Shown here piece after piece: positions 1 to 47,113 of a stretch of DNA of 47,113 nt. Source of the stretch: a virus; the IMG/VR virus record IMGVR_UViG_3300013131_002048, positions 1 through 47,113 of that record; one strand, written 5' to 3'. Below the pieces are notes generated by a model, which was not told the origin of the DNA, ran no database searches, and saw nothing but the letters and a program-made list of their open reading frames with translations. Within the stretch, counting starts at the first letter, position 1. The number at the start of each line of letters is the position of its first letter. Both the position numbers and the translations under genes were made by a program.

Positions 1-26
1 AACTTCCAAATTTCTGAATCAGTCAT
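1..26 (-). CDS. Partial CDS, first 8 codons only
   Basis: An ATG at 26 opens a minus-strand frame (MTDSEIWK) that runs off the window edge. A strong AAGGAG lies at 35-40, eight bases upstream. It sits just downstream of the tRNA cluster. The product cannot be identified from eight residues. Confidence 0.6.
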
Positions 27-49
27 AATGATGCTCCTTGTATTAAAAT

Positions 50-139
50 TGGTGGAAGCGGTGAGATTCGAACTCACGGACCCTTTCGGATCGTCTGTTT
101 TCAAGACAGGTGCAATCAACCGGACTCTGCCACGCTTCC
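50..139 (-). tRNA. tRNA-Ser(UGA)
   Basis: Folds as a class II tRNA: acceptor pair GGAAGCG/CGCTTCC, anticodon loop CTTGAAA, long variable arm, GTTCGAATC T-loop. Discriminator A is followed by a genome-encoded CCA (50-52). Last gene of the ten-tRNA array. Confidence 0.95.
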
Positions 140-147
140 ATAATCTT

Positions 148-228
148 TGGTGCCCCTAATCGGATTCGAACCGATACTTATGACACTCCTTTTGAGAGAG
201 CCGCCTTTACCATTTTGGCCATAGGGGC
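148..228 (-). tRNA. tRNA-Leu(CAA)
   Basis: Acceptor GCCCCTA/TAGGGGC with discriminator A and encoded CCA. The anticodon loop CTCAAAA gives CAA (reads UUG). The variable region is short for Leu (about 9 nt) and the anticodon stem holds G-U pairs, so the identity is slightly less certain than the tRNA call. Confidence 0.85.
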
Positions 229-234
229 AATTAG

Positions 235-312
235 TGGAGCAACGGGCGTGATTCGAACACGCGGTTTTCAGGATTTGCAGTCCCGTGCATTGGGCCTCTC
301 TGCCACCGTTGC
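235..312 (-). tRNA. tRNA-Cys(GCA)
   Basis: Acceptor GCAACGG/CCGTTGC, discriminator T, encoded CCA. Anticodon loop CTGCAAA gives GCA. T-arm GCGTG-TTCGAAT-CACGC is intact. Confidence 0.93.
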
Positions 313-318
313 ATTGTC

Positions 319-392
319 TGGCGTACCGACTAGGACTCGAACCTAGAACGCTGATTTTGGAGATCAGAATGTTGCCATTACACTATCGATAC
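319..392 (-). tRNA. tRNA-Trp(CCA)
   Basis: Acceptor GTATCGA/TCGGTAC (one T-G wobble), discriminator G, encoded CCA. Anticodon loop CTCCAAA gives CCA. T-arm CTAGG/CCTAG intact. Confidence 0.93.
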
Positions 393-397
393 ATACG

Positions 398-492
398 TGG
401 TACTCCCACTAGGATTCGAACCTAGATCATCCCCTCATCTAGAGGCATCGCCCGGATATAAGCCGGGAGCTTTACCGTTAAGCTATGGGAGC
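398..492 (-). tRNA. tRNA with UAU anticodon (Ile, reads AUA) and a long variable arm
   Basis: Acceptor GCTCCCA/TGGGAGT, D-arm GCTT/AAGC, anticodon stem CCCGG/CCGGG with loop CTTATAT, so the anticodon is UAU. T-arm CTAGG/CCTAG, encoded CCA. Between anticodon stem and T-arm there are about 25 nt that can fold (CCTC-TAGAT-GAGG), a class II variable arm not expected for tRNA-Ile. A tRNA gene is certain; the amino acid is less so. Confidence 0.8.
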
Positions 493-498
493 AAAATT

Positions 499-574
499 TG
501 GAGCGGGTGATCAGGTTCGAACTGACGACATCTTCCTTGGCAAGGAAGTGCTCTACCAACTGAGCTACACCCGC
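499..574 (-). tRNA. tRNA-Gly(GCC)
   Basis: Acceptor GCGGGTG/CACCCGC, discriminator T, encoded CCA, anticodon loop TTGCCAA between CTTCC/GGAAG stems. Canonical D- and T-arms. Confidence 0.95.
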
Positions 575-577
575 ATA

Positions 578-652
578 TGGTACACTGTAGGGGAATCGAA
601 CCCCTCTTCCCGCCGTGAAAGGGCGGTGTCCTCACCGATAGACGAACAGTGC
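578..652 (-). tRNA. tRNA-Glu(UUC)
   Basis: Acceptor GCACTGT/ACAGTGT, encoded CCA, anticodon loop CTTTCAC between CCGCC/GGCGG stems. T-arm AGGGG/CCCCT intact. Confidence 0.95.
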
Positions 653-658
653 ATTGTC

Positions 659-733
659 TGGCTCCAGAGGGTGGGATCGAACCACCGACCAAAAGATTAA
701 CAGTCTTCTGCTCTGCCGCTGAGCTACTCTGGA
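659..733 (-). tRNA. tRNA-Asn(GUU)
   Basis: Acceptor TCCAGAG/CTCTGGA, discriminator G, encoded CCA, anticodon loop CTGTTAA. Canonical arms. Confidence 0.95.
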
Positions 734-742
734 ATAAAACTT

Positions 743-817
743 TGGCGGTCCCAACGAGAATCGAACTCGTCCCTACGGCGTGACAGGCCATTATTCTAAC
801 CGATAAACTATAGGACC
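743..817 (-). tRNA. tRNA-Asp(GUC)
   Basis: Acceptor GGTCCTA/TGGGACC (with wobble), discriminator G, encoded CCA, anticodon loop CTGTCAC between GGC/GCC pairs. T-arm ACGAG/CTCGT intact. Confidence 0.93.
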
Positions 818-823
818 AAATTT

Positions 824-909
824 TGGTGGATGCGGTAGGAATCGAACCTACGGTGTTTCTCTGTCACTGATTTACAGTCAGCTGCCTTCGCCGCTCGGCA
901 CACACATCC
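824..909 (-). tRNA. tRNA-Tyr(GUA)
   Basis: Acceptor GGATGTG/CGCATCC, anticodon loop CTGTAAA between CTGA/TCAG stems, class II variable arm, encoded CCA. First tRNA transcribed; its mature 5' base (909) is next to the predicted transcription start of the 917-945 promoter. Confidence 0.95.
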
Positions 910-916
910 AAAACAT

Positions 917-945
917 ATTATAACACTCTCCCGCTATGCTGTCAA
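917..945 (-). promoter_or_regulatory. Early sigma70-type promoter of the tRNA array
   Basis: On the minus strand: TTGACA (940-945), 17-bp spacer ending in TG-T, TATAAT (917-922). Perfect -35 and -10 plus extended -10. Predicted start near 910, so the tRNA-Tyr precursor would have almost no 5' leader. Confidence 0.9.
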
Positions 946-973
946 CCGCTGTGCAGGCGGAGGTGGAGAGTGT

Positions 974-1038
974 GTATTAAAGCAGACTGTCCAGATATTA
1001 GAAGTGGCCTCTGTGGGACAACCAATCTGCTTTAATAC
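974..1038. other. Long imperfect hairpin / structured intergenic element
   Basis: A 13-bp perfect inverted repeat (974-986 with 1026-1038) encloses a second 5-bp pair (TGTCC 988-992 with GGACA 1016-1020). It lies between the tRNA promoter and the 1137 terminator, outside any plausible gene. A T-run follows the right arm on the plus strand some 6 nt away. Function unknown; could be an RNA element or a DNA site. Confidence 0.6.
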
Positions 1039-1136
1039 GCCGATATTTTTTGTTCTACACAAAGAACTCCATCCACCGGGCCGCCCGTTTATTTTTTAGA
1101 GTGCTGATAGGACCTCGTTTCCATTTGCACTGTGAT

Positions 1137-1166
1137 AAAAAACCCCAGGTCTTTCGATCCTGGGGT
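1137..1166 (-). terminator. Rho-independent terminator
   Basis: Minus-strand hairpin ACCCCAGG / CCTGGGGT followed directly by a run of six T. It ends the short transcript that starts near 1300. Confidence 0.9.
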
Positions 1167-1300
1167 CCCGTATAAATCTAGTTTAGTTTAGACTATGCGA
1201 AACCCCTTGTACGATCATTCTCTAGACCAAAACAGGGCACTGACCATGTATAGGCCATTAGCTGTTTACTAGATATAATCGAATGTAAAGTGTTCATCAT
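1167..1300 (-). ncRNA. Putative small transcript (promoter 1307-1335 to terminator 1137-1166)
   Basis: A perfect promoter and a strong terminator bound only about 135-165 nt, so a discrete short RNA is expected. It does not match an RNA family I recognise. It contains a 35-codon frame (1193-1300) that begins exactly at the predicted start with ATGATG, so it could instead be a leaderless small mRNA. Confidence 0.5.
1193..1300 (-). CDS. Possible 35-aa leaderless ORF
   Basis: The frame starts ATG ATG AAC and ends TAG, six bases after the TATAAT box, with no room for a ribosome binding site. The peptide (MMNTLHSIIS...RTRGFA) has no recognised family. Real only if leaderless translation is used here, as suggested for other genes in this window; otherwise the transcript is non-coding. 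Confidence 0.3.
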   Translation of the reverse strand: MMNTLHSIISSKQLMAYTWSVPCFGLENDRTRGFA

Positions 1301-1306
1301 AGTGTA

Positions 1307-1335
1307 ATTATATTATCAGTTTATTTATCTGTCAA
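1307..1335 (-). promoter_or_regulatory. Early sigma70-type promoter
   Basis: Minus strand TTGACA (1330-1335), 17-bp spacer, TATAAT (1307-1312). No TG extension. Drives the short transcript ending at 1137 and lies just downstream of the clpP-proximal gene at 1368. Confidence 0.88.
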
Positions 1336-1367
1336 GAACTTTTTAGCCATAATATGTGGCTTTTTCG

Positions 1368-1607
1368 CTACGATTGATCCAATTCAATAAGTAAGTGCTT
1401 ACCAACTTCGAACAATCCCACACCACCTACTAGATCCAGACAGCTGGCATGTATCTGTGCATCACCATCGTCGTTCAACGAACAGGCCACGAATTCTTTG
1501 ATTTTCCCTTCTTCGACCTGTCTTTGTATTTGTGCTAATACTTCTAGCATTGCTTCTTTACGCTCTGCGTCTTTTTTCTGCTTGATATCTAGAGTAACTA
1601 TATTCAT
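1368..1607 (-). CDS. Conserved-looking small phage protein
   Basis: 79 residues from ATG at 1607 (a longer TTG start at 1622 would overlap the clpP stop but has no ribosome binding site). Charged N-terminus with a K/E-rich helix, then an ASCLDLVGGVG stretch. It follows ClpP closely, so probably the last gene of that early operon. No family recognised; not clearly a Clp adaptor. Confidence 0.7.
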   Translation of the reverse strand: MNIVTLDIKQKKDAERKEAMLEVLAQIQRQVEEGKIKEFVACSLNDDGDAQIHASCLDLVGGVGLFEVGKHLLIELDQS

Positions 1608-1614
1608 TGGTTTC

Positions 1615-2190
1615 TCATTCAAATATATGGTCAGCGATGCCTAAATCTACCGCTTCGGCAGCGGTGAGATAAACATCCGAAGCAGGTAACAATTTTTTAC
1701 GAACTACACTGGGGGCGAGACCAGTGGCTTCTTTCAGCACGTCAACCATTCTTTGATTGGTCAATTCGTTGTCTTTCATTGTAGCTTTGATATCGTGATA
1801 TTTGCCTTCAGTGGTATCTGAAAACTGATGACACATGAAACTGGTGTTCTTGGCAGCATATCTTTGTCCCTTATCTCCTGATGCAAAGATAAGGAAAGCC
1901 GCAGACATAACTGACCCGATTCCTATACATCTTACTACATGGTGACTAGACCTCATCATATCAATCAGCCCAAATGCTTGATACAGATCTCCCCCTATAG
2001 AATTGATATAAAGGGTAAGAACTTTCTCTTTTGATACATCAAGATTTTCGTAGATCAACCATTTGATCGCAGGACCTACAGAATCTTCGTCTATTTCTCC
2101 GTTGATAAAATGTGTTGAATTTTCCAACAGTTTGAGATCAATCCGATCCTCGGCTATGAATTCTTCCAGTTTTTTCACGCGGTGCTCCAT
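1615..2190 (-). CDS. clpP: ClpP-like serine protease
   Basis: 191 residues, the usual length for a ClpP/crotonase-fold peptidase. The catalytic triad is visible: Ser96 in IGSVMSAAF, His121 in MCHQF, Asp172 in SDVYLTAAEA. No ATPase partner (ClpX/A) is in the window, so it may use the host unfoldase or act as a stand-alone phage protease; T4-like marine phages often carry ClpP. ClpS, which directs substrates to ClpAP, lies at 20176. Behind the extended -10 promoter at 2218-2223. Confidence 0.9.
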   Translation of the reverse strand: MEHRVKKLEEFIAEDRIDLKLLENSTHFINGEIDEDSVGPAIKWLIYENLDVSKEKVLTLYINSIGGDLYQAFGLIDMMRSSHHVVRCIGIGSVMSAAFLIFASGDKGQRYAAKNTSFMCHQFSDTTEGKYHDIKATMKDNELTNQRMVDVLKEATGLAPSVVRKKLLPASDVYLTAAEAVDLGIADHIFE

Positions 2191-2217
2191 CGTTTGCTTT
2201 TACTTATCCTTTTGTTT

Positions 2218-2223
2218 ATTATA
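2218..2223 (-). promoter_or_regulatory. Extended -10 promoter of clpP
   Basis: Minus strand TG-C-TATAAT without a good -35 at the expected distance. A TGCTTTT stretch upstream weakly recalls a T4 middle (MotA) box, but the spacing is not exact. Start near 2211, 21 bases before the clpP ATG. Confidence 0.55.
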
Positions 2224-2235
2224 GCATCTGTTTAT

Positions 2236-2601
2236 TTAAAAAGCACTGACAGCCCAGCCGATAATAGCCACATAAGTCAAATAATGGAGGCATTGATCTA
2301 GCCCAAACCAAATCCAAAATTTACGATCTAAATGACTAAGGCCTTTGGATAATTTTTGTTTTGCCCAATCAATATGATAATGTGCTATTAAATCGGCTAC
2401 AGCAGCCTGGATAGCAATGACTGGATAAAAGGGCAGTAAAATCATAAATGTGAACCAGCCGTGAAGTCCCGCATGATAGAGTCCTCCTCTAGCACCATAT
2501 GTTCCTTTTTCTCGTATCATATGATTAAACTGCAATAAAAAATCGCAGATAAAATGTTTGATTCCGAATACAGCCAGTAATATTATAATTTCAGCAGTCA
2601 T
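2236..2601 (-). CDS. DUF3307 membrane protein
   Basis: 121 residues with three or four membrane segments. Shows the family pattern: HFICDFLLQ near the N-terminus, KG, L-x-HAGLHG, then DLIAHYHIDWAKQK. The His/Asp-rich loops are typical of DUF3307, found in bacteria and T4-like phages; function unknown. ATGA overlap with the 59-aa gene upstream. Confidence 0.85.
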   Translation of the reverse strand: MTAEIIILLAVFGIKHFICDFLLQFNHMIREKGTYGARGGLYHAGLHGWFTFMILLPFYPVIAIQAAVADLIAHYHIDWAKQKLSKGLSHLDRKFWIWFGLDQCLHYLTYVAIIGWAVSAF

Positions 2602-2777
2602 TCTGGTAATGGTGTGAATCTAGACAAAAAACTTTCTTCATAACAACTAAACTCTGTTGAATTTTCTTTGTCTTCTAAAATATAATGTATCCAAACGTGC
2701 CCTTCAAGTTCTACTCTATGTATAACGTGAAAGATCTTTCCATCTGAACTAGTCCATCTTGTGCGTTCCTTGACCAT
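2598..2777 (-). CDS. Small 59-aa phage protein
   Basis: ATG at 2777 with AAGGAG seven to eight bases upstream, ending in a TGA that overlaps the DUF3307 start (ATGA). The product (MVKERTRWTSSDGKIFHVIH...RFTPLPE) has a W-x-S-x-D-G-K strand-like pattern. No family recognised. Tight coupling and a good ribosome binding site make it a likely real gene. Confidence 0.75.
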   Translation of the reverse strand: MVKERTRWTSSDGKIFHVIHRVELEGHVWIHYILEDKENSTEFSCYEESFLSRFTPLPE

Positions 2778-2787
2778 CGCGCTCTCC

Positions 2788-3192
2788 TTATGTTTTAAAA
2801 ACTTCTGTAGCCTCCGTGTCTACATTCTCTACCATATGTATCATAAATCTGTAGGCATCCCAGGCTTTCTTGACACTTTCGTTTTCGCTTAGAGAAGTAG
2901 GAAAAATATCTACCCAGATAGCATTCTCGGGTTGCTGGTGTCGATGTAGGCCTTGCTTGCGAGGCTGTAACAATCTATTACTGTCCCAAAGATCCTGCGC
3001 CACTACAAGACAACGTGTGTGATCAAGACCTAGAAGATAACCGGGTTCTCCCATATAAAGATCAATCACGCGATCAAGTTGTTCACGCTCGTGGATGCTG
3101 GTAGCAGTGATAATGAACGCGACATCATCGATCGAGATGTCACCTTTGACGATGTCGCGGATGCAACGACCTAGACTAAAACCGATTTTCAT
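2788..3192 (-). CDS. Hypothetical phage protein
   Basis: 134 residues, soluble, mixed alpha/beta composition. C-terminal KKAWDAYRFMIHM helix. ATGA overlap with the gene at 3189. No family recognised. The C-terminal helix recalls the end of the 6748-7215 product (VRKAYDHFILVCEL), which may be a distant relationship. Confidence 0.75.
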   Translation of the reverse strand: MKIGFSLGRCIRDIVKGDISIDDVAFIITATSIHEREQLDRVIDLYMGEPGYLLGLDHTRCLVVAQDLWDSNRLLQPRKQGLHRHQQPENAIWVDIFPTSLSENESVKKAWDAYRFMIHMVENVDTEATEVFKT

Positions 3193-3647
3193 TTGTCTAA
3201 CTGCCCTTTCTTGATGTCACGCATGATCCTAAATAGATATTTGTTACCATTTGGGCATGCGCTGGCGATTTCAGTATCTTCCCAATGGATGGTGAGATGA
3301 TGACCATTCACAGTCTTAGGTTTGAATCTAGTGCCTGGCTTGGTGATATTTACAGTGGCATAATCATGACCCGATATGGTCCAATTTTTACGATTATAAT
3401 CCGTTCTTACTTTAACGTCATAGATTTTACCGTCACTGTCAACGACCGTGAACTCTTTTTTGTTTTTTTCGGTCCAGGTAAAACCTTGCGTTAATTCAGC
3501 TACCCGAACTTTGAATATTCTTTCAGCGTCGAGAGCCTTAAGCCTGTTAGAGATCTGTACCATGTCGGAAGTAGTCAGTCCCATGAGTTGGCATTGCACT
3601 AGAATGCGCTCTTGTTTCTCTGTTAGTTTAGCTCTTTGTCTGGGCAT
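3189..3647 (-). CDS. Hypothetical phage protein with N-terminal helix-turn-helix-like segment
   Basis: 152 residues, basic. The N-terminal 45 residues (KLTEKQERILVQC...GLTTSDMVQISNRL) look like a helix-turn-helix, which might bind nucleic acid. The C-terminal part is beta-rich (ATVNITKPGTRF, LTIHWED). No catalytic motif seen. ATG at 3647 with AAAGG upstream. Confidence 0.7.
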   Translation of the reverse strand: MPRQRAKLTEKQERILVQCQLMGLTTSDMVQISNRLKALDAERIFKVRVAELTQGFTWTEKNKKEFTVVDSDGKIYDVKVRTDYNRKNWTISGHDYATVNITKPGTRFKPKTVNGHHLTIHWEDTEIASACPNGNKYLFRIMRDIKKGQLDK

Positions 3648-3660
3648 AACATAACCTTTC

Positions 3661-3888
3661 TTACTTCATATTTTGGCTTAATTTGTTGATGGTTTCCATC
3701 ATCATTTTCATATTCATTTCGATCTGCTTCTGTGCCTGTTCTGGACTTTGGCTAGGCAAGCATTCTGCAGAATACTGTTGTGTTTTGGTGATCCTTGCAC
3801 GTTCTTTGATACAGTCTTCCCAGGTATTGAAATTAACCAAAGGAGTGATCATTCCAAGATTAGTAATTAGTACCAGTTGATATATCAC
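3661..3888 (-). CDS. Small protein with N-terminal hydrophobic segment, GTG start
   Basis: 75 residues. GTG at 3888 has AGGAG six bases upstream; the nearer ATG gives only ATG-CCG-TGA. N-terminus MIYQLVLITNLGM resembles DUF1482-type phage/bacterial proteins (hydrophobic strand, then W/F-x-x-C). Met-rich C-terminal helix. First gene after the 3918-3946 promoter. Confidence 0.7.
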   Translation of the reverse strand: MIYQLVLITNLGMITPLVNFNTWEDCIKERARITKTQQYSAECLPSQSPEQAQKQIEMNMKMMMETINKLSQNMK

Positions 3889-3917
3889 GGCATACTCCTA
3901 AAAGTTGATGATATAAT

Positions 3918-3946
3918 ATTGTAACATCAAAGAGTTATGTTGTCAA
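3918..3946 (-). promoter_or_regulatory. Early sigma70-type promoter
   Basis: Minus strand TTGACA (3941-3946), 17-bp spacer ending GATG-T, TACAAT (3918-3923). The -35 overlaps the stop codon of the 3943 gene. Predicted start near 3911. Confidence 0.85.
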
Positions 3947-4164
3947 GTTGATTTCCACTTTAACTCAAACATTAATGCATCTTTTGGGTCTTTGAATCTA
4001 TATCCTGCCACTTGATCGTAGATGTAAGAAACATCCGAAGTGTCCTGCACATCAAAATCAATGAAAGTTTGACATTGGCGACTAGCCCAAGCTCCCGCTT
4101 CTTCAAAATATTCTGCAGCTTCTTCATATGACATATCAACATCGTTTAGATAAACCACTATCAT
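3943..4164 (-). CDS. Tandem-family small protein 1 (DALMFELKW tail)
   Basis: 73 residues from ATG at 4164, which overlaps the previous stop as ATGA; the in-frame GTG at 4170 is less likely. C-terminal motif F-K-D-P-K-D-A-L-M-F-E-L-K-W is shared with four or five neighbours at 4161-5442. Function unknown; the shared tail suggests local duplication of one ancestral gene. Confidence 0.8.
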   Translation of the reverse strand: MIVVYLNDVDMSYEEAAEYFEEAGAWASRQCQTFIDFDVQDTSDVSYIYDQVAGYRFKDPKDALMFELKWKST

Positions 4165-4379
4165 CCCCACCTCAGCAAAAACATTGTGATTTCTTTTTTG
4201 TTTTTGAATTTGATAGTATCAAAACTTGTGCGGGTTCCGCAGTTGTGTTCTTCACACCATGCTTGTATAGGATCCATATCTGCTTCGTTAATGCCAACTT
4301 CAAATCCTCGGGTCTCTACTGCTACTCTAGCACTTAAACAATGTCTTCTAGCAGTTTCTACCCAAAATATTTTCTTCAT
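4161..4379 (-). CDS. Tandem-family small protein 2 (MFLLRW tail)
   Basis: 72 residues starting MKKIFWVETARRH at 4379, an ATGA overlap with the gene at 4376. A longer frame to 4490 exists but would run 112 bases into the neighbour. Tail FKNKKEITMFLLRWG matches the family, with E replacing D-A. Confidence 0.8.
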   Translation of the reverse strand: MKKIFWVETARRHCLSARVAVETRGFEVGINEADMDPIQAWCEEHNCGTRTSFDTIKFKNKKEITMFLLRWG

Positions 4380-4642
4380 GCCCATTTCATTGAAAACATC
4401 ATAGCGTCTTGATCGTTTTGAAAATACCAAGCACGGCCTTCGGCCACAGAAAGATCTCTGAACTTGCTGTGACAGTTCTCCAAACACCAAGTTAATTTTT
4501 CTGCGAATTCTTGATCTGGAAGAACGATCATGGTATAACTTTCCAAAATCTGCATCAACGGATCGTGTACTTTTAAATCTTTTTCAGCATGGATAGCCTT
4601 CATTATAGTCGATGTGCGAGCAGCGTAGGATGTGCTACTCAT
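4376..4642 (-). CDS. Tandem-family small protein 3 (DAMMFSMKW tail)
   Basis: 88 residues from ATG at 4642, an ATGA overlap with the preceding gene. Contains EFAEKLTWCLENCHSKF, similar to the WCEKNL / WCEEHN stretch in its neighbours, then tail FQNDQDAMMFSMKWA. Function unknown. Confidence 0.8.
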   Translation of the reverse strand: MSSTSYAARTSTIMKAIHAEKDLKVHDPLMQILESYTMIVLPDQEFAEKLTWCLENCHSKFRDLSVAEGRAWYFQNDQDAMMFSMKWA

Positions 4643-4917
4643 TTGCCGTATCTCAATAGCCATTCTGTTAGTGCCGATCCTACAAAATTAGCTCGTATCT
4701 GATAGCTATATCCCATTGACGCAGGATCTGCTAATCTATGCCACGAAGGAGTATCAACGGCATTCTTCATTACCCACTGTCCGATTTCACTCTTTTCCCA
4801 TTCGAGTAAGGGCTGGGCAGCATAGAGATCTGGATCCTCAACGTCTCCCATTGAAAATTGATGGACGACGACTTCTCTGCATTCTTCCACACGATCTCCT
4901 ACCAAAACATACTTCAT
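4639..4917 (-). CDS. Tandem-family small protein 4 (degenerate tail)
   Basis: 92 residues from ATG at 4917 (ATGA with the upstream stop; a GTG at 4923 is the alternative). N-terminus MKYVLVGDRVEEC, then an LLEWEKSEIGQW stretch. The C-terminus ALTEWLLRYGK is the most divergent version of the family motif. Function unknown. Confidence 0.75.
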   Translation of the reverse strand: MKYVLVGDRVEECREVVVHQFSMGDVEDPDLYAAQPLLEWEKSEIGQWVMKNAVDTPSWHRLADPASMGYSYQIRANFVGSALTEWLLRYGK

Positions 4918-5171
4918 TTCCACCTCAGCGTAAACATCACAGCGTCGCTGGATTCTTCAAACAAGAAACATCTACCTTCTCTATGATGTTGCCCTTTACA
5001 ATGATCCGTTAACCAATATGTGATATCTATGGCGTGTTCATTATCAGCGAATCTATCTAGATCAATCCTTTGCCAACCAAAGCGACACAAAACATCAGCT
5101 AGGATTTCAAAATCCTGGACACTGTGCATCCGGTCACCCAATTCCTCTAGTATTTGATCTTGTAGATTCAT
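4914..5171 (-). CDS. Tandem-family small protein 5 (DAVMFTLRW tail)
   Basis: 85 residues. Helical N-terminus, then ITYWLTDHCKG and tail FEESSDAVMFTLRWK. AAGG lies just before the ATG. Function unknown. Confidence 0.8.
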   Translation of the reverse strand: MNLQDQILEELGDRMHSVQDFEILADVLCRFGWQRIDLDRFADNEHAIDITYWLTDHCKGQHHREGRCFLFEESSDAVMFTLRWK

Positions 5172-5236
5172 AACCTTGTTGCCAAGATTTCGCTCACACT
5201 ACCGACCTCTAAACCTCTACCTAGTCCTAATGCCAT
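5168..5236 (-). CDS. Possible 22-aa mini-gene
   Basis: A frame beginning at 5236 (MALGLGRGLE...ILATRL) overlaps the end of the 5227 gene by ten bases and ends in a TGA that overlaps the 5171 start as ATGA. It fills an otherwise unusual 55-base gap in a tightly overlapped array. No ribosome binding site is obvious; it may only serve to couple translation. Confidence 0.3.
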   Translation of the reverse strand: MALGLGRGLEVGSVSEILATRL

Positions 5237-5442
5237 GTCAACCCAAATAACACAGCATCTTTGGGATCTTTAAAGAAAAAATGGGTGTTGCCGAACATAG
5301 ATTCGATGGCCCACTTGGTAGTTTTGGGTCTTTGGGTAAAAGCATAATACCCACCGTCTCCCAGATTCTTTTCGCACCATTTGATCATTTCAAGATGTTG
5401 GTGGTATCGATCTTTGCCAAAACTGAATCGTATTAAGTCCAT
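5227..5442 (-). CDS. Tandem-family small protein 6 (DAVLFGLTW tail)
   Basis: 71 residues. Contains IKWCEKNLGDGGYYAF and tail FKDPKDAVLFGLTWH. Members 1 and 6, at the two ends of the array, share FKDPKDA exactly. Overlaps the upstream gene by ten bases. Confidence 0.82.
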   Translation of the reverse strand: MDLIRFSFGKDRYHQHLEMIKWCEKNLGDGGYYAFTQRPKTTKWAIESMFGNTHFFFKDPKDAVLFGLTWH

Positions 5443-5759
5443 GTTCTATGCTCTTCCGCCACCCACTCTGCACCATCATATTCTTGTATTAACCATTTGA
5501 CATTGCCAGGTATCTCTACGATCTTAAGATTAGAGTGGGGGCCGTTAGCAGCCATACCTAGTTCTTTGACTACTTTGATCAGATAAGGATCGTCACGAGG
5601 GATGTCACGATCGTACCAATCAGGATCGATGATACCAGCCAGTCTCTTGTATTCGGTCTGAGCCTTTGGGCTAAGTCCGAAACCGCCATAGCAGTCATTT
5701 ATGACCACATATCGGACTCCAATTTTTAGATCTTCTAAAAACTTCTGTTTAGCATTCAT
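5433..5759 (-). CDS. Conserved phage protein (INDCYGGFGLS)
   Basis: 108 residues. N-terminal YVVINDCYGGFGLSPKA is a strand-turn block recurrent in phage proteins of unknown function. The RDDPYLIKVVKELG and KIVEIPGNVKWLI segments are also typical of that group. ATGA overlap with 5756. Confidence 0.8.
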   Translation of the reverse strand: MNAKQKFLEDLKIGVRYVVINDCYGGFGLSPKAQTEYKRLAGIIDPDWYDRDIPRDDPYLIKVVKELGMAANGPHSNLKIVEIPGNVKWLIQEYDGAEWVAEEHRTWT

Positions 5760-6277
5760 CGCCAGTCTTTCAACATTTCTTCATTGTCAATAGCATCACG
5801 TAGCAGACCTTCTACCATTTGATTTAGGGTAACATCGCGTTCGTGTGCCAATTTCATTAATTGAAATAGTGCATCATCGGGCAAGGTCAGAGGAACCTGT
5901 ACACGAGTGTCATATTCCTCACCATTCACTATGGCTGTGGCTTTTTCAAGAAAGTCTTCTTCTGTGTCGAGATCTACGAATTTCACACAGTCCCACGCTT
6001 CGTCGTCTATTTCTCTATCTTTTACTTCAAGATCGTGTGCCTGTTTGTATTCAGGATTGATTAAACGATAAGCACGTTGATTTTGGAAATCGCAGACATA
6101 GGCTTCGTAGACTTCTTGGGTTTTAGTATCAAAACAGATACTCACAGTGTGTCCATCTTGCTCACCGTTCCAAGAATCCAAACAGTAGGCATCGTGTCCA
6201 AAACACTGCCACTGATAGTCGCTGCCTTCGGTGATACGATAACCTACAGTTTCCATAAAATCTTTTAAGGTAATCAT
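5756..6277 (-). CDS. Conserved T4-like phage protein with C-terminal ribbon-helix-helix-like domain
   Basis: 173 residues. The N-terminal 70 (FMETVGYRITEGSDY...LDSWNG...SICFDTKTQEVYE) form a beta-rich block common in marine T4-like phages. The C-terminal segment LTLPDDALFQLMKLAHERDV-TLNQMVEGLLRDAI fits a ribbon-helix-helix fold, suggesting DNA binding. First gene after the 6299-6327 promoter, with AAAGGAT upstream. Confidence 0.8.
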   Translation of the reverse strand: MITLKDFMETVGYRITEGSDYQWQCFGHDAYCLDSWNGEQDGHTVSICFDTKTQEVYEAYVCDFQNQRAYRLINPEYKQAHDLEVKDREIDDEAWDCVKFVDLDTEEDFLEKATAIVNGEEYDTRVQVPLTLPDDALFQLMKLAHERDVTLNQMVEGLLRDAIDNEEMLKDWR

Positions 6278-6298
6278 GTTAATCCTTTCGTTTATACT

Positions 6299-6327
6299 AT
6301 TATAACATCAAATGAATAATTTGTCAA
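6299..6327 (-). promoter_or_regulatory. Early sigma70-type promoter
   Basis: Minus strand TTGACA (6322-6327), 17-bp spacer ending GATG-T, TATAAT (6299-6304). Start near 6292, 15 bases before the ATG at 6277. Confidence 0.92.
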
Positions 6328-6337
6328 GCTATCCAAT

Positions 6338-6544
6338 TTATCTTTTATGCAGTTCTGCCCAAACTAAAAACTGTTTGAACGCATTGTAAACTGTTTCTGC
6401 TTCTCGATCATCCACAGGAACCTTTTGTCCTCGGACGTAGAAACCATCTTGTGCAATTCGAAGCATTTCAACTCCGCCAGCATTACATTGCACACTATTC
6501 TGCAAAGAATTGCTGACTCCAATAGTATGATTTTCAGTGCTCAT
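6338..6544 (-). CDS. Small conserved phage protein
   Basis: 68 residues from ATG at 6544 (MSTENHTIGV...). Contains EMLRIAQDGFYVRGQKVPVD, a block seen in small T4-like phage proteins, and a C-terminal FKQFLVWAEL helix. A longer frame to 6571 overlaps the neighbour more. Function unknown. Confidence 0.78.
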   Translation of the reverse strand: MSTENHTIGVSNSLQNSVQCNAGGVEMLRIAQDGFYVRGQKVPVDDREAETVYNAFKQFLVWAELHKR

Positions 6545-6767
6545 CAGATAATCCCATAAAAAGCATTTCACGTTCAGTCATATAGGCCACAGGTTTCAAC
6601 CAACGATTATTGATACATTCCGCAATGACCTGTTTGTATTCTGCAGGACATCCTTGACTGATTTCAAAACCTGCCCTAGGGGTTACTGTATATCCGTCGC
6701 AGATATCAAATCTAGGATCATCCTGTCGGATAATTTTTATGCTGTTTCTACGAGTCTTGATAGTCAT
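6534..6767 (-). CDS. Small conserved phage protein
   Basis: 77 residues. Contains RAGFEISQGCPAEYKQVI and WLKPVAYMTEREMLFMG, a recurrent small phage family of unknown function. Overlaps both neighbours by 11-20 bases. Confidence 0.75.
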   Translation of the reverse strand: MTIKTRRNSIKIIRQDDPRFDICDGYTVTPRAGFEISQGCPAEYKQVIAECINNRWLKPVAYMTEREMLFMGLSDEH

Positions 6768-7215
6768 TTGTTTTCACCAATTCACACACTAAAATAAAAT
6801 GATCATAGGCCTTGCGGACGCTTTCGTGTTTCATTAATTTGTCTGCTTCCTCTTGCATAGCCTTGATGGCTGCTTCCGCAACATTGTGAACAGAGACTCC
6901 GCCGAGGCTGCGAGCCTCATCGCCCCATACCTCTATGAGATTAATCCAAGCGGCATGTTCTTTGGTCGTAAGAGGCTTTCGTGGCGGTTTGACTTCACTT
7001 TCTTTTATCATTGCATTGCATATTGCATCTTCCGCTACTCTGCCTGCAGCGATCATGGCCGCATAATTAGGATTTATATTAAAACGTCGACTGACCCCTC
7101 CGGGATAACACATAATGAGATGATTACCTTTAGGAAAACTATCCATCCAATCGTTATCATATTCCGCTACGGGAACGTAGCGGCGACCTTGTTTCTCATA
7201 ATAGATTTTTTTCAT
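6748..7215 (-). CDS. Conserved phage protein (YVPVAEYD)
   Basis: 155 residues. N-terminal KKIYYEKQGRRYVPVAEYD and HLIMCYPGGVSRRFNI are a recognisable conserved phage block; the C-terminal half is helical (HNVAEAAIKAMQEEADKLM). Function unknown. ATGA overlap with the phosphoesterase stop. Confidence 0.8.
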   Translation of the reverse strand: MKKIYYEKQGRRYVPVAEYDNDWMDSFPKGNHLIMCYPGGVSRRFNINPNYAAMIAAGRVAEDAICNAMIKESEVKPPRKPLTTKEHAAWINLIEVWGDEARSLGGVSVHNVAEAAIKAMQEEADKLMKHESVRKAYDHFILVCELVKTNDYQDS

Positions 7216-8006
7216 ATTTCTACAATCTTATTAGGATCCCAGCCGGTATCCTCGTAACCGTCGTAACCTCGAGGATTACAGACCACACGAGTTTCACCAA
7301 TGACATAATCAAATGGGTAGTGTGTATGCCCGTGTGTCCAAAGTTTTATATTGGTATTATCTAACATGATCTCACTGAGATCACTGTGATATGCGCCATT
7401 CATTATATGCTCTGAACGATACAGTTCATGCACACTTTGAAAACTAGGGCTATGATGCCCGACCACCACCACGGTTTTATCTCTGTTTTCACTGACCACT
7501 AACTTGATGTAATCCACAGTGAGTCTATGACGTTCGACTGTATCGGCAGGTTTAAGTCTGCGGAAACCTGCTTTGTCATTGGTCGTGGCGCGATAGTCCA
7601 TCATCATGTCTCTAACAGCATGTAAGGTCAAAGGATCAAACTTGTTCATATCAGTCCACAATGTTCCTCCGACAAACACGATATCATCGATGATCTTGGT
7701 GTCACGTTCTAGAAAATAGATATTGTGATGAGCAGCACAGGCTGTTCTTAGAGTTTCAATTTCTTCAAAGAACCTGCCATCACTGTAAAATTCGTGATTA
7801 CCTGCCACATAGATCACATGCGGAAATTGGAAACTGCAACGCTTTAGAAAATCGCGGAATCGGATACCATATTCGCTGTTGGCTAGCAACACTTTTCTAG
7901 CCACCATGATGTCGCCAGAAAGTATCAGAACGTCAGCTGAATTCTGATTTTGGATGTTAATATCTGCGAATTCTAAATGCAGATCGGATACCAGCTGGAT
8001 ACGCAT
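7212..8006 (-). CDS. Calcineurin-like metallophosphoesterase
   Basis: 264 residues from ATG at 8006 (MRIQLVSDLHLEF), with AAAAAAGG upstream; a longer frame to 8036 lacks a ribosome binding site. All five family blocks are present: SDLHLE, LSGDI, AGNHEFY, VVGHHSPS, HGHTH. Predicted two-metal phosphodiesterase or nucleotidase. Substrate cannot be told from sequence. First gene of the operon behind the 8037 promoter. Confidence 0.9.
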   Translation of the reverse strand: MRIQLVSDLHLEFADINIQNQNSADVLILSGDIMVARKVLLANSEYGIRFRDFLKRCSFQFPHVIYVAGNHEFYSDGRFFEEIETLRTACAAHHNIYFLERDTKIIDDIVFVGGTLWTDMNKFDPLTLHAVRDMMMDYRATTNDKAGFRRLKPADTVERHRLTVDYIKLVVSENRDKTVVVVGHHSPSFQSVHELYRSEHIMNGAYHSDLSEIMLDNTNIKLWTHGHTHYPFDYVIGETRVVCNPRGYDGYEDTGWDPNKIVEI

Positions 8007-8036
8007 TGATGAGACCTTTTTTAGAAATATACACAT

Positions 8037-8065
8037 ATTATAGCACCAACCCGGTTTTTTGTCAA
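8037..8065 (-). promoter_or_regulatory. Early sigma70-type promoter
   Basis: Minus strand TTGACA (8060-8065), 17-bp spacer ending GGTG-C, TATAAT (8037-8042): perfect hexamers plus extended -10. Start near 8030. Confidence 0.92.
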
Positions 8066-8069
8066 GCGG

Positions 8070-8076
8070 TTAAATA
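8070..8076 (+). promoter_or_regulatory. Late-type promoter of the plus-strand operon
   Basis: TTAAATA followed by C on the plus strand, the same late element found ahead of minus-strand structural genes. It lies 21 bases before the ATG at 8098, which has GGAG upstream. It overlaps no gene and is back-to-back with the early promoter at 8037-8065. Confidence 0.65.
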
Positions 8077-8097
8077 CACATGTAAACGGAGCGAAGC

Positions 8098-8379
8098 ATG
8101 AACGATATTTTCAAACTCATAGGTGATTTGGGGTTCCCAATCGCCGTGGCACTAGCAGGCGGATATTTTGTCTATTTAACCATTAGATTATTACTGCAGG
8201 GCGTTTTGGGCAGTATCAATGGGATGAAAGGCATTATCACAGCCTTAGATAATCGTGTAAAAACAATGAATCATGATGTGGTCCGTATTGACACTATCGT
8301 TAGTAATGCTCTTGGACTCAAGCCCGACGTAGATCGTATTGCTCGTGCAGATGGTAAAAATGACGCAAGAAGGGATTAA
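8098..8379 (+). CDS. Small membrane protein, holin-like (BhlA/UviB-like), copy 1
   Basis: 93 residues. N-terminal LGFPIAVALAGGYFVYLTIRLL is one membrane segment with the GFP(I)-V-A pattern of BhlA/UviB holin-like proteins. It is followed by an amphipathic helix (ITALDNRVKTMNHDVVRIDTIV). Paralogous to 8901-9308. Role in lysis is inference from fold and from the DD-peptidase next door. Confidence 0.7.
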   Translation: MNDIFKLIGDLGFPIAVALAGGYFVYLTIRLLLQGVLGSINGMKGIITALDNRVKTMNHDVVRIDTIVSNALGLKPDVDRIARADGKNDARRD

Positions 8380-8381
8380 CA

Positions 8382-8588
8382 ATGTTATACATTGATTATA
8401 ACTGGGATTTGGATCCAAACAGAATTGTATTAGACGACGAGTTGAATACTGACAAACTAGGTTGGAAGGGTGGTGATTATTTCAAATTAGTTAATATCAA
8501 TGGCCGTCAAATGTTGGTTAAAGTAGATGATTTAGAAAAGTTTATCGTCAAAGGAGCGACAAATGAGCAAACTAAGCGAATGGTATGA
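8382..8588 (+). CDS. Conserved small phage protein (YNWDLDP)
   Basis: 68 residues. YNWDLDPNRIVLDDEL and LGWKGGDYFKLVN..GRQMLVKVD are strongly conserved-looking blocks of T4-like marine phage proteins of unknown function. Soluble. Overlaps the next gene by 26 bases. Confidence 0.8.
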   Translation: MLYIDYNWDLDPNRIVLDDELNTDKLGWKGGDYFKLVNINGRQMLVKVDDLEKFIVKGATNEQTKRMV

Positions 8589-8763
8589 ATCCTTACCCGA
8601 TCATACTAAGAAATATTTAAAACGTCAGCCTATATGGCATGACAGAGATCTGTATAAATCTTTAGCGATAGGAGCGGTCGTGGGATTTATCATAGGATTT
8701 TTAGTAGGCTTTGAAGCCGGCTGGAGACCCGTGATACAGACATTTCGACCGTTGATAGGTTGA
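8563..8763 (+). CDS. Small membrane protein
   Basis: 66 residues. N-terminal LSEWYESLPDHTKKYLKRQPIWHD faces one side of a single glycine-rich membrane helix (AIGAVVGFIIGFLVGF). Familiar in T4-like marine phages; function unknown. AAAGGAG precedes its ATG; its stop overlaps the next start as TGATG. Confidence 0.8.
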   Translation: MSKLSEWYESLPDHTKKYLKRQPIWHDRDLYKSLAIGAVVGFIIGFLVGFEAGWRPVIQTFRPLIG

Positions 8764-8900
8764 TGTTGTTTGAAGCATTTTTAATATTCTATCTAATAGA
8801 ATGTTTGGTTTTAGTATCTGTGGCTGTGTGGTATTATCGAGAGCCCAAACAGATAGAGAAAAAAGTCTGGGACCCGTGGGGGATCTGGAGGGAGAAATAG
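8763..8900 (+). CDS. Small 45-aa membrane protein
   Basis: The frame starts in a TGATG overlap and ends one base before the next ATG, so it is fully embedded in the operon. N-terminal helix LFEAFLIFYLIECLVLVSVAVW, then a tail rich in Trp (WDPWGIWREK). No family recognised. Holin-partner or antiholin is possible but only by context. Confidence 0.75.
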   Translation: MLFEAFLIFYLIECLVLVSVAVWYYREPKQIEKKVWDPWGIWREK

Positions 8901-9308
8901 ATGGATGTTGTAGAGCTAATTAACAAATACGGATTTCCCATAGTCATGGCAGTGGGTATGGGATGGATTATTAAGTACGTTTGGGAATGGTGCACCAAAG
9001 AAGTAAAACCTGTAATAGGTGAAGCCAATACAACGCTGGTAGCCCTTATTGACCGTATCCGTATGCTAGACAATGATTTAATTAGGCTCAATCAAAAAGT
9101 TAACACAGTATTACACTTACGCGGTAAGATCATTGAATCGGAACGAGTGATGGAACAGGTCAAAGTTGAAAGTGAAGCATCACAGAAATTCAACGAAGCA
9201 GTATCACACGCTGTGAAAAAAGATGAACCTAAACCTTTTGCTCGCAGAGACGATGTAGACGATCAGAAAACAGAAGATAAGAAATCTGCTGCTGCTGGTG
9301 AAGGTTAA
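8901..9308 (+). CDS. Small membrane protein, holin-like, copy 2
   Basis: 135 residues. NKYGFPIVMAVGMGWIIKYVW is the membrane segment; the next helix (TTLVALIDRIRMLDNDLIRL) aligns with copy 1 at 8098. The C-terminal 50 residues are charged and low complexity (KKDEPKPFARRDD...). GGAGGG precedes the ATG. Its stop overlaps the stop of the convergent DD-peptidase by three bases. Confidence 0.75.
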   Translation: MDVVELINKYGFPIVMAVGMGWIIKYVWEWCTKEVKPVIGEANTTLVALIDRIRMLDNDLIRLNQKVNTVLHLRGKIIESERVMEQVKVESEASQKFNEAVSHAVKKDEPKPFARRDDVDDQKTEDKKSAAAGEG

Positions 9309-10024
9309 TTACGTATCTGGGCTATAAATTCTGCTTCAGGAATACGTGTGTGTGTATTTTTTGAACCTAAAACGATTACTATCCTTCGTCCCACGTCAGT
9401 ATCCAGTATCATCACTATACAACCACCGCTGGCACGAATCCAACCAGTTTTACTTATAACAAATTCATGTTTACGGCCTATAATTGGATTAGTGTTGCGA
9501 AATATTAACCAACGTTTTTTTAATTGTATCTTGACTTCGGCCATTTTACTGGCTTGGACTAATTCTGGATAATCTGCAGCAGCCTGTACTATTTTAATTA
9601 ACTCTTCTGCTGTGCTGACATTGCCTTGTGCTAATCCTGTAGCATCTACGAATCTCGTGTTATTCAATCCTAAGGCCTGCGCTTTGACATTCATTGCATA
9701 GACACAATTAGCATAACCTCCAGGATAATGACGACATAGTGTATCAGCAGCAGCATTATCTGATCTTACCATTGACAGTTGTATCAACTCTTTGCGAGTA
9801 TATGGTTTAATAAATTGATCTAATTCCTGTTGTGCATCTAGTACTACCATAGCCGAAACGATTTTAGTGATACTGGCTATACTTCTAACTTCTTTTATAT
9901 TTTCAGCAGCAATAATATCCCCGTGCTCGTCCGCTACTAACCAAGATTGTGCAGTGATTTTTTCTGCCAGCGAAAATGTACTAAATGCTGTAAGCACAGC
10001 AAACAGTAAGTAACGATAAATCAT
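9305..10024 (-). CDS. Secreted S11 D-Ala-D-Ala peptidase (PBP7-like)
   Basis: 239 residues with a signal peptide (MIYRYLLFAVLTAFSTFSLA). Penicillin-binding motifs in order: S-I-T-K (Ser-x-x-Lys), S-D-N, and K-T-G in SKTGWIRASGG. This is the S11 family, DD-carboxypeptidase or endopeptidase acting on periplasmic peptidoglycan. Shorter than host DacA enzymes and without the C-terminal domain, as in PBP7. In a phage it is a candidate lysis or wall-remodelling enzyme. ATGA overlap with the 54-aa gene upstream. Confidence 0.88.
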   Translation of the reverse strand: MIYRYLLFAVLTAFSTFSLAEKITAQSWLVADEHGDIIAAENIKEVRSIASITKIVSAMVVLDAQQELDQFIKPYTRKELIQLSMVRSDNAAADTLCRHYPGGYANCVYAMNVKAQALGLNNTRFVDATGLAQGNVSTAEELIKIVQAAADYPELVQASKMAEVKIQLKKRWLIFRNTNPIIGRKHEFVISKTGWIRASGGCIVMILDTDVGRRIVIVLGSKNTHTRIPEAEFIAQIRN

Positions 10025-10185
10025 CTGCAGATATTGATTGGTTTAATACCGTTGAGGCTGAAAGAACTTATAAATTTTTCCATATCATCGTTGACACTGA
10101 TCACTTTTGCTACGGTCATGAACTTATAATGTAGCATAATCCATACAGTATAGTCAATCCACCAATCTATGGGAGTGTATATCAT
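10021..10185 (-). CDS. Small 54-aa protein
   Basis: Starts at 10185 in an ATGA overlap with the cyclase stop and ends in an ATGA overlap with the DD-peptidase start. The product (MIYTPIDWWIDYTVWIMLHY...INICR) is aromatic-rich at the N-terminus. No family recognised, but the double coupling makes it a convincing gene. Confidence 0.75.
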   Translation of the reverse strand: MIYTPIDWWIDYTVWIMLHYKFMTVAKVISVNDDMEKFISSFSLNGIKPINICR

Positions 10186-12236
10186 TTTTCGTGTGCTACG
10201 AATTCGCCGTTCCAGTTAGGTCCTAGATCCTGTTGTTTCATAAACTCACAACGTTCGATCCATATCTTGTAGTATTTGTCCATTTGACCTCCAAAGGTTC
10301 CTTTCATTTTTGCACACATTGCCGCGGCCTCATCAAACTTCTTGGCCTTGTATAGTGCCTGCATTTTATTATATTGTTCCAAATCTTTTGACCAGTCTGC
10401 TCCGTTGGGGCGTAATGCAGTGTAAATTAAATCTGCCACAGATTTGCCTTTTGGTTGAAGATTGTCTAGCATTAGGTAAAAGAAATCATCTTTAGTTCTA
10501 TTGTATGTTTCAGCACCAATGATATTTAGAACTCCATAAGCCTTGCATCGTGCTTCTAATCGAGCCGCAGTTGAAACCATGTCGCCTAATATGTCATAAC
10601 TGTGTCTGTCAGTGCTACCCATCTCACCAATGAAGCCGATACCTGTATTACAACCCCATCCCATGGCTGCTGGGGGTAAACCTTGTGCTTCCATTTCTTT
10701 AGTATAAGCATCGACAGCGTCTAGCATTTGTAAGCCAACAGCCACGATTGTGCGAGCGTGATTAACGTCTTCAATAGGTGCACCGTGGATATGCATACTT
10801 GCATCACCTACATATTTGATAACCATGCCTTTGTTGTCCATGATAGGACGACTGATAGCATCCATGTACCCATTCATATACTTTCCAAGTCCAGCAACGT
10901 CATCACCGTAGTGTTCACCGATTGGTGTAAAACCACGCAAGTCTGAGAACATAACTGATACGTCTTTACGTACACCGCGCTTGATTAGGTCTGGATCTTT
11001 TTGTAGCATTTCTACTACTTCTTTAGAACAGTATCCAGCAAACTGTTTCTTTATGGCCTGCTTCTGTAAAAACTCACTTACAAACTTAACGCCATAAGCG
11101 TGAAGCATGACAACAACAAGCCCAGCAACCAACGCAGTGCTGTCAAAGAGCCAAAGATTAGATGAATACAGGTATTGAGAAACAGGAATGACGCTACCAA
11201 TAATAACAACACCGCTAATAATTCCAACATAAGTCCACCTTGTTAAAAATAATAATACTGCGCCAGCCAAAGCCAATGTCAAAATCTCAACACCGTCTGC
11301 ATAATCAGGGCGTTGTATCACTACATTATTAAACATCGTTCCGATCACAGCGGCCTGTACCTCGTGAGGCCAAACTGATCCTATAGCAGTAGGTACAGGA
11401 TTACCTAGTCCTGCTGCTGCCACGCCTACTATAACAACGGCTCCGCCTAGGTCTTTGGGTAGTTCTGTCATTGAAACTGATCGTGATTTCTGACTCCAGT
11501 CTATCCATACACGACCCAAGGGATCTGTAGTGATAGGACCAAACTTAGGTATGCGCATCTTTTCTACGCCACCTTCAAACAATTTAATCTGAGTAGTTGA
11601 ATCTCCTGCCGCCACTCGTAGAACTTCCATGGCCAGACTAGGAAATACGTTTCCTTCTACAGATACTATCAGAGGCATTCTACGATTAACCCCATCTATC
11701 TCAGGCAAAGTATTGACAACTCCTACACCTGCTGCTCTTTTTTCTAAATCGGGGATATTAGCGATAATTCCAGGATATTGTATGATCATATCTTGAAATT
11801 CAGGCCCCATTATGGCTGTGCCTGGCTTGCGAGGTTTATTCTTCATGCGATCTGCAGGCATATTAGGTAATACTACAGCATACTCGTTTAGCGTTGCTGC
11901 TAGAGATCCGTCTCCACCTTGACGATCAGGTTCGGTCATCAAGACATTGAATACTACTAGGCCAGCTCCACGTTTATATAGATCTTCTATCAGTTGAGCA
12001 TAGATTTCTCTGTTAAAGGGCCATTGGCCGTATTTTTCTAAAGCATTTTCATCTATGTTAACAGTGATGATATTATTTTCAGTGACTGCTTGGCTGGTAA
12101 TCAATGTATCAAAATATCGCAGTCTTACAGATTCTACAAACTGCGGATCAGCGGCTCTAATGCCTACTATGAGAGATAATGTTATAAGAGCAGTCCAAGG
12201 ACTGACTAAGATTCTTTTTAGATTTTTGTTTAACAT
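10182..12236 (-). CDS. CHASE2-domain class III adenylate cyclase
   Basis: 684 residues: N-terminal membrane helix (about 8-25), extracytoplasmic CHASE2 sensor (30-310), three membrane helices (318-385), then a class III cyclase domain (395-600). Metal aspartates Asp432 (FSDLRGFT) and Asp478 (KYVGDA) are present, as are Lys474 and Asp548, which fit ATP preference, and Arg559. The transition-state Asn of VNxAARLE is Ser555 here. It closes the curli-like cassette. Late-type TTAAATA at 12241-12247 lies four bases before the ATG. Predicted inner-membrane sensor making cAMP, or an inactive homologue. Confidence 0.9.
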   Translation of the reverse strand: MLNKNLKRILVSPWTALITLSLIVGIRAADPQFVESVRLRYFDTLITSQAVTENNIITVNIDENALEKYGQWPFNREIYAQLIEDLYKRGAGLVVFNVLMTEPDRQGGDGSLAATLNEYAVVLPNMPADRMKNKPRKPGTAIMGPEFQDMIIQYPGIIANIPDLEKRAAGVGVVNTLPEIDGVNRRMPLIVSVEGNVFPSLAMEVLRVAAGDSTTQIKLFEGGVEKMRIPKFGPITTDPLGRVWIDWSQKSRSVSMTELPKDLGGAVVIVGVAAAGLGNPVPTAIGSVWPHEVQAAVIGTMFNNVVIQRPDYADGVEILTLALAGAVLLFLTRWTYVGIISGVVIIGSVIPVSQYLYSSNLWLFDSTALVAGLVVVMLHAYGVKFVSEFLQKQAIKKQFAGYCSKEVVEMLQKDPDLIKRGVRKDVSVMFSDLRGFTPIGEHYGDDVAGLGKYMNGYMDAISRPIMDNKGMVIKYVGDASMHIHGAPIEDVNHARTIVAVGLQMLDAVDAYTKEMEAQGLPPAAMGWGCNTGIGFIGEMGSTDRHSYDILGDMVSTAARLEARCKAYGVLNIIGAETYNRTKDDFFYLMLDNLQPKGKSVADLIYTALRPNGADWSKDLEQYNKMQALYKAKKFDEAAAMCAKMKGTFGGQMDKYYKIWIERCEFMKQQDLGPNWNGEFVAHEK

Positions 12237-12240
12237 CTAG

Positions 12241-12247
12241 TATTTAA
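12241..12247 (-). promoter_or_regulatory. Late-type promoter abutting the cyclase start
   Basis: Minus strand TTAAATA then CTAG and ATG (12236). The predicted start falls at or just inside the start codon and no ribosome binding site is present. Confidence 0.5.
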
Positions 12248-12547
12248 CTAGATGCCTGTGCCTAAAATCAGTGTTGAATCTTTGCCTAGACCTACGACAC
12301 AGGCTATTTCTGGAGTAAATTGTAGCATAGTCCAGGTTTTTGTTTTTTCGTTAACAAACAATCCAAACTTGCTAAGATCCTGCGCATCGTTGGCCATCCA
12401 GATTAAGCGTTCTCCGTATCGTTCGCTTAGGAATTTTATAACTGTTTTGCTGTCATCGCAGATCACAGGTTTGTTAGTTTGAAATGGTTGGGCGTTGGCT
12501 ACAGTGCTGACTAGGCAGAATAGGAACGCCATTATGTATTCTCGCAT
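12248..12547 (-). CDS. Secreted/periplasmic small protein
   Basis: 99 residues with a signal peptide ending VANA. Mature part FQTNKPVICDDSKTVIKFLSERYGERLIWMA...TKTWTMLQFTPEIACVVGLG is a family seen in marine bacteria and T4-like phages; two cysteines could pair. AGGAG eight bases before the ATG. Late promoter at 12568. Function unknown. Confidence 0.82.
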   Translation of the reverse strand: MREYIMAFLFCLVSTVANAQPFQTNKPVICDDSKTVIKFLSERYGERLIWMANDAQDLSKFGLFVNEKTKTWTMLQFTPEIACVVGLGKDSTLILGTGI

Positions 12548-12567
12548 ATGGCTTACTCCTTATCTAG

Positions 12568-12575
12568 TATTTATT
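12568..12575 (-). promoter_or_regulatory. Late-type promoter
   Basis: AATAAATA followed by CTAG on the minus strand, 20 bases before the 12547 start; overlaps the stop codon of the upstream gene. Confidence 0.65.
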
Positions 12576-14256
12576 GGCCCTGTGTGACAGTTATTGCAGC
12601 GCAACTGACCTGGGCACAGTTATGAGTGATAGAATAATACTGTAGTGTGCTACCCGATTGCGTGGCTGTGATCGAGGTAGTTCCTCCACTGAGCGTGATG
12701 TTAGACATATGGGCTGCTGATCCACTCTGCGTAACATTAACAGTTTTATTACCACCGCTGAGATTTACTTCTGTGTAATGATTTCCATTGCCACTTTGAT
12801 TGACTGTCAAAGAATTAGAAGCATTATTAACTGTGGCTAAAATGCTTTTTGTGCCGCCAGTGCTAGACTGTGTAAGATTTACTGTATTAGAATTTCCTAT
12901 GACATCTAATTCTATATAGTTTGTGGCAGTCGCAGAGGTACTGGTCTGTGTGGTGTTAGTTGTGTTATTATTACCACTGACATATATTTCACTGTAATTA
13001 TTCTTAGTGCCACTCTGCTGTACCGTAGCATAGTTATTGTTGCCTATCTGCGTGATAATAACTTTAGTATCTGCTGGCAATCTATTTTGAAATGCAGTCA
13101 ATCTTGAATTAAATTGTGTGTTGGGATTAAATGGTGCCGCTGTGCCACCACAGCAGAAACTGCCGGGATTATTGACGCTGCCTGTACCTGCGTCTGCAGA
13201 TGTTGTTGCATTATTGGCATCATAGTAAAAAGTTATTTCTGCTATCTGCATAGAGTCGCAGTTTAATCCGCATCCCTCGCCTGCTTTGGTTGTTGGAAAG
13301 AATATGTAGTAATAGATATATGATGTAGAATTAGTCACAGTGATCATTGCGCTGGTATCATATCTATTGTTGCTGAGATTTAGATTACCGTCTTGTATCA
13401 GCGTCCAAGTAGTACCATTGTTACTACCATATAATTTATAACTGGTAGGATCTCTACCTGGAAAATCGTTGGCGGTGGTTAATGTAAATCCTGTGACTAT
13501 ACGGCCTGCATTTAATTTTACAGTCACTCCAGCATTGTATTTGTCAAAGTTTAGATATTTGGTATAGGGGTTGTTGTCAAATGCGTTGGCAGCATCTTCG
13601 CCTGGTGGTGAATTATTACTGGTAGGATAGTGATTTGTAATGTAAACTGTGCTACTGTTATTGTAGATAGCAGTGGGAATCGGACTAGGCGGAGCATTAT
13701 TGCTGTTAGGAGTTTGAGTAGCAGTCTGTCCTGCAGCCAAAGGCACAGTAGAATAGTTAGCATCAGCATAGGTGTTGGCCTGTGCTATTGTAGGATTAAG
13801 TGTGCCAGTCCAAGTGACACCACTGCTGCCGCTCATGCCACTGGATCCACTGAACAGTTGTCCTGTATTATTATCGCTACCTACAAAAAAGAAATAATCA
13901 GGTCCCATATTAACGATCTTACCATTGCCTAGTGTTGCTTTTACCTGTCCTGAACTATTGTATTGTTTGGCAGTATAGGGAAAAGAATTGTTCCCGCTGA
14001 GCTCAAATTTAACATAGTCGCCGGTGGCCCATTGTACCTGTCCCGAGGTCCAAGGAATCTTATAAGCAGTTCCTGGATTCTTACTGTAGATCTGGCAGGT
14101 CGTGGTGTACAAACAGGCACTTACGTTCCATTGACTATCTGCTATCTGGTATCGACCAAATTGTATATCTGTAAGAGCAGCCCAGGTCTTGGGGCTCAGC
14201 AGCATCAGCAGGAAGAATATGACAGCAACGTCTAGATACAATCGCCATTTGCTCAT
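12571..14256 (-). CDS. Secreted adhesin-like protein: discoidin-like domain plus curlin-type repeats
   Basis: 561 residues from ATG at 14256 (ATGA with the FecR-gene stop; AAGGA is correctly spaced for this ATG, not for 14265). Signal peptide ending KTWA. Residues about 200-350 (AFDNNPYTKYLNF...SYKLYGSNNGTTWTLI) match an F5/8 type C or discoidin fold. From about 400 to the end there are G-N-x-N / Q-x-G curlin-like repeats (IGNNNYATVQQSG, GNSNTVNLTQSS). Predicted exported, amyloid-type, surface-exposed. Part of the csg-like operon. Confidence 0.85.
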   Translation of the reverse strand: MSKWRLYLDVAVIFFLLMLLSPKTWAALTDIQFGRYQIADSQWNVSACLYTTTCQIYSKNPGTAYKIPWTSGQVQWATGDYVKFELSGNNSFPYTAKQYNSSGQVKATLGNGKIVNMGPDYFFFVGSDNNTGQLFSGSSGMSGSSGVTWTGTLNPTIAQANTYADANYSTVPLAAGQTATQTPNSNNAPPSPIPTAIYNNSSTVYITNHYPTSNNSPPGEDAANAFDNNPYTKYLNFDKYNAGVTVKLNAGRIVTGFTLTTANDFPGRDPTSYKLYGSNNGTTWTLIQDGNLNLSNNRYDTSAMITVTNSTSYIYYYIFFPTTKAGEGCGLNCDSMQIAEITFYYDANNATTSADAGTGSVNNPGSFCCGGTAAPFNPNTQFNSRLTAFQNRLPADTKVIITQIGNNNYATVQQSGTKNNYSEIYVSGNNNTTNTTQTSTSATATNYIELDVIGNSNTVNLTQSSTGGTKSILATVNNASNSLTVNQSGNGNHYTEVNLSGGNKTVNVTQSGSAAHMSNITLSGGTTSITATQSGSTLQYYSITHNCAQVSCAAITVTQGQ

Positions 14257-15332
14257 CGATTCCATATCCTTACAGTTACTTTGTTGGATCCGTCACCTAC
14301 TGTTTTTGTTTCTATGTCATTGCTGTTGATAGAAATATTGTAAGTAGTGTTGTCGTATTTTTCTCCGCTCTTTACCACTATGGTGTTACCCCTATCATCA
14401 TCTTTGCGGTAATACCAATTGCGACCTTTTTCGTTCCCGCAGTCATTAAAGGGCCAACAGGGATTAATAGCGGCTGTACCTAGTTGTTGGCCTCCGTCTG
14501 CATTAATTCCATATAGTTTCGTACCTTCTTCATCTCTGGATTTTTTATCAGCCATGCTTTTGTCTGTGCTTTCGCCGGCTTTCTTTCGCTCGTCATCGTT
14601 GTACTTGCTTTTATCTTTGTCACGATCTTTTTGATCTTCTCTATCATTTTCTACTCTAGCGATGTTTTCTGGCTTTTTTAAATTGCTGTCATTACTGACT
14701 GCTATGGGATCAACGGCCACAGGAGGCAATGGTGGTTGTGCCGCATCTGTGACATAGGTAGCAGTAAATGCAGTGTTTAGACTGACCATTCCTGCATCAG
14801 TTGTCACATCAATAGCGCCAACTGTACAATTACCCTGTATCTGATAATTACCTACTTTGGTCTGATCATCACAACTAGGTAGTAATACTACTAGACTTCG
14901 GCCAACTTCGTCTACGGTCATAGCGAAATCTGTACCACGTACAGCTATAGATGCTGTGGGAGTTTTAATGTTTACGCTCTGCGGATTGTTTTTAGCTACC
15001 TGTCCAGATGCATAGCGCACTGTGCCCAATGCTACTTTCATACCCAATTTACCTGCATCTGATTTCTTAGGATCAAACACAAAGTCATCTAGGACGAGTC
15101 TAGAATTTTCTGTGATTTTAACCTTAGTGTTGTCTTTGAAAGTTATGTTGACCTGTGATCTTGAACCTACACTCACTGCATCCATACTCTCCACGGCAGT
15201 ATCGACCTTGCCTGTGATAGAGGTTTTACTTCTTTTGATTTCGATGGCTGTGCCCTGGACTTCGTTCATAGTGCCAATGTTAGCACTAGCATCCAGGGCA
15301 AATATTGTCAATAGCAGCCAAACATACTTCAT
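14253..15332 (-). CDS. FecR-domain periplasmic protein
   Basis: 359 residues. Signal peptide ending DASA. FecR domain: VGSRSQVNITFKDNTKVKITENSRLVLDDF, then LGTVRYASG and TPTASIAVRGTDFAM (about 50-150). A highly charged linker (about 225-280, KDRDKDKSKYNDDERKK) precedes a C-terminal domain with CWPFNDCG. FecR domains sense or bind in the periplasm; here it could scaffold the curlin-like protein. TAATG overlap with the curlin-like gene. Confidence 0.88.
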   Translation of the reverse strand: MKYVWLLLTIFALDASANIGTMNEVQGTAIEIKRSKTSITGKVDTAVESMDAVSVGSRSQVNITFKDNTKVKITENSRLVLDDFVFDPKKSDAGKLGMKVALGTVRYASGQVAKNNPQSVNIKTPTASIAVRGTDFAMTVDEVGRSLVVLLPSCDDQTKVGNYQIQGNCTVGAIDVTTDAGMVSLNTAFTATYVTDAAQPPLPPVAVDPIAVSNDSNLKKPENIARVENDREDQKDRDKDKSKYNDDERKKAGESTDKSMADKKSRDEEGTKLYGINADGGQQLGTAAINPCWPFNDCGNEKGRNWYYRKDDDRGNTIVVKSGEKYDNTTYNISINSNDIETKTVGDGSNKVTVRIWNR

Positions 15333-16009
15333 TAGTTTCCTGTGTTAACGGTTACTGAATTAGAATTTCCTGTGGTTGTGACATTGACTGTGGTATTTAC
15401 AGAACCGCTTTGTGTGATCGAGTGCGTGTTGCTGGTTCCTGTCACTGCTGCCACAAGATGATGACCCGCTCCTGCACTTGCACCGGTCATTGAACTAGTG
15501 AATGTATTTGAATCACCTAGAATAGTTATATCACTACTGCTGTTATTTGTAGTGATAGTCTGTGTTAGCGTATTAGAATCTCCGGTGATATTCAATAGAT
15601 TAGTGATCGCCGATCCTCTAATAGTGCTGGTCACAGTGTTTGTATCTCCTGTGATATTCATAGTGCTGGTTACATTGGTACAGGCTGTGGTTCCATTGCC
15701 GCAGGTAAATGTTATTTGATTGGTATCTCCTATAACAGTTTTAGAAATCGTATTTCCACTGCCTATGACAGTATAATCTATGATGTTGCCATCTCCAGTC
15801 TGCGAAGTGGTCAATGTATTGTTAGAACCTGTGATAGTGCTTTCTTGATTTAAACCACTATTGCCCACACGGTTTGTGCTGCCCACCTGTGTGATGCTCA
15901 CAGTGTTAGAATTACCTACCTGCTCTATATAGACCTTGTTTTCGGCTTGTACTGCTGAACTCCAGAACAAGGCCGTAATTGTTATGGCCATTAGTCTGTT
16001 GTTTTTCAT
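15332..16009 (-). CDS. Curlin-like amyloid subunit
   Basis: 225 residues with a signal peptide ending VQA. At least eight repeats of the curlin type: IEQVGNSNTVSITQVG, TGSNNTLTTSQTGDGN, ITGDSNTLTQT, GDSNTFTSS, GNSNSVTV. These Gln/Asn/Gly/Ser/Thr-rich strands are the amyloid core of CsgA/CsgB. Two cysteines in one repeat are unusual for curlins. Placed directly after CsgG, so it is the likely export substrate. Confidence 0.87.
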   Translation of the reverse strand: MKNNRLMAITITALFWSSAVQAENKVYIEQVGNSNTVSITQVGSTNRVGNSGLNQESTITGSNNTLTTSQTGDGNIIDYTVIGSGNTISKTVIGDTNQITFTCGNGTTACTNVTSTMNITGDTNTVTSTIRGSAITNLLNITGDSNTLTQTITTNNSSSDITILGDSNTFTSSMTGASAGAGHHLVAAVTGTSNTHSITQSGSVNTTVNVTTTGNSNSVTVNTGN

Positions 16010-16036
16010 TATTTTCGCTCCTTGGTGCTTTTGTTT

Positions 16037-17218
16037 TTATTTTTGCACCGTTATAAATTGTTTCGCTACGTAACCTTCCTTTCCGTCTACTCTGACGAGA
16101 TAGTGTTGACCCTTAGTATCAAGTATCTCTACTTGTGTCTTTGGCTTGAGATTGACCAATTTCTCGCTGGCCTTATCTCTACTTTTTCGCACATTTACCC
16201 AATCATTGGTTACTCCTGATTGTGTTTTTTGTGCAGATATCTGTGTATCAGTCTGTGGCCCTGCACTTTCTGCTGACTTTGATTGACTTCCCTCATCAAC
16301 TTTTCTGTCAGCGGACTGAGGTGCTGCGGGTGCTGTTTCGGTGGCTGTTTTAGGTGTGGTGTCCTTTTGAACCAACTCATTGCGCTTCTCCTCTACTTTG
16401 CTCACAGGCTCCGGTCTTGGAGTCTGTGTTTGATTTTCTTGTTTAAACGCCCAATGTCCTTTTCTTGCCCCGTCATTGATTAATTCTATTACAGCAGCGT
16501 GTATGGCTAACTGTACAGCCTTGTTCATTGACTCATTAGTGGCCGATCCTGTTTCTAATTCTAGACTTTTCGTACCGGCATCAATAAATCTAAGAACTCC
16601 CATTTTATCTTGGAACGAAAACACAGTTTTATTGGTGTTGACAGTGACCAACACTTCACCAGTGGCCACTGACACTGCTCTCAAACTGATTGTCACTTCA
16701 TCTTGGCGATATTCTGTGGTAGCACCTATGCCTAATAACCTAGCACCAGATCCTCCACTCATTGTATTGGAGTCGTAGCCTATGATACCGCCTTCTAATA
16801 ATATACCAGCGAACATCATAGGTGGCAGCGGCTGTGCGTCTTTACCTTGATATAGTTCGCGCATTTGGCGTATCAATTGACGCTCTTTGATTAGATTATC
16901 TAGACCGCCACGCTCAAGTACTTTGAACCATTTACCACCACCAACTTCTTGTAAACTCTTAACCAAATATGCATCTGCGCCCTGCGTCACTGCTGAACTA
17001 AGGCTGGCTATAGTCTGGCTGGATTTTCGCTGTCCAGTCATATCACGGAAATTATATACTGCCACAGCGATCGCACCGCTGGCAGGTTCCTTCAGTGATT
17101 CTTCAATTTTTAATGTTGGTCTAGTAACTGTAGGCTCATCAAAAGATCTCACGGCATTGCCCAAAGTTCCACAGCCTGTGAGAAATACTGCCAGTGCGAT
17201 AGGAGTTAATTTAATCAT
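16037..17218 (-). CDS. csgG: CsgG-type outer-membrane secretion lipoprotein fused to an SH3 domain
   Basis: 393 residues from ATG at 17218 (ATGA with csgF). Lipobox LTGC with the acylated Cys at residue 16. CsgG domain to about 265 (IAVAVYNFRDMTGQRK, FKVLERGGLDNLIKERQL, GGIIGYDSNTMSGGSGARLLGIG, YRQDEVTISLRAVSVATGEVL). Then a Pro/Thr/Ser-rich linker and a C-terminal bacterial SH3 domain (WVNVRKSRDKASEKLVNLKP...GYVAKQF). Host CsgG lacks the SH3 part; SH3b domains often bind cell wall. Predicted nonameric pore for curlin-like export. Confidence 0.92.
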   Translation of the reverse strand: MIKLTPIALAVFLTGCGTLGNAVRSFDEPTVTRPTLKIEESLKEPASGAIAVAVYNFRDMTGQRKSSQTIASLSSAVTQGADAYLVKSLQEVGGGKWFKVLERGGLDNLIKERQLIRQMRELYQGKDAQPLPPMMFAGILLEGGIIGYDSNTMSGGSGARLLGIGATTEYRQDEVTISLRAVSVATGEVLVTVNTNKTVFSFQDKMGVLRFIDAGTKSLELETGSATNESMNKAVQLAIHAAVIELINDGARKGHWAFKQENQTQTPRPEPVSKVEEKRNELVQKDTTPKTATETAPAAPQSADRKVDEGSQSKSAESAGPQTDTQISAQKTQSGVTNDWVNVRKSRDKASEKLVNLKPKTQVEILDTKGQHYLVRVDGKEGYVAKQFITVQK

Positions 17219-17664
17219 GGTGCTAGCCATCCAAAGTCTCCTATTGGTACCGTCATCGTGGTTACTGATCCATCAGCACCTCGAATAGTAACTTCTATCA
17301 TATTACCGGTCTTGGTGTAAGTGATTGTTCCGCCGTTGAACTGGAAGGTGCCAGAAGCCTGGGCTCCTGTACCTTCAAACAATTTTTCTGTTATCTGTCT
17401 TGCTAGTTCATTATAGACTCTACTTTCTAGATTCTGTATGAATTTGGCTTGAGTTGTGCTTTTAGCATCTTGTTCAGCCTTAAGTAGTTCCGCTTTTCTT
17501 TCTGCCGCAATGGCCAATTTACGGCTTAATTCCTGACTGTAAATTGTTAAAACGTGAGAACTATATCCTATGCCCGAAAAGGCTGGACTATTAAATTGAT
17601 GCACCAATTCAGAGGCCAAACATACTGATGGTGCGAGAATAAGCACTGCTAATAACTTCTTCAT
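17215..17664 (-). CDS. csgF: CsgF-like curli assembly factor
   Basis: 149 residues with signal peptide ending CLAS. The mature N-terminus LVHQFNSPAFSG is the CsgF signature that plugs the CsgG pore in curli. Helical middle (ELSRKLAIAAERKAELLKAEQDAK), C-terminal beta part (FNGGTITYTKTGNMIEVTI). GGGAG before the ATG, and a late promoter at 17692-17698. Confidence 0.92.
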   Translation of the reverse strand: MKKLLAVLILAPSVCLASELVHQFNSPAFSGIGYSSHVLTIYSQELSRKLAIAAERKAELLKAEQDAKSTTQAKFIQNLESRVYNELARQITEKLFEGTGAQASGTFQFNGGTITYTKTGNMIEVTIRGADGSVTTMTVPIGDFGWLAP

Positions 17665-17691
17665 CGATTCGCTCCCGGTATCCGGTATTAA

Positions 17692-17698
17692 TATTTAC
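17692..17698 (-). promoter_or_regulatory. Late-type promoter of the csg-like operon
   Basis: Minus strand GTAAATA, 27 bases before the csgF ATG, with a GGGAG ribosome binding site between. Confidence 0.6.
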
Positions 17699-17863
17699 TG
17701 AGGATAGATGAGAAATTAAATGACGTTATTTAAATCTAAAGGATAATTTTCGAGTAGGCCGGGTTCTACCAGTGTAATGAGTACCGGTAGTTGCTGTTAG
17801 TATTTACGTGGGGGGGAGGCGGGAATTAAGTGGCGAGTTCTATCTAGATTAAAAAGTAATGAA
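17699..17863 (-). other. Non-coding spacer upstream of csgF
   Basis: No ORF of note. It holds a second late-type element GTAAATA (17801-17807), an imperfect hairpin (CTACC / GGTAG, about 17769-17790) and a run of seven G at about 17810. It could be a long 5' leader if transcription starts at the distal promoter. Confidence 0.5.
17801..17807 (-). promoter_or_regulatory. Second late-type promoter upstream of csgF
   Basis: Minus strand GTAAATAC followed by TAACAG, matching the TAAATACTA form seen at 12566, 28011 and 42411. Would add about 130 nt of leader to csgF. Confidence 0.5.
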
Positions 17864-18958
17864 TTAAGGTACCTTGACCTGCATACCATTTTGAGCACCA
17901 CCATTAAGACCTATTTTTTGTATGATCATTGTTTGTGCGAATTGTTCAGCAGTTTCGATATAGATAGTGATTCCAGAACCTGTATTTATGAACAGTATGC
18001 CCTTGAATTCGTCATGTTTTTTGTAGTAATCAAATGCGTATTTTTTTTGTGCGGCAATAAATGAATCGAATAAAACCATACCTTTATTATTAACAGGGGC
18101 TACTAACTGTTGAAGCTCTACAGGAGTAGCATCAAGATAGATTGAATTTATAATGCCGCTTAGAGAAGTTCTAATAAATTTCACTACACCGGCGGCCGGT
18201 GCGCCTGCAGCGATTAGCGATGGACCGAAATTGGTCCAAAAATCAGAAGTTTTTCCTACATTTACATTTGATGGCGCATTTATTGCTGTTTTCAATTTGA
18301 GTTTCTTGGGAAGTGCTGCTGCCGCAGTTTTTACCGCGGTTAGAGTAGAGGAACTATTTCCATATCCTCTGACTCCTTTTATCCTTCCACCATTGCCCTT
18401 CACCTCGATTAATTTTCCATTTACTACTAAATCACCTGCATCTTTGCTTAACATAATATTAGGACTACAGATAGCCAAAAACATTTCGCCTGGACCTTTT
18501 TGTGTTTTTGTTTTGCCGGTTTTAAACAATCCTTGAATGGCAATCAACTCTGGAGCAACTTGTTTATACACATTAGGAAATTGTGTTTGAATTACAGATT
18601 CGAGATTTTGTGAAACGCCTGGCGATAACAATTTTTTAATATTGATAATTCCTTTCGTAGCCAGTTCTGTGGCAAATCCTTCTTTTTCTTCATAGGGTGC
18701 TTTGGCATCAATGATCGCTCTGGATACAATCGTATGAACTTGTCGGAGATCTTCATCTTTTTGTAGAATGTTATCTACACCACCACCAATATCGATTTTA
18801 CGAACATAAGAATAAATCTGATGCAGTTCGTCAATATCGGTCACTGCATCAATTTTAGTAATAATTGCTTGTTTGACATTTGTCAATGCACTAGAATTTC
18901 CAGCATTACTCGCCGCATTAGCACTGATTTTTTCTGATATAAATTCATATTTTCTCAT
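17864..18958 (-). CDS. Phage protein with PD-(D/E)XK-like nuclease core
   Basis: 364 residues from ATG at 18958 (MRKYEFISEKI); the only longer start is a TTG at 18991. Around residue 170-185, DAGDLVVNGKLIEVKGNGG matches the D-x(n)-E-V-K core of restriction-endonuclease-like nucleases. The MR-x-x-EF start resembles other structural genes of this genome (43150). Rest unassigned. GATAAATA lies five bases before the ATG with no ribosome binding site. Nuclease activity is inference from one motif. Confidence 0.7.
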   Translation of the reverse strand: MRKYEFISEKISANAASNAGNSSALTNVKQAIITKIDAVTDIDELHQIYSYVRKIDIGGGVDNILQKDEDLRQVHTIVSRAIIDAKAPYEEKEGFATELATKGIINIKKLLSPGVSQNLESVIQTQFPNVYKQVAPELIAIQGLFKTGKTKTQKGPGEMFLAICSPNIMLSKDAGDLVVNGKLIEVKGNGGRIKGVRGYGNSSSTLTAVKTAAAALPKKLKLKTAINAPSNVNVGKTSDFWTNFGPSLIAAGAPAAGVVKFIRTSLSGIINSIYLDATPVELQQLVAPVNNKGMVLFDSFIAAQKKYAFDYYKKHDEFKGILFINTGSGITIYIETAEQFAQTMIIQKIGLNGGAQNGMQVKVP

Positions 18959-18963
18959 ACGAT

Positions 18964-18971
18964 TATTTATC
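18964..18971 (-). promoter_or_regulatory. Late-type promoter abutting the 18958 start
   Basis: Minus strand GATAAATA, then five bases, then ATG. Predicted leaderless start. Confidence 0.5.
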
Positions 18972-19647
18972 GTATTTCTGGGAACAGGCAATCCTGGATG
19001 AAGTGCTGTACATCATCCTCTGACAGCCCTAAACTCACCATTACACGCGGTGTATGTGGGTTTTGCTTCTGATTCTGTGCGTAATAGTTCTGCGCTGCTG
19101 TGGTGTTTTCGGCCTGTCCCAGTGTTTCTCCCACTGTGCTGAGATAGTGTTCTACAGTGTCCTTGGCCATGGCTATGATTTGAGCTAGTTCTTCCTCATT
19201 CTGCACATTGCCTGCTGCTACCATGCTGGGACTGAAAATGTTGGTGGCCCACTCCGGTAGTTCTCGGACTCTGCGCCATTCCAGGTGGCTCACATAGTCT
19301 GCGAACCACTGCATCATAGGATGATCGGGATCCCCTGCTTTGGAGTAATCGTGGAAACAGCCAGTGATTTTATTCTTACCAGCTATAACATCAAATCCAT
19401 AGATAGGGCTGGGATCTGTGACATGTGGAAAAATGCAACAGTGCATCATCCACAGACCTTTGGTATCTCTAGCATCAACTACATCTACGTGAGCTCTGCG
19501 ATAATGATCGCTGGTCCACACACGATTCACCCAACCGGGCTGATTGAACCTTTCCATGCCAGGTTCATTCACTTCTATACCAGTTTGATTGAATTTAGTT
19601 TCTAATAGCTGTTGAATTTCAATCAGCGTGTTCCACACTTGGCTCAT
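18967..19647 (-). CDS. pcyX: Ferredoxin-dependent bilin reductase, PcyX-like
   Basis: 226 residues, a typical length for the HY2/FDBR family. WMMHCCIFPHVTDPSPIYGFDVIAGKN carries the family's active-site region: His69 and Asp86 align by eye with PcyA His88 and Asp105, and Asp55 falls near PcyA Glu76. Such enzymes reduce biliverdin with electrons from ferredoxin; phage PcyX has been described as making phycoerythrobilin. It overlaps the heme oxygenase gene that supplies biliverdin. No ferredoxin or phycobiliprotein gene is in the window. PcyA or PebS is the alternative subfamily. Confidence 0.88.
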   Translation of the reverse strand: MSQVWNTLIEIQQLLETKFNQTGIEVNEPGMERFNQPGWVNRVWTSDHYRRAHVDVVDARDTKGLWMMHCCIFPHVTDPSPIYGFDVIAGKNKITGCFHDYSKAGDPDHPMMQWFADYVSHLEWRRVRELPEWATNIFSPSMVAAGNVQNEEELAQIIAMAKDTVEHYLSTVGETLGQAENTTAAQNYYAQNQKQNPHTPRVMVSLGLSEDDVQHFIQDCLFPEIR

Positions 19648-20179
19648 TGTTGAGATCTCTCATTATTTTTATGGCCCACTCAAAGGCCACACGAGCTTCA
19701 TCTCCTAGATCGTCTGTAAGCTCTGCACGGATCTGTTCTTTGAGTCGTTCTGGATCTTTAAATTTATAAAATCTACCCTGACCCGGCACACGTTTGGCCA
19801 AAATCTGTCCACCGTAAAGATCACCCATGTGTCGGCAGTATAGATGCGCTTTGATTAGATGTTTACGGGCAGGATCGTGTAACAGTTCTAGCAGATAGTT
19901 ATGATAGTCCACTGTGCTAGGCAACCATGTATAACTGTGATCCTTGCCTGCTAGTTCGATGAAATCTTGATAGATGGCCCAGGTTCTTTCTATGTCAGGA
20001 AGATTAGCAAAATTTCCCTGTAATCTGTTTCCCATCTCTATGGGATTATAGATCAGCACCATCTGGTACAGATAGTTGGCATAATCTTCTACAGGTATAT
20101 TGCCGCTGAGTAATTTCTTAGCGAATTCTGTGCGTTCTGCATCTGTGTGCAGGTCTTTGGTAATTTCTCTCAGGCTCAT
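19619..20179 (-). CDS. ho: Heme oxygenase (biliverdin-forming)
   Basis: 186 residues, shorter than host HO1 (about 230-240) but with the core. Proximal heme ligand His11 in KDLHTDAER; distal-helix GDLYGGQ at 119-125; YCRHMGD before it. Opens heme to biliverdin, releasing iron and CO; needs ferredoxin or another reductant. ATGA overlap with clpS upstream and 29-base overlap with the bilin reductase downstream, so the three are one translation unit. Confidence 0.93.
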   Translation of the reverse strand: MSLREITKDLHTDAERTEFAKKLLSGNIPVEDYANYLYQMVLIYNPIEMGNRLQGNFANLPDIERTWAIYQDFIELAGKDHSYTWLPSTVDYHNYLLELLHDPARKHLIKAHLYCRHMGDLYGGQILAKRVPGQGRFYKFKDPERLKEQIRAELTDDLGDEARVAFEWAIKIMRDLNNEPSVEHAD

Positions 20180-20475
20180 TCCTGCTCCACGGTGATTCGC
20201 AATGGTGAACCATTTTGTCTTGCAACGGTAGTGGCTTCAATGCCTTTTTGTTCTGCGATTTCAAAAGGATATATGCCTACTACACAGCTACCAGTTTCGT
20301 GTATCTCCAGAGTGATTTCTTTGGCCTTGGATTCTGTGTGTTTAAAAATACTTGTAAGTAGTTCTATGACTAATTCCATAGGAGTTTTATCGTCATTGAG
20401 AAACACCACCTTCCACAACGCCGGGGGAGCTAACTGAACTGTGGTTTTTTCTTTGACTTCGATTTCTGTAGACAT
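20176..20475 (-). CDS. clpS: ClpS-like N-end rule adaptor
   Basis: 99 residues. WKVVFLNDDKTPMELVIELLTSIF is the ClpS core (NDDxTPM), followed by GSCVVGIYPFEIAEQK. ClpS binds ClpA and delivers N-degron substrates, or inhibits other substrates. The flexible N-terminal extension needed for ClpA modulation is present (20 residues). Unusual cargo for a phage that also carries ClpP. Behind the late promoter at 20498. Confidence 0.93.
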   Translation of the reverse strand: MSTEIEVKEKTTVQLAPPALWKVVFLNDDKTPMELVIELLTSIFKHTESKAKEITLEIHETGSCVVGIYPFEIAEQKGIEATTVARQNGSPLRITVEQE

Positions 20476-20497
20476 TTACAATCCTGGATAGTTGATG

Positions 20498-20504
20498 TAT
20501 TTAA
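20498..20504 (-). promoter_or_regulatory. Late-type promoter of clpS-ho-pcyX
   Basis: Minus strand TTAAATAC, 22 bases before the clpS ATG and directly after the hsp20 hairpin. Places bilin and ClpS genes in the late class. Confidence 0.65.
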
Positions 20505-20526
20505 CAAGAGAGGTTGCCCTCTCTTG
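20505..20526 (-). terminator. Hairpin at the end of hsp20
   Basis: Nine-base-pair stem CAAGAGAGG / CCTCTCTTG with a four-base loop just after the hsp20 stop. Only TTAAAT follows, so termination may be partial. Confidence 0.6.
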
Positions 20527-20533
20527 TATTATA

Positions 20534-20968
20534 CTATTTTACATCAACGATGTCAATGACCTTAGGTTTGGCTGATTCTGGAATATTTCTAATCAACTTT
20601 ATGGTCAACATGCCATTCTTGGTTTCCGCACCCACAACTTCAATGTGTTCGGCCAAAGGAAATTCTTTGATAAAATCACGAGTTGCAAGGCTGCGATGCA
20701 GATACTGCTCTGCCGCATAATCTGTGGTCTGGCTTTCACCCTTGACGATCAGCACATTGTTTTCAACAGTCACTGAGATCTCGGTTTTATCGAAACCAGT
20801 CACTGCCAATTGAATGGCGTATTCGTTTTCGTCTAGTTTAATGATGTTGTGTGGCGGATAGTTGTTTGATACACTGTTTGCAAATCTGCGTTCCATTTGA
20901 TCAAACATCGTGTCAAATCCCACAAGTGCTCTGCTTAGAGCGTCTATTCTAGCTAGTTGATTGTTCAT
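20534..20968 (-). CDS. Hsp20 / small heat-shock protein (IbpA-like)
   Basis: 144 residues from ATG at 20968 (AAGGAGACTATT upstream; the frame extends to 20995 without a better start). Alpha-crystallin domain: YPPHNIIKLDENEYAIQLAVTGF, ENNVLIVKGE, LHRSLATRDFIKEFPL, NGMLTIKL. Holds unfolded proteins for DnaK. It follows dnaK by 56 bases. T4-like marine phages are known to carry Hsp20. Confidence 0.92.
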   Translation of the reverse strand: MNNQLARIDALSRALVGFDTMFDQMERRFANSVSNNYPPHNIIKLDENEYAIQLAVTGFDKTEISVTVENNVLIVKGESQTTDYAAEQYLHRSLATRDFIKEFPLAEHIEVVGAETKNGMLTIKLIRNIPESAKPKVIDIVDVK

Positions 20969-21002
20969 AATAGTCTCCTTATAAAGTAAGAACAATTAGG
21001 GG

Positions 21003-21023
21003 CCTCGAAAGTACCCCTATATG
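21003..21023. other. Small hairpin between dnaK and hsp20
   Basis: AGGGG and CCCCT arms around an 11-base loop directly after the dnaK stop. No T-run, so more likely a processing or stability element than a terminator. Confidence 0.35.
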
Positions 21024-21024
21024 A

Positions 21025-22920
21025 TTAGTCTGCTTTCTTCTCTGTGAAGGTAGCATCAACTACATCATCCTGTGCGGGCTGTGTAGGTTGGGCCTGAGCC
21101 TGTTCCTTAGCCTGCCTTTTCTCCAACAATGTTTTCATTGCAGGGAAAACCTTGTTAAGTGCTTCAGTGATTTTTTCTTTGTCATCACCTTTTACTGCTT
21201 CTTCTACTTCCTTGATCACAGTTTCAAGTTCTGTGATCTCTGCATCACTGAGTTCAGCACGGAATTCTTCGAGATCTTTTTTAACTTCATGTATCTGTGC
21301 TTCTGCAGAGTTTTTTACATCGATCAATTCACGAGCTTTCTTGTCTGCTTCTGCATTTAGCTCTGCATCTTTGATCATGGCCTGTATTTCTGCATCGCTT
21401 AGTCCACTGTTGGATTTGATAGTGATTTTATTTTCTTTGCCTGTGCTTTTGTCTTTGGCAGAGATATGCATGATACCATTGGCATCAATATCAAAGGTCA
21501 CTTCAATCTGGGGTTGGCCTCTGCGAGCAGGTGCGATGCCTTCTAGATTAAATTCACCTAGCAATTTGTTATGCTGAACGAGTTCACGCTCACCTTGGAA
21601 CACCTTGATGGTCACTGCAGGTTGATTGTCATCTGCTGTGGAGAATGTCTGTTGTCCTTTGGTAGGGATAGTGGTGTTCTTCTGGATGATCTTTGTCATC
21701 ACACCGCCCAGTGTTTCAATACCAAGGCTCAAAGGAGTCACATCCAGCAACAGCACGTCTTTGCGATCACCGCCTAGTACTGCGCCCTGAATGGCAGCAC
21801 CTACAGCCACTGCTTCGTCTGGATTCACATCTCTACGAGGTGCTTTACCAAACAGTGATTCCACAGCTTCCTGTACCTTAGGCATGCGTGTCATTCCACC
21901 CACTAGAATAACTTCATCAATGTCAGCGGCAGTGACTCCTGCATCTTTCATAGCGATCTTGCAGGGTTCTATAGAGCGTGTGATCAGCTCAGCAACCAAG
22001 CTTTCTAGTTTGCTGCGAGTTATCTTGATGTTCATGTGACGTGGACCGCTGGCATCTGCTGTGATATATGGCAGATTCACATCTGTCTGCGCAGAACTAG
22101 ACAATTCAATCTTGGCCTTTTCTGCGGTTTCTTTGAGACGTTGCAGTGCCAGAACATCTTTGGTTAGATCAACTCCGGTGTCTTTCTTAAACTCATCAAC
22201 CAAATAGTCCATGATGCGTTGATCAAAGTCTTCTCCACCTAGGAATGTGTCTCCGTTGGTGCTGAGCACTTCAATCTGCTTCTCGCCATCAACGTTGGCA
22301 ATTTCAATAATGCTGACGTCGAATGTACCGCCACCAAGGTCGTAAACAGCGATTTTCCTGTCTGCTTTATCCTGTTTGTCCACGCCATAGCTCAGTGCGG
22401 CAGCGGTAGGTTCGTTGATGATACGCAGAACTTCTAGTCCAGCGATCTTTCCTGCATCCTTGGTAGCTTGACGCTGACTGTCATTGAAATAGGCCGGTAC
22501 AGTGATCACTGCCTGCGTGACAGTGGTACCAAGATAGTCTTCTGCGGTCTTTTTCATTTTACGCAGAACTTCTGCGGAAATCTGTGGGGGTGCCAATTCT
22601 TTGCCTGCGGCTCGTACCCATGCATCACCATTTGATGCTTCCATGATTTCATATGGCATCAGGTCGATGTCTTTTTGAACAGCCTGTTCTTTGAATTTAC
22701 GCCCAATCAATCTCTTGCTGGCGTAGATTGTGTTTTTTGGATTAGTAACTGCTTGCCGTTTTGCACTTGCACCGACCAGCACTTCGTCGTTGGCATAGGC
22801 TACGATACTGGGCGTGGTTCTAGCGCCTTCGTTGTTTTCAATTACTTTGGGAATTCCATTCTCGATAACAGCCACGCACGAGTTGGTGGTGCCGAGGTCA
22901 ATACCGATGATCTTAGACAT
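21025..22920 (-). CDS. dnaK: DnaK (Hsp70) chaperone, full length
   Basis: 631 residues, standard bacterial length. Nucleotide-binding domain opens [15 protein letters not shown], with [33 protein letters not shown] and [13 protein letters not shown]. The linker [16 protein letters not shown] and substrate domain are intact, and the C-terminus ends DDVVDATF before a short Lys/Asp tail. No DnaJ or GrpE in the window, so host co-chaperones would be needed. AAGGAG before the ATG and a consensus late promoter TATAAATA at 22998. An intact Hsp70 is rare in phages. Confidence 0.97.
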
Positions 22921-22997
22921 GATTATCTCCTTATTAAGTAAGATCTAGTTTGGGCACTGTGCCCTGTAAACTGCCCAGTTGGTACAGTCTACAAATT

Positions 22998-23005
22998 TAT
23001 TTATA
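22998..23005 (-). promoter_or_regulatory. Consensus late promoter of dnaK
   Basis: TATAAATA on the minus strand, identical to the T4 late consensus, about 78 bases before the dnaK ATG. The leader between contains possible short stems (ACTGT / ACAGT). Confidence 0.75.
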
Positions 23006-23302
23006 TCAGATATTCTCTAAATTCTGAATATTTGACCACTTTTTTAGCTTTTCAAATTTGCGATGCTTGGCAAGTTCTACATCATGTTCGTTGACTACAT
23101 TGTGTAATTTTAACAGATCTATTGCCGCTTGTAAATCCCCTACTTCTTCGGTCAGGCGTTCACGGTTAGATCCACCTTCTTTGAGATGTGTTTCATCGAT
23201 ACCAAATCTACGGATCTTACAGACCATTTGGCTGACTTCGGCACATTCCTCTTGTAGCACTGTTAGGATTTCTTCTTCGCGAGTCATGTTGGTTTTTTCC
23301 AT
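23006..23302 (-). CDS. MazG-like nucleotide pyrophosphohydrolase
   Basis: 98 residues, all helical. EECAEVSQMVCK and EEVGDLQAAIDLL give the E-E-x-x-E ... E-E-x-x-D metal-binding pattern of all-alpha NTP pyrophosphatases. Phage MazG-like enzymes act on nucleotides or modulate alarmone levels. Last gene of the exonuclease-GMP reductase operon. Confidence 0.85.
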   Translation of the reverse strand: MEKTNMTREEEILTVLQEECAEVSQMVCKIRRFGIDETHLKEGGSNRERLTEEVGDLQAAIDLLKLHNVVNEHDVELAKHRKFEKLKKWSNIQNLENI

Positions 23303-23311
23303 ATCTACATT

Positions 23312-23551
23312 TTACACGAAAGAGTTGACGATTCCTATTAGATATATCGCCGTGATTACCGATTGCACCACGAACAGGCTGGTCTTTTTCCATAACACGG
23401 CCTGGATCACCCAACCCACGTTGCTGATCAGCAAGACCCAGATGTTCAAGGGATACACATTGAAACTGGTAAGGACCACTCCCACTATCAGTAGGACAGT
23501 GATCCCCCACTCAAACCAAAACTGCCAGGGTTTGCGTATCCAGTGTATCAC
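23312..23551 (-). CDS. Small membrane protein
   Basis: 79 residues with three hydrophobic helices (WGITVLLIVGVVLTSF, IWVLLISNVGWVIQAVLW, VVQSVITAIYLIGIV). ATGA overlap with the transporter gene. No family recognised; probable partner of the transporter by position. Confidence 0.75.
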   Translation of the reverse strand: MIHWIRKPWQFWFEWGITVLLIVGVVLTSFNVYPLNIWVLLISNVGWVIQAVLWKKTSLFVVQSVITAIYLIGIVNSFV

Positions 23552-24249
23552 TTCATGTTCCTGGCTTCTTCTCTCCAGGGTGCAAGACTTACTAAAGGTG
23601 TCAGTGCCAAGATTATTCCTAGTTTGAACAGGGTGCTGCCTGACACTATGCGGGCAATGGCCTTGTTGATGTCCATGGCATCACCACCTAACAAGGGCGG
23701 AATGAACACGAAAGCGAACAGCACAAACAGCACAGCATCCACTGGCAAGCTGGCAAGGTTGCTGACGAATGTTCTGGCCCATGAACCCCAGTCCCGCTCC
23801 CATAGCACCTGATACACCCAGGTGTTGACCCATTGGCTGACCACTGTAGCTATCTCTGAACCAATCACGATGCCCAGGCTCATTTTCCACACCGCATCAA
23901 AGTTCACGCTTGGACGGAACTCTGGCGCGGGGATGAAGGTCATGGCATACATGAAGGCCGCTACAGCGAGGTTCAAGCACACGCCCAGCAAGATCACACG
24001 CTGGGTGATGGCCGCACCGGCCAGTTTGTGCAACATGTCCCTGACCACGAACACCACGGCGAACAGGAGTGCGCCTGCGGGCGTGACCACCCAACCAAAA
24101 TCCAGGAATTTGGCAGCAGCGAAGTCTGCCACGGTCATGGCCATGATTAGAGTGGCACTTAAACCAATGATCCAGTATAGTGTTCGGTTGTCCAGTTCGA
24201 TCAAAGGTCGATCGAAAAACTTATCGTTTAGATTAGTGATAGTACTCAT
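23548..24249 (-). CDS. VUT-family (YhhQ-like) queuosine-precursor transporter
   Basis: 233 residues with six membrane helices. Family blocks: AAKFLDFGWVVTPAGALLFAVVFVVRDMLHK and IASEIATVVSQWVNTWVYQ-like SEIATVVSQW, NLASLPVDAVLFV. VUT proteins import queuine or preQ precursors. Some phages make 7-deazaguanine DNA modifications or modify tRNA. Base composition looks richer in GC than the neighbours, suggesting separate acquisition. Confidence 0.85.
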   Translation of the reverse strand: MSTITNLNDKFFDRPLIELDNRTLYWIIGLSATLIMAMTVADFAAAKFLDFGWVVTPAGALLFAVVFVVRDMLHKLAGAAITQRVILLGVCLNLAVAAFMYAMTFIPAPEFRPSVNFDAVWKMSLGIVIGSEIATVVSQWVNTWVYQVLWERDWGSWARTFVSNLASLPVDAVLFVLFAFVFIPPLLGGDAMDINKAIARIVSGSTLFKLGIILALTPLVSLAPWREEARNMK

Positions 24250-24264
24250 AAAGTTTCCTTTCTT

Positions 24265-25284
24265 TTATTTTAAAAATACATCGTTGATTTGCCGATTCAC
24301 ACGGACAAAGGTCGTGCATTTGGGCAGTTGTTTCAGCGTAGGTGCACCAACATAGGTGCAGGTACTACGCAGTCCTCCAAGCAGATCCAGCACAGTGGAA
24401 TCAACCGCACCTCGATACGGAATAGTCACGGTCCTACCTTCACTGCTACGATAATTGGCAACACCACCATGATGCTTTTCCATGGCAGTATCTGAACTCA
24501 TGCCATAGAATGTGACACGGCCATCTTCTACTTCACCACCACCTTCGTCGTGCCCGGCCAACATTCCGCCCAGCATGACAAAGTCTGCGCCTGCGCCAAA
24601 TGCTTTAGCCACATCGCCTGGGCAAGTGCAACCGCCATCAGCAACGATATGGGCGCCGAGGCCGTGTGCGGCATCAGCGCATTCAATGATCGCAGAAAGT
24701 TGCGGGTAGCCAACCCCAGTTTGTATCCGAGTCGTGCATACCGATCCCGGTCCGATTCCAACTTTGACGATGTCGGCTCCCCGTAAAATAAGTTCTTGGG
24801 TCATATCAGCCGTGACCACATTACCGGCGATGATTGTGCAGTGGGGAAAGGTTTCTCGTACTTTGTGGATAAAGTCACCAAAGTGTTCGCTGTAGCCATT
24901 TGCCACATCAACACAGATAAACTTGATCTGTGGTTGGGCCTGGATGATGACCGATAGTTTTCCAAACTCGATCTCGCTGGTACCAATACTCACGGCAAAG
25001 CGATCGGGATCGACAAACTGGCATTCACGATTCCAGTCTGAGATGGTATGATTCTTGACCAAACAGGTAAACAAGTTCTGTTCTGACAGGCTCTTGGCCA
25101 TGGACCATGTACCTACACCATCCATGTTGGAAGCCATGATGGGAATCCCGGTCCAGCACTGCTGGCTGTGTTTGAAACGATAACTGCGAGTGAGATCAAC
25201 TTCTTTGCGACTAGATAGTGTGCTTCGTTTAGGACGGATCAACACATCACGAAAATCAAGTTTGATATCTTCTTCAATCCTCAC
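24265..25284 (-). CDS. guaC: GMP reductase (IMPDH/GuaC family)
   Basis: 339 residues, the length of GuaC without IMPDH's CBS domains. [14 protein letters not shown] at the N-terminus, [27 protein letters not shown] with the catalytic Cys, [34 protein letters not shown], and [10 protein letters not shown]. Converts GMP to IMP with NADPH. The phage may use it to recycle host guanine nucleotides. ATGA overlap with the exonuclease. Confidence 0.93.
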
Positions 25285-25865
25285 GACCTGTTTCCTTTCA
25301 GCGGCTCTAGTAATTTACCATCAAGGCCACTGGCGGTACGGATGGTCTTAAAAACATTCTGCACACCTACTGCCTGATTCCAAGCATCTTCTAGAGCATG
25401 ATGTTTAAGAACAGGAGGACGTTGAGGGTTGATGCCAAGATCGAACAGTGTGCGAGTATCACGAACCTCCCAGAAGCTCCACGGCACGGCTTTGCCGATC
25501 TTGCGGAATAGGCGCTCACAGATTATAACATCAAATCCAGCACCATGGCTCCACACACGCTTGGCACCCCAGCAGAATTTGTAGAACTGTGTCATCGCAT
25601 CTGCGATATCTATCCTTCCATTTGGATCGAACGCTTCTTCTTGTGCAGCCTTGCTTTGATTAGCCCACCAATCTAAGGTAGCTTGACTGACGGTGCAGCC
25701 TAATCTATCGCAACTATCAATGTCTACCTTGACATAAAACTTTTCGCAGCTGGGTTCTCGAATGTCGTCGCCCAAAGGATCAAATTTTACGGCACCGATA
25801 GTGAGGATGGTTGCAGTGGGGAGGACGTCAAGCGTCTCTAAGTCGATCATAATATCTGTGTTCAT
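25281..25865 (-). CDS. DEDDh 3'-5' exonuclease (DexA / Rv2179c-like)
   Basis: 194 residues. Exo [11 protein letters not shown] (Asp-x-Glu), Exo [15 protein letters not shown], Exo [14 protein letters not shown]. Similar in layout to T4 DexA and 3'-5' exoribonuclease-like proteins; substrate DNA or RNA is open. The ATG (25865) is six bases after the -10 of its promoter, so the mRNA is predicted leaderless. Confidence 0.9.
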
Positions 25866-25871
25866 ACAATT

Positions 25872-25900
25872 ACTATACTATCTTTCTGACCAATAGTCAA
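25872..25900 (-). promoter_or_regulatory. Early sigma70-type promoter abutting the exonuclease start
   Basis: Minus strand TTGACT (25895-25900), 17-bp spacer, TATAGT (25872-25877). Predicted start at the A of the ATG at 25865. No ribosome binding site. Confidence 0.8.
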
Positions 25901-25903
25901 TGA

Positions 25904-26143
25904 CTAAAACAGTTTAGGGGGGAGTTGTTGATCGCGAAGTTTCTTACGCCAACGTGCTTTGGCAGCACCTTTTTTGCGTTTGCGTTCTGTGGTTGGTTTT
26001 TCGTAGAATTCTTTCTTGCGTAGTGTATCCATCAGTCCTGATTCTTCGACTTTATTTTTGAATCTTTTCAGAGCTTGATTTATGTTCTCATTTTCTTTGA
26101 CAGTGACAGTCTTGCCTTTGAGTGCGTTGTAGATTTTAGCCAT
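25904..26143 (-). CDS. rpsU: Ribosomal protein bS21 homologue
   Basis: 79 residues. VTVKENENINQALKRFKNKVEESGLMDTLRKKEFYEKPTTERKRKKGAAKAR is a complete bS21 pattern. Phage bS21 genes are known from pelagiphages and can enter host 30S subunits. Its C-terminus is slightly longer than the host protein. GGAG precedes the ATG; overlaps the upstream gene by eight bases. Confidence 0.94.
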   Translation of the reverse strand: MAKIYNALKGKTVTVKENENINQALKRFKNKVEESGLMDTLRKKEFYEKPTTERKRKKGAAKARWRKKLRDQQLPPKLF

Positions 26144-26525
26144 GTGATTTTGCGGTTTTCTCCAGTAATTTTAAAATGTCATCGCTGTTATATATTACAC
26201 GATCATTGACTATATTTAAATCTCTAAGATCGCCAAAGTAATGTGATCTGGGATCAGCACTCATCCAACCTGTTAACATTGCGGTTTCTTCATCACAGTC
26301 CGCATTGAATAAGATTAAATCTGCCTTTAGAATTTTGTCAAACAACCACAGTTTAGAATCTCCCTGATTCCATACGTAGTTGATTATAGTATGGGGCAGT
26401 GTGCTCTGCATCAATGCCTGCGAAATCGTCTGGGACTGTGGCTGGGAGAGATTGATGTGGGCAATTCTAATACCGCTCTGCAGTATGTCATCTGGAGCAG
26501 TTACCACAAGGATCTTATCTGTCAT
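26136..26525 (-). CDS. Conserved T4-like phage protein
   Basis: 129 residues from ATG at 26525 (ATGA with the upstream stop; the frame extends to 26552). KILVVTAPDDI at the N-terminus, then ITYVW-like INYVWNQGD, LFDKILKADLILFNADC and YFGDLRDL. A marine T4-like phage family of unknown function with an alpha/beta, possibly Rossmann-like, layout. Confidence 0.8.
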   Translation of the reverse strand: MTDKILVVTAPDDILQSGIRIAHINLSQPQSQTISQALMQSTLPHTIINYVWNQGDSKLWLFDKILKADLILFNADCDEETAMLTGWMSADPRSHYFGDLRDLNIVNDRVIYNSDDILKLLEKTAKSHG

Positions 26526-28006
26526 TTTTTGATTTCTTGTATTCTCTGCCAAAGAGTGCGCTCATTCTGTTCAGCGTTTTGTGTGTAGGTTTCTTTGATT
26601 TTTTTAATCTGGTTACCCTGTTCGTCGTGTTCCATCCAGCTCACAGATTTATCTGGATCGGCCTTTTCTTCAGCCCATTCTTTGGCCTTAGCTGATTCTT
26701 CTAGGTTGGGATTTTCTTCTGCCCACTTTTTAGCTTCTGAGACTGCGTCTTGGAAGTCTGCCTGAGGTTTGAGATAGTCTTCCCACGGCAGGTGATCTAT
26801 GACTCCTTGTTGCAATAATTTTCTTTGTAACTTTAGACTCGTGTCAGGATTATCATGTTTCCAGGCAGTCATTGCCTGCTTTTCATTCTGAGGGGCAGAT
26901 TCTAATAATTCTTGATCTTCTTGTTCACGTTCTTCTGCTACAGCTCGCTCTGCTTCGGCAATCAGGGTGTTCCATTCTTCCAACCTAGATTCCATACCAG
27001 CATTATTATCTTTCACCGCGATATCATGAGGAGCTTCTTGTGCCTTGTCTTGATATTTTGTGTTTTCAAACAGATCCATTTGGCCAGACCCAGCTTTGAC
27101 TGGGAACGGCCAATATGGACTAGCCATTAGATGTGGGGGATCTATTCTTTCTGTCTCTTCAGTTGTGACAGTAGGTGTATCAACGGACACACTGCTTATA
27201 GGACTGTCACCCTCCGTGATTTCTTCCTGTTTGCGGAACCACTGGAATGAATATTGGCTAGCCAATAACAGTATTACCGCCAGAGGATCAAACACTATGA
27301 CGATAATGATAATCACCCATGTAACGGCTTTTTCTAATACATTAGCATCTGGTTTATCGCCATAGATGAAATTAGCGATATATTTGATTGGGCCTACTTC
27401 TGCTTCGACCTTACGTACCTCGGCAGCGATTGGCGCCCTTTCTTCAGATAGTTGGCTGATGATTTTCTGTTCGGAAGCGATTTCAGTTTGTAGACGAGCA
27501 CGTTCTTTTTGTTGTCCTCTCCGAATTGCCACTGCTTTGTCAGCACCCTTTTCATCTTGGCTTCGGGCCATAACTTGGTCCACAGCTTCGTCCATCTGTC
27601 TTAGTGCTTTACGATTGGCTTCTATGTTGTCCTTTGCAGTCTTAATTTTTTCATCGTAGATCGCAATTCTACTTTGCACATCACCCGATACTAGACTTTG
27701 ATCACTGTGAGCTTTTGATAAAAATCCAAAGATGCCCATTGATGTGATCAACATCAGAATGGCAATAGCGACTAACAGATATGCCCGTATAAAATATGGT
27801 GCTATATTCCAGTTTTGTTTGAGCCATACCGTGCCGGCCAGTTTGCTGATTTCTAGAGCTACGCCCATCACGATGATGGGAACGACGGCCGCGGAGAATA
27901 TGGCCATTAGTCCTGCCACACTGTACCAAATGGCCACAGCGGACACAGTTAATCCGCTGAGTAAGGCCGACCAGGCAATGAATTTATCGCTTGTATGGAT
28001 TCTCAT
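26522..28006 (-). CDS. Membrane-anchored coiled-coil phage protein
   Basis: 494 residues. N-terminal four-helix membrane block (YSVAGLMAIFSAAVVPIIVMG, YLLVAIAILMLITSMGIFGFLSKAH), long coiled coil (about 105-205), another membrane helix pair (VTWVIIIIVIVFDPLAVILLLAS) and an acidic Trp-containing tail with repeated WAEE units. A recurrent T4-like marine phage protein; role unknown. CTAAATA lies seven bases before the ATG with no ribosome binding site. Confidence 0.82.
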   Translation of the reverse strand: MRIHTSDKFIAWSALLSGLTVSAVAIWYSVAGLMAIFSAAVVPIIVMGVALEISKLAGTVWLKQNWNIAPYFIRAYLLVAIAILMLITSMGIFGFLSKAHSDQSLVSGDVQSRIAIYDEKIKTAKDNIEANRKALRQMDEAVDQVMARSQDEKGADKAVAIRRGQQKERARLQTEIASEQKIISQLSEERAPIAAEVRKVEAEVGPIKYIANFIYGDKPDANVLEKAVTWVIIIIVIVFDPLAVILLLASQYSFQWFRKQEEITEGDSPISSVSVDTPTVTTEETERIDPPHLMASPYWPFPVKAGSGQMDLFENTKYQDKAQEAPHDIAVKDNNAGMESRLEEWNTLIAEAERAVAEEREQEDQELLESAPQNEKQAMTAWKHDNPDTSLKLQRKLLQQGVIDHLPWEDYLKPQADFQDAVSEAKKWAEENPNLEESAKAKEWAEEKADPDKSVSWMEHDEQGNQIKKIKETYTQNAEQNERTLWQRIQEIKK

Positions 28007-28013
28007 GAACTAG

Positions 28014-28020
28014 TATTTAG
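28014..28020 (-). promoter_or_regulatory. Late-type promoter abutting the 28006 start
   Basis: Minus strand CTAAATA followed by CTAGTTC and ATG. Also overlaps the stop of the 28017 gene. Confidence 0.55.
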
Positions 28021-28409
28021 TTGGACCAAGTCCACCGATTATCTACGTCGTTAAAACACGCAGTGGCTCGCATGGTTTTTTCTACATTGTAGGCAATGGC
28101 CTGGATGTGTAATCTACGGCAGTAGCCTGCACCGCTGGGCCATGTAGCGGATGTCATAGCCATACCGCTGGCATCTTTCTTATACCACCTCACCACTTCA
28201 CCGTTGTCTGCATACATGACTGCATGATGAATGGCCTGATTGTAGGCGGTCTTTTGTTCGTCGTCTAGAGTTTTAAACCAACCAAACGTGAGATCTGCCA
28301 ATCTATTAGACCAGGCGGCAGAACTGTAGTTGAAAAATCTAGGATTCTCTAGATCATTGGCCAATGACGGACTACTGGCCGTGAGTATCAACAATTTCCC
28401 AACTACCAT
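28017..28409 (-). CDS. Exported 17-kDa-antigen-like protein
   Basis: 130 residues from ATG at 28409, chosen because it gives a signal peptide (MVVGKLLILTASSPSLA). A longer frame to 28454 overlaps the neighbour by 83 bases. The C-terminal GYCRRLHIQAIAYNVEKTMRATACFND resembles RT0821/Lpp0805-type surface proteins (conserved Cys-Arg, then Ala-Cys). Periplasmic or surface role inferred. Confidence 0.65.
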   Translation of the reverse strand: MVVGKLLILTASSPSLANDLENPRFFNYSSAAWSNRLADLTFGWFKTLDDEQKTAYNQAIHHAVMYADNGEVVRWYKKDASGMAMTSATWPSGAGYCRRLHIQAIAYNVEKTMRATACFNDVDNRWTWSN

Positions 28410-28695
28410 CAGGCAGCTGGCAACTGAGCGCACGGTATTGAACATCGGTTCCACCTTTCTTCATCCATCCATTAAAGTATCCACAGTTTGAACCTATACC
28501 AACTCTGGCCACTGTGAGTCGCTTGACTTGATCGTCTGAGCATTCCACAGTGGTACGACTGGTTACCCGATCTCCATTTTCTGTGACAATGGTCTGATTG
28601 GTATAGCAGTACTGCGGTTTGTTGGCTGAAACCTTTGGTGAAGAACTACAGCCAACCAACGATACCGCAAGGATCGTTAGAGCTAGAATTTTCAT
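28372..28695 (-). CDS. Small lipoprotein, 17-kDa-antigen-like
   Basis: 107 residues from ATG at 28695 (TGATG overlap; GTG at 28698 possible). Lipobox LVGC, acylated Cys at about residue 16. C-terminal YRALSCQLPDGSWEIVD matches the end of RT0821/Lpp0805-type proteins, so it may be a relative of 28017. Outer-membrane location predicted. Confidence 0.72.
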   Translation of the reverse strand: MKILALTILAVSLVGCSSSPKVSANKPQYCYTNQTIVTENGDRVTSRTTVECSDDQVKRLTVARVGIGSNCGYFNGWMKKGGTDVQYRALSCQLPDGSWEIVDTHGQ

Positions 28696-29174
28696 CACTG
28701 TGTCTTGGCTTGTTTAGCTTCAGCGATCAACTGATCGAACACAGGCTTTGGCATTTCAAGACGCACAAAGGTATAGTGACGACCTTGCATGGTAAAATGT
28801 GCAGTCTCAGTTTTTATATGTTCGCGAATAGTAGTGCTCTTGACCACATACGAGATAGAAGTTTTTGTGTTCTTCTTATCATTGACAAAATCAATCTTGG
28901 TTTCGCTGTTGACTTCTGAATTGATGCGTTTTGCAAAATTATTCATTGCAATAGCATACATTTGTTCTTCTGCGGCCTGTGCATGAATGCTTTCGCCCCC
29001 ACCACAGGCGTAGGCAAACTCTTTCTTCCACCAAAACCAACCCTTAACACCTGCTTGCTGGCATTCTTGATACCAGTCTGGCTGTGCATAAGTTTTACGA
29101 TCATCAATACTCTTCATTGATGAACAACCAGAAATGGCTGCTGCCATCAAACCAACTGCTAGTGCCTTTTTCAT
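28695..29174 (-). CDS. Lipoprotein, LPP20-like
   Basis: 159 residues. Lipobox ISGC at residues 14-17. PDWYQECQQAG, YACGGGES..AQAAEEQMYAIAMNNFAKRI fits the LPP20 pattern (PxWy, YA-x-G, repeated Ala helix). First of three exported proteins behind the 29209 promoter; AAAGG before the ATG. Function unknown. Confidence 0.75.
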   Translation of the reverse strand: MKKALAVGLMAAAISGCSSMKSIDDRKTYAQPDWYQECQQAGVKGWFWWKKEFAYACGGGESIHAQAAEEQMYAIAMNNFAKRINSEVNSETKIDFVNDKKNTKTSISYVVKSTTIREHIKTETAHFTMQGRHYTFVRLEMPKPVFDQLIAEAKQAKTQ

Positions 29175-29208
29175 AAAAACCTTTCTGTGTGTGAATTAAT
29201 ACATTACA

Positions 29209-29237
29209 AGTATAGCACCGTGGCCGATCAAAGTCAA
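29209..29237 (-). promoter_or_regulatory. Early sigma70-type promoter of the lipoprotein operon
   Basis: Minus strand TTGACT (29232-29237), 17-bp spacer ending GGTG-C, TATACT (29209-29214). Start near 29202. Confidence 0.85.
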
Positions 29238-29245
29238 CCACGGTG
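29216..29245. repeat. Inverted repeat overlapping the 29209 promoter
   Basis: Eight-base arms CACCGTGG and CCACGGTG flank the -35 box and spacer. As RNA read through from the 29255 gene it would form a hairpin. Could be a weak terminator (better on the plus strand, which has TTTT after it) or an operator. Confidence 0.6.
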
Positions 29246-29254
29246 TTTTCCAAA

Positions 29255-29557
29255 TTACTTGAAGAAGATCAATGCCATTAACACTGATTGAATAATGAAT
29301 CCAAACCCAATTGTGACAATGTTTAACATGTCTTTCTGGATAGTGGCTTTGACAAACAACAGGGTTAATCCTGTCCAAACCAACAGCACCAAATCTACAC
29401 CCGGTACTCTGTCTGTCAGTCCTGCCATCACTGCCAGTAGACTGGGTATTGTTGATGCATGCAATACTATTACTGCTAACCATCCAAATGTTTCTGCTGA
29501 AATCACAGAAATTTTAGTTTGAATAAATTCTTTCAGTTGATTGATATCAGTCATCAT
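29255..29557 (-). CDS. Small membrane protein
   Basis: 100 residues. Three or four hydrophobic helices (GWLAVIVLHASTIPSLLAVM, VDLVLLVWTGLTLLFV, VTIGFGFIIQSVLMALIFF). Family seen in T4-like marine phages, function unknown. ATGA overlap with the SleB-type hydrolase. Confidence 0.78.
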   Translation of the reverse strand: MMTDINQLKEFIQTKISVISAETFGWLAVIVLHASTIPSLLAVMAGLTDRVPGVDLVLLVWTGLTLLFVKATIQKDMLNIVTIGFGFIIQSVLMALIFFK

Positions 29558-30108
29558 ATTTTAGATTCCTTTGCGCGATAAAAAACGTGTTGACCTATTT
29601 GTCCAATTTTTGGTAAATTCCATCTTGGGTTAACGTAGGTGGCATGATAATACAAAGCATCTTTGAGAACAGACAATCTAAATCCTTCCAAAAGAACTTT
29701 CTTAGCGACTTCATAGCTTTCATTGTAGGCTTCCTTGTTTATGGGACGATTTTTATGTGTAGAGTCGCAGTGCCATGAGAATTGGCATACAACTTTTTCC
29801 ATAACAACATTTTTCTGGTACACAACTCCGCAGACATCCTTACCAAATACGCCGGCTTGTACACGGTTCAGTGTGACCTGAGCCACTGCTACCTTACCTT
29901 CGAACGGCTCATAACCTGCTTCGCGATAAATGTTAATGGCTAAACAATCTAACTGTTGCTCTCGGGTTTTGATAGATATCACATCTTGACTGTAATATCC
30001 ATTTTTCTCTTTGAGACCTAAAAATTTAGTAGCGGTTAAAGTTTGAACCAGCACGACTACTAGAATAAATCCTACGATGTAGGATATAAATTTAAACGAC
30101 TTTTCCAT
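29554..30108 (-). CDS. SleB/CwlJ-type cell-wall hydrolase
   Basis: 184 residues from ATG at 30108 (AAAGGAGG upstream; the frame runs to 30123). N-terminal membrane anchor FISYIVGFILVVVLVQTL. Catalytic-domain blocks: LDCLAINIYREAGYEPFEGKVAVAQVTLNRV (Glu), VCGVVYQ, CQFSWHCD, and LYYHATYVNPRW. Signal-anchor release type endolysin or virion peptidoglycan hydrolase. Confidence 0.9.
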   Translation of the reverse strand: MEKSFKFISYIVGFILVVVLVQTLTATKFLGLKEKNGYYSQDVISIKTREQQLDCLAINIYREAGYEPFEGKVAVAQVTLNRVQAGVFGKDVCGVVYQKNVVMEKVVCQFSWHCDSTHKNRPINKEAYNESYEVAKKVLLEGFRLSVLKDALYYHATYVNPRWNLPKIGQIGQHVFYRAKESKI

Positions 30109-30152
30109 AAGTCCTCCTTTCACTTGGTGTAGTGTTCTTCTACTACATTACA

Positions 30153-30320
30153 TTACAGGGAGTAAACTTCACGAGGCTCTTGAAAGAACCCTGGGTTCGT
30201 GTAGTTTGTCTCCATTGGACGCATGACCTCATAACTCATGTGCCTTTGGAGCCTTGACCGCCCGAATCTCACGGGTTTCTCATAGGCCAAGACTCGCGGA
30301 TCGATTACTAAGGTTTCCAA
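30153..30320 (-). CDS. Possible 55-aa protein with TTG start
   Basis: An open frame with protein-like composition (ETLVIDPRVLAYEKPVRFG... then MSYEVMRPMETNYTNPGFFQ) ends TAA at 30153. TTG at 30320 has AGG eight bases upstream; a 28-residue version could start at ATG 30239 with AAAGG close by. It fills most of a 280-base gap behind a good -10 at 30376. No family recognised. Confidence 0.45.
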   Translation of the reverse strand: METLVIDPRVLAYEKPVRFGRSRLQRHMSYEVMRPMETNYTNPGFFQEPREVYSL

Positions 30321-30375
30321 TTCATCGACCTACTATCTTAGTTTCTTTGCGAAACGTAATTTATATAGCATACTT

Positions 30376-30381
30376 TCTCTA
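30376..30381 (-). promoter_or_regulatory. Extended -10 promoter
   Basis: Minus strand TGTGC-TATAAT with a partial -35 (TCGATA) 17 bases upstream. Would serve the 30153 ORF and the SleB gene. Position by eye, within a base or two. Confidence 0.55.
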
Positions 30382-30402
30382 TTATAGCACAAAAATCCCA
30401 GA

Positions 30403-30786
30403 TTATCGACGCATTTTGGCAATATCCACTGCTTCTTCGTCCGAAAAGATTGGAACCGCGTTGCTTTTATGCATAGTACCGATACCTTTGATCTTGTCAC
30501 CAGTATAGACTTTCTGTTCTGATTTGGTACAAGGCCCGCCGGTAAATGGTAGACTGGGAATTTTTGGCTGATCCGAACCCCTATAAGAGGGTTTAGAAGA
30601 CTGCAATACACCACTAGATAACGCTCTGACACGTTTGCGTTGTTCTTGTTCAATGCCGTGCCGTTTAAGCATTTCTTCCCAACTTTCCTGTAGCTCACGG
30701 GCTTTTCTAGCGTGTTCTGCAGAAGCGAATTTCTTTTTGCCTTTTTTCTTGCCTGTGGTAGTTAGCCACGGACCTTCAAGATGCAT
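30403..30786 (-). CDS. Conserved basic small phage protein (MHLEGPWLTTTGKKKGKKKF)
   Basis: 127 residues from ATG at 30786; an in-frame TTG at 30792 sits at better spacing from GGAGG (30799-30803). N-terminus HLEGPWLTTTGKKKGKKKF is a conserved-looking block of T4-like marine phages, followed by a charged helix and a disordered tail. Function unknown. Its ribosome binding site lies inside an inverted repeat. Confidence 0.8.
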   Translation of the reverse strand: MHLEGPWLTTTGKKKGKKKFASAEHARKARELQESWEEMLKRHGIEQEQRKRVRALSSGVLQSSKPSYRGSDQPKIPSLPFTGGPCTKSEQKVYTGDKIKGIGTMHKSNAVPIFSDEEAVDIAKMRR

Positions 30787-30798
30787 ACTCAAGAGAAA

Positions 30799-30846
30799 CC
30801 TCCAAACTATAAAACAATGCTAGTAGTATAGCATCGAGTTTGGAGG
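30799..30846. repeat. Inverted repeat covering promoter spacer and ribosome binding site
   Basis: Ten-base arms CCTCCAAACT (30799-30808) and AGTTTGGAGG (30837-30846) are perfect complements. The left arm carries the minus-strand GGAGG; the right arm is upstream of the transcription start at about 30818. Only read-through RNA could form the hairpin. Confidence 0.8.
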
Positions 30847-30853
30847 TTGTCAA
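30825..30853 (-). promoter_or_regulatory. Early sigma70-type promoter
   Basis: Minus strand TTGACA (30848-30853), 17-bp spacer ending GATG-C, TATACT (30825-30830). The -10 itself lies in a small palindrome TGCTA / TAGCA. Confidence 0.88.
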
Positions 30854-30861
30854 TACCAAAA

Positions 30862-31377
30862 TTAACTGTTCAAGACTCTGGCCACGGCTGTGATCACTGA
30901 GGCAATACGTCCAATATCACGTAGTTGCTCTACTGTGTAGCCTTCTTTTTTGAGTGTTTCATAATGTGCTTTTACACAGAAATGGCATTTACCGACTATT
31001 GAAGCAGATAATGCGTATGCTTCAAATCTACCTTTAGTAGTACCGCCGTGAGTAGCAATGGCGTTCATTCTTAATTGAGCAGGTAATCCACTAAGATTAG
31101 CATCTTCGGCCATTTCAACATAAGGATACCAAACGTTGTTCATGGCCATTAGACTAGCGGCTGTAATAGCAGCTTCTGCTTCTTTTTGATCTGCGATCTG
31201 ACTCTGCATCCTAGTCCACAGTTTCGTGTTACCTGTGGCAAAAGCCGCCGCTAAGGCAACGGCTTCTGCTTCTTCTTGGGGTAGAGTAGAACGCTTGACC
31301 ACTGCATCTATGTTAAGACGTGTGTCTTTGGCATAGTCAGGAATGGTTTCCTTGAGTTGATCTACCCACTGAGTCAT
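30862..31377 (-). CDS. ahpD: AhpD-like alkylhydroperoxidase
   Basis: 171 residues, all helical. GKCHFCVKAHYETLKKEG carries the C-x-x-C-x-x-x-H active site of AhpD. The helical N-terminal half matches full-length AhpD. Reduces AhpC in place of AhpF. TAATG overlap with ahpC, so made together. Confidence 0.93.
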   Translation of the reverse strand: MTQWVDQLKETIPDYAKDTRLNIDAVVKRSTLPQEEAEAVALAAAFATGNTKLWTRMQSQIADQKEAEAAITAASLMAMNNVWYPYVEMAEDANLSGLPAQLRMNAIATHGGTTKGRFEAYALSASIVGKCHFCVKAHYETLKKEGYTVEQLRDIGRIASVITAVARVLNS

Positions 31378-31910
31378 TACAGTGTCTCCCCACCAACTTC
31401 GCGGTTACAGGCACAGAGTTCGCCAGTTTGTAGTGCGTCAAGAACACGCAGAGTTTCTTCTGGTGAACGACCCACATTTAAATTGTTAACTGTGACGTGT
31501 TGAATCACATTATCAGGATCAACAATGAATGTGGCACGAAGTGCGGCACCTGCTGGTTCAAAGAACACACCTAATTGATTAATCAGACTAAGTTCATCGC
31601 GTTTAACATCGGCAAATTGAACGTGGGTGATCTTGGCGAGATCAGGATGTGCCTTTTGCCAAGCAAGTTTACAAAACTCGTTATCTGTTGAACCTGTCAG
31701 CAAAACTGCATCACGGTCTGCGAAGTCTTTGGCTAACTTGTCATAGGCTACAATTTCTGTAGGACAAACAAAAGTAAAATCCTTTGGATAGTAGACGATT
31801 ACTTTCCACTTACCTTCAAAAGATTTTTCTGTAATGTCAAAGAATTGATCACTACCTGGATTTACGCCAACTACGGCAAATGCTTCTATACTATTTCCAA
31901 CTGTTTTCAT
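31377..31910 (-). CDS. ahpC: AhpC-type peroxiredoxin
   Basis: 177 residues. Peroxidatic Cys in PKDFTFVCPTEI and resolving Cys in TGELCACNRE, the form that pairs with AhpD rather than AhpF. Destroys hydrogen peroxide and organic peroxides. AAGGAGATAAA precedes the ATG, and the gene has its own promoter. Confidence 0.95.
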   Translation of the reverse strand: MKTVGNSIEAFAVVGVNPGSDQFFDITEKSFEGKWKVIVYYPKDFTFVCPTEIVAYDKLAKDFADRDAVLLTGSTDNEFCKLAWQKAHPDLAKITHVQFADVKRDELSLINQLGVFFEPAGAALRATFIVDPDNVIQHVTVNNLNVGRSPEETLRVLDALQTGELCACNREVGGETL

Positions 31911-31961
31911 TTTATCTCCTTGTGTGTGTTGAAAACTCTACAACTAGTGTTGCATACGTCT

Positions 31962-31991
31962 ATTATATATCCTATTAAAATACAAAATCAA
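31962..31991 (-). promoter_or_regulatory. Promoter of ahpC-ahpD
   Basis: Minus strand TTGATT (31986-31991), 18-bp spacer, TATAAT (31962-31967). Start near 31955, 45 bases of leader. Confidence 0.75.
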
Positions 31992-32042
31992 TAGATTTTG
32001 CCTAAATATTTTTTAATGAGGCTCATAGGTTTTTTCAATATC

Positions 32043-32068
32043 GAAAAAGAAAGGAGCCGAAGCTCCTT
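32043..32068 (-). terminator. Terminator of the tmRNA coding piece
   Basis: AAGGAGC / GCTCCTT stem with a TTCG loop followed by TCTTTTTC on the minus strand. Ends the tmRNA transcript upstream of ahpC. Confidence 0.9.
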
Positions 32069-32236
32069 CCACTATTTTTGGTTACAAGGCATAGTTGCCC
32101 CGGAAGTTTAGGCTGCTAGAGCGTAAACCTCGTCATTAGCTGCGTTTGCAGTTATAAATTTGCTTGATTTAGGGTCATCGCCTACCCTGCTGTCCACTCT
32201 GTTACTCTTTGCCCTGTCGAAACCAATGTCAGGCCC
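32050..32236 (-). ncRNA. ssrA: tmRNA (ssrA), coding piece of a permuted gene
   Basis: Mature 5' end predicted at 32236: GGGCCTG pairs with CAGGTCC of the acceptor piece. Then ATTGGTTTCGACAGG, the tmRNA D-loop signature, and the tag frame at about 32112-32153 starting GCA and ending TAA: tag ANAANDEVYALAA. The acceptor half lies upstream on the same strand, so the gene is circularly permuted. The exact 3' end of this piece is not known. Confidence 0.92.
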
Positions 32237-32249
32237 ATCATAAAGAAAC

Positions 32250-32339
32250 TTACTTTTGTTTTTTAAGTTGTTCTTTTAACCAAGCAGGTTGATATCCTGT
32301 TTGATTATTAGTGAACAAATTTTTAAACCAGTTTAACAT
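32250..32339 (-). CDS. 29-aa ORF inside the tmRNA intervening segment
   Basis: ATG at 32339 with AAGGAAG upstream; product MLNWFKNLFTNNQTGYQPAW then a Lys-rich end. The amphipathic N-terminus could touch membrane. No family recognised. Good ribosome binding site and short spacing from the 48-aa ORF support it. Confidence 0.55.
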   Translation of the reverse strand: MLNWFKNLFTNNQTGYQPAWLKEQLKKQK

Positions 32340-32349
32340 AAAACTTCCT

Positions 32350-32496
32350 TCAGATACAGTAATCGATTTGAGGGCTGTTGTATTCATCCATTACTTTACA
32401 ACATTCCTTAAAAGTACCAAAGAAAACGGCTTTCATAGTATTACGGTGAAACACCGCCCATTTATCTCTGCATCTCCAAATTTGATACTTCTGCAT
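32350..32496 (-). CDS. 48-aa ORF inside the tmRNA intervening segment
   Basis: ATG at 32496 with AAGGAAAG upstream, stop ten bases before the next ATG. Product (MQKYQIWRCRDKWAVFHRNT...PQIDYCI) is Cys- and aromatic-rich. No family recognised. Starts only 14 bases after the tmRNA CCA end. Confidence 0.6.
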   Translation of the reverse strand: MQKYQIWRCRDKWAVFHRNTMKAVFFGTFKECCKVMDEYNSPQIDYCI

Positions 32497-32509
32497 CTAA
32501 CTTTCCTTA

Positions 32510-32578
32510 TGGTGGACCTGGCGGGAGTCGAACCCGCGTCCAGAACACTTTTCTCTCGGCTTCATACAGCAATAACTT
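32510..32578 (-). ncRNA. ssrA: tmRNA acceptor piece
   Basis: Minus strand GTTCTGGACGCGGGTTCGAC... CCAGGTCCACCA: T-arm, acceptor strand CAGGTCC, discriminator A and encoded CCA (32510-32512). Transcribed before the coding piece. The 5' end of this piece is approximate and touches the stop of the DUF454 gene at 32578. Confidence 0.9.
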
Positions 32579-32988
32579 TATTTAATCCAACCTATCTTTT
32601 CACCTACTGCTTTGCGCCTATCATGTTCTTTTGGAGTATTAGGATATCTCCAAGCCCACACAGCCACTAACGCCATAAACACAGCAGTTGAAATTATACC
32701 AATGGGTTTAACTCCACCGGTATACATTAGTATAAGACTTAATGACATCATTATCAACATCAAATAACGTAATTTCTGCGGAAATACTCTTTTTTCATTC
32801 CAATTTGTAAGGAATGGACCAAAAATCTTATGATTGTATATCCAACGATGCATACGTTCTGAACCTTTTGAGAAACAATATGCTGAAAATACAACGAAAG
32901 GTGAATACGGAATTCCAGGAGTGATGACGCCGATATAGGCCATCCCCAAACTCAAGAATCCTAATATGTTCCAAAATAATTTTTTCAT
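32578..32988 (-). CDS. DUF454 (YbaN-like) membrane protein
   Basis: 136 residues. LGFLSLGMAYIGVITPGIPYSPFVVFSAYCFSKGSERMHRW is the DUF454 signature (G-x-x-P-x-x-P-x-x-P-F-x-x-x-x-x-x-C-F), followed by FGPFLTNW and two membrane helices. Function unknown; unusual in a phage. TAATG-type overlap with the peptidase gene. Confidence 0.85.
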   Translation of the reverse strand: MKKLFWNILGFLSLGMAYIGVITPGIPYSPFVVFSAYCFSKGSERMHRWIYNHKIFGPFLTNWNEKRVFPQKLRYLMLIMMSLSLILMYTGGVKPIGIISTAVFMALVAVWAWRYPNTPKEHDRRKAVGEKIGWIK

Positions 32989-33962
32989 TAGGCAACCACC
33001 ACTCTGTTAGGTACCGCAGCCACTATGATATCTGAATGCAGATTAGGAGTAAATTTTCCGCCTGCAGCACCATTCAGCGTGGCCAATATGTTTTGCGGTT
33101 TGGCCTTTCTTATATTTGAGCCGCCATTGGGCAATCCGGGAATTGCGTAGCTGATGTGTATCCAAACAGTTTTGCCTGGTAGATATTCCAACAGCAATTG
33201 ATCATAGGGTATGTTCTTGTTGATCCACTGTGCTATTTCAAAATAGTCATGCGCTCCTACTCCTCGAAACTGCAGATCTGCAGCCTGGCCGGTGCCGTGT
33301 TGTCCGCCACCGATACTAGCACCGTGTCTGTAAGTGTTGGTAATCAGCATGCTGGGATATTTGGCCTTGATAGGTTCAATGACATTCAATGCCAGTCCTG
33401 CGAGATTGTTGACCACTGCCTGCGGACCAGATACCAAAGGCGAGTGTTCCGCTAGTTGTGCTATGGTTCTAGGAAAAGTTACATTTTTAATCATCTGGCC
33501 AAGAGTAGTACCATTCGCAGTAAGCACAGTACCAAATGTGATGTCACCCGAGACTGCTGTGACAGGTCTATCTGCTGGTCTGATTTTACTGGCAGCTACT
33601 CCCGCAGTTTTTGGAGTTGGTGTTGTAGTTAGTTGTTTGTGTTCAGCAGCAGTAATACGTCCTTCAGCGAGGAATCTATCAGCTTCCGCTTTGCCTGCGG
33701 TATTGTCATCATCACCTTCTACGTTTTTGATAGCTGCTGTTACTGTGACTTTTGGCACTGCCGCAGAGGCAAATGTTCCCGGAGTGGTTGCAGCGTCATA
33801 AAGTGCAATTTCCACACCGTTGGCAAACACATTAAAGGGATTGTATAGAGGTTCCTGCCGAGGCATTGTGCCTGCTGGATGTGAGTGATCATCCAGGGTG
33901 TCACTGCCGGTTCCGCCGCTCGGGCCAACACTAGTAGATTGTGGGGTTGGTGTAGTTGCCAT
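32988..33962 (-). CDS. Virion-type M15-like peptidase
   Basis: 324 residues. Pro/Thr/Gly-rich N-terminus, then a C-terminal domain (about 190-300) with YRHGASIGGGQHGTGQAADLQF and VWIHISY. The H-x(6)-D and late H match M15_3 (VanY/endolysin type) zinc peptidases that cut peptidoglycan cross-links. Length and linker suggest a baseplate or tail protein. TTAAATAC lies five bases before the ATG. Confidence 0.82.
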   Translation of the reverse strand: MATTPTPQSTSVGPSGGTGSDTLDDHSHPAGTMPRQEPLYNPFNVFANGVEIALYDAATTPGTFASAAVPKVTVTAAIKNVEGDDDNTAGKAEADRFLAEGRITAAEHKQLTTTPTPKTAGVAASKIRPADRPVTAVSGDITFGTVLTANGTTLGQMIKNVTFPRTIAQLAEHSPLVSGPQAVVNNLAGLALNVIEPIKAKYPSMLITNTYRHGASIGGGQHGTGQAADLQFRGVGAHDYFEIAQWINKNIPYDQLLLEYLPGKTVWIHISYAIPGLPNGGSNIRKAKPQNILATLNGAAGGKFTPNLHSDIIVAAVPNRVVVA

Positions 33963-33967
33963 GCTTG

Positions 33968-33974
33968 TATTTAA
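33968..33974 (-). promoter_or_regulatory. Late-type promoter abutting the 33962 start
   Basis: Minus strand TTAAATA then CAAGC and ATG. It overlaps the stop of the 33971 gene. No ribosome binding site. Confidence 0.5.
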
Positions 33975-34261
33975 GCCAGGGCGATACCTGTGGTGCTCTG
34001 TACAAACTGTTTGGCAAAGGTTTCGTCAGTGGCTTCTGCCACAGTTACAGTGGTTTTTGCCAGTTTGACTTCCTTGTCAGGATGAACAGTGAACAGATAG
34101 GGCATGAGCCCCGGGCCACGTTCGCCCATGGCTATGACCATAGGTCTGTGCAGTTTATAGTGGGTGGCAGTTTCTTCAACCAGTTTAGCCACTAATTCCT
34201 CTCCTGAAGTTAGTTTAAAAGTTGCTACTGCTCCTACGGTTATGCCTTTGTCGATAAACAT
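33971..34261 (-). CDS. Small Sm-like phage protein
   Basis: 96 residues. GAVATFKLTSGEELVAKLVEETATHYKLHRPMVI has the strand pattern of an Sm/LSm fold (F-K-L-x-S-G-E-E-x-x-A). Recurrent in marine T4-like phages; RNA binding is only a fold-based guess. TAATG-like overlap with glutaredoxin. Confidence 0.7.
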   Translation of the reverse strand: MFIDKGITVGAVATFKLTSGEELVAKLVEETATHYKLHRPMVIAMGERGPGLMPYLFTVHPDKEVKLAKTTVTVAEATDETFAKQFVQSTTGIALA

Positions 34262-34515
34262 TAAATTTGACCTTTGCCGAACCCGCCGGCTGTTTGTTCT
34301 ATGTATGTTTGTAATTCAGTGAATCCACCGATCAATTGATTGTTCAAAAAGATCTGCGGCACCGTTCTTGCATTTGGCACAGCCTCTAGCAGTTCCTCTC
34401 GGGTATACCCATCACCGATCTTGCGTTCTTCAAACTCTATACCTCGTTGTGTCAGCAATGCTTTTGCTTGATCACAGTAGAGACAGTTATACTTGCTCCA
34501 TATCACAGCTTTCAT
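34261..34515 (-). CDS. Glutaredoxin
   Basis: 84 residues. Active site YNCLYCDQA (C-x-x-C), cis-Pro TVPQIF, and IGGFTEL glutathione-binding block. Electron donor for ribonucleotide reductase (NrdA ends C-x-x-C), consistent with its place near nrdB. Confidence 0.93.
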   Translation of the reverse strand: MKAVIWSKYNCLYCDQAKALLTQRGIEFEERKIGDGYTREELLEAVPNARTVPQIFLNNQLIGGFTELQTYIEQTAGGFGKGQI

Positions 34516-34524
34516 TTAGTTTCC

Positions 34525-34692
34525 TTAATTTGAATATATCACAGCACCTTTTTTGTCAGTGACCCGAACCATGAGCACACCCTTGTTTTTGTAGCTCAAG
34601 GCTGCGCTTATGGCTGCTTGTTCGTTGCCATAACTGCCAATCGTGGTCCATGACTCGTATGGGTTGGTTCTTTTGAATTGTGCTTTGTACAT
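34525..34692 (-). CDS. Conserved small 55-aa phage protein
   Basis: ATG at 34692, TAA at 34525. MYKAQFKRTNPYESWTTIGS and AAISAALSYKNKGVLMVRVTD fit a small family of T4-like marine phages. No ribosome binding site; the ATG is five bases after the TATAAT at 34698, so a leaderless mRNA is predicted. Confidence 0.8.
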   Translation of the reverse strand: MYKAQFKRTNPYESWTTIGSYGNEQAAISAALSYKNKGVLMVRVTDKKGAVIYSN

Positions 34693-34697
34693 GATTT

Positions 34698-34727
34698 ATT
34701 ATATAGCCGGAAGAGCATCGTAGTCAA
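34698..34727 (-). promoter_or_regulatory. Sigma70-type promoter inside the 3' end of nrdB
   Basis: Minus strand TTGACT (34722-34727), 18-bp spacer, TATAAT (34698-34703). Start predicted at the ATG of the 34692 gene. The -10 overlaps the nrdB stop codon. Confidence 0.7.
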
Positions 34728-35799
34728 GATTTTCACCCATAACACCTATCACATAATTGGTGCTTTCGGTTTCTTGCAGGGCACTCTGTTTCTTTGAAGT
34801 ATCAGTGTGCTTGTTGAACCAAGGAATTGGAGTTGATCTTGGTGCAGTGGCTTGATATTTGACGCCTATGTCTTTGAGCGCACTCACAGCGGTATAGTCT
34901 ACGAAATCTTTGAGTATAGCTGCGTTAAGTCCAATCACTGGACCCAACTTAAACAGATGATCTGCCCAGGACTTTTCTTCAGCTATAACATCTAGATACA
35001 ACTGATATACTTCTGCCTCACATTCTGCTTTGGCAGCTGCGAATCTTGGATCTTCCTTGACTACCTGATTGATCAACCATGCGGTCCACCCTTTGTGTAG
35101 CAGTTCGTCCTGTAGGATCAGGCTGATGATGTTGCCGTTACCAATGAATATGCGATTCTCTACCATGGCCAATGATGTGGCAAACGATACCATGAAGCGG
35201 AATGCTTCTAGAGCATATGAAGCATGCAGGGCCATGTATATGGCTCGCACATGATCTTTTTCAGATATCTTTTCACCTATCTCTTTTCTGCAGTTGATTT
35301 CATGCAGTTGATCATAGTATCTACCCACGCTGGCAGCCATGTCTACAATCTCTTTGGTGTCATGTATTGTGTTGAACACATCCTTGGGCACATTGTAGAT
35401 GTTGCGGATAATATGACTGTATGAACGACTGTGAATGTTGGTTTCAAAGAAGGTCCAATTGTAGATCAATGCTTCTAGTTCTGGCAGGCTGATCACCGGC
35501 ATAAACACCTGACTAGGGGCTCGGCCCTGCAGGCTGTCTAGAGCAGTTTGACGCAGGAGATTGGATGTAAAAATGTGTTTGACCGCGGCACTAGCATCTT
35601 TGAAATCGTTGGCATCTTTTGAAAGATTGATTTCTTCAGGTACCCAAAAAAATCCTCGTGCTGTTTTTTCATAGTCAGCGATCTTGTTGTATTTGACTTC
35701 TTCGAATCGCTGTATGGTCACGGGACCGGCTGGATCCAGAAACATTTTGCGATTCGCATAATCCGTTTTGTTGGCTAGGTTGTATTGTCGTTTGCTCAT
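34699..35799 (-). CDS. nrdB: Ribonucleotide reductase class Ia, beta subunit
   Basis: 366 residues from ATG at 35799 (ATGA with the aldolase stop; the frame extends to 35832). GFFWVPEEINLSKD, KHIFTSNLLRQTALDSLQGR, FFETNIHSRSYSHIIRNI, LQDELLHKGWT. The radical Tyr is in SRSY. The usual E-x-x-H ligand pair reads E-T-N-I-H, one residue longer than E. coli NrdB. Makes the tyrosyl radical for NrdA at 38002. Confidence 0.95.
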   Translation of the reverse strand: MSKRQYNLANKTDYANRKMFLDPAGPVTIQRFEEVKYNKIADYEKTARGFFWVPEEINLSKDANDFKDASAAVKHIFTSNLLRQTALDSLQGRAPSQVFMPVISLPELEALIYNWTFFETNIHSRSYSHIIRNIYNVPKDVFNTIHDTKEIVDMAASVGRYYDQLHEINCRKEIGEKISEKDHVRAIYMALHASYALEAFRFMVSFATSLAMVENRIFIGNGNIISLILQDELLHKGWTAWLINQVVKEDPRFAAAKAECEAEVYQLYLDVIAEEKSWADHLFKLGPVIGLNAAILKDFVDYTAVSALKDIGVKYQATAPRSTPIPWFNKHTDTSKKQSALQETESTNYVIGVMGENLDYDALPAI

Positions 35800-36431
35800 T
35801 TGTATTTTCCTGATGCAAGTACTATCTTGCAAATATGTTCTAATCTTTCAATGTGCTCATAGGCACGCCACGGAGTCACATCAATGGCCACAACCCCGTG
35901 CCCTTTAATTCCAACTATGTCGTAGGCAATATTGCCCTCGTTATCTAATTGTAACATCTTATGACACTGATCAGCTAGAGCTTGGCTAATGGGGGGTACA
36001 TCACCTACATTGGGTGCTACCTTGGTGTAGCGATTAAGTTCTGGAAACTCATTGCTAATGGTATTTAAATCAATTCCGGCATGCATGGCTGCAATACAAT
36101 AGGTGGGATGCACATGCACTACCACACGAACGTCATTGTTGTGCTGTCCCATCCGTTTTTGCAGACCAAAGTGCAAGGGAATTTCTCCACTGGGTTTGAG
36201 GTTACCACTGATATCAGTATAAAACTCTTCTCTCCAAAGGGAGACTGGTCCGTTTTCGAGGATCTTTATCTTCTTAAACTGATCGGGCTGCAGAGTCTGC
36301 TTACGCACTCCCGATGGTGTGATGTAAAAATGATCACGATCGTGATGTCGTATAGAAATATTACCATCTCTGCTGGTAATCCAATTCCGTTTGTAAGCAT
36401 CTACCAGTATATCACAACAGGTTTCTAGCAT
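35796..36431 (-). CDS. Class II aldolase/adducin-family protein
   Basis: 211 residues. N-terminal ITSRDGNISIR, then ITPSGV, KPSGEIPLHFGLQ with the catalytic Glu, VVVHVHPTYCIA with two zinc His, and GIKGHGVVAI with the third His. Family includes fuculose-phosphate aldolase, ribulose-phosphate epimerase and MtnB; substrate unknown. Oddly placed between SOD and nrdB in an overlapping operon. Confidence 0.88.
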   Translation of the reverse strand: MLETCCDILVDAYKRNWITSRDGNISIRHHDRDHFYITPSGVRKQTLQPDQFKKIKILENGPVSLWREEFYTDISGNLKPSGEIPLHFGLQKRMGQHNNDVRVVVHVHPTYCIAAMHAGIDLNTISNEFPELNRYTKVAPNVGDVPPISQALADQCHKMLQLDNEGNIAYDIVGIKGHGVVAIDVTPWRAYEHIERLEHICKIVLASGKYK

Positions 36432-36963
36432 TGATGAAGTCCCAGTTTATTATTTTCCATTGATTTTCTATATATTTTGATTTATCTGATTGATAGTCTA
36501 AGGCCCATGCATGTTCCCACCAATCTATCAATACCACTATGTCATTCTTGATCTCATGATTCACAATAGTCTTTATCTTGCCGTCTTTGGCCAAATAGAC
36601 CCAACCACTGCCCTGTATCGCCATGGCTGCTTTCTCAAATTGCTGCTTGAACTGATCAAAGGTTTTATAATATTCTTCAATGAATCTCAGTATAGGTCCG
36701 GATGGCTTGTTGTTTCTACTAGGTGCTTGATATTGTTGAAACAGTGTATTGTGTAGAAATGCGCCTGCTTCATTAAATCCAGCATCGCCTTCATTGGCAT
36801 TGTAGCGTCGAGCATAGCCCTGTGCCAGTTCGCCGTAGTGATAGTCGATAGTGGCTTCGCTGACACTAGGATCGAGTTCATTGCGCTCATAGGGCAATGG
36901 CAGTATTTCTAATCGATGAGGTCTTCCTTCATTGAGCACGTTGCGTATGAAACTATAGGTCAT
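36412..36963 (-). CDS. Fe/Mn superoxide dismutase-family protein
   Basis: 183 residues. Ligands visible: His in IDYHYGELAQGY, His in GAFLHNTLF, and D-x-W-E-H in LIDWWEHAW. The second-sphere His of the usual H-x-x-x-H is Leu here. GSGWVYLAKDG fits the SOD C-domain. Mature length slightly short. Converts superoxide if active. Followed by Fe-S genes upstream in the same operon. Confidence 0.88.
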   Translation of the reverse strand: MTYSFIRNVLNEGRPHRLEILPLPYERNELDPSVSEATIDYHYGELAQGYARRYNANEGDAGFNEAGAFLHNTLFQQYQAPSRNNKPSGPILRFIEEYYKTFDQFKQQFEKAAMAIQGSGWVYLAKDGKIKTIVNHEIKNDIVVLIDWWEHAWALDYQSDKSKYIENQWKIINWDFINARNLL

Positions 36964-36966
36964 TGT

Positions 36967-37296
36967 TTACACTCTGAAACTTTCACCGCATCCGCAGCGA
37001 TCGCGCTCGTTGGGATTGATAAACTCAAAGCCCTCGTTCAGGCCTTTCCTTTGATAGTCTATGGTCATGCCTTCAAGATAGATCCGATGTTCGGGGTTGA
37101 GATAGATCCTTACGCCCTTGACATCATGATGCTCCACGCAGTGTTGGGTGCCTTGCTCTTGATCCACATATTCCAAGGTATAGGACAGGCCCGAGCAGCC
37201 GGTGGTTTTCACACCCACTTTGATTCCTCGGCCGCGCCCGCGGCGATGCAGAGCGTCCTGTATCTTGACTGCTGCGAGGTTAGTGAGAGAGATCAT
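36967..37296 (-). CDS. iscA: A-type Fe-S carrier (IscA/HesB)
   Basis: 109 residues. The three ligand cysteines are in TTGCSGLSY and RCGCGESF. Carries Fe-S clusters from IscU to apo-proteins. Overlaps iscU by 17 bases. Gene region looks richer in GC than nearby nrdA. Confidence 0.93.
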   Translation of the reverse strand: MISLTNLAAVKIQDALHRRGRGRGIKVGVKTTGCSGLSYTLEYVDQEQGTQHCVEHHDVKGVRIYLNPEHRIYLEGMTIDYQRKGLNEGFEFINPNERDRCGCGESFRV

Positions 37297-37672
37297 GCTT
37301 ATTGCGATAGTCTTCTATGGCCGCTTTGATCGCATCCTCTGCCAGTATGGAGCAGTGTATCTTGACCGGCGGCAGCGCGAGCTCTTGAGCGATCGCGGTA
37401 TTTTGGATCTCCATCGCTTGGTCCAGCGTCTTGCCCTTGACCCACTCTGTGACAAGGCTCGAACTCGCAATAGCCGATCCGCAGCCATACGTTTTAAAAC
37501 GTGCATCTGTAATAATACCCGTATCATCGTCCACCTTTATCTGTAGTTTCATTACATCGCCACAAGCAGGAGCACCAACCATACCAGTACCAATATCAGT
37601 ATCAGTCTTGTCAAAAGATCCAACATTCCTGGGATTTTCATAATGATCAATTACTTTTTCGCTATATGCCAT
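37280..37672 (-). CDS. iscU: IscU Fe-S scaffold
   Basis: 130 residues. Cluster ligands: Cys in GAPACGDVM (with the Asp that keeps the cluster labile), Cys in YGCGSAIASSS, and Cys in LPPVKIHCSILAEDAI. The LPPVK motif for HscA binding is intact, notable because the phage carries a DnaK but no HscA. No IscS desulfurase in the window, so host sulfur supply is needed. AAGGAT before the ATG. Confidence 0.95.
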   Translation of the reverse strand: MAYSEKVIDHYENPRNVGSFDKTDTDIGTGMVGAPACGDVMKLQIKVDDDTGIITDARFKTYGCGSAIASSSLVTEWVKGKTLDQAMEIQNTAIAQELALPPVKIHCSILAEDAIKAAIEDYRNKHDLSH

Positions 37673-37681
37673 ATCGTATCC

Positions 37682-38005
37682 TTATACGCTGAAACTGCTG
37701 CCGCATCCACAGGTGCTTTGAGCATTGGGATTACTTATCACAAATTGACTTCCTGTCAAATCGTCTTTGTAGTCTATGCTGGCACCTTCAAGGTACTGCA
37801 TACTCATAGCATCTACTAATACTTTGAATTTTTCTAATGGGATCTCAAAATCGTCTTCATTGGTTATTTCATCAAATGTAAAGCCATAGCTAAATCCACT
37901 GCACCCGCCTCCTTGCACGAAGGTTCTCAGTGATAGATTGGGATTGCCTTCTTCTAAAAGCAGATCTAGGATTTTGATCTTAGCTGATTCTGTTATCGTC
38001 ATCAT
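37682..38005 (-). CDS. A-type Fe-S carrier (ErpA-like)
   Basis: 107 residues. [18 protein letters not shown] and [12 protein letters not shown] carry the three cysteines; the QGGGCSG form is closer to ErpA than the IscA copy at 36967. ATGA overlap with nrdA. Two different A-type carriers in one operon suggests distinct targets. Confidence 0.92.
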
Positions 38006-40344
38006 AGTTTACATGCCTCACAGTCTTCTTCTTCAATACTGGTTTCAACTTCACGTTCGTTGTAGAAACCGTTGTAATGTACTTCTGGTGTTGATTCGTT
38101 GGTTGCTTTTGAACCTGCTTTGTTAATCAGACTGTAGTAGAATGTTTTCAATCCCCATACATGTGCCTGCATCAAGTTCTTGGCGATCAGGGTTGTAGGC
38201 ACTTTGCGATCTGGAAAGTGTGCCGGATTGTAGAATGTGTTCGTGGAGATTGATTGATCCACATAGGCAGCTAATACGGCTGCGGTTTTTAGATAGCCGT
38301 CACAGTCTTGTTGATCCCACATCAGTTGATACTTGTTCTTCAACCTATTGAATTCAGGAACTACCTGAGTAAGGCTTCCTGCTTTGGATTCTTTGGTAGA
38401 TATCAAGCTCATAGGCATTTCTATTCCGTTAGTGGAATTGATAACCACCGAGCTCGACTCCACAGGAGCGATGGCCATCAGGGTGGCATTCCGGACTCCA
38501 TGCTGTTTCATTTCTTGTCTAAGACTCTCCCAGTCGAGCTCGGGGGCAAAATCGGTGAGTTGGTTAACTCCTTGGGCTCTTCTTTCCCAAGGGAACTCGC
38601 CTTGGCCGTATCTGGTTCTATCTGAGTCTTTACATCTGCCTCTTTCTTTGGCCAATTCAACCGTGGATTCTGTAAGGTAAAAGGCTTGATGCTCCATCCA
38701 AACTTTAACTTCTGCCAATGCGTCGTTGTCGCCATATCTGTAGCTCCTTTTTGCATGCCAATAGGCAAGATTAGTAACACCTATGCCTAATGGTTGGATT
38801 TCATCATTGCTGAGTTTGCTTTGAATACTCAGGAAGTCTTGATAATCCAATATGTTACATAGGCTGCGTTGTAATATGCGACAGGCTCTACGCATGTCTT
38901 CTGGGTTACGGAACGCACCCCAGTTGATGGATCCCAGTGTGCATAACGCTATGCGTCCTTCCTCGTCGTCAAGTCTTTTAAATGAACGGGTTGGCAATAA
39001 GATCTCACAGCACAGGTTACTTTGATAAATGGTATGATACTCTGAATCAAACGGTCCTTGATTCATAACATTATCAATAAACACCAAATAGATGCGACCC
39101 GTGTCTGTGCGCTCCTTGAGAATGCCTGATTTGAATACTTCTTCGGCACTCATTGTTTTCTTACGCAAGTCTTTGCGTTTTTCGTATTTTACATACAGTT
39201 GTTCAAACAGCTCTGTGTTTCTGTAAAACGCTTCGTATAGATCCGGGACTTCGTTGGGATCAAAGAAAGTTATGTTTTCTTTGTTTCGGAATCGTCTCCA
39301 GAAGAAAGCACTAAGCACAACCCCATAATCCATATGACGGACTCGGGTTTCTTCGGTTCCTTGATTGTTTTTAAGTACAATAAGATCATCAAACTGAAGA
39401 TGCCAAATAGGATAGAATACAGTAGCACTTGCATTGCGGATGCCTCCTTGGGAGCAAGACCGTAAGTCACCGAACCACTTCTTTAAGAATGGTATCATCC
39501 CAGTATGTTGAATCTCGCCACCGCGTATTGGAGCACCTAGTGAACGTAGACGACCAATCTCTAGGCCAATGCCAGCACGTTTGCTGGCATACTTGGCCAT
39601 CATCTCCCCACTAGCAAATATGCTATCCAGATCGTCGTCACTGCGGATAAGAACACAACTAGAAAACTGTTTAGTTGGAGTGCCGAGACCAGCCAACACA
39701 GGTGTAGCAAGAGTAAATAGACCATCGCTCGCACAGTTGTAGTACTCTTTGATGTAACGCATACGGGACGATTGAGGTTCTTCCTTATGAAAGACCGTAG
39801 CGGCCGCGACCATATACCTAACCTGTGGTGTCTCATAGATCTCTTTCGTAGCGCGATTGCGTACAAGATACTTCTCAATAAGTTGTTCAATGGCTGCATA
39901 TGAGTACTGTTCGTCCTTTTCGTGATCAATGAAATCATTCATGCGATTCCATTCTTCTTCGGTATACCATTCCAAGAGTTCTGCGGTATATAATCCTACC
40001 GAAACATTTTTCTTCACGATGTCATAGAGGTGGGGAGGATCATATTGGCCATAGACGTCTTTTCTCAACATGCTGAGTCTCTGCTTGCCTGCTACAAACT
40101 GATAATTTGTATGTCCTACATCTGGATTATGTTCTATATCTATGAGATTGACTATAGCTCTAAGAGTGGTTCCGTCGATTTCTTCTGTAGTGATACCATC
40201 ATAGAAATGCGGTTGTGCTTTGATTTCTATCATTGATTGGCTTACATCTGCTATACCTTTACAGACTTTGGCCACCTGCGCCTGCCATTTTTCTACTGCT
40301 AGTGGTTCTCTACTACCGTTTCTTTTGATAACCGTGATGCTCAT
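38002..40344 (-). CDS. nrdA: Ribonucleotide reductase class Ia, alpha subunit
   Basis: 780 residues. N-terminal ATP cone ([13 protein letters not shown]), QFSSCVLI with one active-site Cys, NLCCEILLP with the radical Cys-x-Glu block, [36 protein letters not shown], and a C-terminal CEACKL redox pair. Makes deoxynucleotides for replication. No intron or intein seen. AATAAATA late-type element 26 bases before the ATG. Confidence 0.97.
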
Positions 40345-40369
40345 ATTCTTTCTCTGTTGGTATTTTACG

Positions 40370-40377
40370 TATTTATT
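40370..40377 (-). promoter_or_regulatory. Late-type promoter element before nrdA
   Basis: Minus strand AATAAATA followed by CG, 26 bases before the nrdA ATG. A late class for nrdA would be unusual, so it may be a chance match or a second promoter. Confidence 0.5.
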
Positions 40378-40384
40378 ACTAGGG

Positions 40385-40798
40385 TCATTGCTGCCATATC
40401 ATGTTGGTATCAAGATGTTCGATTTCTTCAATGGCACTGACTGTTCTGCAGGCATGATTTAACACATATGTGTCATCCACTATCAGTATGTATGCTGCTT
40501 CTCTTTTGCCTGGAATCATTAACTTATGTATCTCGCATTTGGTTTTGATTAACCGCTGTGTTAATTTAATAGTATACAGCATTCCCAAAGCGATTGCAAG
40601 ATCGTCTAGTCTGAGATCTAGGATCAATTGCCAAGGATCGGGCCATTGTTGGGGTGAGTCGGGATCGAGGTAAGCACTTACAAACGGAGCATGGCTCCAA
40701 AATTCAGCAACATCTTCCAGTGGGTGATCACTGGTTTCTAGTGTGTCTCTGAACTGTTTCCAAGCTGCAATTCGATCTGTACCGTGCCGGTCAAACAC
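40385..40798 (-). CDS. Conserved T4-like phage protein
   Basis: 137 residues. RHGTDRIAAWKQFRDTLETSDHPLEDVAEFWSHAPFVSAYLDPDSPQQWPDPWQLI and LDDLAIALGMLYTIKLT look strongly conserved in marine T4-like phages. Function unknown; rich in Trp. Overlaps the fibre gene stop by eight bases. Confidence 0.82.
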   Translation of the reverse strand: MFDRHGTDRIAAWKQFRDTLETSDHPLEDVAEFWSHAPFVSAYLDPDSPQQWPDPWQLILDLRLDDLAIALGMLYTIKLTQRLIKTKCEIHKLMIPGKREAAYILIVDDTYVLNHACRTVSAIEEIEHLDTNMIWQQ

Positions 40799-42383
40799 CG
40801 TAGGCTACATCAAAAGAGATGCTGCCGGTTTGCCCTGTGGCCAGAGGATTCTTGTATGATAACAACACTGTGGAAAGACTACTGTCTCCCCCTGGAGGGT
40901 TTGTGAGTGTGGTGTTAAATTCAAAATTAGTCATAGTAGGTCCTCCTAGAGCTGTGACAAGGTTTGGTGAATATGTATAGTTGTCAGTCAAACTGATATT
41001 AGTGACGTCATCAATACCTGCTAGGTCATCACCTATGGCCATTTGCAGAGTGCCAAATCTAGTGTGTCCGCCTAGTCGTAGACAATAATTTATCACTGTA
41101 AATTTGTTGAGAGATGAAAACACTGCCAGCGGTCTAAAGCTGTCACTGAGAGTAATCAGTGCGTAGTTTCTGTCTACGAAATTTACATTGGCCGCGTTGA
41201 AAACTTCTACAAAACTGCCTTTGGTATCAACCGAAGTCATTCCTGCAGCCTGTTGGCGATTGCTGGTGCAGTCCACAATCACATTTCCTATCTGTTCTCC
41301 AAAGTAAACCATAACGTCATCTGGATTGGCTGCGGTAGCGGTGCCGTTGGCTACGTTTTTAAATTTTGATCTGTTGATCACTGTACCTTGACCATTGGTA
41401 GATCTAAATGCCTGACGGTCAATCTCTTCGAACACACAATCATAAATCGTCCAATTATTACCTTGAGTAGCCACACCGTCGATGTATATAGCAGTGTCAT
41501 TAACAAAAAATCGAGAATTTTCAAATTTAATTTCTGTATCATATACCGCAGTTTGAAGACATTTCACTGCTACGCTTACTCCTTCAAACTCACAGTCCCT
41601 AAACAAAATATTGTCCGTCTTAGTGCCTGCTAGTGTATTTTCCCAGAACACCGAAGCAGGTTCTGTGGCCAGTGAAGCTACGGCTGTGCCTAACACATAG
41701 GTTCCTTGGAAGTTTAATTTTGAAAATAAGGAATTGGCCACACCTGACAACACAATCTGTCCGGTAGTTCTCGATATTGTAAGATTCGATAAGTCTATGT
41801 TCTGTGGTCTATTGGTACTGTTAAATTCTACAAGTTCTAATCCTGTGCTGGTGATGAAACGAATATTATTTGCGCCTATGTTCAGAATTACACCTTGTCT
41901 TGTTTCTCCCTGTAGTATTACTCCAGCTGGCAATCTAAGGTCGCTAGTAAACAGATATTCACCATTAGGAATCACTAGAATTTTTTTATAATTGGTATTG
42001 GCGTTGCGGAACAGTTGGGTGGCTGCTGTTTCAAAGGCAGAGACACAGTCTGTGGAACCATCACCTATGGCTCCGAAATCTCTTACACTAACGTGGGTTT
42101 CATCTATTTTGTTCTGTAGAGATCTAGGAACGCTTAGGGTTATTGATGTGTCATCGTTGGCAAATCTATAGCTGGCTGCAAGATCTAAGATGTTGTCGTG
42201 TTCTGTGAGTATTTTTGTGTTGCCTACATAAGGTGCACCTTCTAGCACACTACCGTTACCTATGAATAATTCTTGGGAATCTACGGCCCATGCAAATTCA
42301 GCAGAGCTTAATTGTGGTACACCACTGTTGGAGTTTTTTTGGCCTCTTCTGACCTGGATTTTTGAGATTTGGACCACTGCCAC
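40791..42383 (-). CDS. Pectate-lyase-fold tail fibre or spike protein
   Basis: 530 residues. N-terminal block KIQVRRGQKNSNSGVPQLSSAEFAWAVDSQELFIGNG is typical of marine T4-like fibre/hub proteins. Then VRDFGAIGDGSTDCVSAFETAA starts a pectate-lyase-type beta-helix (about 95-450). The last 80 residues look beta-rich. Predicted receptor-binding or capsule-degrading part; no catalytic residues identified. Confidence 0.85.
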   Translation of the reverse strand: MAVVQISKIQVRRGQKNSNSGVPQLSSAEFAWAVDSQELFIGNGSVLEGAPYVGNTKILTEHDNILDLAASYRFANDDTSITLSVPRSLQNKIDETHVSVRDFGAIGDGSTDCVSAFETAATQLFRNANTNYKKILVIPNGEYLFTSDLRLPAGVILQGETRQGVILNIGANNIRFITSTGLELVEFNSTNRPQNIDLSNLTISRTTGQIVLSGVANSLFSKLNFQGTYVLGTAVASLATEPASVFWENTLAGTKTDNILFRDCEFEGVSVAVKCLQTAVYDTEIKFENSRFFVNDTAIYIDGVATQGNNWTIYDCVFEEIDRQAFRSTNGQGTVINRSKFKNVANGTATAANPDDVMVYFGEQIGNVIVDCTSNRQQAAGMTSVDTKGSFVEVFNAANVNFVDRNYALITLSDSFRPLAVFSSLNKFTVINYCLRLGGHTRFGTLQMAIGDDLAGIDDVTNISLTDNYTYSPNLVTALGGPTMTNFEFNTTLTNPPGGDSSLSTVLLSYKNPLATGQTGSISFDVAYGV

Positions 42384-42413
42384 GATAGTTCTCCTAGAAA
42401 CTTCTATTTCTAG

Positions 42414-42420
42414 TATTTAG
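42414..42420 (-). promoter_or_regulatory. Late-type promoter of the fibre gene
   Basis: Minus strand CTAAATA then CTAG; 31 bases before the ATG, with AGGAG (42391-42395) between. Confidence 0.7.
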
Positions 42421-42421
42421 C

Positions 42422-43120
42422 TTATCGCAGTGAGTAATACTCTTCCACTTTAGCCAACCAGGTATCCTGCCACTTGTTAAAGTCTTTGGGTTCTAGTGTA
42501 AACTGTTGATATTGGAAGTCCCGCGAACACATGAAAATAACACCTTTACGAATGTCTGTGCCATAGACTTCATTATGTGCTAATATATAGGCCATTAACT
42601 GTAAGTAGTAATCTTCTACCCACTCTGCTTTCTTAGGCTTGTTGGTCTGCTTGTGATCCATGACCGCAGGTTCACCTTCATGCACACCTACTAAGTCTGT
42701 GGTGCCTGAGAACAGACCCGGAAAATACAGGCTCTGTTCCATGGCCCAAACTTCGTTGACTTTGCTGAGACCATTTTCGATGATAACATCTGCCATTTTA
42801 TTCGCCTGAACATGCACGGGATTGTTACCGGGTTGTCTCTGTTCACCAACAATAAACCGTTCTAGGTTGGCATGCATGGCTGTGCCTACTCCAGCAGCTT
42901 CTGTGGTAATCTGCTGTGCTTTGGCATGTCCGATTCTATCTCGCCATTCATTCAAATGTGTCATGTCTTTGGTGGCTGACAGAATAGTTGTTACACTTGG
43001 TAGGCTTTCGCCGTCGGGTGTAAGATATACTCGTTTGCGTGTAACAGGATCGTTGATCTGTTTGCAGTTTTTATATTGATATCGTTCTACAAACGGTGGT
43101 GGTGTGTAAGATGTAGTCAT
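42422..43120 (-). CDS. PD-(D/E)XK exonuclease (Cas4/RecB-like)
   Basis: 232 residues. SLPSVTTILSATKD, GTAMHANLERFI, FSGTTDLVGVHEGEPAVMDHKQTNKPK (Asp and D-x-K-like core), then YYLQLMAYILAHNEVYG (Q-x-x-x-Y). The layout matches T4-like marine phage exonucleases used in recombination or DNA repair. No clear promoter upstream. Confidence 0.88.
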   Translation of the reverse strand: MTTSYTPPPFVERYQYKNCKQINDPVTRKRVYLTPDGESLPSVTTILSATKDMTHLNEWRDRIGHAKAQQITTEAAGVGTAMHANLERFIVGEQRQPGNNPVHVQANKMADVIIENGLSKVNEVWAMEQSLYFPGLFSGTTDLVGVHEGEPAVMDHKQTNKPKKAEWVEDYYLQLMAYILAHNEVYGTDIRKGVIFMCSRDFQYQQFTLEPKDFNKWQDTWLAKVEEYYSLR

Positions 43121-43149
43121 ATCCTGTATATATTAACAGAATACGTGGA

Positions 43150-43521
43150 TTATGTCAAACTTGGCGTTAAGTTTTGAGCAGCCGCACCCGCTGCGATTTT
43201 GTCTACAGCGTCCTGACTGGTCTGTCCTTGACTTACTGGAGTTTCAGTATCCTTGTCGGTACCTGGCACATTAAGTTCTATGCCGTCGGCATTGAAGTTT
43301 TTAACTAAGCCCTGTATCGCTGGACTGGAATCATACATGCTTTTAAAAGTTTCGTAGTCTGCGCCCATTTCAAATCCGCTGTCTGTGGCGATCTTCTGCA
43401 GAGCTGACCAATTCAGTTTGGCAGCTTGTTTTTTGCTGGCAGCACGACCGATGAAGTTCTTTAGGATCATAACAAATTTGTCTAGTCCTAGGTCAGTGTC
43501 TACGAATTCAAAGAATCTCAT
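43150..43521 (-). CDS. Phage structural-region protein
   Basis: 123 residues, starting MRFFEFVDTDLGL as do other genes of this genome's structural region. Helical middle (AKLNWSALQKIATDSGFEMGADYETFKSMYD), low-complexity tail. ATGA overlap with 43518. Function unknown. Confidence 0.75.
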   Translation of the reverse strand: MRFFEFVDTDLGLDKFVMILKNFIGRAASKKQAAKLNWSALQKIATDSGFEMGADYETFKSMYDSSPAIQGLVKNFNADGIELNVPGTDKDTETPVSQGQTSQDAVDKIAAGAAAQNLTPSLT

Positions 43522-43880
43522 TTTATTTGTGTTAGCTGTTGTTGTAGAGCCTGTAGCTCTGCCTGTTTCTGTTTGATCTGATCCTGGACTTCTTTCTTGG
43601 CGGCGGCCACTTGTTGTGCCTGTGCTGCAGGATCTTCGCCGCCAGCCATACCTCCGGCCTGTGTGGCTTGTCCTATGGCCTTGGCTCCCTGTGACACCGC
43701 ACCGCCTACAGTCTTGGCCACTGATCCAACACCCTTGGCTAAGGCCGCGCCGCCTTTCAGTGCAGCACTACCTAGTGCCGCTGCTCCCCGTGCCACACCA
43801 CCCGCCACTGCGCCCAACACAGGCAAGATTTCATCTAACTTCTGTTGTTCTTGCTCAGAAGTAATTTCAGCAAGTTTCAT
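43518..43880 (-). CDS. Ala/Gly-rich protein with C-terminal coiled coil
   Basis: 120 residues. A Gly/Ala-rich central stretch with repeated K-G-x-G/A-K-A units (ALKGGAALAKGVGSVAKTVG) ends in a Gln/Lys coiled coil (QIKQKQAELQALQQQLTQI). Could be a membrane-active or internal head protein; no family recognised. TAATG overlap with 43880. Confidence 0.7.
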   Translation of the reverse strand: MKLAEITSEQEQQKLDEILPVLGAVAGGVARGAAALGSAALKGGAALAKGVGSVAKTVGGAVSQGAKAIGQATQAGGMAGGEDPAAQAQQVAAAKKEVQDQIKQKQAELQALQQQLTQIK

Positions 43881-45196
43881 TAGCCTGCTAGCACTCTCAG
43901 TAAATTGCTGCTACGGTCAATGCTTTCACGCTGTTCGCGTCCTGCGTCGCCCATACCAGCTGCTGGTTCTGCGGCAGCAAATTCATCTCCACCTAGCTCT
44001 TCTCCACCTGCGTTCATGGCATCTGGTTCTACAGGACCCATTTCATCACCGCCCATACCTGCTGGCTCGCCGCCTAACATTTCTGCACCCTGTTCTTCAC
44101 CGGTCAGCATGCGTACACCTGTGGCTAGAGTTTCGCGTGTGGTCTTGAGATTTTCAAGAGCCTGTTGAATGGCAGGTGCCACTGAACTGATAAAGGTCTT
44201 GGCCTGTTCTTGACTCATCTCATCACGGATTGAATCACCTAATTGCAGTAGTGTGTCATTTTCCATGCCTGATAGTTCTTCAATCCAACGGCTGACTCTG
44301 TCAACCATGGTTTTTGCTGTTACGATAGCGGAGGCCTGTTGGACTTCGCCTTCTTGTAGTCTTGTCATATTTTCTCCTGTTGTGACTGATTCGTCTTTCT
44401 TAGCAGGTAAATTTTTGTGTTTGGTGCCTGCAAATTTTTCTAGTTCTTTGGTGCTCATCTTGGCCATTTCCGCAGCGGCACCTTTGCCTGAAGGTGTTTC
44501 ACCTTTGCGTTTTGCTGCTAGGGCGATTCCAGCAGCACGTTGTTGTGCTTTGCTCACAGCCTTTTCATCTACTCTGTCTTCGTACTGGACACTTTCGTAG
44601 TCTTCATCTGAACCAAAACCTGCTGATGCTAGGGCATAGTTGTCGTCTGTTTCTCCGCCCTCATCTTCAGGATCGTTGCCACTGTGCTCATCGACTATCT
44701 TGTTCCAAAGCACTTCGATCATCTTATCTTCGTTGTTGATGACATCGTTCATACCTTTTGAAGCCAGCTCGTCTTTGAGATCTTCCATCATATTTTGTAG
44801 AACATCTGCTACGTTTGGTCCCATTTCGCCTTCTAGTGCAGCGATAAGATCTTCTTCATCGCCTCTGTTTGCTAATGCCTGTAGATCTATATCGATCTCT
44901 CTCATCCGGCCTTCATCGATATCCGGCTCGACGATATGCTCATTTCGTTCTGCGATCTCAGAGTTGATAGCATCCAACATCCACTGTGCCTTGGTCATTG
45001 CTTCGTTTTCGATGTTTTCATTGAATCCGCTTTGGCTGCGAGCATCGTGGATCTGTGTGCGCAGTTTGTTGCGAGCATCTTCCAGCTTGTGTAGATCAAA
45101 AGATTCAAGATTCAATCTTTGGCCAAAGGTCTTTTCAATGCTTTCATTGATGCGTTCAGCTGATCTATTGAATCTAAAAAGGTCTGTGGTTTTCAT
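43880..45196 (-). CDS. Large acidic structural-region protein
   Basis: 438 residues. Acidic N-terminal half (DIDEGRMREIDIDLQAL, DEDYESVQYEDRVDEK) with predicted helices, a Lys-rich segment (QQRAAGIALAAKRKGE, KMSTKELEKFAGTKHKNLP) and a Gly/Glu/Met-rich tail. The composition suits a scaffolding or head-internal protein, but this is not established. Late promoter at 45224. Confidence 0.75.
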   Translation of the reverse strand: MKTTDLFRFNRSAERINESIEKTFGQRLNLESFDLHKLEDARNKLRTQIHDARSQSGFNENIENEAMTKAQWMLDAINSEIAERNEHIVEPDIDEGRMREIDIDLQALANRGDEEDLIAALEGEMGPNVADVLQNMMEDLKDELASKGMNDVINNEDKMIEVLWNKIVDEHSGNDPEDEGGETDDNYALASAGFGSDEDYESVQYEDRVDEKAVSKAQQRAAGIALAAKRKGETPSGKGAAAEMAKMSTKELEKFAGTKHKNLPAKKDESVTTGENMTRLQEGEVQQASAIVTAKTMVDRVSRWIEELSGMENDTLLQLGDSIRDEMSQEQAKTFISSVAPAIQQALENLKTTRETLATGVRMLTGEEQGAEMLGGEPAGMGGDEMGPVEPDAMNAGGEELGGDEFAAAEPAAGMGDAGREQRESIDRSSNLLRVLAG

Positions 45197-45223
45197 AGTT
45201 TTAAGGGTCCAGATTTTATAGTA

Positions 45224-45231
45224 TATTTATT
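45224..45231 (-). promoter_or_regulatory. Late-type promoter
   Basis: Minus strand AATAAATA, 28 bases before the 45196 start; touches the stop codon of the 45231 gene. Confidence 0.7.
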
Positions 45232-45656
45232 CAGGATTTGATCAAAGAGTCTGCGAGATTTTTAGCAGCCGTAGTGCGAACTCGACTTTCTGTGTACCGA
45301 GCCCACAGTATGTCTGCACGGTCATGATCCCCTGAGTCTTTGGCCTTTTGATATTGGCTGCGCAGTAGCTGGCTGTCAGTGAACCAACGACCATAGTCCT
45401 GGTCTGCGGTGTAGATGCGATCTATAATCAGGGAGCTTTGGCGGAGGCACAGGAGATTGGCTATGCGAATAGCCACCGCATTGAGGTGTATTTCTCCGTA
45501 GATGATCTCTCCATCACGCAGGAGATTTTTGATATGACCCCGGCTCTGTATCAGCACATCGCCCACGAGAATACCTTCCGTGGTTCGAATTGGTAAGGGA
45601 TTTTGCAGTAGCTCTTTGCGGACTATGTGTCCTAGCCGCTGGCTTATTCTTGTCAT
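45231..45656 (-). CDS. Phage structural-region protein
   Basis: 141 residues, basic. ISQRLGHIVRKELLQNPLPIRTTEGILVGDVLIQSRGHIKNL, then RIANLLCLRQSSLIIDRIY and a C-terminal helix. Small conserved-looking family; function unknown. Preceded by TTAAATA and followed by a late promoter. Confidence 0.75.
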   Translation of the reverse strand: MTRISQRLGHIVRKELLQNPLPIRTTEGILVGDVLIQSRGHIKNLLRDGEIIYGEIHLNAVAIRIANLLCLRQSSLIIDRIYTADQDYGRWFTDSQLLRSQYQKAKDSGDHDRADILWARYTESRVRTTAAKNLADSLIKS

Positions 45657-45679
45657 AAAAAAAGGACCTCTGGTCCTTT
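45654..45679 (-). terminator. Rho-independent terminator
   Basis: AAAGGACC / GGTCCTTT stem with a three-base loop, then seven T on the minus strand. Ends the XhlA-like gene; overlaps the first codon of the 45231 gene on its T-run side. Confidence 0.9.
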
Positions 45680-45685
45680 ATTTAA
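45679..45685 (-). promoter_or_regulatory. Late-type promoter
   Basis: Minus strand TTAAATA, 22 bases before the 45656 start and directly at the edge of the terminator hairpin. Confidence 0.55.
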
Positions 45686-45696
45686 GTAGTGTTATT

Positions 45697-46017
45697 TCAT
45701 GCTCCAAAGAACTTGAGTATGGTCTGTAGATTCAACTGTCCAGTCCATCCTAGTCCAGCTATGAATGCCATGCCCACCATGCCATACATCATCATCTTGT
45801 TCTTGCTTTTCTCTAGGTCGTTGAGTTTTTTGCCTAGTTCTGCATGCTGTGTGCAGGAGGCTTCATACATGTGATTCAATTTCTCCGTGAGACCATCGCG
45901 AGTTTGATCCAGGCAGTCGTGGAGATCTTTGACATCAACCTTAAGTTCATCTAGTTTTTCGTCAAGATTCGCAACCTGCGTTTCCACTATTCCAACACGT
46001 TCTGCTACTGTAGGCAT
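45697..46017 (-). CDS. XhlA-like membrane protein with coiled coil
   Basis: 106 residues from ATG at 46017 (GGAG upstream; the longer frame starts with TTG). Coiled coil (ERVGIVETQVANLDEKLDELKVDVKDLHDCL) then one C-terminal membrane helix (MMMYGMVGMAFIAGLGW). The layout fits haemolysin XhlA / holin-like proteins. Late promoter and its own terminator make it a single-gene unit. Confidence 0.75.
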   Translation of the reverse strand: MPTVAERVGIVETQVANLDEKLDELKVDVKDLHDCLDQTRDGLTEKLNHMYEASCTQHAELGKKLNDLEKSKNKMMMYGMVGMAFIAGLGWTGQLNLQTILKFFGA

Positions 46018-46109
46018 TAGGGCCGTCTCCAATGTAATAAGTCAAGTGCTCGCTCCGAGCCATGTGCCTATGCTATGATTGAATGCCTAATGGTTTGCCT
46101 TGATAATAT

Positions 46110-46116
46110 TATTTAG
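46110..46116 (-). promoter_or_regulatory. Late-type promoter
   Basis: Minus strand CTAAATA; about 85 bases of leader to 46017, with a short GCTCG / CGAGC hairpin in it. Confidence 0.6.
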
Positions 46117-46121
46117 TCGCA

Positions 46122-46514
46122 TCAACTGATTTTACTACACCAAATGTTGGTGTTGTCACCTCGGCTTCTAAACACCGCAGGAGTCAGTTCAACTGTGTTA
46201 TTTAGTCGGTCAACTATGGGCACACCATCCAGGTCATCGACCAACAGTGCCACAGCATCACCTTGTTTCAGAAACACGTCTTCACGTTCTGCATCAAACT
46301 CCCAGATCCAGTGGTTAGCCTTGCCTGTGCCTCCAGGTAGTCTGCCTGTGTGTGATTCAGGGTCTCGGATCCAAGTGACATTAGAGCGCATGCCTATGGC
46401 CTGTACGAGACTGTTGAAATTGGCCTGTTGACCTAGCTTGACTCGATCAGTTTCATCTCGCACCGGATTGATTCGAGTTATGTCGACTACAGTGATTATT
46501 TGATATCTAGCCAT
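46122..46514 (-). CDS. Conserved T4-like structural-region protein
   Basis: 130 residues. YQIITVVDITRINPVRDETDRVKLGQQANFNSLVQAIGMRSNV, HTGRLPGG, HWIWEFDAEREDVF, and LDGVPIVDRLNNTVELTPAVF form a well-conserved marine T4-like phage family of unknown function. CATAAATA at 46525. Confidence 0.82.
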   Translation of the reverse strand: MARYQIITVVDITRINPVRDETDRVKLGQQANFNSLVQAIGMRSNVTWIRDPESHTGRLPGGTGKANHWIWEFDAEREDVFLKQGDAVALLVDDLDGVPIVDRLNNTVELTPAVFRSRGDNTNIWCSKIS

Positions 46515-46524
46515 AATATGCTCG

Positions 46525-46532
46525 TATTTATG
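46525..46532 (-). promoter_or_regulatory. Late-type promoter
   Basis: Minus strand CATAAATA, 11 bases before the 46514 ATG, directly after the terminator at 46537. Confidence 0.65.
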
Positions 46533-46536
46533 GCCA

Positions 46537-46564
46537 ATAAAAAGGGGCGGAATAAATCCGCCCC
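46537..46564 (-). terminator. Rho-independent terminator
   Basis: GGGGCGG / CCGCCCC stem with a seven-base loop, then TTTTTATT on the minus strand. Ends the 46589 gene. Confidence 0.93.
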
Positions 46565-46588
46565 ACTTCCCATCCCTAGGAAAAAACT

Positions 46589-47056
46589 TTAGACTGCTGC
46601 TAGTGGGAAACCAGTAACTGCTGTCACTGTAGCAGAACTAAGGTTAACTGAACCTGTACCAGCTGCTGTTTTAGCTTGAATTAGGTCTTCTAAGTGGGCT
46701 GCCAAAGTTTCGTTGTTTGTACCGTCATAAGGTAATGTGCCAAAATCGCCTTCGATCAATACTGTCATTACCTGACCAGCATTTGCGCCACCGTCAGCAC
46801 GTAGAGCCGAATAACCAACAATAGTTCCCACTGTTGCAATAACTGTAAGAACTTCTTTGACTGCACCGCCTGCGCCTAGCTCAGTTGCACTGAAATCTGT
46901 TGCATTTACTGCAAAGTCAACATCAAAAGCCGCTAGGGCCTTAGTTAAACCATTTCTTGCGACGTCTCTGTGTCCTGCATTTGCACCTGTCTGAGAAGCT
47001 GCGATCGCTGCACCAGCGTTGCTATAAGTTTGTGCTACACCATATACGTTTGCCAT
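46589..47056 (-). CDS. Probable abundant virion protein
   Basis: 155 residues, low charge, Ala/Gly/Thr-rich, no Cys or Trp: typical of a head decoration or tail structural protein. MANVYGVAQTYSNAG at the N-terminus; VMTVLIEGDFGTLPYDGTNNETLAAHL later. Consensus late promoter, strong ribosome binding site (AAGGAG) and own terminator suggest high expression. Exact role unknown. Confidence 0.8.
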   Translation of the reverse strand: MANVYGVAQTYSNAGAAIAASQTGANAGHRDVARNGLTKALAAFDVDFAVNATDFSATELGAGGAVKEVLTVIATVGTIVGYSALRADGGANAGQVMTVLIEGDFGTLPYDGTNNETLAAHLEDLIQAKTAAGTGSVNLSSATVTAVTGFPLAAV

Positions 47057-47103
47057 GATATTTTCTCCTTAATCAAATAGTCCCGCTCCGGGACTGGCAT
47101 TAA

Positions 47104-47111
47104 TATTTATA
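47104..47111 (-). promoter_or_regulatory. Consensus late promoter
   Basis: TATAAATA on the minus strand, 48 bases before the 47056 start. Exact T4 late consensus. Confidence 0.85.
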
Positions 47112-47113
47112 AT

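Follow-up and report, generated by a model that had tools for sequence, protein, structure and literature searches.

Permuted tmRNA, including its occurrence in phages, is already known. The alpha, beta and cyano models (RF01849, RF01850 and RF01851, respectively) are merged in the model RF04321, and maturation by RNase P together with 3' processing has been proposed for this form (PMC3985003, PMC11915505). Among phages, 53 two-piece tmRNAs have been counted, one of which was described in the cultured Methylophilales phage Melnitz (PMC9004378). In the intron-form tmRNA a homing-endonuclease ORF lies in a group I intron (PMC11915505), and one nominally archaeal permuted tmRNA, described as unique, has a tRNA-Ala gene in its intervening segment (IVS) (PMC11915505). 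No published ORF in a tmRNA IVS was found in the openly licensed literature. As far as found, the intron-form homing endonucleases (PMC11915505) are the only known protein genes in a tmRNA segment that is removed, and on the searchable literature exchangeable cargo genes in a permuted-form IVS are unreported. The IVS of permuted tmRNA has hitherto been treated as waste; in many phages it appears to hold protein genes that are both conserved and exchangeable.

The locus described here lies on the minus strand of the window (the whole 47,113-base virus record that was analysed), and its features are listed in Table 1. It is read as a permuted phage ssrA whose IVS would be a cargo slot for small nested protein genes, with a probability of roughly 0.88. 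By cmscan, RF04321 (tmRNA_permuted) was matched at 32571-32108 (-) with 125.1 bits (E 3.7e-24, model positions 1-213 of 213, gathering threshold 47), and tRNA families were the only other matches in the window; a default ARAGORN run on the window returned ten tRNAs only and missed the tmRNA. This full-length covariance-model match bears out the permuted two-piece tmRNA that had been proposed in the initial annotation, whose coordinates, GGGCCTG/CAGGTCC pairing, ORFs and tag all proved correct in the sequence. Its presence in a phage likewise stands, but not as a novelty, since two-piece phage tmRNAs had been counted before (PMC9004378). The acceptor piece lies upstream, the acceptor stem is formed across the two pieces and the tag frame ends in a stop codon. 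A conventional acceptor end downstream of the tag, named at the outset as a finding that would speak against permutation, was searched for 3' of the window tag and none was found. The T-arm is uninterrupted, unlike that of the intron form, in which a group I intron lies in the T-loop. The IVS is predicted to be missing from the mature tmRNA, with a putative RNase P site at 32237/32236.

Table 1. Features of the permuted tmRNA locus in the window (positions are those of the window)
Feature	Position	Strand	Basis or remark
Acceptor piece	32510..~32571	-	T-arm intact; 32571 is the start of the RF04321 match
Acceptor 3' strand CAGGTCC	32520-32514	-	Sequence
ACCA end of acceptor piece	32513-32510	-	Sequence
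IVS, 273 nt	32237..32509	-	Between CCA and GGGCCTG in the RF04321 alignment
5' (coding) piece to tag stop	32108..32236	-	RF04321 and acceptor-stem covariation; carries GGTTTCGACAGG
GGGCCTG start of 5' piece	32236-32230	-	Sequence
Tag reading frame ANAANDEVYALAA, stop included	32108..32149	-	Sequence
Intrinsic terminator-like hairpin closing the unit	32049..32070	-	Sequence
DUF454 gene, 136 aa, upstream neighbour	32578..32988	-	PF04304, 2.1e-29; synteny anchor
ORF1, 48 aa, MQKYQIWRCRDKWAVFHRNTMKAVFFGTFKECCKVMDEYNSPQIDYCI	32350..32496	-	Codon score +6.9 bits in frame
ORF1 SD AAGGAA	32503..32508	-	Inside 5' strand of IVS-end helix; sequence, folding
ORF2, 29 aa, MLNWFKNLFTNNQTGYQPAWLKEQLKKQK	32250..32339	-	Codon score +6.0 bits in frame
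ORF2 SD AAGGAAG	32344..32350	-	Overlaps the final base of the ORF1 stop
IVS-end helix, 5' strand TAAGGAAAGTT	32499..32509	-	Pairs with 32251-32241; covariation, folding
IVS-end helix, 3' strand AAGTTTCTTTA	32241..32251	-	Covariation, folding

With RF04321 the locus shares the order of the pieces, the T-arm, the CCA, the G-U third acceptor pair, the D-loop-like GGTTTCGACAGG and a tag frame ending in AA. It differs from bacterial permuted tmRNA in its 273-nt IVS with two SD-led ORFs, the bacterial IVS being mostly 5-47 nt (about 30 nt; 32 loci parsed from the bacterial genome sets), and an SD-led ATG ORF filling the IVS was found at 0 of these 32 loci. Permuted tmRNA was detected in 137 of 399 Pseudomonadota genomes (most full spans about 190-280 nt, the longest 332 nt) and in 11 of 250 Burkholderiales genomes (205-240 nt). 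An apparent bacterial IVS of 225 nt (L408; loci are numbered with the prefix L) was rejected as a parsing error, because the entire model match there spans 223 nt. The pattern TATGATGGGCCNGN{3,5}GGTTTCGACAGG, typical of beta-type phage IVS ends, gave zero matches across 84,980 species, each represented by a single genome; a wider bacterial pattern returned Cupriavidus and many Lachnospiraceae records, the latter left unparsed as permuted by the script. Such an ORF was not seen in the IVS of isolated Xanthomonas, Stenotrophomonas, Alcaligenes, Pseudomonas and Acinetobacter phages. Five permuted tmRNA copies above the cut-off (including L253, L278, L290 and L300) were present in Cupriavidus pinatubonensis HN-2, some of them on plasmid p2. 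The intron-form tmRNA resembles the window in having a protein gene within the removed portion of the precursor, but there it is a selfish gene in a self-splicing T-loop intron, as against varied non-endonuclease cargo in the permuted-form IVS of the window group. The tRNA-Ala case also has an extra gene within the IVS, but an RNA gene.

The acceptor stem was compared across related phages by using 17 distinct stems, of which 98% of the cells pair in register versus 41-62% when the strands are slid. Compensatory changes were found on both sides of pairs 4-6 (GGGCCTG/CAGGTCC, GGGCGAG/CTCGTCC, GGGGGCG/CGCCTCC and others), so the pairing between the pieces, whose lack of conservation had been named as the other possible objection, covaries across related phages. 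The third pair, which is the alanine identity element, is G-U in every stem compared. The majority of the tag frames across the phage loci have AA before the stop. Many permuted tmRNAs of this phage group have long tags, about 23-33 aa in length (L144, L194, L371, L046, L353 and others; ANADTFDFSAMSFTGNTVRGAANESRFALAA is one such tag), the usual tmRNA tag length being 10 aa (PMC11915505).

For an unselected estimate of ORF content, IMG/VR was scanned with a T-arm/CCA pattern blind to ORFs, which yielded 38 permuted loci with an IVS of 70-460 nt; expected counts were obtained from shuffles preserving the IVS ends. An IVS-filling ORF starting 8-18 nt past the CCA was found at 19 of the 38 loci versus 6.9 expected; two of these (L009 and L034), with TTG or GTG starts, look like chance and were rejected as cargo. 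The slot therefore appears optional, because roughly one in two of the phage permuted tmRNAs collected without selection lacks a cargo ORF. In scans that selected either for an SD after the CCA or for the 3' end of the IVS, such an ORF was present at 50 of 53 loci (6.3 expected). At a looser criterion about 125 loci with 95 distinct proteins of 19-133 aa were collected, mostly from uncultivated phage contigs, in which the ORF starts 8-18 nt past the CCA and usually runs to the IVS end; there may be chance cases among the shortest of them. Homologous IVS ORFs were compared in 28 disjoint pairs, with the final eight codons excluded owing to the helix described below; pN/pS was 0.25 in frame, the shifted frames gave 0.98 and 1.40, and the differences by codon position were 155, 112 and 339, respectively. 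Judged from these sequence comparisons, the homologous IVS ORFs of related phages are under purifying selection.

Recognisable domains were found in some of the cargo, namely an 84-aa thioredoxin with WCGPC (PF00085, 4e-21; L144, L193 and L216) and a 128-aa IscU (PF01592, 3e-55; L243), and a hydrophobic peptide of 22-24 aa (e.g. MNDNLNSLAIGVVIVLIVFALVLL) forms a recurrent family. In L011, L077, L095, L102, L018, L134, L353 and Melnitz (L415, 6097-6261) the cargo ORF extends about 27-81 nt into the 5' piece and would thereby lose its stop codon on processing. L038, L105 and L118 were rejected as carriers of a common cargo, since what they share is read-through into the tmRNA.

Exchange of the IVS contents was followed at the DUF454-marked locus, where the DUF454 relatives are 82-95% identical. 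The IVS there contains two ORFs in the window, no such ORF in L315, L316 and L319, a three-codon remnant in L317, membrane-type peptides in L318 and L329, a cysteine-containing peptide in L325 and a thioredoxin in L326. Between the window and L315 the acceptor halves are identical at 64 of 68 positions and the 5' pieces to the tag stop at 125 of 129, while the IVS is 273 versus 59 nt; in this pair the change is limited to the IVS, whereas other members of the DUF454 set differ in the 5' piece too. Near-identical tmRNA halves around unrelated contents point to the IVS as a cargo slot. In L246 and L317 the IVS is 35 nt long and has room only for an SD, the helix and an ORF of three codons (MSG); it may be a cargo slot that has been emptied. 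The IscU carried in the IVS of L243 has a free-standing counterpart in the window (37289-37672) with 84% identity, and the protein of Melnitz gene 85 (the deposited CDS just upstream of the tmRNA) is 66% identical to the IVS ORF of L154, L176 and L217. One 122-aa cargo is shared by tmRNAs whose T-loop is TTCGANT (L145 and L229) and tmRNAs whose T-loop is the alpha-type GGCAGTG (L166 and L232). The latter loop, with AGGATCGAT in the 5' piece, was observed in L129, L132, L152, L166, L169, L190, L230 and L232, and the phages with this type of tmRNA share IVS cargo with those of the TTCGANT type. A GGCRGTR T-loop (about 25 loci) was considered as a new variant and rejected, since RF01849 shows it to be the known alpha-type loop.

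The tmRNA of Melnitz, like that of the window, is phage-borne and permuted with an ORF in the IVS, the Melnitz ORF being conserved; it differs in its alpha-type T-loop, its 142-nt IVS (L415, 6078-6219) and its single ORF entering the 5' piece. This ORF of 54 aa (MFKWLSKTRLVVITRDYFRERNRKADAKIPKYLSGTRSVYDGGELGSTGRNRKV) has GGAG upstream and its last codons in the 5' piece; it is unannotated in the deposited record, and no ORF in the IVS is mentioned in the searched text of PMC9004378. All 18 of its 18 relatives in IMG/VR follow a CCACCA end. Against the diverged L431 its pN/pS was 0.30, the two other frames giving 1.10 and 1.36, and among close relatives the contrast between the frames was weaker. 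A 24-nt in-frame insertion is present in the version of L426-L428, and the version of L430-L433 stops within the IVS. Among the phage records, matches to the FecR-domain protein of the window were found in Melnitz and HTVC008M only, which suggests that the window phage may be akin to the Melnitz/HTVC008M group. Since one such phage, Melnitz (MZ577097), is cultured with its host, Methylophilales H5P1, it is directly testable whether a message and a ribosome-rescue RNA are coupled in a single transcript. As the Melnitz ORF is unannotated under a tmRNA annotation and the window tmRNA is missed by ARAGORN at default, present counts are probably too low for the genes and for the tmRNAs alike.

The first 11 bases of the IVS pair near its 3' end and extend the acceptor stem. 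For 90 distinct end pairs, 87% of the cells of this IVS-end helix are paired in one register versus 42-61% in the others, and it covaries, with multiple pair types at most positions. At the ORF-bearing loci the SD lies on one helix strand, and the other strand is formed by the last ORF codons or begins at the stop. By folding, the SD strand pairs with the IVS 3' end with a mean probability of 0.87 (0.78 in the window). Such pairing of the SD, predicted for the full-length RNA, would hinder translation unless translation takes place early. The placement of the SD in the helix suggests a single transcript that is mRNA first and tmRNA precursor second. In the proposed sequence of events, the acceptor piece, IVS and 5' piece would be transcribed as one RNA, and ribosomes would load at the SD just past the CCA during its emergence, before the far helix strand exists. 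The cargo would be translated to a stop in or beside the 3' helix strand and, on departure of the ribosome, the helix would close. RNase P would then cut ahead of GGGCCTG, the other end would be matured to CCA and the pieces would assemble into the tmRNA. For this order, translation before processing, the chances appear about even. Cargo translation may hold back the processing of the tmRNA, and cargo synthesis may in turn be stopped when the helix closes or the IVS is excised. More tentatively, the precursor could be two-in-one, with cargo translation and tmRNA maturation mutually exclusive in time and hence coupled, and with the cut cargo message of some families becoming a substrate for trans-translation.

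The initial annotation had noted a 273-base segment with 48- and 29-aa ORFs and ribosome binding sites, which is borne out by the sequence (AAGGAA and AAGGAAG upstream), and had left it between an RNA that is mRNA and precursor at once and ORFs that are lost on processing. This alternative now tilts toward real genes because the related-phage IVS ORFs are under apparent purifying selection and have recognisable domains; the pN/pS figures are those of IVS ORFs of other phages, not of ORF1 and ORF2. The window ORFs might instead be open frames that arose by chance within a long spacer, which would have no function and simply be excised. For neither was a homolog found among the fetched loci, Pfam and PHROGs, searches in which very near relatives may have been withheld, and an ORF1-type frame of at least 48 aa from an SD start arose in 469 of 20,000 dinucleotide shuffles of the window IVS interior. 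However, ORF1 and ORF2, each with its SD, tile the IVS, and such complete two-ORF tiling arose in just 12 of the 20,000 shuffles; only in the ORFs' own frame is the codon score above zero, and a two-ORF IVS also occurs in L218 and L220. Together with the selection on related-phage cargo, this makes chance frames improbable, and ORF1 and ORF2 are, as far as the sequence can tell, very probably genes. The TAA of ORF2 lies 13 nt ahead of the 5' piece, a stop position common to several other phage cargo ORFs. A degenerate relic, whose pieces would now do no more than flank and regulate a small gene, would agree with the lack of known tmRNA activity at these loci; it is hardly credible given the full-length RF04321 match, the compensatory acceptor-stem changes around an invariant G-U pair and the tag frames, mostly with AA ahead of the stop.

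Two further readings accept both the tmRNA and the genes and differ in the fate of the message. Processing might free the IVS as a small mRNA with the SD at its 5' end, to be translated after excision. Counted from the 5' end that the excised piece would have, the SD is indeed 2-7 nt away, and the majority of the cargo ORFs stop ahead of the cut, but both helix strands would stay on the excised piece, leaving the SD still paired, and in several families the ORF passes the presumed cut, so that excision would drop the stop codon; this reading is considered unlikely. The same ORFs that end past the presumed RNase P site (L011/L077/L095/L102, L018, L134, L353 and Melnitz) invite the converse idea that processing makes them non-stop and the tmRNA of the same transcript tags the product, an ArfA-like feedback for which there is a precedent in the RNase III cleavage that turns the ArfA product into a trans-translation substrate (PMC3985003). 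Most cargo ORFs, those of the window included, stop ahead of the cut, and so does the version of the Melnitz relatives L430-L433, which makes such self-targeting distinctly improbable. The preferred reading remains the permuted ssrA with a cargo slot, whose genes may be translated from the precursor.

Other genes were noted in the window. A heme oxygenase gene (PF01126) adjoins a bilin reductase gene (PF05996) at 18967-20179 (-), and full-length HSP70, IscU-like, Fe/Mn superoxide dismutase and peroxiredoxin-like genes lie at 21025-22920, 37280-37672, 36412-36963 and 31377-31910 (-), respectively. CHASE2-cyclase and FecR-domain genes are located at 10182-12236 and 14253-15332 (-), respectively, and Melnitz likewise has a FecR-domain gene near a cyclase gene. 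A cluster of ten tRNA genes occupies 50-909 (-).
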